In this document: positions 1-33,492 of the stretch, in pieces
Layout of the letters: every line of letters begins with the position of its first letter
How positions within the stretch are numbered: the first letter of the stretch is position 1
Source of the DNA: a virus
Length of the DNA: 33,492 nt
IMG/VR virus record: IMGVR_UViG_3300023179_000311
Coordinates: 1-33,492 of that record
Reading direction: 5' to 3' (one strand)
Notes under the pieces: model-generated
Database searches by the model: none
What the model saw: only the letters and a program-made list of their open reading frames with translations
Told to the model about the DNA's origin: nothing
Position numbers and translations under genes: made by a program

Positions 1-126
1 ACGCTCTGTACCGTCTTTTTTAGTAAAGTAAATAGTTGTAGGGCCATATTTTAAATGGCTCCTGACCCAGTCACGAAAAAGCTTCTGTTCTTCTTCTGAC
101 CATTCCTTATATTGTCTGGGTTCCAT
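1..126 (-). CDS. Partial DUF2693-like small phage protein (3' end outside window)
   Basis: About 42 residues are visible before the gene runs off the left edge. The visible part ends in TIYFTKKDGTER, which resembles the beta-barrel family DUF2693 (typical pattern VxFTKKDGTER) found in many T4-like phages; this is from memory. Three in-frame ATG codons lie in tandem at 132-124. The AGAGG just upstream is best spaced for the last one, so I place the start at 126. The gene overlaps the end of the preceding 64-residue gene, so the two are probably translated together. Function unknown. Confidence 0.7.
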   Translation of the reverse strand, partial: MEPRQYKEWSEEEQKLFRDWVRSHLKYGPTTIYFTKKDGTER

Positions 127-301
127 CATCATCCTCTTCAATAGCTTTTTCAGCATCATGCCACCCGTCTTTCCAGGCTTGATATCGTATTGTATCAAAA
201 TCTTTTAAATAAGGGTTAACATAAAGGTCACTCATACGAGCATCCCACCCTTCAAAATAAGAGTCTCGATATTCCGGGGTAATTAGTACGCAAGTAGTCA
301 T
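107..301 (-). CDS. Small conserved-type hypothetical protein, 64 aa
   Basis: A short acidic protein with an aromatic-rich pattern (YFEGWDAR near the N-terminus, YQAWKDGWHDA near the C-terminus), ending in an acidic EEDDDG stretch. I do not recognise a named family. It is the first gene after a strong host-type promoter, and its ATG lies only 5 bases downstream of the -10 box. If this start is right, the message has almost no leader; an internal ATG at residue 23 (position 235) is the alternative but has no good Shine-Dalgarno. The stop overlaps the next gene. Confidence 0.6.
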   Translation of the reverse strand: MTTCVLITPEYRDSYFEGWDARMSDLYVNPYLKDFDTIRYQAWKDGWHDAEKAIEEDDDGTQTI

Positions 302-306
302 ATCTT

Positions 307-335
307 ATTATAACATATTGCTGGAGTTATTGCAA
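307..335 (-). promoter_or_regulatory. Host sigma70-type promoter with extended -10
   Basis: On the minus strand a -35 box TTGCAA (330-335) is followed after 17 bases by TATAAT (307-312), with TG one base before the -10. This is close to the bacterial consensus. It would drive the 64-residue gene and the DUF2693-like gene after it. The expected start of transcription falls on the ATG at 301-299. Confidence 0.8.
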
Positions 336-338
336 GTG

Positions 339-1289
339 TTACTTCTTAAATACCTTATCCATAATTTCTTTTGGTATTTCATGATGTATCCTTTGATACA
401 TTTCTGGAGCCCAGGTATCTTTTTTTTCCGGGTCTTCTTTAATATTTTGTTCGGGCGCTATATCTGGTTCCGGTTCAGGGGTAAAAAAATCCATAGCAGG
501 TGAATTCGGTGTATGAACTGCAGTTATAATTTCACCATTTAATTGTTTTTTAGTAAAATTTGCCGCTATTAATAGTAATATAGCCATAGGGTCAAATACT
601 AAAACTATTACTATAATAACCCATATTACGGCTTTTTCTAACACATTAGCAGATGGATTATCCCCGTAAATAAAAGACGCAATATATTTTATCGGTCCAA
701 CTTCTGCTTCAACTTTTCTAACTTCAGCGGCAATCGGCGATCGCTCTTCAGTAAGTACGCTAACTCTTTTCTGATCGGCTTCGATTTCAGAAAGGAGACG
801 CCCTCGTTCCTTTTGTTGATTCCTACGGAGAGCCACAGCTTTATCTGCACCTGTTTCTGAAGTACTTCGTGACATGACTTGGTCAACTGCTTCATCCATT
901 TGCTTAAGAGCCTTACGATTGGCATCTATATTTTCTTTCGCTGTTTTAATTTTCTCATCGTAGACAGCAATTTTTGCTTGCACGTTGCCTGATACTAAAC
1001 TTTGGTCCATATGAGCTTTGGATAAGAATCCAAATATACCCATAGAAGTAATAAGAGATAGTATGACGACCGCTACAGTAAAGTAATACTTTATAGCTGT
1101 CGGTGCAATTGACCAGTTTTTGTAAACCCAAGAGGCGGCGACAAGTTTTGCCACCTCTAAAGCACTACCCATTATAGCAATGGGAATAGGTACTGCGGCA
1201 AAAATTGCTACCAGTCCCATAATAGAGAAATAAGCTGCTACTCCTGATAATGATATAGCAGTTAATAGTGTTAGGAGGAAAAAAGTCAT
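339..1289 (-). CDS. Multi-pass membrane protein with long coiled coil (DUF4407-like)
   Basis: This 316-residue protein has three hydrophobic segments near the N-terminus (roughly residues 3-32, 36-54 and 68-90), a long charged helical region rich in K, E, R and Q (about 105-195), and a fourth membrane segment (about 218-245). It ends in a proline- and acid-rich tail. The layout resembles DUF4407-type proteins and the 'coil containing protein' annotated in marine T4-like phages, as far as I recall. Its ATG overlaps the stop of the GIY-YIG gene by four bases. It probably sits in the host inner membrane; its role is unknown. Confidence 0.75.
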   Translation of the reverse strand: MTFFLLTLLTAISLSGVAAYFSIMGLVAIFAAVPIPIAIMGSALEVAKLVAASWVYKNWSIAPTAIKYYFTVAVVILSLITSMGIFGFLSKAHMDQSLVSGNVQAKIAVYDEKIKTAKENIDANRKALKQMDEAVDQVMSRSTSETGADKAVALRRNQQKERGRLLSEIEADQKRVSVLTEERSPIAAEVRKVEAEVGPIKYIASFIYGDNPSANVLEKAVIWVIIVIVLVFDPMAILLLIAANFTKKQLNGEIITAVHTPNSPAMDFFTPEPEPDIAPEQNIKEDPEKKDTWAPEMYQRIHHEIPKEIMDKVFKK

Positions 1290-1678
1290 TTAATATGCGA
1301 GCGTCTTACTTTCACCATAATCCAACTATTATACCAGTTTTCTATATCTTCTAATACGCCTCTGGTAAATTGCTCTTTAGCTTCAAAATAATTAGTGCTG
1401 CCTTTGTTAGGACAGAGATGAATTATTTCTCGTGTAAAATTTTCGGTTCCAAGAGCCTGCACGTCCTGTTTGAGTTCTTCTGAGGACGACCAGTAATCTT
1501 TCCAGTCAGACTCAACTTTATAGGTTTTACGTTTTTTGTTAACTTGTTTTCGTTTGGTTGTCCAAAAGAATTTTTTACCGACATATTTTCGGTTATTTGT
1601 TTTGTTTGTAATAATATACACAAAGCCATAATTATCACCTATTTCCTCGAAGGGTTCGCCTTTAAATAACCATGTCAT
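1286..1678 (-). CDS. GIY-YIG nuclease domain protein, 130 aa
   Basis: The segment GFVYIITNKTNNRKYVGKK (from about residue 18) matches the first strands of the GIY-YIG nuclease fold, with the divergent pair GFVY and KYVGK. A downstream Glu in FEAKEQF is the likely metal ligand. The protein is only the catalytic domain with short extensions; I see no DNA-binding tail of the kind that homing endonucleases carry. It is co-translated with a tiny zinc-ribbon gene upstream (ATGA overlap). It could be a free-standing homing-type nuclease or a repair or host-DNA-degrading enzyme. Confidence 0.75.
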   Translation of the reverse strand: MTWLFKGEPFEEIGDNYGFVYIITNKTNNRKYVGKKFFWTTKRKQVNKKRKTYKVESDWKDYWSSSEELKQDVQALGTENFTREIIHLCPNKGSTNYFEAKEQFTRGVLEDIENWYNSWIMVKVRRSHIK

Positions 1679-1824
1679 TCATAGTCATCCGGTTCATCAA
1701 CCTCTTCTTCTGCTATTTCACCACCACAAAACGGACAAAAGTTTACTTCGTAATAACTTTCATCTAAAATGTGTTTAATTTTAAATTCAGCATCACAATT
1801 ATCGCATTGAAATTGTATTAGCAT
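1675..1824 (-). CDS. Tiny zinc-ribbon protein, 49 aa
   Basis: This short gene fills the space between the cytidylyltransferase and the GIY-YIG gene. It starts at ATG 1824, overlapping the upstream stop, and ends in TGA overlapping the next ATG. It carries two cysteine pairs, CDNC (residues 7-10) and CPFC (30-33), typical of a zinc ribbon, followed by an acidic tail (EEEVDEPDDYE). Similar small zinc ribbons are common in phages and often bind nucleic acid or proteins; the specific role is unknown. The overlaps at both ends and the intact cysteine spacing make it a credible gene. Confidence 0.75.
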   Translation of the reverse strand: MLIQFQCDNCDAEFKIKHILDESYYEVNFCPFCGGEIAEEEVDEPDDYE

Positions 1825-2264
1825 TGCTGCCCTATATGTGTTGAGTATTTTTCTGCTTCTGCGTCTACTACCCTTTGACGTAGCTCTGTAGTTGAAAAAG
1901 TATGCTCTCTTTTGTTAAAATAAAATTTTATACCTCTTGAAATGCATTCTTGTCTACCAGTAAAACTTTTATCTTCATATTCATTCCCAAGAATTCTTAT
2001 ATTAATGGGGTATGATAGTAATATATCTATAAGATCTTTTTCTGAAGCATATACAATAATTTCATCAACAAATTTGCACGCCTGTAATTGAACGTATCGT
2101 TCAAAAATACTTTGTACTGGTTTATTTTTTTCTTTTCTATCAATAGTAGGATCGGTTTGAAGCCCTACTATTAAATAATCACATTGGTTTTTAGCTTCTT
2201 TAAGCATAATAATATGTCCAGCGTGAAAAAGATCAAATGTTGAACAAGTAAATCCAATTTTCAT
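1818..2264 (-). CDS. Glycerol-3-phosphate cytidylyltransferase-like nucleotidyltransferase (TagD type)
   Basis: This 148-residue protein has the HxGH signature of the cytidylyltransferase family (FHAGH, H14 and H17) in the context GFTCSTFDLFHAGH. Near the C-terminus, STTELRQRV matches the second nucleotide-binding motif (STTxLxxRV). The length fits single-domain TagD enzymes, which join CTP to glycerol-3-phosphate or a similar small phosphate. The true substrate cannot be told. It overlaps the dCMP deaminase stop (ATGA) and sits in the nucleotide metabolism block. It is one of three HxGH-type nucleotidyltransferases in the window. Confidence 0.85.
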   Translation of the reverse strand: MKIGFTCSTFDLFHAGHIIMLKEAKNQCDYLIVGLQTDPTIDRKEKNKPVQSIFERYVQLQACKFVDEIIVYASEKDLIDILLSYPINIRILGNEYEDKSFTGRQECISRGIKFYFNKREHTFSTTELRQRVVDAEAEKYSTHIGQQC

Positions 2265-2767
2265 ATCTTAATTACCTCAATATTGCTTTTTGTTAAAAAA
2301 TCTATACCATTATTTAATCTATATTTATTTTTATAATAAACTTTGTTAATACCCGATTGGTAGATAAGTTTAGCACAATCTAAACAAGGAGCGTGTGTTA
2401 TAAACATTACTGCTCCTTCTCCAGATTCATTTGAACGGGCTAGCTTAGCTATAGCATTGGTTTCCGCATGGAGTACTTCAGGTTTTGTTTTAAGACGATA
2501 ACGATATTCTTTTTCTGCCTCTTCGTTGTATTCGACATAGGGCCACTGCTCTTCGATCTCTTCCGGACTTAGCCACCCACCGGCATCTGTCATCCAATCT
2601 TTATCCTCGCAATTATTATCCCAACCTGCAGGCATACCGTTATAACCAATGGAAACGATTCTATCATCCTTTACAATGATAGCGCCTACCTTAAGTCTTG
2701 TAGCTGTAGAAAGTTGGGCATAAGTTTCGGCTACTTTCATATGAGCATCTACCATTTTAGGTTTCAT
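2261..2767 (-). CDS. dCMP deaminase
   Basis: Zinc-dependent deaminase that converts dCMP to dUMP, the substrate of the thymidylate synthase ThyX encoded upstream. The HAE motif (H100, catalytic E102) and the PCLDC motif (C128, C131) give the zinc site and proton shuttle. I chose ATG 2767 (168 residues) because GGAG lies eight bases upstream; a TTG at 2788 would add seven residues, and an ATG at 2755 just after the upstream stop is also possible. The protein is a little shorter than T4 dCMP deaminase. It overlaps its neighbours on both sides. Confidence 0.9.
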   Translation of the reverse strand: MKPKMVDAHMKVAETYAQLSTATRLKVGAIIVKDDRIVSIGYNGMPAGWDNNCEDKDWMTDAGGWLSPEEIEEQWPYVEYNEEAEKEYRYRLKTKPEVLHAETNAIAKLARSNESGEGAVMFITHAPCLDCAKLIYQSGINKVYYKNKYRLNNGIDFLTKSNIEVIKI

Positions 2768-2981
2768 CAATTGAACTCCATTTTCCAAGCGGACACTCAG
2801 CTCCTTTAAGTTTAGTTTTTCCTGGCATAAAACAATAACACACTTTACAAACCATTATATGCTCTATCAATTCGTCGCATTGTTTACATATTAAATACCG
2901 CGCTTTAGCGTAGGGCACAGAATTTATTTCTTGTTCTTGTGCCCTGCGTTGCTCAGCTAACCACTGCTCTTGTTCGGTCAT
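2757..2981 (-). CDS. Small zinc-binding protein, DUF6171-like
   Basis: The 74-residue protein has two CxxC pairs (CKQC and CKVC) and a C-terminal KTKLKGAECPLGKW block. This matches my memory of DUF6171, a small zinc-binding family common in T4-like marine phages. The function is unknown. It follows nrdB after five bases and overlaps the start of the dCMP deaminase gene, so it belongs to the nucleotide metabolism operon. No strong Shine-Dalgarno is seen before the ATG at 2981. Confidence 0.75.
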   Translation of the reverse strand: MTEQEQWLAEQRRAQEQEINSVPYAKARYLICKQCDELIEHIMVCKVCYCFMPGKTKLKGAECPLGKWSSIDET

Positions 2982-2986
2982 ACAAG

Positions 2987-3979
2987 TCAGGCAGCTTTAC
3001 CCCATACATCTCCCCATGTACCGGTGTGTGCAGCTTTAGCATAGTCGGTTGCCCGGTTTTCAAAAAAATTAGTATGGATAGGGGCATTAATCATTTCTTC
3101 TACCCATGGGAGAGGATTTTTTTTGCGTTTAAAAATTCCTTTTAATCCCATAGAAATAAGGCGACGGTCAGCAATATAACGAATATATTCCTTCACTTCA
3201 TTAGACGTTAGTCCTTGAATAGCGCCGGTTTCAAAAGAAAGATCGATAAACTTATCCTCCAACTCTACCATGCGTTCTGCGATGGTGTAAATTTTGGACT
3301 TTAGTTCATCGGTCCATATTTCTTTATTTTCTTCAATATATGATCTAAAAAGCTTGATCATTGATTCGCAATGCTGAGTTTCATCAACGATAGACCATGT
3401 TACAATCTGACCCATGCCTTTCATTTTACCCTGGCGTGGAAAATTGAGCAGCATGATGAAAGAAGAGAACAACTGCATTCCTTCGGTGAAAGCAGAAAAC
3501 ACAGCAATATGGGTAGCAGTATTTTCTTTGGTAGTATTTTTTGCAGCAAGATCCATTACATACTCATGTTTATCTCGCATTGCTTGGTATTCTAAGAATT
3601 GATTGTAGGTAGTTTCTGGAAGCCCGAGTGTTTCTATCAAATGCGAATAAGCAGCAATATGAAGCGCTTCACGAGCTGCGAATCCTAGTAACATCATCCT
3701 AACTTCAGGCTGTGGAAAATAAGGCAAATAATTTTTTACATACCCGCCTGCAACGTCAATATCCCCTTGTGTGAAAAAACGTAATATATGGGTTAAAAAG
3801 TTTTTCTCTTCTTCAGTTAGCTTTTTTTTCCAGTCCTTAACATCTTCAAGCATCGGAACTTCTGTATGGAGCCAATGACTCTGTTCATGCTTTAACCATG
3901 CATCATACGCCCATGGGTAATTAAACGGTTTAAATGAATTACGATCATCTGTTAGGTTACTTTGATTTTTCTTTGACAT
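2987..3979 (-). CDS. nrdB: Ribonucleoside-diphosphate reductase class I, beta subunit
   Basis: The radical-generating subunit of aerobic ribonucleotide reductase. All expected iron ligands are present: D73, E104 and H107 (in AAREALHIAAY), E166 (FTEG), and E200 and H203 (DETQH). The radical tyrosine is Y111, four residues after the histidine as in E. coli NrdB. At 330 residues it is shorter than the T4 protein but complete. It works with NrdA, from which it is separated by a glutamine-amidotransferase-like gene, and it starts three bases after that gene's stop. Confidence 0.96.
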   Translation of the reverse strand: MSKKNQSNLTDDRNSFKPFNYPWAYDAWLKHEQSHWLHTEVPMLEDVKDWKKKLTEEEKNFLTHILRFFTQGDIDVAGGYVKNYLPYFPQPEVRMMLLGFAAREALHIAAYSHLIETLGLPETTYNQFLEYQAMRDKHEYVMDLAAKNTTKENTATHIAVFSAFTEGMQLFSSFIMLLNFPRQGKMKGMGQIVTWSIVDETQHCESMIKLFRSYIEENKEIWTDELKSKIYTIAERMVELEDKFIDLSFETGAIQGLTSNEVKEYIRYIADRRLISMGLKGIFKRKKNPLPWVEEMINAPIHTNFFENRATDYAKAAHTGTWGDVWGKAA

Positions 3980-3982
3980 TTT

Positions 3983-4621
3983 TTATTTTCTGTTAGTTAA
4001 CTTATCTACAAACTCTAATAACAATTTATGATGCTCACCGTTATGATATTTACCCTTTAACCAGCTGTAACTATCATACCAGAATTCTTGACTTTCTGGA
4101 TGGCATCCTATCAACCCTATATTTTTTTGTATAATTGCCATTGGGTCATCGTTAGTATATTTTGCGATAGTGTCATAGTAACCTGAACCGGTAAATGCAC
4201 AGCCATACCAAAACATATTCATAAGTTCCCCAAGCCATTCTATTTTAATGTTTTTTGCATGTGGTCTACGTGTGTCTGTATTAGGTTGTTTTAAATATTG
4301 AACTACCTCAACTCTATCTAAAATATTAAGATAATGCTTACCAGCCCAGTATGCTCCCATACATATGCCAAGATAGGGGGTACCACTCTTAACATATTTA
4401 ACTATCGAGTCACCATTATGTTTTAATAATGTATCAAAGGAATCAGAGTCACCGAACCCCCCTGGTATAGCTATTAGGTCAACATTATCAAAAAAATTAT
4501 CTTCAACCTGATTTTTTGAAAATAACTTAAATTTATAATAATCACCTAATGCGTTAATAATACCATTACTACTTTGTACGGAGCACTTTGGATCATATAC
4601 AAATAAAGCTATTGTTTTCAT
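3983..4621 (-). CDS. Class I glutamine amidotransferase-like protein (BPL_N type)
   Basis: This 212-residue protein has the nucleophile elbow GICMGAYW (C87) and a downstream GCHPES (H174, E176), the arrangement of the Cys-His-Glu triad of class I amidotransferases. The N-terminal half (LFVYDPKCS, then IPGGFGD) fits the BPL_N branch seen at the N-terminus of some eukaryotic biotin-protein ligases. The triad looks intact, so it may be active, but no synthetase partner is nearby. It abuts nrdA (no bases between) and precedes nrdB by three bases, so it is expressed with the reductase. The substrate is unknown. Confidence 0.8.
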   Translation of the reverse strand: MKTIALFVYDPKCSVQSSNGIINALGDYYKFKLFSKNQVEDNFFDNVDLIAIPGGFGDSDSFDTLLKHNGDSIVKYVKSGTPYLGICMGAYWAGKHYLNILDRVEVVQYLKQPNTDTRRPHAKNIKIEWLGELMNMFWYGCAFTGSGYYDTIAKYTNDDPMAIIQKNIGLIGCHPESQEFWYDSYSWLKGKYHNGEHHKLLLEFVDKLTNRK

Positions 4622-6415
4622 TTAACCTTCGCACGCTAAACATGTATCTCCATCGATAAGAGCCTTCATGTCTAGTTCTTTAATTACTTCTCTTTCTATT
4701 TTCTTTGAAACCTTGTCTGCTTTTCCTATCTTTTCTGAACGACAATAATAGAGGGTCTTTAAGCCATTCTTCCATGCTAAGAAATGTACTGCATGCAAGT
4801 ACTTTACATTAACGTCAGGTCTAAAAAAGAGATTGAGAGACTGTGCTTGATCAACATATTCTTGTCGATCAGCTGCGTGCTCTACAACCCACCTTTGATC
4901 TATTTCCATGGATGTTTTGAAAACGTCTTTTTGCCAGTCATCAAGAATATCAAGATGCTGCACTGAACCGTCATTAGCTATAATTGATGACCAAATCTCA
5001 TTATAGTCAAGTTTGGATTCCGCACTACACTTTTCTTTTACAATTTGATCTAAGTAACGATTTTTATTTAAATGAGCTCCTGATAAAGTGTCTTGACGGT
5101 ACGCGTTAGCACGATAAGGCTCAATACTAGGGCTAGTATTTCCCATAATGATAGACGAAGAAGCATTTGGAGCAATAGCCATAACATGACTAAACCGCTG
5201 GCCGCTGCCAACAGCGTCCGGAGCTTCACCACGTTCCGATCCAAGAGCGATATTAGCTTCATTTAATCCTTCTCTAATGTGTTTAAAAATTTGCCGGTTT
5301 CTACTCACCGCCATGGCAGACTCAAAAGGTGTATTAATGCGCTGGAGGTAAGCATGGAAACCAAGAGCCCCCACACCAATAGAACGCTCCCGGCTAGCAG
5401 AATACTTGGCTCGGTCAACATAATCAGGAGCATTATCGATGAAATACTGCAATACGTTATCAAGCATCTCCGCAACGTCCCGGAGAAAAAATTCATTATT
5501 TTTCCATTCATCAAAGTACTCCAAATTTACCGAAGATAGACAACATACAGCGGTTCTTTCTTTATTTGTAGGTAAAATAATCTCACTGCATAAGTTGGAT
5601 TGTTTAATACTAAGCCCTAGTTTTTTCTGAAAGTCTGGCATACCTCGATTTGAGGTATCAATAAAGTGAAGATAGGGTTCCCCGGTTTGTAATCTTAGAT
5701 CTAGAATTCGTTGCCAGATATCTTTAGCTGAAACAATTTCACGAACTTCACCATTATGTGGGTCTTTCAACTCCCAGGAATCATTTGCGTCTTTATCTTT
5801 CATACAGCGCTCAATAATCTGCATGAAAGAATCTGGTATATTAACACCGTGATGAAGATTAAGAGCTCGCATGTTAGGATCGCCCGTAGGCTTTCGCATT
5901 TCTAAAAATAAAAGAATATCCGGGTGAGATATATCTAGATATGCAGCATAGCTCCCTCGACGAGTTCTACCTTGTCTATAAGCAAGAGAAGAAGCATCAT
6001 AAGTTCGGAGATGGGGCATGATACCAACAGATTTATCATCTGCCGATCGGATACCTATACCAATTCCAACCCCGCCACCTAGCATAGATAACCAATTTAC
6101 TTCTGAAAGTGTGTTAACCAGACCCTCTGCGGAATCATCCAGATAAGGAAGAAAACAGCTGATAGGAAGACCCCGGCTACTACGACCAAATGAAAGAATA
6201 GGAGTACTGTAAGATAACCAATGCTTACTACTGTAGTCATAAAGTCTCTGAGCATGTTCTGAGTTTGATCCAAAAGCGTTCGAAACATATGCAAGCCTTT
6301 CCTGAGGCGATACTTCATCTTCTTTCATATACGATTCTTTTAATCTTTTAATTCCTAATTCATCAAAGAGGGAATCTCGAGAAAAGTCTATCCTAATACC
6401 ATGTGTAGTGGTCAT
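4622..6415 (-). CDS. nrdA: Ribonucleoside-diphosphate reductase class I, alpha subunit
   Basis: The catalytic subunit, which reduces ribonucleotides to deoxyribonucleotides. Visible active-site elements are C87 (ISCFLP), the NLCSE motif with thiyl-radical C276 and E278, and the partner cysteine in CCLSS (C291/C292). The C-terminal redox pair CLACEG (C592, C595) and the tyrosine pair in LYYCRSE are also present. At 597 residues it is much shorter than E. coli or T4 NrdA and has no N-terminal ATP-cone, so dATP feedback at that site should be lost. There is no strong Shine-Dalgarno at the ATG (6415). Confidence 0.96.
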   Translation of the reverse strand: MTTTHGIRIDFSRDSLFDELGIKRLKESYMKEDEVSPQERLAYVSNAFGSNSEHAQRLYDYSSKHWLSYSTPILSFGRSSRGLPISCFLPYLDDSAEGLVNTLSEVNWLSMLGGGVGIGIGIRSADDKSVGIMPHLRTYDASSLAYRQGRTRRGSYAAYLDISHPDILLFLEMRKPTGDPNMRALNLHHGVNIPDSFMQIIERCMKDKDANDSWELKDPHNGEVREIVSAKDIWQRILDLRLQTGEPYLHFIDTSNRGMPDFQKKLGLSIKQSNLCSEIILPTNKERTAVCCLSSVNLEYFDEWKNNEFFLRDVAEMLDNVLQYFIDNAPDYVDRAKYSASRERSIGVGALGFHAYLQRINTPFESAMAVSRNRQIFKHIREGLNEANIALGSERGEAPDAVGSGQRFSHVMAIAPNASSSIIMGNTSPSIEPYRANAYRQDTLSGAHLNKNRYLDQIVKEKCSAESKLDYNEIWSSIIANDGSVQHLDILDDWQKDVFKTSMEIDQRWVVEHAADRQEYVDQAQSLNLFFRPDVNVKYLHAVHFLAWKNGLKTLYYCRSEKIGKADKVSKKIEREVIKELDMKALIDGDTCLACEG

Positions 6416-6437
6416 ATTTTTTACTTTTTTAAATTTT

Positions 6438-6707
6438 TTACTTTACTTCGTCGTAAATTTTCTTTTGTTCATTATACCATTCTATCCAAGAATCTACCTT
6501 AGATCTACATAAATGGTATTCAGCATAATTAGACGTAACAACCGTGATTGTTTCACTTAATTTTGTCGTACCCGTGGTTATTTCTTTAAGTTCAGGGCAT
6601 ACTTTCATTAACTCTGTGACTGGTTCTGGAAATTTTGGTTTAACCGGTACAGTAGCAAGACACCCGGACAATAAAACTACTATTGGTAAAGTTATAATAG
6701 CTTTCAT
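6438..6707 (-). CDS. Outer-membrane lipoprotein, probable o-spanin (Rz1-like)
   Basis: The 89-residue protein begins with a signal peptide and a clear lipobox (VVLLSGC, lipidated C16), followed by a proline-containing stretch (PVKPKFPEPV) and a periplasmic helical part. It follows the probable inner-membrane spanin by two bases. Spanin pairs fuse the inner and outer membranes in the last step of lysis of Gram-negative hosts. Here the two genes are adjacent and not nested. The call rests on architecture and context, not on sequence identity. Confidence 0.7.
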   Translation of the reverse strand: MKAIITLPIVVLLSGCLATVPVKPKFPEPVTELMKVCPELKEITTGTTKLSETITVVTSNYAEYHLCRSKVDSWIEWYNEQKKIYDEVK

Positions 6708-6709
6708 AA

Positions 6710-7210
6710 TTACTTAGTCGCTTTAAGTGCTTTACTTTGCTCATCATTTTGATGAAGAGCATTTGAAGGGGGGAGAGTATTTTTTGCAGCCATATTTAGA
6801 ATATCAACTGCCTCGGGAGGTACTTCGCATTTTGCGTCTATAATTTTTTCTACCTCCTTTATTTTTTCTTGAATAACTACTTGAACTTCTTTAACTACTT
6901 TTACTTTATCGCGATACTTATATTGAATAACAGTGTTGGTTTGTTTAGATTTTTCTTCCGCAATAGCAACTTTTTGTTCCATTTCTTTTACTCGGGCTTC
7001 CCACATTTCTTGGTTTGCAGCCCCACCAATTAAATAAACACCAAAAACAAGAACCGCTAAAGAAATAATCTGTAACGGTAATTTAATTGCAATTAGAGCA
7101 GGGAAAAGGCGAGAAAAGAAACTAGTAAATATGGATGCTACTAACCCGACTGTTCCTACTAAGGCTATAGCATATGCTATCCAGGTTGGTAAAAAATTGA
7201 ATATCCACAT
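6710..7210 (-). CDS. Probable inner-membrane spanin (Rz-like)
   Basis: The first 70 residues hold two hydrophobic segments (about 8-30 and 41-66). A long charged helical region follows, rich in K, E, V and Q. Then comes a KCEVPPEAVDILNMA block, which matches the CxVPxExVxxLNxA pattern that I associate with the C-terminus of Rz-like spanins. A typical i-spanin has one membrane segment, so the second one is unusual. The lipoprotein gene that follows is the likely partner. The ATG at 7210 has no good Shine-Dalgarno. Confidence 0.65.
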   Translation of the reverse strand: MWIFNFLPTWIAYAIALVGTVGLVASIFTSFFSRLFPALIAIKLPLQIISLAVLVFGVYLIGGAANQEMWEARVKEMEQKVAIAEEKSKQTNTVIQYKYRDKVKVVKEVQVVIQEKIKEVEKIIDAKCEVPPEAVDILNMAAKNTLPPSNALHQNDEQSKALKATK

Positions 7211-7219
7211 GTAGGTTAT

Positions 7220-7945
7220 TTATTCCTCTTTAGAAACGAATTCATCAGCCATAGGGAATATTTTTGCTATTACTTTAGCACACTCCCTAGCAATCATCGC
7301 ATGTTCTTTTTGTGTTCCATTAGCCGAACGAAGCTGAATGAAATGAATCCATGATCTTAGCGTTCCATTCATGTAAAGGCGGGTTACGGTTAACCCTTCG
7401 GGTAATATTGCTCGAGCTTGCTCTTTTGCAATACCTTTGCTAATAGCCCAAGTATATAGGTCTTTTGCTTTTTCAATAATATTGCGTTGATGTTGTTCCC
7501 ATTGATAAGCTAGATATCTATGCTCATCATTTTTTAAAATATCTAACTCTATGCTATTTTGTCTATTTTTGGTATCTTGAATTCTTGCATGTCGAAAAAC
7601 AAAATCAAGTTCCTGAGTTGGGTCGGCATATCTTTGTGAGAATTCTTGAAATGAGAATGAACGATGGCGTAGTATCTGTCGCGATATGTCTCTTGTAGTG
7701 GTAATTTCGAGACACACAGATACCATTTCAAGAGGCGACCAGTGTTGGTGCTCAATAAGATATCGTATAAGTTTTTCTGACGTCTCTTTGTTGAACTGAT
7801 TGCTTGGATTGGAGACACGCGCACAGAATGCGACAAGCTCCGTAAGATTTTCGGCGAAATATGATTCTGGCTGAGTATAGGAGATAAGCTGAACATTAGA
7901 AATTTCTTCCGTGTAAATAGGAGCGTCAGTCACTTTTATTCCCAC
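7220..7945 (-). CDS. thyX: FAD-dependent thymidylate synthase ThyX
   Basis: Makes dTMP from dUMP using methylene-tetrahydrofolate, NADPH and FAD. The ThyX signature RHRxxSxxxxSxR is exact: R93-H94-R95, S98, S103, R105 (RHRSFSFQEFSQR). The length of 241 residues is normal for the family. The gene replaces the ThyA-type enzyme of T4 and fits with the dCMP deaminase and ribonucleotide reductase of the same block. Its start overlaps the preceding small gene by ten bases. Confidence 0.97.
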   Translation of the reverse strand: MGIKVTDAPIYTEEISNVQLISYTQPESYFAENLTELVAFCARVSNPSNQFNKETSEKLIRYLIEHQHWSPLEMVSVCLEITTTRDISRQILRHRSFSFQEFSQRYADPTQELDFVFRHARIQDTKNRQNSIELDILKNDEHRYLAYQWEQHQRNIIEKAKDLYTWAISKGIAKEQARAILPEGLTVTRLYMNGTLRSWIHFIQLRSANGTQKEHAMIARECAKVIAKIFPMADEFVSKEE

Positions 7946-8181
7946 TTTAAAGTTTCATCGAATTTTTTTTCTTGAATGGTTTTTTCTCTAAATGTTTTAC
8001 GAGGATTTGAGCAAAGTATACAACCCGGTTGTCCGCAGTTCATAACATGATGTTTAAGGTATCGATGGGGTTCTTCTACTTCTAACCCGTGCATTTTTGC
8101 TATTTTTTCTTGCTTATGAATAGTATTTTCTTTTTGATGAATTCTTTTTGAATGAATTTCTTTGGTTTTTTCATCACTCAT
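7936..8181 (-). CDS. Small conserved phage protein with cysteine motif
   Basis: An 81-residue, very basic and helical protein. The centre has HHVMNCGQPGCILCSNPRK, a CxxxxCxxC arrangement that could bind zinc. I recall close relatives in cyanophages (the HHVMNCGxPxCxxC block) without a known function. It starts directly after the primase stop codon with no gap and overlaps thyX at its end, so it is translated with both. Confidence 0.7.
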   Translation of the reverse strand: MSDEKTKEIHSKRIHQKENTIHKQEKIAKMHGLEVEEPHRYLKHHVMNCGQPGCILCSNPRKTFREKTIQEKKFDETLKWE

Positions 8182-9198
8182 TTAGCACCTCTTCCAGGCA
8201 ATAAATTTTGCTTTGGCAGTCAAGCCGTGAAAGGTATTTTTATTAATAATACTAATGACATCACGACCAGCTGTCACCATATCATTGATATCTTTCTCCT
8301 CCATATTTTGAGGCCAGATAACAACCTTGTTTCCTTGATCTATATTTTTTTCTATTATCTTGCACACCTCCTTATTGCGAGGTTGATTATCAAATATTAA
8401 TACCATATTACTATTATCAATGCCTAATGTATTTATTTTATTGAATGAAGTTCCTGCAGCTGCAATACAATTATCAAGAAACAAACTATCAATAGGTCCC
8501 TCTACAACATATATAGTCTTTTTTGAATCTATTTCATTTATACCGAAAAGAAGCGGTACGTTGTCTTTAATTTTGACAGTGATGTAACGAAGCGTTTCAC
8601 CTCTAAGGGCCCTACAGGTAACTCCAGATAGCTGACCGTTTGAATCGTAAAACGGGAGCACCAATCTAGGTTCTTCTGTTTTAATAGACTCTTTATATAT
8701 GGGGTTAAGTTGTACGATATTTTTGACATTACTAATAAAATAAATTTGTTTAAATTTTTCTTTTGGGATATTTCTACTTAGACAAAACTTAACCCCTTCA
8801 TTATCATCCGGGAGAGTATCAAGTCGATCAAGTATATTATCTAAAATACGTTCTTCCTGGGTTTTAAATACTGGCTCTGTAAACACCATTTCTGGAACAG
8901 TGTTGGACAACCTTACTGGATTGCCCTCGGTGTATTTTTCTAAAGAGTACTGTGAGTATAATATGGTATCAGTTTCTTTTAAAAAGTTACTAAAAGATAA
9001 CGATGCATCACAATTATGACATTTATATCTTAATTCATTCTTAAATTTAAAGAAATAACCTCTTGCTTTTCTTTTATGTCTAGAAGAATCACCACAGATA
9101 GTACATCTGCAATTAAAAAGATAATCCCCCTTCTTTTTAAAGAGAGGGAGGCGGTTACTAATTAGAGATAGATATTTCTGATCAAGAAATAATGACAT
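8182..9198 (-). CDS. 61: DNA primase, T4 gene 61 type
   Basis: Makes RNA primers for lagging-strand synthesis together with the gene 41 helicase encoded at 24577-25983. The N-terminus has a zinc-binding motif with C32/C35 (CTIC) and C60/C63 (CHNC). The Toprim region follows with the acidic YVVEGPIDS and LIFDN motifs and a late DIND. At 338 residues it is nearly the size of T4 gp61. Its Shine-Dalgarno GGAGG is part of a terminator-like hairpin about 12 bases upstream, and a dedicated host-type promoter lies just before that. Confidence 0.92.
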   Translation of the reverse strand: MSLFLDQKYLSLISNRLPLFKKKGDYLFNCRCTICGDSSRHKRKARGYFFKFKNELRYKCHNCDASLSFSNFLKETDTILYSQYSLEKYTEGNPVRLSNTVPEMVFTEPVFKTQEERILDNILDRLDTLPDDNEGVKFCLSRNIPKEKFKQIYFISNVKNIVQLNPIYKESIKTEEPRLVLPFYDSNGQLSGVTCRALRGETLRYITVKIKDNVPLLFGINEIDSKKTIYVVEGPIDSLFLDNCIAAAGTSFNKINTLGIDNSNMVLIFDNQPRNKEVCKIIEKNIDQGNKVVIWPQNMEEKDINDMVTAGRDVISIINKNTFHGLTAKAKFIAWKRC

Positions 9199-9203
9199 AT
9201 ATT

Positions 9204-9225
9204 AAAAAAGCCTCCTAGAGGCTTT
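9204..9225 (-). terminator. Terminator-like hairpin that contains the primase ribosome site
   Basis: On the minus strand AAAGCCTC and GAGGCTTT pair perfectly (8 bp) around a three-base loop and run into six Ts. This is a good intrinsic terminator for the gene that ends at 9265. The 3' arm also supplies the GGAGG that serves the primase ATG at 9198. Confidence 0.8.
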
Positions 9226-9226
9226 A

Positions 9227-9255
9227 ATTATATACATACACTAAACAAAAAGCAA
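9227..9255 (-). promoter_or_regulatory. Host sigma70-type promoter for primase block
   Basis: TTGCTT (9250-9255), a 17-base spacer, then TATAAT (9227-9232) on the minus strand. The predicted start of transcription falls inside the following hairpin at about 9220. It would drive primase, thyX, the spanins and nrdA/nrdB. Confidence 0.8.
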
Positions 9256-9264
9256 GTGTTATGG

Positions 9265-9627
9265 TTAAAAAAGTTTTTCTAACTTAATATGAGCTAGTAC
9301 GTAACCAATAACTATAGATCCCCCGAGAAGCATCCAGCGCCATTTTTCAAAAGTTTGAACTTTTTCGGCTATAGCACTATGTTGTTCAGAACTTATACGG
9401 ACCTGTTCGTCAAGTTTATTCATAATTTTTTCGTGTTTATCTTCAAGACTTTTATGAAAGTCATCTCTCATATCACTTATTCTATGGTGAAGAGTTGCAT
9501 AATTGCTCTCAATTTTTTCCGACATTTTATTAATATCGGTTGAAATTGACTCAACTTGAGTTTCTAATACTGTAATCCGTGTCGTCGTTTCGGGGCCTAT
9601 ACCGTTTCTTACCATGGCAACTTCCAT
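9265..9627 (-). CDS. Coiled-coil protein with C-terminal membrane anchor (XhlA-like)
   Basis: The 120-residue protein has a long charged helical region (about 15-90) that ends in FEKWRWMLLGG and one hydrophobic segment (98-114). This layout resembles haemolysin XhlA-type phage proteins, which are linked to lysis; the similarity is in architecture and in the W-rich junction. Its ATG overlaps the upstream stop (TAATG). A second ATG at 9615 has a better Shine-Dalgarno (GGAAG) and may be the real start. It is the last gene of the late block, before a terminator. Confidence 0.6.
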   Translation of the reverse strand: MEVAMVRNGIGPETTTRITVLETQVESISTDINKMSEKIESNYATLHHRISDMRDDFHKSLEDKHEKIMNKLDEQVRISSEQHSAIAEKVQTFEKWRWMLLGGSIVIGYVLAHIKLEKLF

Positions 9628-9821
9628 TACTTTTTTTTACGCTGTATATCAGCAGAAATTTTAGCCGCAGGCTTATTACCTCGAGGCCTACCTTTGTTTT
9701 TAAGGGGGGATTGTTTTAATTTCTCTACAGATTCTGATTCTACTTTAATAAAATCTTCTATTTTAACTTCAACAACTTCTTTTTTTAATGGTTTAAATAG
9801 ATTTAGTATTGTCTGTAACAT
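9627..9821 (-). CDS. Small basic protein with AT-hook-like motif
   Basis: A 64-residue protein, hydrophobic at the start (LQTILNLF), mixed charge in the middle, and strongly basic at the end. The segment KGRPRGNKP contains the GRPRGxxP pattern of an AT-hook, which would bind the minor groove of AT-rich DNA. The gene overlaps the upstream gene by 29 bases and the next by one. A DNA-binding role is an inference from the motif only. Confidence 0.6.
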   Translation of the reverse strand: MLQTILNLFKPLKKEVVEVKIEDFIKVESESVEKLKQSPLKNKGRPRGNKPAAKISADIQRKKK

Positions 9822-10341
9822 AACTCACATCATCCCTCTTAATTACTTTTTTACGTTTATGAACAACTACTGTATCAGGCCCTAAACCGGATATTCCGGG
9901 TGTTGCCTGGGCATTGTTAGCCGGTGCTTCTTCTACAAATGTTTTAAACGGCAAGATATATTTATTAGAATAATATTTTTCAATAAATTTTATATCTTCT
10001 GTTAGATCTGTATTTAATTTATCAAGATATTGTGATTCTAAATTTATAGGCTCGATAGTAGTATTGGTATGTTCTTTAATAAGAGCTAAAGCTGCTGCAA
10101 ATGAAGCAAGTTTTTTATTTTCTAAAGGTACTTTTTCAACTATTCTTTTTAATCTAAAAATCATTCTATGAAGAATAGAGTATGCGTCTTTTTCTTCAAC
10201 AGTATTTAAATCTTGCATACGCATTAATTCTTTACCGTTTCTATCAATTATACCTAAACGAAAAGCATCCGTATCCTCAAAAGGAGTAGTAAGCATTTTT
10301 AAAATTCTATAAGCTATAACTGAGTCTACAAAGCGTGACAT
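9793..10341 (-). CDS. Conserved T4-superfamily marine phage protein, unknown function
   Basis: A 182-residue protein that starts MSRFVDSVIAYRILKMLTTP and continues DTDAFRLGIID. I recall a close relative in cyanophages and pelagiphages, always near virion genes, with no known function. The first 130 residues are helical; the C-terminal 40 are low complexity and then basic (HKRKKVIKRDD). It overlaps the preceding gene by one base (TAATG). Confidence 0.75.
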   Translation of the reverse strand: MSRFVDSVIAYRILKMLTTPFEDTDAFRLGIIDRNGKELMRMQDLNTVEEKDAYSILHRMIFRLKRIVEKVPLENKKLASFAAALALIKEHTNTTIEPINLESQYLDKLNTDLTEDIKFIEKYYSNKYILPFKTFVEEAPANNAQATPGISGLGPDTVVVHKRKKVIKRDDVSYVTDNTKSI

Positions 10342-10733
10342 TAAATTTTTTCCAATGCTTTTGAAACTTTTTCATCTAAAGGTATTTCGTATCCCTGCAT
10401 AATAACACCTTGACTAATAATTTCTATACCTACCGGCATTACGTTTAAAAATACTAAAAATGTTTTAAGTTGTGACCAGTGCTTCTTTTCTATTTTTAAA
10501 AAAAGCATACGAGTAGTTGCTTCTGTTCCAAAAAGATTATAAAGAACCACTAAATGATTAACAATTAATCTTTCTTTTAACCCTTTACCAGCAGTATATT
10601 TTTTAAATAATCTTTTAAGATATCTAAATCTTTTAAGATCGTCTTCAAACTCTACCATACCCTTACAAGAAGGGTTATCGTAAAATTTCATAGCATAGAT
10701 TATAAAATTTTCTTCTGTCAATTCAAAGTTCAT
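10341..10733 (-). CDS. Conserved phage protein, DUF7207-like
   Basis: The 130-residue protein starts MNFELTEENFIIYAMKFYDN and contains EDLKRFRYLKRLFKKY and ERLIVNHLVVLYNLFG. This matches a small family that I remember from T4-like marine phages (DUF7207) with no assigned function. I place the start at ATG 10733, one base after the upstream stop; the longer reading frame would overlap the previous gene and adds a hydrophobic piece unlike the family. It belongs to the late block. Confidence 0.8.
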   Translation of the reverse strand: MNFELTEENFIIYAMKFYDNPSCKGMVEFEDDLKRFRYLKRLFKKYTAGKGLKERLIVNHLVVLYNLFGTEATTRMLFLKIEKKHWSQLKTFLVFLNVMPVGIEIISQGVIMQGYEIPLDEKVSKALEKI

Positions 10734-10734
10734 A

Positions 10735-11175
10735 TTAAGTGAGACTAGCAGTTCCCCCGACCATGAACCATTTATTATTAGTAAATAAAAGCGTAGCCGT
10801 ATCACCAACTGAGTTAAATACCACATTGGCTGAATTAGCTATATTTGATCTAATAGTAAACACCCCTCCAGAATTAGTAATCATAGTTAAAATTTTTAAC
10901 TGATTCGTTTTTCCGGAAGGAATAACTAAAGTGCCTCCAGAGGCATCACAAGAAAGATGAGTTATTGTTTTAGTTAAATCTATAATACCAGGAGAAGCTA
11001 GGAGCTGCACTGAGGGATCTAGTGTAACATTACCCTTTAAAACTACGTTTCCTACATTTTCAAATAATGTATTAGCGCTAAGCTTTTTACTGGTATTAGA
11101 CTGAACTATATAAAAAAGATCGCTACTACTTACCGAAGTAGCGGACGTCAGTTCACTTACTTTACTATCAGCCAT
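10735..11175 (-). CDS. Virion or fibre-type structural protein
   Basis: The N-terminus (MADSKVSELTSATSVSSSDLFYIVQ) is the common lead-in of phage fibre and collar proteins (KxSELT...DLxYIV). The remaining 100 residues are rich in T, S, N, V and beta-prone, as in fibre shafts or heads. It is short (146 residues), so it may be a decoration or adaptor piece. The call is from the N-terminal motif plus the virion neighbours. Confidence 0.7.
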   Translation of the reverse strand: MADSKVSELTSATSVSSSDLFYIVQSNTSKKLSANTLFENVGNVVLKGNVTLDPSVQLLASPGIIDLTKTITHLSCDASGGTLVIPSGKTNQLKILTMITNSGGVFTIRSNIANSANVVFNSVGDTATLLFTNNKWFMVGGTASLT

Positions 11176-11188
11176 TTTTTAATCTTTA

Positions 11189-11707
11189 TTAAGGAGCATC
11201 AGGTGCGACAGTATCATCATTAGCATCGTAACCAGCCACCTGAACATGGAAGGTAGAATTAGAGGCAAAGTTTTTAGACATCGCTACCAATACTTCTGAC
11301 TTTCTGCGATAGCTATTATTAGCATCAGTATAATCGTAAAAATGTACCCACCCGGTATGTGATGCATTAGCTGCTGTATTAGCTACCGCTACTTCTTGAC
11401 GGTCGATACCATAAACGCGCTGAATAGTATATTGATTTTCTGAAATAGCAACGTTAGCGATATACTTAGGGCCTTGCTGAATATATAAAGTAGCACCCGA
11501 AGCAGCCTTACCGTTCGAAGTTAATTCTAAAGCAGTATCCGAAGTAACCCGAGCCACTTGAAATTTTTGACCGGTAATAAAAACATAGTCCCCATCTTTT
11601 ACATTAGATGTAAAAGCGGTGCTAGAACCATTAACACTTGAATTTCCGGCGTATGCTGTTACTGTGCCAATAGCAGCAACGTTGTCTTGATTTCCCCATG
11701 AGGACAT
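11189..11707 (-). CDS. Virion structural protein, MSSWGN family
   Basis: The 172-residue protein begins MSSWGNQDN and is beta-rich, with a TGWVHFYDY...RRKSEVLVAMS segment near the end. Proteins with this MSSWGN start and TGWV...EVLVA end are frequent structural proteins in marine T4-like phages, as I recall. A strong Shine-Dalgarno (AAGGAG) precedes the ATG, fitting high expression. It could decorate the capsid or sheath; which one cannot be told. Confidence 0.75.
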   Translation of the reverse strand: MSSWGNQDNVAAIGTVTAYAGNSSVNGSSTAFTSNVKDGDYVFITGQKFQVARVTSDTALELTSNGKAASGATLYIQQGPKYIANVAISENQYTIQRVYGIDRQEVAVANTAANASHTGWVHFYDYTDANNSYRRKSEVLVAMSKNFASNSTFHVQVAGYDANDDTVAPDAP

Positions 11708-11717
11708 TTATTTCTCC

Positions 11718-12923
11718 TTAAAAATCGTCGTCTTTTTTACCACGGGTACCCATATTTTCTAAGCTTGTACGGTTACCATGATAGATGTACTTACGGCGAA
11801 CCCCTGAATCTCTATCAGTAACAACATATTCCGCATAGGGTTTACCACTCTTTGTAGTATATTTAGGCATAGAGACCATGTTACCGGCTTTTTTATGCAT
11901 TTTTACTTTATCTTCAATATCAGATCTCATAAAGTTCTCAACAAAAATTGAGACGTCTTGATTATTAAACTTTTCATTTGCTAAAGTAATGGCGTCTTCT
12001 TCTCCGACTATTTTTTTAGCAGCAGTAAGATAATCACCGAAATTATAATTTTCTTCTATATCAAATAAAACAGGCTGATGAACTATTACTGTTTCATCGA
12101 TATTATCTTCAAAATCAAATTCTACATCTTCGTAAGCTAACTTCTTGGTGGCTGTGTCAATACCCTTAAGTCTCTTGCCAATATGCTTAGCCATAATGTT
12201 TGAGCCGATAGAAGGATTGTTCTTATTTTTTACTTGAAGTCTTCCAAGAGTATTGCCAGAGCGAGTTAGATCGACAGCAGCCTTATGAACATAACTACGC
12301 ATTGTTGACTTATCTAGTTCAGTTAGTTCAGTTTCTTCTGAAACTCTCATCTTCTTTAAAACTGCACCGGCCACTCTTCTACCAGCTTCTTTTGAACCAT
12401 ATTTTTCCGCGGCTGAAGCTGCAATTTTGCCAAACATTTTACCAGGTTTACCAATATCCTCTCCATGTCTTGCAGCTTTTGCAGATAAGGTAGCTTCGTC
12501 TACTTCTTCTATTTCTTCTTTCATATTTTTAATTGAATGCTTAGCAGTATTATGTGCGTCTTCAGCGTCACTACCGTGATAAGACACAGGCCCCTCACCC
12601 ATATGCTTTCCATCCTTATAATGATGAACAGAGTATTCTTGATACTCTGGGCTGTATCTTACTTCTGCTGTATGTTCGTCGTTACCATAAGAAGTAATCT
12701 TTCTAGTACCCAAAGTTGGGCTTACTTTACGCTCTTCTTTTATTTTTTTACGGTCACGAAGCATTTCAAAATCTTTAGCAGTTAACTCATCCTTTTCTGG
12801 CTCATATACGTCTAGCTTTTGCTGATTAAGCGTGAGAGATTTTTTAGCCTCATTAATATTTTCATCTTTTTTTCCTAGCATAACCGCCAGGACGGCTTTA
12901 TGTAGTTCTTTATCGTTATTCAT
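11718..12923 (-). CDS. Modular internal or structural virion protein, 401 aa
   Basis: Charged protein built from several short modules: a segment with EVRYSPEYQEYSVHHY (about residue 88), a KAARHGEDIGKPGKMFGKIA...GSKEAGRRVAGAVLKK block (about 148-192), and an ELDKSTMRSYVHKAAVDL block (about 203). I recall each block from many marine phage virion proteins in different combinations. A C-terminal part has DRDSGVRRKYIYHG. The start has a clear Shine-Dalgarno (AAGGA). No enzyme motif is seen; packaging inside the head is a guess. Confidence 0.7.
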   Translation of the reverse strand: MNNDKELHKAVLAVMLGKKDENINEAKKSLTLNQQKLDVYEPEKDELTAKDFEMLRDRKKIKEERKVSPTLGTRKITSYGNDEHTAEVRYSPEYQEYSVHHYKDGKHMGEGPVSYHGSDAEDAHNTAKHSIKNMKEEIEEVDEATLSAKAARHGEDIGKPGKMFGKIAASAAEKYGSKEAGRRVAGAVLKKMRVSEETELTELDKSTMRSYVHKAAVDLTRSGNTLGRLQVKNKNNPSIGSNIMAKHIGKRLKGIDTATKKLAYEDVEFDFEDNIDETVIVHQPVLFDIEENYNFGDYLTAAKKIVGEEDAITLANEKFNNQDVSIFVENFMRSDIEDKVKMHKKAGNMVSMPKYTTKSGKPYAEYVVTDRDSGVRRKYIYHGNRTSLENMGTRGKKDDDF

Positions 12924-12932
12924 TTTTTTTCC

Positions 12933-13322
12933 TTAGTCTAGTTCTGATACTGGAGTTGAGGACCAATACTTGCAGCTCCAATATCGTGCTTTCCATTTCG
13001 GTCCTGGGTTATCGCAATTATGTCGTGCTCTAAAGCTTTTTCTTCTTTCAGGGTTGTCTCTCTTAATAGATAAATTAGGATCACCAAAATTTACCTTTAC
13101 TACGTTGCCTTTATCATTACGGACATAAACAGCTCTTTTTTTAGGTCCCCCCGGAGTAAGGAAAGGCTTGTTTAATTTACGTCCTTCATTATCCTCTTCA
13201 TTCAATTCACCCCAATCTTCATAATTTTCATCACCAGTAAATAAAAACTCTTCTTCTACTATACCAAATTCAAGATCTAGTGTATAGTCTATATATTCTT
13301 GTAAGGTTTGAAAATTTCTCAT
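12933..13322 (-). CDS. Small virion-type protein with basic Cys-rich C-terminal module
   Basis: The acidic N-terminal half begins MRNFQTLQEYIDYTLDLEF. The C-terminal half (about residues 75-129) reads VVKVNFGDPN...NPERRKSFRARH and ends with KARYWSCKYWSS. This C-terminal module is common in phage head-maturation and structural proteins (the RRKSFRARHxC...KxKARYWSCKxW pattern). I chose ATG 13322, which overlaps the upstream stop and has GGAGGG upstream, over an in-frame ATG six codons earlier. Its role is unknown. Confidence 0.75.
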   Translation of the reverse strand: MRNFQTLQEYIDYTLDLEFGIVEEEFLFTGDENYEDWGELNEEDNEGRKLNKPFLTPGGPKKRAVYVRNDKGNVVKVNFGDPNLSIKRDNPERRKSFRARHNCDNPGPKWKARYWSCKYWSSTPVSELD

Positions 13323-13771
13323 TTTGCACTTACCCTCCATTTACCGCCTTTAGATTTATACCATTTTGCTGCCCACCCGTTTGCATAGGCTGAAGGATAC
13401 ACGTCAAATTTAGACCTTGCTAAAGCTTTTGCTCTAGACCATAAATCAGGGTTGGTAGGTTCGCTTTTTTCACTAAGCATTAACCCCTCCCTTAAATTTG
13501 AAAAAGTTTTTTCTTCTGTCTTTACCATAATAGGTTTATTTCCAGTTCCAGGTCTATCTACTTGAGGATCTTCTCTTCTTTTTTTTCTAACCGACGCTGC
13601 TCGTTCATCTTTACTCATATTTTGTGCTTTAGAGAGAGGAAGACATTTAGGTTTACCCTCACCTGGTTCCCTAGCGCACGGACCAAGTATTTCACCTCTA
13701 GTACTCATTCTCACCCAATTGCCGTCTGGATGATTTTTACTAAACCAATTTCTTAAATTTTCAAGCATCAT
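13319..13771 (-). CDS. Virion-associated protein with DUF5872-like C-terminus
   Basis: A 150-residue basic protein. The N-terminal part (WFSKNHPDGNWVRMSTRGE...GKPKCLPLSKAQ) and the C-terminal DVYPSAYANGWAAKWYKSKG are both recurring modules of marine phages; the last is the core of DUF5872 as I know it. Such modules are often fused to virion proteins. The ATG overlaps the preceding stop by four bases (ATGA). Two ATGs stand in tandem at the start. Function unknown. Confidence 0.75.
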   Translation of the reverse strand: MMLENLRNWFSKNHPDGNWVRMSTRGEILGPCAREPGEGKPKCLPLSKAQNMSKDERAASVRKKRREDPQVDRPGTGNKPIMVKTEEKTFSNLREGLMLSEKSEPTNPDLWSRAKALARSKFDVYPSAYANGWAAKWYKSKGGKWRVSAK

Positions 13772-14001
13772 ACTACACTAACTGCGATGGATGCAGCAGA
13801 AACTGCCCAGCGCCACATTACCTCGTCCTCTGCTAATCCATGAGCTTCAAAACTAGCTAAAACTTCATTTATTAACGCTTCTTTATCCTCAACACTTAAA
13901 GAACCATTCTGATAATCGGAAATAATACCGGTAAACTCCCGGGCTAGATCTCCTCTTATTGACTGTTCATCGACATACTGTACGATCTCGTCTAAACTCA
14001 T
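13768..14001 (-). CDS. Small acidic hypothetical protein, 77 aa
   Basis: An acidic helical protein (MSLDEIVQYVDEQSIRGDLA, then DYQNGSLSVEDKEAL) that ends in a small hydrophobic segment (WRWAVSAASIAVSVV). Related sequences occur in cyanophage virion regions, as I recall, without a function. The start at ATG 14001 is preferred: it overlaps the upstream stop and has GGAG six bases before. A TTG four codons earlier is the alternative. Confidence 0.65.
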   Translation of the reverse strand: MSLDEIVQYVDEQSIRGDLAREFTGIISDYQNGSLSVEDKEALINEVLASFEAHGLAEDEVMWRWAVSAASIAVSVV

Positions 14002-14360
14002 CTTCCTCTCCAAGCTTCCTGAATAATTTTCATTCTGGTTTTAGATAAATTAACCCAACGTTGACAAACTATTTCTGTACTGTCTTTAGCTTTCAATAAA
14101 TTTTCATGAATGGCTTTAGTAGATATTTTTTGCGGGTCGCTTCTAAAATCTGCGTATCGGTTTATCCAATCAGCTTCTTTAATAGAATCTTCTATCCCAT
14201 CCTTATTGCTACAATTAATAGTGTCTAGTTTAATACTTAAATTAATAAAACTTGAAGCTAGTGCAGGATCATGATCTCTAGGCCACACCTGTTTAACTTT
14301 ATCAACTGCAGCACAACCGGATAAAACTAATAACAAAGGTATTGTAAGTATTATTTTCAT
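13998..14360 (-). CDS. Predicted lipoprotein, 120 aa
   Basis: The N-terminus MKIILTIPLLLVLSGC is a lipoprotein signal peptide with lipobox LSGC (C16). The rest is soluble, helical and basic at the end. It resembles the probable o-spanin at 6438-6707 in its signal peptide, but it stands in the virion block. It could be a second spanin-like protein, an immunity or superinfection-exclusion lipoprotein, or a host-surface modifier. No nearby i-spanin-like partner is seen. Confidence 0.65.
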   Translation of the reverse strand: MKIILTIPLLLVLSGCAAVDKVKQVWPRDHDPALASSFINLSIKLDTINCSNKDGIEDSIKEADWINRYADFRSDPQKISTKAIHENLLKAKDSTEIVCQRWVNLSKTRMKIIQEAWRGR

Positions 14361-14974
14361 TTAAAAGCCTTAAGTGTGTTTTCAGCTCTATCTAAACCCC
14401 AGTAAACTGCCTTCCAATCATTTTGATCCATACCTTGCAAATGTTGCCAATCGGTTTTATTTTTAATTATATTTTTTGTAAAATCATCCCAATCTGTAGA
14501 TTGTATTTTTCTTTCAAAAAAGTCCTTGGCTTTTAAAGCATCATAATAATTACTATAATCGGTTTCAATATGTAAAACTTCTAGTGCTATATCTTCTTTA
14601 TAATATTCTAAAGAAAAATCTAATCCCCATTTAGAATTTAGTCTAAGATATTTATTAAGCTGAGGAAATAAGTTTTTCTTATTTTCTAGTTGTTTTTTTG
14701 CTTCCTCAACAAACTCCCATCTTTGTAAAATCATAGAATGATCTACTTTAAATACTTCCCCACTGCATTTAATCCACTCTTTTTGATTACAAAAATGATT
14801 TAATATGTTGTCAATAGGTACCTGATTTTCTCTATAGTATTCTTGCTCAAGGAACGACAGTTCAAACCCATCATTATCAAAATATCTAATATATTGCTCA
14901 GTAATAACATCATTACTTACTCTTTTTTTTAGCTCCAGATATTGATCAAACTTATTATCTGAAATTGTAAGCAT
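14357..14974 (-). CDS. Hypothetical protein, 205 aa
   Basis: I do not recognise this protein. It is rich in aromatic and charged residues (many W, Y, K, D and E), likely alpha-helical, and has no signal peptide or membrane segment. The C-terminal 50 residues contain repeated tryptophans (STDWDDF, KTDWQHL, QNDWKAVYW). It overlaps the lipoprotein gene by four bases and follows the cysteine-rich gene, starting at the TAAATG junction. A virion or assembly role is suggested only by position. Confidence 0.6.
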   Translation of the reverse strand: MLTISDNKFDQYLELKKRVSNDVITEQYIRYFDNDGFELSFLEQEYYRENQVPIDNILNHFCNQKEWIKCSGEVFKVDHSMILQRWEFVEEAKKQLENKKNLFPQLNKYLRLNSKWGLDFSLEYYKEDIALEVLHIETDYSNYYDALKAKDFFERKIQSTDWDDFTKNIIKNKTDWQHLQGMDQNDWKAVYWGLDRAENTLKAFK

Positions 14975-15385
14975 TTAGGTAAGATCTCTATCGTCTAGGG
15001 GACCGTTAGTAAGCCATAAAGAACAAGATCTTGTACCCGCGCATTTGAAATGAAGTATGTTACAATACCCCAGATCCGCTTTGTTTATGGTAGCCATGGC
15101 GTCAATGTTTTTTTCATCTCCATGTATGCCTTTTTCAATACAATCTCTCATTTTATCTGATATATCAAAAGCGGCACAATTACCACATTTCATAGTTTTA
15201 GCATTATCTGCATCTATACCCCAAATTTCAGCTAATTTATCCCAGTAATCTCCGGGCTCATCAGGGTTTGCAGGACCATAAGTATATTCTTCTATTGCGT
15301 GTTGACGATTTTTTACGTTAACATTAATATCAATAGTTGCTACAGGACAAGAACGCTCTTCTCTTAATAAAAAAAAGGTTTTCAT
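14975..15385 (-). CDS. Cysteine-rich putative metal-binding protein
   Basis: A 136-residue protein with six clustered cysteines: CGNC (about residue 67), DCIEKG, GYCNILHFKC and RSCSLW. I recall the same pattern (CGNCxAFD...MxxCI...GYCxxxxFxCxxxRxC) in marine phages. The spacing suggests a zinc or iron-sulphur site rather than disulphides, since no signal peptide is present. It overlaps the upstream gene by four bases. The ligand and role are unknown. Confidence 0.7.
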   Translation of the reverse strand: MKTFFLLREERSCPVATIDINVNVKNRQHAIEEYTYGPANPDEPGDYWDKLAEIWGIDADNAKTMKCGNCAAFDISDKMRDCIEKGIHGDEKNIDAMATINKADLGYCNILHFKCAGTRSCSLWLTNGPLDDRDLT

Positions 15386-16278
15386 TTTTTTATAACCGGG
15401 GCTTTTGTAAATTTAGGCGCTTTCAAAGGTTTTGTACCCCCTGGAGCAGTAGACTTTTTAGTTCTATAACCTGCAAGACGTTTTTGTTCAATAGATCTCA
15501 TTTTTGGTAACATCTTAGTAGCTATAGCTGACTGCAAGTATTTCATTCTTGATACTTGTTGTTCTATACGATCTTTTTCTGCAGCAGAGAGTGTTGATTT
15601 ATCTCTTCCTCTTAAAAACCGTTGATAAATTGCTCTTCTAGCTGCTACTGCTGCTCGTTTTTTAAGAATATTAATTGAAGAAGCTCTACGGAGTTTCATA
15701 TTTCTTGCGGTGTTACGCTTACCTCTCATTCTTGCAAATGCTTGACGTTTTTTTAATCGCGCTTGAGCTGTAAGACTTTCATCGAGTAACTCTTCTTTAA
15801 TCTCTTCTTTTCCGTCAGTATCATAAATAAGTTCTATATCATCATATAAATCTACTATGTCTTCCCAAGTTAAGTCATCTACTAACTTGTCTATTTCCTC
15901 ATTGCTTAACGTCTCTTCAGAATTTTTTTCTTCTTTTAAAATATATTGACCAAAAGATAAAATAGTATTTTCTTCTACTTCTCCAAAATCTGCTGCAGGT
16001 ATATGAGTATAGGGAAGTTCTTCTATAGTTTTATCTTTTAACCCTGAAAGCCCGAGCATGGTCTGCACATGGGTTTCCATGTAATCTTGGTGCTTATCTA
16101 GAACTCCTAAAGCTTGTAAAGCATCATGCGCTCTTGCTAGCTCGTATGTAAAATCATGTAGCATTCTAGGTGTTGCAAAATTAGCCTCAACCGCTCTTTT
16201 TTCTAAAAACAAATAGTTGTCTGTAGCCTCAAGAGCTGTTTTTAGTAACTCATGCTGTACCTGTATATCTGTAATCAT
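15382..16278 (-). CDS. Virion-type protein with basic C-terminal module, 298 aa
   Basis: The N-terminal half (1-110) is helical; the middle (110-165) is very acidic (EEIDKLVDDLTWEDIVDLYDD); the C-terminal half is strongly basic. The block TAQARLKKRQAFARMRGKRN through KSTLSAAEKDRIEQQVSRMK is a module that I recall from many marine phage proteins (QARLKR...KELSxxxKxxIExRL). The charge split, acid then base, suits an internal head or nucleic-acid-contacting protein. It overlaps the Dps gene by four bases. Confidence 0.7.
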   Translation of the reverse strand: MITDIQVQHELLKTALEATDNYLFLEKRAVEANFATPRMLHDFTYELARAHDALQALGVLDKHQDYMETHVQTMLGLSGLKDKTIEELPYTHIPAADFGEVEENTILSFGQYILKEEKNSEETLSNEEIDKLVDDLTWEDIVDLYDDIELIYDTDGKEEIKEELLDESLTAQARLKKRQAFARMRGKRNTARNMKLRRASSINILKKRAAVAARRAIYQRFLRGRDKSTLSAAEKDRIEQQVSRMKYLQSAIATKMLPKMRSIEQKRLAGYRTKKSTAPGGTKPLKAPKFTKAPVIKK

Positions 16279-16703
16279 TTTGTAATAGCTCTAAACATCC
16301 AGGCATGTTTTTCATGTGCTTGAATTCTGTCCTGTAAAAAATTAGATATACCAATCTCACTTGTCTTTTCCGCTTCGTCATATGCACGAACCAGTTGTGT
16401 AAGTAAAATATCGTTATCCCGTTTTAAATTTAAAAATATACCTCTTGCATCGGGTACTGTGGTGCTTTCTTCTATAGTAGCATTAGATAATAAACTAGCG
16501 AAAGATACCGGGGCATACGCATCTAAAGTTCTTATTAACTCTGCTATTACATCAGCAGAAGAATATACATCTTCATAAAAATTTTGTAGAAATTCATGGT
16601 ATTGAGGAAAGTTAGGACCTTCAATATTCCAATGATAGGAGTGAGCTTTAAAGTAAAGTACGTAAACGTCGGCTAGAAGGGATTTTAAAGTATCAATTAT
16701 CAT
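16275..16703 (-). CDS. Dps-like ferritin (ferroxidase, DNA protection type)
   Basis: The 142-residue protein matches Dps in its first helices (AHSYHWNIEGPNFPQYHEFL). The ferroxidase residues align in spacing with E. coli Dps: H24 to H51, H36 to H63, D51 to D78 and E55 to E82. The equivalent of D67 is a Gln (Q40). Dps proteins form 12-subunit cages that oxidise iron with peroxide and often coat DNA. It has no basic N-terminal tail, so DNA binding is doubtful. It has a good Shine-Dalgarno (AGGAA) and lies inside the virion operon. Confidence 0.85.
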   Translation of the reverse strand: MIIDTLKSLLADVYVLYFKAHSYHWNIEGPNFPQYHEFLQNFYEDVYSSADVIAELIRTLDAYAPVSFASLLSNATIEESTTVPDARGIFLNLKRDNDILLTQLVRAYDEAEKTSEIGISNFLQDRIQAHEKHAWMFRAITK

Positions 16704-16712
16704 AATGTTCCT

Positions 16713-17816
16713 TTAATCAATAGCGTACTGTTTAAATTGCATACGTCTTAATTGCCCGGGTTTCATTGCAATTCCAACTTGAACTTGTTTTTGAATATTT
16801 GTTGTTGGTGTTATACCGTTAGTAATTTGAGTATTCTGTATCTCTGCAGGTCTTAGAGCTATTTCTGGTTCTGCTCCAGGAAAAGGGAGTTGATCTTTAT
16901 CATGACCTGTTTTTTCCCCTATATGTTTACCGGTTCGAATAGAATCTATCATTTCTTTAAACAGTTTGTATGCTCTAGGACACATATCAAAGTTTCTAGT
17001 TTGAATACCATCAAACTCTAATTGGGTTGTTTCTTCATGAAGAGTAGCGCGCTGTGCAGGTGTCATTAAAAGAAAAGGAATTTTTTGTTCTTTAATTTTC
17101 TTTTTAAAGGTATTAAGTGGTTCTCCTGGGGTCATACTTTTCATTTTATCAACACCCTCTTTTTCACCCCATTGATATTTAGAAACCTTGAGGTGAGGAT
17201 CATAAATTTCATTTACATTTAGAGCTTTTCTTACTTTATTATACACTTCGTTCTTATGCTCATCAGATAGTTTAGACAACAAGCCGGATTTAAATTTTTC
17301 TCTATTGCCCGCAATTGCATGTGAGCGTAATTTTGTACCCGACATCCCTGAAACCCCTTCAGCATCAGGGTCTCTTTGGCCAGCAGATACCACCTTAATA
17401 GATTTAAAATTATAGAGTGCACCTTCATGTGTACCGTTGTATTGGTGAAGCTTTTTGTGGTATTCGTCTACGCGATCAGAACCTGCTACCATCACTAAAT
17501 GCTTATGGCCTTGATCATATAGGTGTTTAGCTATATGGAGCATAGATGGCATTTCTTTAGAAGAAGAAGCTACGTGCGCTTGGGGATATGCGTGTTTGAT
17601 TAATTTTACTTTAGTTTCAGCATCTAACGGATTTTTTTTAGCATCTTGCGAATGCGAGGTAAAAATGTGCGGAGTCGCGCTATATTTTTTAGCGGTCTCT
17701 ATAGTTTTGTCAAACAGCTTTTCGTGCCCTACAGTTGGGGGGTTATTACGCCCGTAGGTAAAAACCGCTGTTTTTTCGGTTGCTTCTTTAAATGTATGCA
17801 TAGGTATATTTATCAT
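16713..17816 (-). CDS. Nucleotidyltransferase (cytidylyl/NMN-adenylyltransferase-like) with C-terminal extension
   Basis: The N-terminal 190 residues form a HxGH-type nucleotidyltransferase: FTYGRNNPPTVGHEKLF, with the T/HxGH loop as TVGH, and SGTKLRSHAIAG as the second motif (normally ISxTxxR). The fold and motifs resemble nicotinamide-mononucleotide adenylyltransferases, but the substrate is open. Residues 200-367 are unlike known catalytic domains. The gene lies among virion genes, as in other marine phages. The ATG 17816 overlaps the upstream stop; a second ATG at 17801 gives an MHTFKEATE start. Confidence 0.8.
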   Translation of the reverse strand: MINIPMHTFKEATEKTAVFTYGRNNPPTVGHEKLFDKTIETAKKYSATPHIFTSHSQDAKKNPLDAETKVKLIKHAYPQAHVASSSKEMPSMLHIAKHLYDQGHKHLVMVAGSDRVDEYHKKLHQYNGTHEGALYNFKSIKVVSAGQRDPDAEGVSGMSGTKLRSHAIAGNREKFKSGLLSKLSDEHKNEVYNKVRKALNVNEIYDPHLKVSKYQWGEKEGVDKMKSMTPGEPLNTFKKKIKEQKIPFLLMTPAQRATLHEETTQLEFDGIQTRNFDMCPRAYKLFKEMIDSIRTGKHIGEKTGHDKDQLPFPGAEPEIALRPAEIQNTQITNGITPTTNIQKQVQVGIAMKPGQLRRMQFKQYAID

Positions 17817-18004
17817 TTTTTAGAATGCATGTTAATAAACCAGTGAGCTAGTTGTTTTTCCCTTGGTGATGCAGAATCTGAAGATCTTATCTTTTTTAAC
17901 TGTGAAATAGATTTACCTTTGAGACCGTATCTTGCCATATCGCCCTTATCTTGTGGGTTACGACCGTCTTGAAAGTTTTCTCTAATTTCTTTAAAAGTTT
18001 TCAT
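17813..18004 (-). CDS. Small basic virion-type protein, DUF3008-like
   Basis: A 63-residue protein beginning MKTFKEIRENFQDGRNPQDK, with the C-terminal part SASPREKQLAHWFINMH. The SASPRxKQLAHWxINM pattern is one that I link to DUF3008-type and related phage proteins. The MKTF start is similar to T4 capsid-targeting leaders, though the protease site is not evident. The start at 18004 shares one base with the upstream stop (TGATG). Function unknown. Confidence 0.7.
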   Translation of the reverse strand: MKTFKEIRENFQDGRNPQDKGDMARYGLKGKSISQLKKIRSSDSASPREKQLAHWFINMHSKK

Positions 18005-18903
18005 CAAATCAACTCTTTGAATGTAAAAGCAAACCAAACATCTAATTTTGTAGAATTATCTACACGTTTCATACAGAGTGTCAACATATTTGGGGTTGTA
18101 CCTCCATACATTTTCACAGGTCCTTCATCACCCTGGGTGTTTTTACCAATAATAATACCAGAATGTCTCATTATTGAAGTGTTAGAGGTAAATGTATTGC
18201 TTTGGTTACTGCCATACTTATCTTGGTAAATACGGTACTGAGTTTTATTGCCTACAGACGTCCAAGCCGGTGTAGCAGCACCTGAAAGTGTTATCTCACC
18301 TTCATACCATTCATATACGATTGTACTTTGATTGGCATTATTATTACCAATTTCATATTCTATAATTTCTGTTAGATCAGTTATTGGATTAGTATTTGAA
18401 ACTCTAAAACTTATAACCGGGCGCATTGTATCATCCATTGTCCAACCACGGTTAGTATTAATGGAATGATTATTAATTGCAAATAAATTACCGGCTGGTT
18501 CTTCCGCTATAACAGTAATAATATTGGCAATAGAGGCTGACACAGGTAATGGGTTAGAAACAGAAACAGTAGATGTATTATTGTTTAAATAAACATTTCC
18601 TTGCACAGGCATTGAACTATAACCAAGTGCAACTAGATTACCTGATGTACCGATTTCTGTTAAATGAACGTGAACAGGGTCTTCAGGTGAACTGTTAACC
18701 GTTACAGTATCAATAATATTTGTATTGCCGATAATAGTAATATTTGCACTACCTAGGGTGACAGGTAGCGGATTAGATATTGTAACTCTAGATGTATTAT
18801 TGTTTAAATAAACATTACCCCAGACTGGCAACGCATTACCTACATCGTTCTTAACTTCAACTTCGTTTGAAATAGTTGAGTTACCGCTAAACAAATATGT
18901 CAT
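18004..18903 (-). CDS. Repeat-containing fibre or decoration protein, 299 aa
   Basis: Beta-rich protein, high in N, T, S, I and V. Two copies of a motif about 73 residues apart read GNVYLNNNTS followed by SNPLPV (residue 29 onward and 102 onward). The C-terminal half has a different beta-rich domain (VISFRVSNTNP..., WYEGEITLSGAATPAW) that may be a receptor-binding or capping domain. This is typical of tail-fibre or head-fibre proteins. I chose ATG 18903, which overlaps the upstream stop and has GGAG upstream. Confidence 0.7.
   Translation of the reverse strand: MTYLFSGNSTISNEVEVKNDVGNALPVWGNVYLNNNTSRVTISNPLPVTLGSANITIIGNTNIIDTVTVNSSPEDPVHVHLTEIGTSGNLVALGYSSMPVQGNVYLNNNTSTVSVSNPLPVSASIANIITVIAEEPAGNLFAINNHSINTNRGWTMDDTMRPVISFRVSNTNPITDLTEIIEYEIGNNNANQSTIVYEWYEGEITLSGAATPAWTSVGNKTQYRIYQDKYGSNQSNTFTSNTSIMRHSGIIIGKNTQGDEGPVKMYGGTTPNMLTLCMKRVDNSTKLDVWFAFTFKELI
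18571..18597 (-). repeat. Copy 1 of 27-base direct repeat in the fibre-like gene
   Basis: The same 27 bases recur at 18790-18816, 219 bases (73 codons) away in the same frame. They encode the NVYLNNNTS motif, so this is a coding duplication with near-complete nucleotide identity, suggesting recent duplication or gene conversion. Confidence 0.85.
18790..18816 (-). repeat. Copy 2 of 27-base direct repeat in the fibre-like gene
   Basis: Identical to 18571-18597 and in the same reading frame. The surrounding codons have diverged (RVTISNPLPV against TVSVSNPLPV), so only the NVYLNNNTS core is held exactly. Confidence 0.85.
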
Positions 18904-19670
18904 ATAATTCTCCAACCTTCTCTGTAAATCATTTGTATACCACCGTTATCCATTTGTAAGATAAAACCACCTGGGTCATTATCTACATTGCCGAGTACTG
19001 TAATTGGATTGGAGGAGCAGTTACCTGACTCGTCTTTGATTACAATTTTTCTACCAGGAAACCCTATAGAATCCGGTAAAGTAATATTAACAGTTGAAGC
19101 AGCGTTTACACCTACATAATAATCTTTTCTGGTTATCGTATAATCACTAGTTACTAACTTTACTGGAAAATCTAAGTTTATAACATCACCTGCACCACCA
19201 CCAGGCCCATGAGCCGCGATTTTTGCAACAAACTGTTCAATATATTTTAGTTTTTGTGTAATAGCGTTTAAATTTTTGTCTACTGCAGGCACGACAGGTT
19301 GTTGAAACGAAGCTTGTTCTAATTTTACTTCTTTTGAAATATGATCTGCTGCTTTATCAGCAAGCGTTACTGGTTTAGTTTTTTCCGTAACACAACGTGG
19401 TATCTCAACAGGTTTATCTTCTTGAATAATTACTAATACTTCGTCAAGGGTTGGTGGTTTTGGGTACTCAATATTATTTTTTTCCACAAGTTTTTCCGCT
19501 ACTACCGAAGCTTCTACTAAATCCTTAATAGAATTATTACGCACTGATTCCACTATATCTTTTTGAAGCTGCTCGTATCGTTCAACCTCTTCAACCAAAG
19601 CAGGCTCTATAGTCTCATTCATTGCTCGAGACCACTTTACCAAAAGCTGCTTTTCTTTAATACTTTTCAT
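18900..19670 (-). CDS. Virion fibre-like protein with N-terminal helix and C-terminal beta domain
   Basis: In this 256-residue protein the first 160 residues are charged and helical (coiled-coil prone). A glycine hinge (AAHGPGGGAGD) follows, then a C-terminal domain of about 90 residues (INLDFPVKLVTSDYTITRKD, TVNITLPDSIGFPGRKIVIKD) that is a common fibre or appendage fold in phages. It is likely a head or tail appendage linked to the repeat protein that follows. The Shine-Dalgarno is weak. It is separated from the upstream gene by 49 bases with no feature that I can see. Confidence 0.7.
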   Translation of the reverse strand: MKSIKEKQLLVKWSRAMNETIEPALVEEVERYEQLQKDIVESVRNNSIKDLVEASVVAEKLVEKNNIEYPKPPTLDEVLVIIQEDKPVEIPRCVTEKTKPVTLADKAADHISKEVKLEQASFQQPVVPAVDKNLNAITQKLKYIEQFVAKIAAHGPGGGAGDVINLDFPVKLVTSDYTITRKDYYVGVNAASTVNITLPDSIGFPGRKIVIKDESGNCSSNPITVLGNVDNDPGGFILQMDNGGIQMIYREGWRII

Positions 19671-19719
19671 TGATTTTCAATTGCCTTAAAGCTAAAATCC
19701 ATATGTGGGCGGTTGAGAA

Positions 19720-20937
19720 TTACCTTGGTCTAGCAGCAAAATTTGCTCTACTAAACTCTGCTCTATCTACAAACTTTGTCGGTCTGTTATTTCTGATTAC
19801 GACAAAGCCTTCAGGTTTAGCAGGCTTACCACCAGTAATCTTAGTTGATCCAGGTTCAGGTATCGAATGTTCAAATTTAGGTTTAGCAGACAACGAGTGA
19901 ACTAATTGATCTTTAGCAGCCTGTATGTGGTGATGCATATCTAAGATCTTCTGAAACTCATCAGAATGTTTATTTAAATGTGTAAGATCTTTTTGCATCT
20001 TTTCTGTCTTTGTATTAACAGCTTTTGCGGTCTTAACTTTAGCTATACCCTTAAGATGTTGCTCTCTTAAGTGTTCTGTATAACCATTGATCGATGGTTT
20101 AGTGCCTTCTCGTACAGTTGAATTAATATATGTTTTAAGATGTTCTTGATGGCCTTCTAAAGCTTTATATGCGTTTTTAGGTGTAGACTTAAATAAGTCT
20201 GTAGCCATTTTTAAATGATGATTATAGGTTTGTTCTTGATCTTTTGATAGTGAGGTAGGAGCAGCATTCTCCACCACACTAATTGAATGTACATCAGGGT
20301 GGTGTTTAAAATGAGAAAGATCAGCACCATATTCTGCTTTCATATTTTGTAAATTTTTACCATGGTATGCAGTATGAACAGCAATACCAAATTTAGATTT
20401 AGCTATTTTTTTACCCTCAGTAGAATTATGAGGTGTAGAATAAGTTATGGTGTTAGGTTTAAAATGATACTTTCCACCTTCGTCTGTAATATCCCCGTGC
20501 GGGTTAGATTTTGATTTTATACCGGAATGCATTACATCACCTTGATAAACACCCTTAGATGGTACTACTTTGGGTAGATGCTCAAGCGCAGCTTTAAGTT
20601 TAGTAACAAGACCAGGGGCATGGCTGTGATTTTTTTCTATATCTTCTTGGGTGTAATTAAGTTTGGGTGTCTTGTTAAAAGCTGACTTAGATGCAACAAA
20701 AAATTTTCCATTTTCTGGGTTATGACCAAATACAATTGAAGGGGATCCATCATATTTAGTTGTAATTTTAGTATTATTCTTCTTACCTTGAATTTGATCT
20801 TTTACATCTTCAAGGTTATGAAATGCGTGAGCAAACCCTTCTTCACCAGAATTAATAACATGGTCTTCAGCGTGCTCAAGATGAGTTAGTTTTTCTTCAG
20901 AAGCAGCTTCTGCTATAAAAGTTTGAAATGTAATCAT
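19720..20937 (-). CDS. DUF6267-like protein with capsid-targeting-like N-terminus and ligase-like motifs
   Basis: A 405-residue protein. The N-terminus MITFQTFIAEA closely resembles the T4 capsid-targeting leader (MKTYQEFIAEA), whose cleavage follows an [LI]xE site; here FIAE|A at residues 7-11. The rest has features of the nucleic-acid ligase/nucleotidyltransferase superfamily: KYDGSP (K61, the KxDG lysine), GVYQGDVM (129-136, motif III-like), PEGFVVI (375-381, motif IV-like) and TKFV (K388, motif V-like). I recall this as DUF6267. It could be an RNA or DNA ligase-like enzyme carried in the head. It overlaps the upstream gene by four bases. Confidence 0.7.
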   Translation of the reverse strand: MITFQTFIAEAASEEKLTHLEHAEDHVINSGEEGFAHAFHNLEDVKDQIQGKKNNTKITTKYDGSPSIVFGHNPENGKFFVASKSAFNKTPKLNYTQEDIEKNHSHAPGLVTKLKAALEHLPKVVPSKGVYQGDVMHSGIKSKSNPHGDITDEGGKYHFKPNTITYSTPHNSTEGKKIAKSKFGIAVHTAYHGKNLQNMKAEYGADLSHFKHHPDVHSISVVENAAPTSLSKDQEQTYNHHLKMATDLFKSTPKNAYKALEGHQEHLKTYINSTVREGTKPSINGYTEHLREQHLKGIAKVKTAKAVNTKTEKMQKDLTHLNKHSDEFQKILDMHHHIQAAKDQLVHSLSAKPKFEHSIPEPGSTKITGGKPAKPEGFVVIRNNRPTKFVDRAEFSRANFAARPR

Positions 20938-21662
20938 GTTAGTCTAACTATTTGTGCTCCAGCTGGTGTTTTATCTGTAACAACTATACGCCCGGCACTA
21001 TCACCTTTTGATGGAGACTTACCATAAATTTTTGGTACGCCCTGATTATCTTTTGCAGTAGGATCAAAGGTTTGATCTTCTCTTCTTGCTCTGAGTCTAA
21101 AAAACAATTCATGGGTTTTAGCATATTTTTTAGCTTCAGTAAGTGTACCGTTTAATGTAATTATATTCTTCTTAGTGTCATATTGAGATCTTACATCCAT
21201 TGGACCAATGTACATATAGTGAATTGGTCCTCCCATTGCTTCATTACCAACAACAATCTTTATTTTGTCTGCATCAGCAATTTTACCATAAACATCAGGA
21301 ACTTTTGAACCCGCTTTAAGTTTTAAAACTTTGACTAAGTGATTATATGCGGCATTCATAAATTTTTTAGCAATACCGGGTACCGCTAATTCCAAGCCTT
21401 TTAAACCACCACCTGCAAGAGATGGGGCAGCTTCTCCCTTTAAAGAAAGGTTGATAGGATCTTTTTTACCTTGAATGAATAACTGAACATCAGTATAAGG
21501 TTCAGATCCCCCAGCTTGTCTACCAGTAAATTTATCAGCTCTTACTACACCACTAATGGTAACGGACCCGGCTTTTACAGTTATAGGACCAGTTTTTTTA
21601 ACTTGTTTATTAATAGAATCGACAACACCTGTTTCTTGTCGTTCTGCTGCTGCGCCAGCCAT
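20934..21662 (-). CDS. Conserved late phage protein, possibly nuclease-fold
   Basis: A 242-residue protein beginning MAGAAAERQE. It contains GSEPYTDVQL (D58) and then NLSLKGEAAPSLAGGGLKGLEL (S73, K75). The order of an N-terminal Glu-rich helix, D58 and SxK at 73-75 is compatible with a degenerate PD-(D/E)xK nuclease core, but this is an inference from spacing only. I recall the family in marine T4-like phages without a function. It is the first gene after the late promoter at 21688-21695 and has a Shine-Dalgarno (TTGGAG) before the ATG. Confidence 0.7.
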   Translation of the reverse strand: MAGAAAERQETGVVDSINKQVKKTGPITVKAGSVTISGVVRADKFTGRQAGGSEPYTDVQLFIQGKKDPINLSLKGEAAPSLAGGGLKGLELAVPGIAKKFMNAAYNHLVKVLKLKAGSKVPDVYGKIADADKIKIVVGNEAMGGPIHYMYIGPMDVRSQYDTKKNIITLNGTLTEAKKYAKTHELFFRLRARREDQTFDPTAKDNQGVPKIYGKSPSKGDSAGRIVVTDKTPAGAQIVRLT

Positions 21663-21687
21663 GTAAACTCCAATAGTTGTTTAACTA

Positions 21688-21695
21688 TATTTATA
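21688..21695 (-). promoter_or_regulatory. T4-type late promoter box
   Basis: Exact TATAAATA on the minus strand, 25 bases before the start of the 242-residue late gene and directly after a terminator. T4 late promoters are recognised by this sequence alone through gp55. It would drive the virion block from 21662 downwards. Confidence 0.75.
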
Positions 21696-21700
21696 CCATT

Positions 21701-21723
21701 AAAAAACCCCCTGCAAAAGGGGG
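21701..21723 (-). terminator. Rho-independent terminator
   Basis: CCCCC, a seven-base loop, and GGGGG on the minus strand, followed by six Ts (21701-21706). It ends the transcript of the two small genes at 21763-22244. Confidence 0.9.
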
Positions 21724-21732
21724 CCAATCCAT

Positions 21733-21740
21733 TATTTATA
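21733..21740 (-). promoter_or_regulatory. Second T4-type late promoter box, upstream of the terminator
   Basis: Another exact TATAAATA on the minus strand, placed before the terminator hairpin. Its predicted start would lie immediately before the hairpin. It may be a second late promoter for the virion block or a chance match in AT-rich DNA. Confidence 0.5.
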
Positions 21741-21762
21741 TGTAATATTTTAAATATCAACA

Positions 21763-21954
21763 CTATACTTTAAGATAGTTTAAAATAATCTTATCTTTAA
21801 TCATATCAGGAATAGTAAGATACGGCCACTCAAGTGCAAATGGACAGCCATTCTCCCATTTGCGCTTTACAATAAAATCTTTATACATGGCTACATGGTC
21901 TAAATTAGTAGGGTCAAAATCAACTCGCTGCCTTACCTGAGCTAAAATATTCAT
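21763..21954 (-). CDS. Small conserved phage protein, 63 aa
   Basis: It begins MNILAQVRQRVDFDPTNLDH and continues KDFIVKRKWENGCPFALEWP. The RxxVDFDPTNxxH start and the later RxW are features that I remember from a family of small proteins in cyanophages and other marine phages, of unknown role. It overlaps the preceding gene (ATGA) and is followed by a terminator, so the two form a small operon. Confidence 0.75.
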   Translation of the reverse strand: MNILAQVRQRVDFDPTNLDHVAMYKDFIVKRKWENGCPFALEWPYLTIPDMIKDKIILNYLKV

Positions 21955-22244
21955 TTGATTCTTTCATAATCAATAACATGTATAATTTTATTACCCATCC
22001 ACGGGGAACCTGTTTCGGGTTGATAACTTGTACCATCACCGTATTTGTTCAATGCATCGTTCATTCGATCAAAATCTTCCGAGGTAATTTCTTTACCGGT
22101 AACGATTTGTTCCCCTAAATGCATTTGACTAAATTCAACAGCTTCCTCACAAGCTACCGTATCTAGAGCATGTTCAACATTTTTACACTCAATTACATAC
22201 TTATGGCGGAAAGTCGAAATAGTTTCAACAACAAATAGAGGCAT
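21951..22244 (-). CDS. Small conserved phage protein, 97 aa
   Basis: The start MPLFVVETISTFRHKYVIEC, EHALDTVACEEAVEFSQMHLGEQI in the middle, and the end NKIIHVIDY match a small family found in many cyanophages, whose function I do not know. The ATG at 22244 has GGAG seven bases upstream, so I prefer it to the TTG four codons earlier. The GGAG directly follows the T-run of the terminator of the previous unit, so this gene has no room for a promoter except within or above that terminator. Confidence 0.75.
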   Translation of the reverse strand: MPLFVVETISTFRHKYVIECKNVEHALDTVACEEAVEFSQMHLGEQIVTGKEITSEDFDRMNDALNKYGDGTSYQPETGSPWMGNKIIHVIDYERIK

Positions 22245-22254
22245 GATAAACTCC

Positions 22255-22284
22255 AAAAAAATAAAGCCGGTTACGAAGTCCGGC
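22255..22284 (-). terminator. Rho-independent terminator after the winged-helix gene
   Basis: GCCGG, a nine-base loop and CCGGC on the minus strand, followed by TTTATTTTTTT. It ends the single-gene unit at 22319-22567. Confidence 0.75.
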
Positions 22285-22318
22285 GGCGCTTATTTAGAGA
22301 GGAGCGCCCGATTTGTTT

Positions 22319-22567
22319 TTAGTTAAAAACTGAACTACCGGTAGCTGAATATGCAGCAGCTACCATACGACGGGACGGCATACCAAGTCGATATGCTGTC
22401 TTGCCATTCTTAGCTGTATTGCTATAAATGGAATAGCCCTGAGCGCGAAGCTCGCTGATACGAGCAGCAACAGTACCTTCGGTTGTCTTAAAAAGACCTG
22501 CTAGTTGACCTGCAGTGAATTGACGACCTGATTGAAGGGTCTTTAGGACACTAGATTGAATTGACAT
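22319..22567 (-). CDS. Winged-helix DNA-binding protein, 82 aa
   Basis: The pattern LKTLQSGRQFTAGQLAGLF then TTEGTVAARISELRAQGYSI is a clear helix-turn-helix (residues 18-45) followed by a beta wing (IYSNTAKNGKTAYRLG). Relatives with the YRLGxPSRRMVAAAYxATGS tail are common in T4-like and marine phages. It probably regulates transcription of phage or host genes. It is alone between a promoter-terminator pair, so it is made as its own transcript. Confidence 0.85.
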   Translation of the reverse strand: MSIQSSVLKTLQSGRQFTAGQLAGLFKTTEGTVAARISELRAQGYSIYSNTAKNGKTAYRLGMPSRRMVAAAYSATGSSVFN

Positions 22568-22580
22568 AATATTTCCTCAA

Positions 22581-22586
22581 ATTATA
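22581..22586 (-). promoter_or_regulatory. -10 box for the winged-helix gene
   Basis: TATAAT on the minus strand, 13 bases before the ATG at 22567. No good -35 is seen; the region where it should be is the arm of the preceding terminator. The leader would be about seven bases, starting at the GAGG Shine-Dalgarno. Confidence 0.5.
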
Positions 22587-22595
22587 CCCCGCCAC

Positions 22596-22632
22596 AAAAA
22601 AGTTTAACAGACGGCGGTCTTTCCTGTTAAAC
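22596..22632 (-). terminator. Rho-independent terminator
   Basis: GTTTAACAG pairs with CTGTTAAAC (9 bp, perfect) around a 13-base loop on the minus strand, followed by six Ts. It ends the gene at 22640-22960. Confidence 0.85.
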
Positions 22633-22639
22633 AAAAAAA

Positions 22640-22960
22640 TTAAGCTGCTACTAGTTCTCTAATGGCTTCAATTTCTTTATCTACTTCCATTTTAGGAACA
22701 ATAACTTTCGGTGATGTAGACTTGGGTAACTTTTTGCCTTGAATCTCGATAATCTCTGTAGTATAATTTTTAAACTGTCCAGAGTTAATTAGATATTCAC
22801 ATGCATGCCATTTATCCATAGGTTGAGGTAGTTCAACCAGCTGAATATCAGTATCACCTTGCTTCTGAAGATTCTTAATACGAAGGACAAAGTCTGAACA
22901 AAAACGAACTTTCACATTACCTTTACAAACCGAAACACCCGCAACAGTAAACATAGTCAT
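22640..22960 (-). CDS. Conserved phage protein, 106 aa
   Basis: It begins MTMFTVAGVSVCKGNVKVRF, then LRIKNLQKQGDTDIQLVELPQPMDK. The FTVAGVS...VKVRF...DIxLVxLPxPM pattern is one that I recall from small cyanophage proteins of unknown function. The ATG at 22960 has AGGAG with six-base spacing. It has its own promoter and terminator. The last 35 residues are basic then acidic and probably disordered. Confidence 0.75.
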   Translation of the reverse strand: MTMFTVAGVSVCKGNVKVRFCSDFVLRIKNLQKQGDTDIQLVELPQPMDKWHACEYLINSGQFKNYTTEIIEIQGKKLPKSTSPKVIVPKMEVDKEIEAIRELVAA

Positions 22961-22981
22961 AACAAACTCCTATCACATAAC

Positions 22982-23010
22982 ATTATAATAACAAAAAAAG
23001 ATGATATCTA
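22982..23010 (-). promoter_or_regulatory. Probable host sigma70-type promoter
   Basis: TAGATA (23005-23010), 17 bases, then TATAAT (22982-22987) on the minus strand, ahead of the 106-residue gene. The -35 matches four of six consensus bases. Confidence 0.6.
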
Positions 23011-23022
23011 CCATTTTGGTAA

Positions 23023-23280
23023 TTATACACCTAAACCTTGCCCTGCTAAAAGATAATTTGTTACTTTCTTAAGCATAAAATCTTTTGAGCGAGCTTTATC
23101 GAGTTCCGCAATAAACGTATCTTTAGTTGAACGCTTACCCACCGAACGTTCGATAACTTCTTTACAGCTGGTACGAAACGTTTCTATGTCCTGCAAACTG
23201 TAATTTTCAAAGACTAGTTTCATACCGTCAGCACCAATAGAATCTTTCTTTACTCGAGCTCGAGAGTTAGACTGTGTCAT
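23023..23280 (-). CDS. Small conserved-type hypothetical protein, 85 aa
   Basis: A charged, helical protein (LVFENYSLQDIETFRTSCKE, KSKDFMLKKVTNYLLAGQ). I do not recognise a named family. It is the last gene of a three-gene unit (53, 69 and 85 residues) led by the promoter at 23674-23702, and its ATG shares one base with the upstream stop (TAATG). Confidence 0.65.
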   Translation of the reverse strand: MTQSNSRARVKKDSIGADGMKLVFENYSLQDIETFRTSCKEVIERSVGKRSTKDTFIAELDKARSKDFMLKKVTNYLLAGQGLGV

Positions 23281-23489
23281 TATACTTCCTCGACCGTTAC
23301 TCGGTACTCTTTACCGTATGCATCCCAAAGATAAATGGTCTTTTTTGTAGAAACAAATTCACCTCTCGGACCCATGTCAAATTCAACTCTACCAATATTT
23401 TTTAGTTGAACTGGTTCAAGAGAGTCGTTCATAATACTAATTAGACTCTTACGAATCCGATTTGCAATAAAATCACAATAAGCTAACAT
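23280..23489 (-). CDS. Small hypothetical protein, 69 aa
   Basis: The first half is helical (YCDFIANRIRKSLISIMND) and the second beta-prone (KNIGRVEFDMGPRGEFVSTKK, TIYLWDAYGKEYRVTVEEV). I do not recognise the family. It overlaps both neighbours by one base (TAATG), so it is translated with them. Confidence 0.65.
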   Translation of the reverse strand: MLAYCDFIANRIRKSLISIMNDSLEPVQLKNIGRVEFDMGPRGEFVSTKKTIYLWDAYGKEYRVTVEEV

Positions 23490-23650
23490 TATTCACCTTT
23501 TAAAGCAACTGTACCACTGTACATAATTATAAGACCAATTAAAGAAATAATCAATGATGTTACTAAACTTGCATCGGGATCAATGTCTAGTGTTCCGATA
23601 GCCCCGGTAACTACTATAAGCCCAAGAAAGAAACGAATCGAACCTTTCAT
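23489..23650 (-). CDS. Tiny two-helix membrane protein, 53 aa
   Basis: A short gene starting MKGSIRFFLGLIVVTGAIG, then an acidic turn (LDIDPDAS) and a second hydrophobic segment (LIISLIGLIIMYSGTVAL). AGGAG lies six bases before the ATG and a host-type promoter just upstream, so it is a genuine gene. Similar tiny hairpin membrane proteins are frequent in cyanophages. A holin-like or membrane-modifying role is possible but unproven. Confidence 0.75.
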   Translation of the reverse strand: MKGSIRFFLGLIVVTGAIGTLDIDPDASLVTSLIISLIGLIIMYSGTVALKGE

Positions 23651-23673
23651 ATATTCTCCTATTCAATGTATTC

Positions 23674-23702
23674 ATTATATACTATACACGACCGAAAGGC
23701 AA
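23674..23702 (-). promoter_or_regulatory. Host sigma70-type promoter
   Basis: TTGCCT (23697-23702), 17 bases, then TATAAT (23674-23679) on the minus strand, located between a terminator and a gene with a perfect Shine-Dalgarno. It drives the 53-, 69- and 85-residue genes. Confidence 0.85.
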
Positions 23703-23711
23703 CTGTTACTT

Positions 23712-23741
23712 AAAAAAAACGGGGCATTAACGCCCCGTTTT
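23712..23741 (-). terminator. Rho-independent terminator
   Basis: ACGGGGC and GCCCCGT form a seven-pair GC-rich stem (plus three A-T pairs) around a six-base loop, followed on the minus strand by eight Ts. It ends the unit with the metallopeptidase-like gene and the 51-residue gene. Confidence 0.92.
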
Positions 23742-23742
23742 G

Positions 23743-23898
23743 TCAATCTTTTAATTTTTCTAAATCTTTTTCAGTAATTATTCTTCTCTTCAAAAGCACT
23801 TCTAGAGCATCATTAATTCCCTCTGTTTTACCCCATAAAAAGCAAGCGAAACATGCAGCTAGTTGCAATATGATCTCGGAGACCTTAAACCACTCCAT
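23743..23898 (-). CDS. Small membrane-anchored protein, 51 aa
   Basis: I place the start at ATG 23898, which has AGGA six bases upstream; the open frame extends 11 codons further but would overlap the previous gene. One hydrophobic segment (residues 8-22, EIILQLAACFACFLWG) is followed by a charged tail that ends in RRIITEKDLEKLKD. The WGxxxGxxxA...IITExDLExLKD pattern is common in small phage proteins of unknown role. Confidence 0.7.
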   Translation of the reverse strand: MEWFKVSEIILQLAACFACFLWGKTEGINDALEVLLKRRIITEKDLEKLKD

Positions 23899-23906
23899 AT
23901 TATTCC

Positions 23907-24554
23907 TTATATATGTACATGTGGTATCCACATGTATGTTTTTTTAAGCAAACGATTTTTAATTTCCAACCAATCTTCGTTTTTAAACGTTTTTTTGTAG
24001 TAATTGTAAGACCATATTTTTTTATAACGGTTTATATCTTTTAAAACTTGGTATGGGTTTTTTTTAGGATAAAAATACGCTATTTCCATAGCAATATCAT
24101 GAGCATATGCATCTATCTCATCTAAGTCGGAAAGATATTCTTGATCTTGTTCGATTGTGCTCTCTACATTTCTAAATTCTAATTTACCTGAGATTGCTCT
24201 TAGACCTGGATCAGATACCCTAGACCACTGACATTGATGAATAGTTTCGTGTTGGCATACTTGAGAAATAGAAAATTTAAATTCTTTCCATTTACTTTTT
24301 TCTAATTTAAAAGATTTAGATGTACTAGAAAAATTTAAAATTATATACTTAATATCTTCTTCCTGATTGTATAATCCTGAAACAGCATAATCTTCAAGAC
24401 CATAATCAGAATATGTTTCATATTTAAATTTAAAGGGTTCAGTTTGTTTAAATGCATTATTTAAAACCTTGCAAATATAAACATATGACGAATTACCGAT
24501 AAGAAGATCTTTTTTTGATTCTAAAATCTCGTTAATTTTTTTAGCAAGATACAT
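23907..24554 (-). CDS. Putative zinc metallopeptidase (HExxH), 215 aa
   Basis: The segment CQHETIHQCQW contains HETIH, the HExxH zinc-binding signature with the catalytic glutamate. About 45 residues later YLSDLDEIDAYAHDIAMEI may give the third ligand. I recall phage proteins with the HExxHxxQ...DEIxAyAxxia pattern but without known targets. It is preceded by a T4-type late promoter and a strong Shine-Dalgarno (GGGGAGG), so it is made late and may process virion proteins or act on the cell wall. No signal peptide is seen. Confidence 0.7.
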   Translation of the reverse strand: MYLAKKINEILESKKDLLIGNSSYVYICKVLNNAFKQTEPFKFKYETYSDYGLEDYAVSGLYNQEEDIKYIILNFSSTSKSFKLEKSKWKEFKFSISQVCQHETIHQCQWSRVSDPGLRAISGKLEFRNVESTIEQDQEYLSDLDEIDAYAHDIAMEIAYFYPKKNPYQVLKDINRYKKIWSYNYYKKTFKNEDWLEIKNRLLKKTYMWIPHVHI

Positions 24555-24573
24555 AAAGCCTCCCCTCTTTCAC

Positions 24574-24581
24574 TATTTATA
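24574..24581 (-). promoter_or_regulatory. T4-type late promoter box
   Basis: Exact TATAAATA on the minus strand, 19 bases before the metallopeptidase-like gene. It overlaps the stop codon of the helicase gene, so it gives late expression downstream of an early replication gene. Confidence 0.75.
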
Positions 24582-25983
24582 GTTTAATACTGGAGAAGTC
24601 CTTTTTTTGTTTAAAATGCTTAGAAAAACTAAAATCGTCTACAGCGCTTTCATCTAAATTAACACCTGTATCAGTCAAATCTTTTTGAGCAGAAGCTTCC
24701 AAATTAAAAAGTTTCATCCTAGCACGATCAATACCAATCATAAACCTTTTATGATTGGTAGGGTCATTATAACGATTTTTCAACTGCTTCACCATTAACT
24801 GATTTAATTGCTCAAGTTCTTCTGTACTAATAAGTGCGAACATAAAGTCGGCTGTCGCAGGTAAACCGAAAGATTCGGAAGTATCAGTCAGCTCTACATC
24901 CGTATTTGAATAACCACTTCTAGTGGTCTGAGTAGCTGACACGATAGGTACGTTAAATTCTACAGCAAGACCGCGCAATTCTTCAGCTATGGCTTTAACA
25001 TATGTATATGAATTTATACTTCCACCTGGTTTAAATCTAGATGACGCACAAATATTAAGATAATCAACGAAAATAATTTCTGGTTTAAATGTTCGCTTTA
25101 GCGCTAATTCATTTAATAGAGCTTTAAAATGTCCTACATGTGCTGAGGCGGTAGGGTATTCCTTAATTATTAACTTACCGTTTATCCTATTACTAAGTTT
25201 ATCAATTTTTTTTGTAAACATATCTTTAGGTAGATCTTTCAGATCCCCTATTTCAATATTTAAAAGATTTGAATCGATACGCTCAGCAATTCTTTCCTCT
25301 GCCATTTCAAGAGTTATGTATAATACGTTTTTACCTTGTGCTATAGAGGAAGCAGCAACATGACACATAAACAAGGATTTTCCTACCCCAGTGCCAGCTA
25401 GTGCGATGTTAAGGGTTTTATTAGGTAAACCACCGTTAGTAATTTTATTAAATAAATCAAGATCGAACGGTATTTTAGATTCTATTCGATTATAAAAATC
25501 AAACCGTTCACTTGAATCTTCAAAATAATCATGGCCAACGGATGAGTCAAAGCATACACCTAGAGCTTCTTGTAAAAGAGAGGGTATTCCATCTTTTGAA
25601 GTTTGTTTTTCTCTACCTTCTAGAATAGAAATAGATTTTAAAATAGCATTATAAACTGCTTTATCTTTGCAGAATTTTTCCGTTTCATCTAACAACCACT
25701 TATGGTCTGATATTTCTTTTCCCTGCAGCTGCTTGATAAGTTCGTTGGATTCTTTAAACTCTCCTTCGTTTAAGTTGGAGTTTTGCAACGAAATTTCTAA
25801 TGCTTCAATAGTAGGGAGTTTATTATATTTTTCAATAAACTCGGTAATTAAATTAAAAACAGATCGATCAATACTATCGGTAAAATATTCTGCCTTAATA
25901 AAAGGTAGAACTTTTCGCATGTAGTCATCGCTGTTAACTAGATTCCGTAGAATCGTTACTTCTAGTCTGGTTTGCGTGGTCAA
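24577..25983 (-). CDS. 41: Replicative DNA helicase, T4 gene 41 (DnaB) type
   Basis: Hexameric 5'-3' helicase that unwinds the fork ahead of the polymerase and partners the gene 61 primase. The N-terminal domain (1-110) is DnaB-like; the RecA-like core has Walker A GTGVGKS (197-203), Walker B in IIFVDYLNI and a later ATQTTR loop. At 468 residues it is near T4 gp41 in length. Its start overlaps the preceding small gene by 50 bases. It ends in a late promoter box that serves the next gene. Confidence 0.94.
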   Translation of the reverse strand: MTTQTRLEVTILRNLVNSDDYMRKVLPFIKAEYFTDSIDRSVFNLITEFIEKYNKLPTIEALEISLQNSNLNEGEFKESNELIKQLQGKEISDHKWLLDETEKFCKDKAVYNAILKSISILEGREKQTSKDGIPSLLQEALGVCFDSSVGHDYFEDSSERFDFYNRIESKIPFDLDLFNKITNGGLPNKTLNIALAGTGVGKSLFMCHVAASSIAQGKNVLYITLEMAEERIAERIDSNLLNIEIGDLKDLPKDMFTKKIDKLSNRINGKLIIKEYPTASAHVGHFKALLNELALKRTFKPEIIFVDYLNICASSRFKPGGSINSYTYVKAIAEELRGLAVEFNVPIVSATQTTRSGYSNTDVELTDTSESFGLPATADFMFALISTEELEQLNQLMVKQLKNRYNDPTNHKRFMIGIDRARMKLFNLEASAQKDLTDTGVNLDESAVDDFSFSKHFKQKKDFSSIKL

Positions 25984-26239
25984 TTGCTTCCCTCAAAATA
26001 TCATTGATAATAAGTTCAATTGTACTATTAAACAACTCACTATTAGTTTCTAAATCTGGATAATTATCTTTATTAACAATATGAAAATCTAAATTAACTG
26101 AACCGTCATTTCTTTCTGAAAAATTAAGCGATTCTATTTGTACAATAACTCCAGTATATTCTCCATCAATGATCTCTACACCCCAGTCTTCAGACCCCGT
26201 AAACCATGGTTTAAATAAATTATTCCTCAGCACTTGCAT
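25934..26239 (-). CDS. Conserved small protein between uvsX and helicase genes, 101 aa
   Basis: It begins MQVLRNNLFKPWFTGSEDWGVEIIDG and continues YTGVIVQIESLNF and VNLDFHIV; the end is helical and acidic. I recall a relative in cyanophages with the same position (after uvsX, before gene 41) and no known function; it may take part in recombination or helicase loading. It overlaps uvsX by 20 bases and gene 41 by 50, so the three are tightly coupled. Confidence 0.75.
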   Translation of the reverse strand: MQVLRNNLFKPWFTGSEDWGVEIIDGEYTGVIVQIESLNFSERNDGSVNLDFHIVNKDNYPDLETNSELFNSTIELIINDILREAIDHANQTRSNDSTESS

Positions 26240-27281
26240 ACTCTACCTCAACTTCCTCATTACTCATATCTCTACCCATTAGGTCTGATCCTGAAATTTG
26301 ATATTTTTTAGCTATAAAATCTTGAAACTCTTTATTTGAAAGTACAGGTAACCAAAATTCTTTAGTATACGTGTCTTTAGCGCGGAACTTTTGATCATCA
26401 CCAGCACGTGAATACCAACCATTAGAAGGCTTAACAACGAACCCACCTTCTAATGCAACATCAAGCAGACCAGACCATTTACTAATACCACCCTCAAAAG
26501 AAACCTCTACCGGGATCTTAGACTTTTCCCGTACATGTCTAGACTTTTCTACGTTAATAATAAAGTTATACCCGGTAAGCTCAGTTCCTTCCTTCTCCTG
26601 CTGACGACCAATAATATAGATATTATCAGCAGAATAATACGAACCGGTTCCACCGGATACAATGTCTTTAGGAAACATTCCAATTTCTTTATAGGTATGA
26701 TTAACCACAACCATAGGAATGTCTTTTAACGTTAGATGTGGTGTAACCATTCGGAACAAAGACTTCATCTGCTTAGCTCTTGACATATCAGCTACTGACT
26801 TTCCATCAAGAGCATCTTCAACTTCTTTCTTTGAAGCTAGGTTACCTACCGAGTCCACAATAACAATAACATGGTCGCCACGCTCAATATTGTTAAGCTG
26901 AGCCATACTATCATGTTTAAGCTGCTCAATGTCAGTGATCGGAGTATGTACAACCTTCTTAGTATCAATACCAAACGAGTTAAAATAGGACTGAGGAGAA
27001 CCAAACTCAGAATCGTAAAAAAGAACAACAGCATCTTCGTATTTGTCCAAATAAGCTTTTGCCAGCAATAATGCAAATGCAGTTTTAAAATGCTTTGACG
27101 GGCCAGCAAACATCGTTAAACCAGGTACAAGACCCCCATCTAAACGTCCTGAAAGAGCTACGTTAATCATAGGTACAGGAGTCTGAATAACATCCTTTGC
27201 GTTAAAAAACTTTGAATCAGCTAGAATTGAAGTATCTTTAATAGTAGAATTTTTCTTTAACTTATCCAATAATGCAGTCAT
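26220..27281 (-). CDS. uvsX: UvsX RecA-like recombinase
   Basis: Strand-exchange protein for recombination-dependent replication and repair. The Walker A motif is the UvsX variant GPSKHFKT (60-67); the Walker B region is HVIVIVDSVGNL. VVVNHTYKEIG and VSGGTGSYYSADN fit the RecA-fold loops. It has 353 residues, somewhat shorter than T4 UvsX. It has its own host-type promoter at 27304-27332 and a Shine-Dalgarno (AGGAG) before the ATG, so it starts a transcript that includes gene 41. Confidence 0.94.
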   Translation of the reverse strand: MTALLDKLKKNSTIKDTSILADSKFFNAKDVIQTPVPMINVALSGRLDGGLVPGLTMFAGPSKHFKTAFALLLAKAYLDKYEDAVVLFYDSEFGSPQSYFNSFGIDTKKVVHTPITDIEQLKHDSMAQLNNIERGDHVIVIVDSVGNLASKKEVEDALDGKSVADMSRAKQMKSLFRMVTPHLTLKDIPMVVVNHTYKEIGMFPKDIVSGGTGSYYSADNIYIIGRQQEKEGTELTGYNFIINVEKSRHVREKSKIPVEVSFEGGISKWSGLLDVALEGGFVVKPSNGWYSRAGDDQKFRAKDTYTKEFWLPVLSNKEFQDFIAKKYQISGSDLMGRDMSNEEVEVEYASAEE

Positions 27282-27303
27282 AATATCTCCTGTTAATATT
27301 CAC

Positions 27304-27332
27304 ATTATACTATAAACAAAACAACAATGCAA
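27304..27332 (-). promoter_or_regulatory. Host sigma70-type promoter for uvsX
   Basis: TTGCAT (27327-27332), 17 bases, TATAAT (27304-27309) on the minus strand. The -35 lies next to the end of the preceding nuclease gene (stop at 27335), and the leader is about 20 bases. Confidence 0.8.
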
Positions 27333-27334
27333 TC

Positions 27335-27781
27335 TTATCTACACCAGCTTTGCTTTGCTTCTCCATAATATTCTCTTGCAAGACCGTTTTGTATTAACAT
27401 CGTGCGCAAAGATTGACCGTCAAGAATTACATCACCTAGTACTCTTCCCCCAAATTTATCCCAGTCCATAAGTAAAATTTGACGTCTTTGAGATTTAGAC
27501 ACAGCATTTGTAGTAAACTGAGTAGCAGCTTTACCCCGTTCATCTTCTAATGGACATTGTGCTCTAAACCCCTTTTCTGGTGTGTCTACTCCAAAAACTC
27601 GAACAGCTAATTCTTTTGGTAATGGATCGGGTAACCAAGTTGCTTTAAAAGCTACTGTATCACCATCTTTTACCCGTGTAATCTCCACATCATAAAGAAC
27701 CCCGGGTTTCTGTTTCTCAGCGTAAACTAGAGAAGCACTAAAAACCGAAGCTGCCGCAGCTAAAAATAAATACCATTTCAT
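27335..27781 (-). CDS. Exported staphylococcal-type nuclease (thermonuclease family)
   Basis: The 148-residue protein begins with a signal peptide (MKWYLFLAAAASVFSASLVYA, cleavage after A21), so it is exported to the periplasm. The SNase core has DGDT (D39, D41), VRVFGVDTPE (R61 and E69, as R35 and E43 of the staphylococcal enzyme) and FGGRVLG (R113, as R87). All catalytic residues are present. I place the start at ATG 27781, which overlaps the polymerase stop (ATGA). It may degrade incoming or released DNA outside the cytoplasm. Confidence 0.88.
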   Translation of the reverse strand: MKWYLFLAAAASVFSASLVYAEKQKPGVLYDVEITRVKDGDTVAFKATWLPDPLPKELAVRVFGVDTPEKGFRAQCPLEDERGKAATQFTTNAVSKSQRRQILLMDWDKFGGRVLGDVILDGQSLRTMLIQNGLAREYYGEAKQSWCR

Positions 27782-30291
27782 CCGAATAATCCTTCTAAGG
27801 TTGCTTGTTCTTTTAATTGCCACCCAATACAACTTAATAATGAGTTAAGTGGCTCGATAAACGACTTTTTAAACATCATATCATAATCTACATAATCATG
27901 TATTTTAAATTCAAGAGGGAGAGATTCTGGAAAGGTAATTACATGAGTACCGAGAGGGTTAGGTTCCTTAAGATACAAGAACTTAATTCTATCCCCTTCT
28001 TGTACATATTGATATTTCTTTTCTAGATCTTTATTCTTAACTAAATGATTATATATTAAAGCGCCGCGAACATGAATTGGAGTGCCTTTTCTAAATATTG
28101 AATTAGAATCGCTATAGTCTTTTATACCGTTAACCCCTCTAGGGAAGGCTATTTCTTCTGGTCGCAGTTTATTCCATTCTAATTCAAGATCAGCTACATA
28201 CTTCTTTATAGTCACTTCATCTTTTGTAAGAGCAATAGAAACAGCTTCTTTAAGGGCTTTACGAACAGGTGCTGGTGTAGATGAACGAACGATCTCCATA
28301 CCAAGTACCTTAAGCTTGGGAGGATCATATGCTACTCCTTCAGCATTATATACATTTAATGCGTATCTTTTTTTTGCGATCCAAATACCCCGGTCTGCAA
28401 TGACTTCTCTTTTGAACTTAATTTTTGGGGTGTAGACGTTGAGATATTTGCCGAGATCTTCGCAGGCTGTATTGATGGTAGGTTCGATGTCTTTCGAACA
28501 CAAGTCGTCAAGGAATCCCACAACTTCGGATTTAGTTCCATTTTTGAACTCATTCTCGACAACCCTACCCAAAGTAATATAGGTAGAGTCAGTATCAGAA
28601 TAAAAACTATAATCGGTTCCATTTGTTTTACACCTTTCATTGATGTACTGGTTAAGTTTAGCTGCAACTGATCTAATAATGAATTGACCGGTCATTGTAA
28701 TACCTTCAGCAATACGAATATCGTAATAACGAAAAAAGATATTACCCATAGCACCATAAAGCGAATTCATTAAAATTTTAGCAGCCATCTGCTTACAGTT
28801 TAATGTTGCTATCTCAGAAAGATATTTAGGGTCCTTGGTCTTTTCGTAATTATTTTGAGCTTTAAGCATAGCTTTTTTAGCTATTTGACGAGAAGCAAAA
28901 TAAAATTCGATAAGCTCGGGTAAAACACCTTTTTTATCTTTTCTAAAACATTGACCGTTAGCTGTCATAGTATATTTTTTAGTATCTAGCTGTTCGGTCT
29001 TTACATCTTTATCTAGTAAACGCTGAATAGATCTTTCATCGTCAGCTAGATATTTTTCACCGTCTACCAGAGTTTCTGGAGACATATTCCATGTCATAAT
29101 AATAGACGGATATAGGGAAGTAGCATCAAAAGATACTACCCAATCATATTGACCGGGTTTTGGTTCTTTTACAAATGCTCCCATAATCTGTCTATCAACT
29201 GCTTCATCTACAGGAGGAGGATTGTGCACTATAATATTTTGTTTCTGTAAATGATTATATAGAATACAGTCCCATGTCCTTACAGATGAATGGATATCAA
29301 GAAAGTTACATTTTGCATCGTACGCCATCGTACAGATAAGAACGATCAGCTTCATCTTATCTTCGAGACGATCTACAAGTACAACGTCATGTATATTATA
29401 ATCTACAAATAATTCCCAATCATTCGTGTAAAAGTCCTTAAACGATGCGTAGTTATGTTTGATCTTCTCATCGTCTAGCTCTTCTTTAGCAATATTGTCT
29501 AGTTTGTATGATTCTTGAACTTTAAAAGAAAACTTCTTATACAGGTCAAGATAATCTAGAATAGAAATACCAGTCCAGTCAAAGGCAAGCTGTGTTCTAC
29601 CTCTTGCAAAAGGTACTTCACGAGAAGAAATGACTCCGTGCGGGGAGCACTCTTCAAGAGCCCGGTCGCCTAAAACGCGTTGAATGCGAGATGATAGATA
29701 TGCGATATCGAATAGCTGACAGTTCCAGCCAGTAATGATATCAGGATAGTCACTTTTTAGGTGTTTAATAAAGCGACGAAGCAAGTCCATCTCATCGTCA
29801 CACTTTACATATGTAACATTTTCATTTTTGGGGAGATATGCTTTACAACCAAATGAAGTGATATCTTTGGTATTATAGTCTTGAATAGTAATGAGGAGTA
29901 CTTCTTCTTGTGCCTGCCTTGGGTCAGGGAATCCATACTCTGTGGATGTTTCAATATCGATCGTCACGATCTTCATAAGTGACATATCAAATTGAATTGT
30001 ATCGGGGAATACTTTGTTTATAAACTGATAGGCAAGGTTGATATTTCCGTAGATAGGAAAATTAGAAACCTCTTTATAACGATCTAAAAACTCTTTGGAT
30101 TCGTTAATAGAATTAAACTTAATTTTTTCTAGAGGCTCACCCCAGAGCGATTTGTACGGGGAAGTTCGATCTCCTGTACGTACGTAAAATGTGGGTTGAA
30201 ATGGTATTTTTTGGCTTACCCGTTTACCATCTTTAAACCCGCGAAAGTAAATATAGTTACCACGCTTATAAACATTAGTATAAAAAAGCAT
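27778..30291 (-). CDS. 43: DNA polymerase family B, T4 gene 43 type
   Basis: Replicative polymerase with proofreading. The exonuclease motifs are IDIETS (D112, E114), NCQLFD (N190, D195) and YNIHD (D302). The polymerase motifs are FDATSLYPS (D389), KILMNSLYG (about 505-513) and YSDTDST (D566, D568). The 837-residue length is a little below T4 gp43. The ATG at 30291 lies only six bases after a TATAAT box and has no Shine-Dalgarno, so translation initiation is unusual. It is followed by the exported nuclease and then the uvsX transcript. Confidence 0.97.
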   Translation of the reverse strand: MLFYTNVYKRGNYIYFRGFKDGKRVSQKIPFQPTFYVRTGDRTSPYKSLWGEPLEKIKFNSINESKEFLDRYKEVSNFPIYGNINLAYQFINKVFPDTIQFDMSLMKIVTIDIETSTEYGFPDPRQAQEEVLLITIQDYNTKDITSFGCKAYLPKNENVTYVKCDDEMDLLRRFIKHLKSDYPDIITGWNCQLFDIAYLSSRIQRVLGDRALEECSPHGVISSREVPFARGRTQLAFDWTGISILDYLDLYKKFSFKVQESYKLDNIAKEELDDEKIKHNYASFKDFYTNDWELFVDYNIHDVVLVDRLEDKMKLIVLICTMAYDAKCNFLDIHSSVRTWDCILYNHLQKQNIIVHNPPPVDEAVDRQIMGAFVKEPKPGQYDWVVSFDATSLYPSIIMTWNMSPETLVDGEKYLADDERSIQRLLDKDVKTEQLDTKKYTMTANGQCFRKDKKGVLPELIEFYFASRQIAKKAMLKAQNNYEKTKDPKYLSEIATLNCKQMAAKILMNSLYGAMGNIFFRYYDIRIAEGITMTGQFIIRSVAAKLNQYINERCKTNGTDYSFYSDTDSTYITLGRVVENEFKNGTKSEVVGFLDDLCSKDIEPTINTACEDLGKYLNVYTPKIKFKREVIADRGIWIAKKRYALNVYNAEGVAYDPPKLKVLGMEIVRSSTPAPVRKALKEAVSIALTKDEVTIKKYVADLELEWNKLRPEEIAFPRGVNGIKDYSDSNSIFRKGTPIHVRGALIYNHLVKNKDLEKKYQYVQEGDRIKFLYLKEPNPLGTHVITFPESLPLEFKIHDYVDYDMMFKKSFIEPLNSLLSCIGWQLKEQATLEGLFG

Positions 30292-30297
30292 AGTTTA

Positions 30298-30303
30298 ATT
30301 ATA
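30298..30303 (-). promoter_or_regulatory. -10 box directly before the DNA polymerase start
   Basis: TATAAT on the minus strand, six bases from the ATG of the polymerase gene. No clear -35 box is seen. A transcript from here would begin at or within the start codon. Confidence 0.45.
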
Positions 30304-30338
30304 GCCTAGAATGATGTTACCAGGCCACTCATTTAAAA

Positions 30339-30413
30339 TGGTTGCGGGGGGAGGATTCGCACCTCCGACCTTCGGATTATGAGCCCGACGCTCTACTACT
30401 GCGCTACCCCGCG
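30339..30413 (-). tRNA. Initiator-like tRNA-Met (CAU), with CCA encoded
   Basis: The 75-base gene folds into a cloverleaf with anticodon loop CTCATAA (CAU). The first base C1 opposes A72 without pairing, the hallmark of bacterial initiator tRNAs; acceptor, anticodon stem (TCGGG/TCCGA) and 3' end (GCAACCA) resemble E. coli tRNA-fMet. Oddities: the D stem has C11-G24 instead of A11-U24 and a G12-A23 mismatch, the D loop lacks the usual GG pair, and the T loop is TGCGAAT with G at 55. The 5' ten bases overlap the cupin gene. Confidence 0.85.
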
Positions 30414-30772
30414 ATTGAATTTTGACTATCACCTGGAAATACTCTGTAATTATCTTCAACAGAATCTGGTGTAGATACTTCTATAATTGTACCTTCTTTA
30501 ATACAAACTAATTGATGAGGCTGACAGGGGGGATTATGCCAGACATCTCCTCTCATCAATTCAACCTCATGTACAGAGGCATCTGATGTTTTGATATATC
30601 TTACAATAAAATGACCGGATAAAACCGTCCAAGTTTCATCTTTATCTTTATGAAAGTGCATGGAGAACTTTGCCCCTTCATTAAAATTAAGAAACTTACC
30701 ACAATACTTATCATTAGTTGCCCAGATTTTTTCTGAGCCCCACCCTTTTTGTACAAAACCTTCTAGTCTCAT
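30404..30772 (-). CDS. Cupin (mannose-6-phosphate isomerase-like), 122 aa
   Basis: Single-domain beta-barrel protein. The first cupin motif is GAKFSMHFHKDKDETWTVLSG (H39, H41, E46) and the second GDVWHNPPCQPHQL (H83 and H90). This is the type-II mannose-6-phosphate isomerase-like cupin found in sugar-nucleotide operons. It forms a cassette with the HldE-type kinase and transferase upstream. Its stop codon TAG consists of positions 8-10 of the tRNA gene that follows on the same strand, so RNase P would cut inside the last codons. Confidence 0.8.
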   Translation of the reverse strand: MRLEGFVQKGWGSEKIWATNDKYCGKFLNFNEGAKFSMHFHKDKDETWTVLSGHFIVRYIKTSDASVHEVELMRGDVWHNPPCQPHQLVCIKEGTIIEVSTPDSVEDNYRVFPGDSQNSIAG

Positions 30773-31515
30773 AAAATCTCTTCCATAGTTGGAGCATACG
30801 TGCCAATTTTTTGTACTGTAACAGCGCTTGCTTTATTGGCGAAAGGTATCGCAAGTTTTAAATTACCGGTTGTTAAATGAAAGTATGTAAGAGACGCTAA
30901 AAACGTGTCGCCTGCGCCACATACATCAGTTACTTCTATTAAAGGAGAAGGAAATACTTCCTCTTTATATTGAGCACCGCGCTTACCTAATGTAACAATT
31001 AATTCAGATGGCAAAGAAACAGCAAGACTAAATTCTAAACTGTTTATTTTTACAATCGCTCCTTCAAATCTTTTTAGATCTTTTTTCTTAGTGTCGACAT
31101 AAACGGGGCAATCAAAACTTTTAACTATATCTTCTACCAACTCATAAGTGACTGCACCTTTATCATAATCAGAAACAACAACAGCGTCATAATGTAATGT
31201 TTTGAAAGGAAAGATATCTACTGGTGAAGAGCATACATCACGATCAATTCGGGTAATATGATGACCGGTTCTACTATCAATTAATCTAGTTTTCTTTGAA
31301 GGCTCTTGAGTCAGCAATGTTACCACACAGCCAAGTTTTTCTAAATTATTTTGAACATTAAAGACCATACCTGGTTTTTCTTCAGAACGAAGATATTTAA
31401 AAATAGGGACTGGTGCTTCAGGGCTGATGCGATCTACAGTACCATAATGGTACTCATCAATACAGCTATCACCTATTAATAATATTTGAAATGGTTTTAG
31501 TGGAGGAGTATTCAT
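30769..31515 (-). CDS. PfkB-family sugar kinase, HldE N-domain type
   Basis: A 248-residue ribokinase-fold protein. The N-terminal GDSCIDEYHYGTVDRISPEAPVP resembles heptose-7-phosphate kinase (RfaE/HldE domain I), VSDYDKGAV matches its SDYxKG motif, and TDVCGAGDTF (D203 as catalytic base) is the PfkB signature. It is shorter than the bacterial domain (about 318), so some parts are missing. Its gene overlaps the nucleotidyltransferase gene by 47 bases; together they make up a split HldE. The sugar substrate cannot be told. Confidence 0.85.
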   Translation of the reverse strand: MNTPPLKPFQILLIGDSCIDEYHYGTVDRISPEAPVPIFKYLRSEEKPGMVFNVQNNLEKLGCVVTLLTQEPSKKTRLIDSRTGHHITRIDRDVCSSPVDIFPFKTLHYDAVVVSDYDKGAVTYELVEDIVKSFDCPVYVDTKKKDLKRFEGAIVKINSLEFSLAVSLPSELIVTLGKRGAQYKEEVFPSPLIEVTDVCGAGDTFLASLTYFHLTTGNLKLAIPFANKASAVTVQKIGTYAPTMEEIL

Positions 31516-31870
31516 CTATTCGTTCAAAAAATTCTAATCGCTTTGCGTACTGACTACCTATTACAGTTTTATCCCGCCAGTCGCTACCTACCACCATTAT
31601 AGATGGTCTAATTTGTTTTATCCACATCTCAAGCTCTTCACCACTACCAAAAATTTCTACTTCATCTACTGCCTTTAGATTAAGCAACATAGTTTTACGT
31701 TCATAGGCAGTGTGGATTGGTCTGGTTATGCCTTTTAGTTGCTTTACTCTTTCATCACTATCAATAGCAACAAATAATTTATTCCCTAAACTTTTAGCAT
31801 AATTTAGAAGAGCTAGATGACCTAAATGCAAAATATCAAAAGTACCGTTTACGAAAACTGATTTAGCCAT
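31469..31870 (-). CDS. Nucleotidyltransferase, HldE C-domain type
   Basis: A 133-residue HxGH enzyme (VNGTFDILHLGHLALL, H15 and H18) with YSSTKTISNII near the end. It is close in size and motifs to the second domain of HldE (RfaE), which adenylates heptose-1-phosphate. With the kinase gene it could make an NDP-activated sugar; the isomerase and phosphatase of the heptose pathway are not in this window. It overlaps the glycosyltransferase gene by 22 bases. Confidence 0.88.
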   Translation of the reverse strand: MAKSVFVNGTFDILHLGHLALLNYAKSLGNKLFVAIDSDERVKQLKGITRPIHTAYERKTMLLNLKAVDEVEIFGSGEELEMWIKQIRPSIMVVGSDWRDKTVIGSQYAKRLEFFERIDEYSSTKTISNIINR

Positions 31871-32589
31871 GGTAATTTGCCGTTATATTTTTCTAGAATC
31901 TTTTTGTTGCCCTCTTCAAAAAACTCTTTTGTTACTGAGCCTTCGTTACCACCGAGTCGGTAACACATTGTGTGTTTGCTTGTACAGGTATAATTTTGAT
32001 GTTTAAGTTGATCTTTAACAACTGTATAAAAACGTCTATCAGCTCCCCACCCATGATCCCATATATGACCTATTTTTCTAATAAATTCAGTTTTAAAGCA
32101 GTACGAACTAGAATCAATAAGATATGCCTGGTCATTTACCCACACCGGCCACCGACCTAAAGACTCACAATTATCATCGCAAAGATAATTTTTATCTTTA
32201 TCATAAATTTTTCTTAGCGAATAAACCCAGTCTAGGTTAAACTGTTTAATTTCACTAATCATACTTTCAACATGATAGGGTTCAAACCAATTATCTTGAT
32301 CAAGGAAAAGAATATAATCATGATTAACAAGATGACTAAATGCTGCCATTACACGATGACCATAAAAACCATTTCCCCCGGTATTATAAGGAAGGTCGAT
32401 ACGGCTTACCCTGCCACCGTTTGTAATAATATTACCTGCAAGCGTCTCATCAGTTTGCCGTGAGAACTCAGCACCATCAACAACAATCAAGCACTCAACA
32501 TTTTTATAGGTTTGACTAATAACAGATCTTACTGCATCAACTAATTCAGGAGCCCCTGTAGTGGGGATAATAACCAAAGCACTGTTCAT
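31849..32589 (-). CDS. Glycosyltransferase family 2
   Basis: A 246-residue GT-A fold protein. It starts NSALVIIPTTGAPELVDAV, typical of family 2, followed by QTYKNVECLIVVDG and YILFLDQDNWF (DxD-type metal site DQD). I place the start at ATG 32589, one base after the upstream stop; the open frame extends 11 codons upstream into the preceding gene. It is the enzyme that would transfer the sugar activated by the two HldE-like proteins, to LPS, a virion protein or DNA. Confidence 0.85.
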   Translation of the reverse strand: MNSALVIIPTTGAPELVDAVRSVISQTYKNVECLIVVDGAEFSRQTDETLAGNIITNGGRVSRIDLPYNTGGNGFYGHRVMAAFSHLVNHDYILFLDQDNWFEPYHVESMISEIKQFNLDWVYSLRKIYDKDKNYLCDDNCESLGRWPVWVNDQAYLIDSSSYCFKTEFIRKIGHIWDHGWGADRRFYTVVKDQLKHQNYTCTSKHTMCYRLGGNEGSVTKEFFEEGNKKILEKYNGKLPWLNQFS

Positions 32590-32590
32590 A

Positions 32591-33241
32591 TTAATCCCAC
32601 AATCCTCTATAATATTTACCAAATAAAATTAAACCTTTTGAAATACGATCATTATGCTTTGTGTAGCCTTCAACGTCCAAATGACTTGTATCGTTAGGAC
32701 CTTTATCCCAAGAGTACATAGTTGGTTTACCGTTTTCATCCCATGCACAAGGGGTAGATACTCTATCGACCACACCAGTGTGATACTGAGAATCCCAATC
32801 AGTCGTTAACTGTTCAAACGTCCAAATCATTTCTGCTAGGACCCAGTCCCAGCGCTTATGCCAGTTTTCATCTGTATCCCATTCATTCTCTTTTGCAGGA
32901 GCTTCTGTTGAACGAAGACCTAGACCTTCAGGTACATCTTCATCCTCTACATGAGGGGAGCCTTGTTTAGTTGCTTTGAGTTGTTTGAGGAGTGGTAGGA
33001 TAATTTGTGAAAGCGTCGTATCCATATTCCAAGTATCCCATTTATCAACTTTAACATAGTCAATCTTAGGGTGGATAGTATCTAATACTTTCTGAATACC
33101 AACACAAAAAGGCTGAAGTATATTACTCAGCCTATCAATAATTGGCTCATCATAATCAATTTCTCGCCAGAAGAATACTTTCTCAAGAATTTTGTAGGGG
33201 CTGATCCAATGGTAACGATATTTGCTTAGGTAGACTTTCAT
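32591..33241 (-). CDS. Conserved marine phage protein, 216 aa
   Basis: The start MKVYLSKYRYHWISPYKILEKVFFW is very similar to a family that I recall from T4-like cyanophages (YRYHWISPYTILEKVFxWRE) with no known function. It has two further tryptophan-rich parts (VDKWDTWNMD, WHKRWDWVLAEMIWTFEQ). It overlaps the preceding small gene by 59 bases, which is long, but the N-terminal motif supports the start. No membrane segment or enzyme motif is visible. Confidence 0.8.
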   Translation of the reverse strand: MKVYLSKYRYHWISPYKILEKVFFWREIDYDEPIIDRLSNILQPFCVGIQKVLDTIHPKIDYVKVDKWDTWNMDTTLSQIILPLLKQLKATKQGSPHVEDEDVPEGLGLRSTEAPAKENEWDTDENWHKRWDWVLAEMIWTFEQLTTDWDSQYHTGVVDRVSTPCAWDENGKPTMYSWDKGPNDTSHLDVEGYTKHNDRISKGLILFGKYYRGLWD

Positions 33242-33422
33242 TTCTTGCTTCCCAGGTTTTATTCTTTAATATAATCGATTTATCTTCTTGAACCTCAAAA
33301 TTAATTACATCATCAACACGCCAATCATGGTCAGATAAAAACTCTTCAGAAAACTGAAGCATCTTATCTTCAGAACCATCTTCAGCATCAACTACATCTA
33401 AAATATACTTTTTATCATTCAT
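33183..33422 (-). CDS. Small conserved phage protein, AbrB-like pattern, 79 aa
   Basis: The order YILDVVDAEDGSEDKMLQF, then EFLSDHDWRVDDVINFEV, then DKSIILKN matches a small family in cyanophages (LxFPxExLxxLGWxxGDxLxW...L). The pattern is reminiscent of AbrB/MazE swapped-hairpin proteins, which bind DNA, but this is tentative. It lies just after the tRNA gene and overlaps the next gene by 59 bases. Confidence 0.7.
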   Translation of the reverse strand: MNDKKYILDVVDAEDGSEDKMLQFSEEFLSDHDWRVDDVINFEVQEDKSIILKNKTWEARNESLPKQISLPLDQPLQNS

Positions 33423-33437
33423 GATATCTCCAAACTG

Positions 33438-33492
33438 TGGTGGGCCCCCTCGGAGTCGAACCGAGCACCAACGGATTATGAGTCCGCTGCTC
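33438..33492 (-). tRNA. Partial tRNA with CAU anticodon, probably tRNA-Ile2
   Basis: The visible 55 bases run from the end of the D arm to the encoded CCA. The anticodon loop is CTCATAA, the T arm is CTCGG-TTCGACT-CCGAG, and the 3' acceptor strand is GGGGCCC. G68 and G69 imply C4-G69 and C5-G68 pairs, which are determinants for lysidine synthase TilS in tRNA-Ile2; elongator tRNA-Met has U-A and A-U there. So the more likely identity is tRNA-Ile reading AUA. The 5' part lies outside the window. Confidence 0.8.

Follow-up and report, generated by a model that had tools for sequence, protein, structure and literature searches.

A putative head-packaged, ligase-like nucleotidyltransferase of the DUF6267 family in T4-like phages

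Gene, predicted fold and active site

Does a viral protein that begins like the internal proteins of T4, and carries in its body motifs in the order of the nucleic-acid ligases, represent an enzyme that is packaged in the head and injected with the genome? The gene in question lies in a 33,492-base virus record, analyzed at its full length (below, the window), where it is surrounded by T4-type replication genes. It encodes 405 amino acids on the minus strand at 19720..20937 (reading from an ATG at 20937 to a stop codon that ends at 19720; the first-pass annotation had given no strand), and its start codon is overlapped by 4 bases (ATGA) by an upstream ORF at 20934..21662, also on the minus strand, for which no family match was found in Pfam or PHROG. 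The suspicion that the protein belongs to an uncharacterised DUF proved correct: it matches Pfam DUF6267 (PF19782, E 8.8e-99; 331.8 bits over residues 18–402 against the curated cut-off of 27) and PHROG 455 (E 5.4e-95), annotated as unknown function. NCBIfam contains no match to DUF6267, and no mention of DUF6267 by name was found in the literature searched. The explanation that we prefer, on a balance of evidence that leans in its favor without being decisive, is a lysine-adenylylating nucleotidyltransferase, most likely an RNA or DNA ligase, packaged by means of a T4-type leader; its packaging, cleavage, AMP transfer, ligation and substrate are all inferred, without activity data. As far as computation reaches, both halves of the first-pass proposal, the ligase-like body and the leader, are supported.

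The AlphaFold2 model, built from a 94-row alignment, has pLDDT 93.4 and pTM 0.90, and only residues 1–20 are poorly placed (pLDDT 54–69). In the VIA-align comparison, rows 1–26 are all chains of the ligase superfamily (Z 9.3–6.7), the best match being the Naegleria RNA ligase NgrRnl (6vt1; Z 9.3, 3.7 A, 184 residues aligned), with the T. brucei RNA-editing ligase TbREL1 (Z 8.1), T4 Rnl2 (1s68; Z 7.9, 3.8 A, 176 aligned), T4 Rnl1 (5tt6; Z 7.4), a fungal tRNA ligase (Z 7.4) and archaeal RNA ligases also among the matches, while DNA ligases rank after the RNA ligases at Z about 6. Scores of 7–9 in this comparison are near the level also reached by common arrangements. The best eight PDB matches in Foldseek are DNA and RNA ligases as well, all of them weak (E 0.037–1.1). 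The first-pass annotation would have been refuted by a fold lacking the nucleotidyltransferase core; this core is present in the predicted fold by both AlphaFold2 and VIA-align, and, judging by the model, we consider the nucleotidyltransferase fold highly probable.

Searches at the profile level are less informative. Comparison with the T4 Rnl2 profile by hhalign is not significant (E 0.24), with motif IV aligned correctly, and for this reason membership in the Rnl2 family is not claimed. With hmmscan, the window protein matches neither Pfam RNA_ligase (PF09414) nor the adenylation profile of NAD+-dependent DNA ligases (PF01653), and PDB sequence searches with the protein itself and with the 94-row profile found no ligase. 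Matches to the ribosomal protein eS8 in the PDB sequence search lie in the helical region, which is rich in lysine, and were attributed to composition.

The motifs on which the ligase reading had been founded are all in place, with KYDG starting at residue 61, GVYQGDVM at 129, PEGFVVI at 375 and TKFV at 387 (so that its lysine is K388), and when the protein was shuffled 200,000 times at constant composition, such an ordered set occurred only 23 times. In an alignment of 94 diverse homologues (29–78% identical to the window protein) 20 columns are invariant, including K61, D63, G64, K84, Q132, D134, H188, E376, G377 and K388. Variability of K61 among homologues would also have spoken against the proposal, and this lysine is retained in 94 of 94 rows. 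Motif I, K61-Y-D-G64 (20746..20757, all motif coordinates being on the minus strand), contains the predicted AMP-accepting lysine, K61; it is followed by the invariant K84 (20686..20688) in the segment FFVASKSAFNK, a possible motif Ia, by the motif III strand GVYQGDVM, residues 129–136 (20530..20553), with Q132 and D134, by a motif IIIa-like strand at residues 183–192 (20362..20391) with H188, by motif IV PEGFVVI, residues 375–381 (19795..19815), with E376 and G377, and by motif V TKFVDR, residues 387–392 (19762..19779), where K388 is invariant and R392 nearly so. In the model a strand at 57–60 directly precedes K61, D134 is on the strand 129–137, and E376 and K388 are at the strands 378–382 and 385–389. 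The order of K61, D134, E376 and K388 along the strands is that expected for motifs I, III, IV and V, and the proposed ligase-superfamily order is borne out, the invariant residues being located on or next to core strands. If the end of the structural alignment is ungapped, the NgrRnl motif IV and V residues E312 and K326 (named in entry titles) may be inferred to lie no more than one residue away from E376 and K388. Transfer of AMP is inferred from the invariant active site of the aligned sequences; no activity has been shown, and the lysyl-NMP intermediate remains putative.

Several features set the protein apart from its closest matches. With Rnl2, NgrRnl and the RNA-editing ligases (Rnl2-like, Rnl5-like), which are its best structural matches, it shares the core and the motif order I (KxDG-like), III, IIIa, IV (EG.V) and V, but it has no detectable profile similarity to them, no Pfam RNA_ligase match and no C- or N-terminal add-on domain, and it has a capsid leader and a helical domain (helices within residues 232–349; 19891..20244, minus strand) inserted between motifs IIIa and IV. 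Most of this insert is absent from short members of the family (about 300 aa: Syn9, S-SM2, Bellamy, S-CREM2). In motif V (K388-F-V-D-R) just the first lysine is conserved, so that the K-x-K criterion of the T4 Rnl2 family is not met, and the acidic residue of motif III is D, not E. With NAD+-dependent DNA ligases the family shares the KxDG motif I, the single motif-V lysine and helices before the core, but it lacks a PF01653 match and the OB, zinc, HhH and BRCT domains, and DNA ligases stand structurally below RNA ligases. Given the helical insert between motifs IIIa and IV, one motif-V lysine, D in motif III and no Pfam ligase match, the window protein is a separate branch.

Distribution and ligase content of T4-like cyanophages

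By tblastn, DUF6267 is present in 469–471 phage records, nearly all of them T4-like cyanophages; the others include the Pelagibacter phage HTVC008M, the Methylophilales phage Melnitz, the Stenotrophomonas phage DLP6, and Vibrio, Pseudoalteromonas and Xanthomonas phages. At least 583 further loci were identified in IMG/VR. Of the phage records, 371 are Synechococcus, 61 “Cyanophage” and 24 Prochlorococcus, and the corresponding numbers for UvsX (Syn9 UvsX as the marker, E below 1e-60) are 374, 61 and 24. As these counts are nearly equal, DUF6267 is close to a core gene of T4-like cyanophages. The gene is often located between UvsX/gp41 and gp61/nrdA.

This distribution is an argument for a different role, that of a replication and repair DNA ligase working inside the cell, to which the leader was added later in some lineages, where it also carries some copies to the head. 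A review describes cyanomyoviruses as lacking any g30 (T4 DNA ligase) homologue and leaves room for a distant unrecognised one (PMC2984593), and both the near-universality of DUF6267 and its place among replication genes would suit such a ligase. Moreover, Pfam RNA_ligase and NAD-ligase models have no matches in the nine large DUF6267-bearing genomes searched (G001–G008 and KC465899), and seven of the nine, including the complete HTVC008M, contain no DNA or RNA ligase recognised by the three Pfam models. On the other hand, the ATP-ligase model DNA_ligase_A_M does match the remaining two (G003 and G004), which carry an ordinary ATP-dependent ligase beside DUF6267, and DLP6 is annotated with gp30; gp30 is in any case replaceable by the host ligase. 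The closest folds are RNA rather than DNA ligases, with no OB domain, and the leader is kept at the targeting positions in most non-cyanophage members. We regard an in-cell replication and repair ligase as possible but rather unlikely, and retain the packaged enzyme as the preferred reading.

Linked PPAT/NMNAT-like protein and split genes

Downstream of the DUF6267 gene of the window, at 16713..17816 on the minus strand, a protein with a PPAT/NMNAT-like fold is encoded (PHROG 3041, E 4e-66; AlphaFold2 pLDDT 93.7; PPAT Z 14.6, NMNAT Z 13.4). A nucleotidylyltransferase of this HIGH superfamily follows DUF6267 in 131 of the 138 loci with enough sequence (95%), at a median distance of –6 bases, and in eight loci the two constitute one polypeptide, in most cases with a single leader at the front. 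The annotation of the partner as a cytidylyltransferase in relatives is rejected by the fold (PPAT Z 14.6, NMNAT Z 13.4): the label is probably wrong, since the model matches PPAT and NMNAT, and the protein is likely an adenylyltransferase as far as the model can tell, with PPAT and NMNAT close to a tie. The partner family (T4-GC190) has been detected in published virions of S-SM1, S-CREM2, S-SZBM1 and S-SCSM1; its members, adjacent or fused to DUF6267 and bearing the same type of leader, are of a different fold and chemistry from DUF6267.

One conceivable role of the partner is to provide or regenerate an adenylated cofactor. If NAD+ were the donor, the ligase would release NMN, the substrate of an NMNAT; this is an inference, and the use of NAD+ is suggested only by the NMNAT/PPAT-like partner. 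The parallel with NAD+-dependent DNA ligases extends, again by inference, to DUF6267 being placed beside or fused to an enzyme able to remake NAD+ from NMN.

The same tight linkage and fusion can be read otherwise, namely that DUF6267 does not ligate at all and, acting in series with the partner, transfers AMP (or groups of NMN or CoA type) to some other acceptor, be it a protein, a small molecule or the 5' end of an RNA. Such a transferase would account for the absence of the usual C-terminal nucleic-acid-binding domain of ligases, replaced by the helical insert between motifs IIIa and IV, and for a motif V reduced to one lysine. This latter point loses weight because NAD+-dependent ligases, too, have one motif-V lysine; moreover, the nearest solved folds are all polynucleotide or tRNA ligases, and no acceptor is known. 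A non-ligating enzyme seems to us doubtful without being negligible. Even with the fold granted, nucleic-acid ligation, which belongs to the preferred reading, is for us evenly poised between being right and wrong.

In one freshwater lineage (L005, L006–L012, L112, L114, L115, L118, L119) DUF6267 is encoded by two ORFs divided at the same point, directly before the helical insert, so that the N-terminal half retains the leader, K61 and D134, and the C-terminal half, E376 and K388. At the six split loci checked, the second start codon is at or overlaps the first stop, several having GGAGG upstream, and the splits in these freshwater contigs look real from their sequences; the division implies an active site of two separately translated chains. 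In L006, an ORF of 305 aa from an unknown family (MGDWSKLITVNFVGGYCGDF...) is located between the two halves (6646–7549). The split of the S-PM2 gene in AJ630128/NC_006820 (L018, 5965–7759) was set aside as an apparent frameshift of that record, as a later record of this phage, LN828717, gives an unbroken match and a 591-aa S-PM2 fusion of DUF6267 and the adenylyltransferase is present in BFVD.

Other genes of the window were observed in passing. The same gene run contains a 142-aa ORF (HSYHWNIEGPNF...) at 16275–16703 (minus strand), which we take to resemble Dps/ferritin-like DNA-protecting proteins. Separate ORFs at 31469–31870 and 30769–31515 (minus strand) look like the two halves (nucleotidyltransferase and kinase) of HldE/RfaE, a heptose enzyme.

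Probable capsid-targeting leader and published virion proteomes

The predicted leader comprises residues 1–10, MITFQTFIAE (20908..20937, minus strand), with cleavage predicted after E10, before A11; it rests on the likeness to T4 ipII and ipIII, on the family profile and on the low pLDDT of this segment. In the T4 record, ATG AAA ACA TAT CAA GAA TTT ATT GCC GAA (MKTYQEFIAE) opens both ipII and ipIII. The likeness to T4 claimed for MITFQTFIAEA is real, eight of 11 residues being identical to the T4 peptide quoted in the first-pass annotation, including F7, I8 and E10; an aromatic residue at position 4 is also shared with IPII and IPIII, the bodies of which are unrelated. The strict pattern [FY]4..[FY]7[LI]8.E10 is found in only 7 of 80,510 random internal 10-mers. 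The accompanying parallel with T4 Alt survives only at the level of function, that of a packaged enzyme which acts as the phage enters its host, known for Alt and envisaged here. Alt, an ADP-ribosyltransferase, has another leader, and the window leader resembles IPII/IPIII, not Alt. Cyanomyoviruses have no alt homologues (PMC2984593).

According to PMC9026906 (citing Mullaney and Black 1996), the first 10 residues of T4 IPIII suffice for encapsidation; residues 4 and 7 are important for targeting, while processing depends on residues 8 and 10 and is blocked when position 10 is Asp. The conserved leader positions of DUF6267 are those that govern targeting and processing in IPIII. The family pattern [FYLI]4..[FYLIM]7[LIVFM]8.[ED]10 was observed in 81 of 137 non-redundant N-termini, 70 of which keep the exact spacing from the initiator Met, and at only one of 1064 internal Met sites in the same proteins. 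Information content is 3.0–4.3 bits at positions 4, 7, 8 and 10, compared to 1.1–1.5 bits at positions 2, 3, 5, 6 and 9, and at position 10, where the pattern would have accepted D as well, all of the sequences have E. Between the leader and the conserved HLEHxED, homologues have a linker of variable length (4 to 17 residues), as might be expected from these sequences for a detachable tag. A gp21-type prohead protease (Peptidase_S77) is present in seven of eight large relatives, including the close relative G001; the window itself is a partial genome. Marine cyanophage members begin directly at HLEH, without a leader, so packaging is not universal in the family. In the window, a small ORF at 17813..18004 (minus strand) opens with MKTFKEIRENF, a weaker leader-like N-terminus known from sequence alone. 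In T4, gene 61.1 (NC_000866, 19130..18966), adjoining the primase gene, encodes a 54-aa hypothetical protein that begins with MKTFKEFIKE.

As a census of leaders in three whole relatives yielded too few genes for statistics (1, 5 and 4, with a narrower pattern), it was replaced by a test against a published virion proteome. In CsCl-purified virions of S-CREM2, the non-structural proteins detected by mass spectrometry include a SAM hydrolase, gp13, a kinase and the cytidylyltransferase (PMC10665884, Table 3), and in the genome (OR473000; L260, L261) these begin with MKDFDSFLEE, MKDLHSFLTE, VKRFDAFLTE and MKNFSSFLTEA, respectively; the virion-detected Cas9-like protein has a shifted leader, LRFASFMAEAA, slightly inside its N-terminus. 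Four of the 52 detected genes have the strict leader, against one of the 167 undetected ones (Fisher p = 0.012; p = 0.029 if another undetected gene is added on the basis of an alternative start). The association is modest and rests on four proteins, most detected proteins being structural and needing no leader, and the S-CREM2 authors state that contamination of the CsCl virions cannot be excluded (PMC10665884). Leader-bearing S-SCSM1_91 (MKSFLQFLKEA) and S-SZBM1_140 (MRFRQFIIEA) are also detected in published virion proteomes, and the leaderless DUF6267 protein of S-SZBM1 (SSZBM1_141, MAKNTHLEH) is absent from the published virion protein list of that phage. In S-CRM01, g131–g127 (L022, 9227–13805) form a run of adjacent leader-bearing genes headed by a leaderless DUF6267 gene, including a kinase (MISFDQFLSE), the cytidylyltransferase/adenylyltransferase (MKLFNQFFKEA) and unknowns; the run looks like an island of internal proteins. 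Kinases have been reported in S-CRM01 virions (PMC10665884). The S-CREM2 set suggests that a list of packaged effectors in Kyanoviridae can be read from the genome.

The N-terminal segment might still be a short amphipathic helix with another use, e.g., partner binding, its likeness to T4 being due to chance or convergence. The residue after E10, A in the window protein, is often E or D in homologues and not A, G or S, so that P1' is unlike T4 in many of them, and the small number of proteins behind the S-CREM2 association also leaves room for such a helix. It would not explain why positions 4, 7, 8 and 10 are exactly conserved while those between drift, with E never replaced by D at position 10, why the leader is common to unrelated virion-detected S-CREM2 proteins (SAM hydrolase, kinase, adenylyltransferase) and to adjacent S-CRM01 genes, or why it stands at the front of most DUF6267–adenylyltransferase fusions. 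We consider the helix improbable, and a capsid-targeting leader very likely. The window protein itself is probably packaged; this is inferred, as no virion proteome exists for its phage, and the indirect evidence favors it because the T4 targeting positions are kept, relatives encode a gp21-type protease, and CsCl-purified virions of related phages contain enzymes with the leader. Least plausible of all is that the ligase fold has lost its catalysis and is retained as an internal protein that binds nucleic acid: T4 has many internal proteins that are not enzymes, and the QGD motif is substituted in some split forms (QME in L009, GGD in L012), but invariance of K61, D63, E376 and K388 over deep divergence is hard to explain without catalysis.

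In the packaged-ligase reading, the enzyme would be made late and its leader would dock on the scaffold core via F4 and F7; the gp21-type protease would cut after E10, freeing the mature enzyme inside the head, from where it would enter the cell with the phage DNA at infection. K61 would then form lysyl-AMP and the AMP would be passed to a 5' phosphate, so as to seal breaks in the DNA that has just entered or in RNA that host nucleases have attacked, in cooperation with the adjacent or fused PPAT/NMNAT-like adenylyltransferase, packaged by a similar leader in related phages. What the analysis itself shows is the fold predicted for the protein, the invariant residues of its active site, the conservation profile of the leader, a prohead protease encoded by relatives, and the linkage or fusion to the partner; docking, cleavage and ejection are modelled by analogy with T4, and among the steps, ligation and substrate are the least certain.

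New in this work are the linkage at 95% of loci and occasional fusion to a PPAT/NMNAT-like enzyme, the natural two-gene splits and the near-universality of the family in T4-like cyanophages. A more speculative combination, which we put forward as tentative only, is a packaged, self-supplied repair module in which a new class of ligase, with a helical domain inside the core and two subunits in one lineage, is injected together with a donor-making NMNAT/PPAT-like enzyme, the leaderless form being the missing ligase of T4-like cyanophages. The N-terminal rule (F4, F7, L/I8, E10) offers a simple way of reading from genome sequence alone which accessory proteins such phages carry in the head; it agrees with what published virion proteomes show for S-CREM2, S-SZBM1 and S-SCSM1. 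A testable function is proposed for a gene that belongs to the core of almost every T4-like cyanophage, occurs in many freshwater and marine phages as well, and was so far known only as a DUF, and DUF6267 becomes a concrete candidate for the DNA ligase apparently missing in cyanomyoviruses. An injected nucleic-acid-joining enzyme, if confirmed, would act ahead of any phage gene expression.
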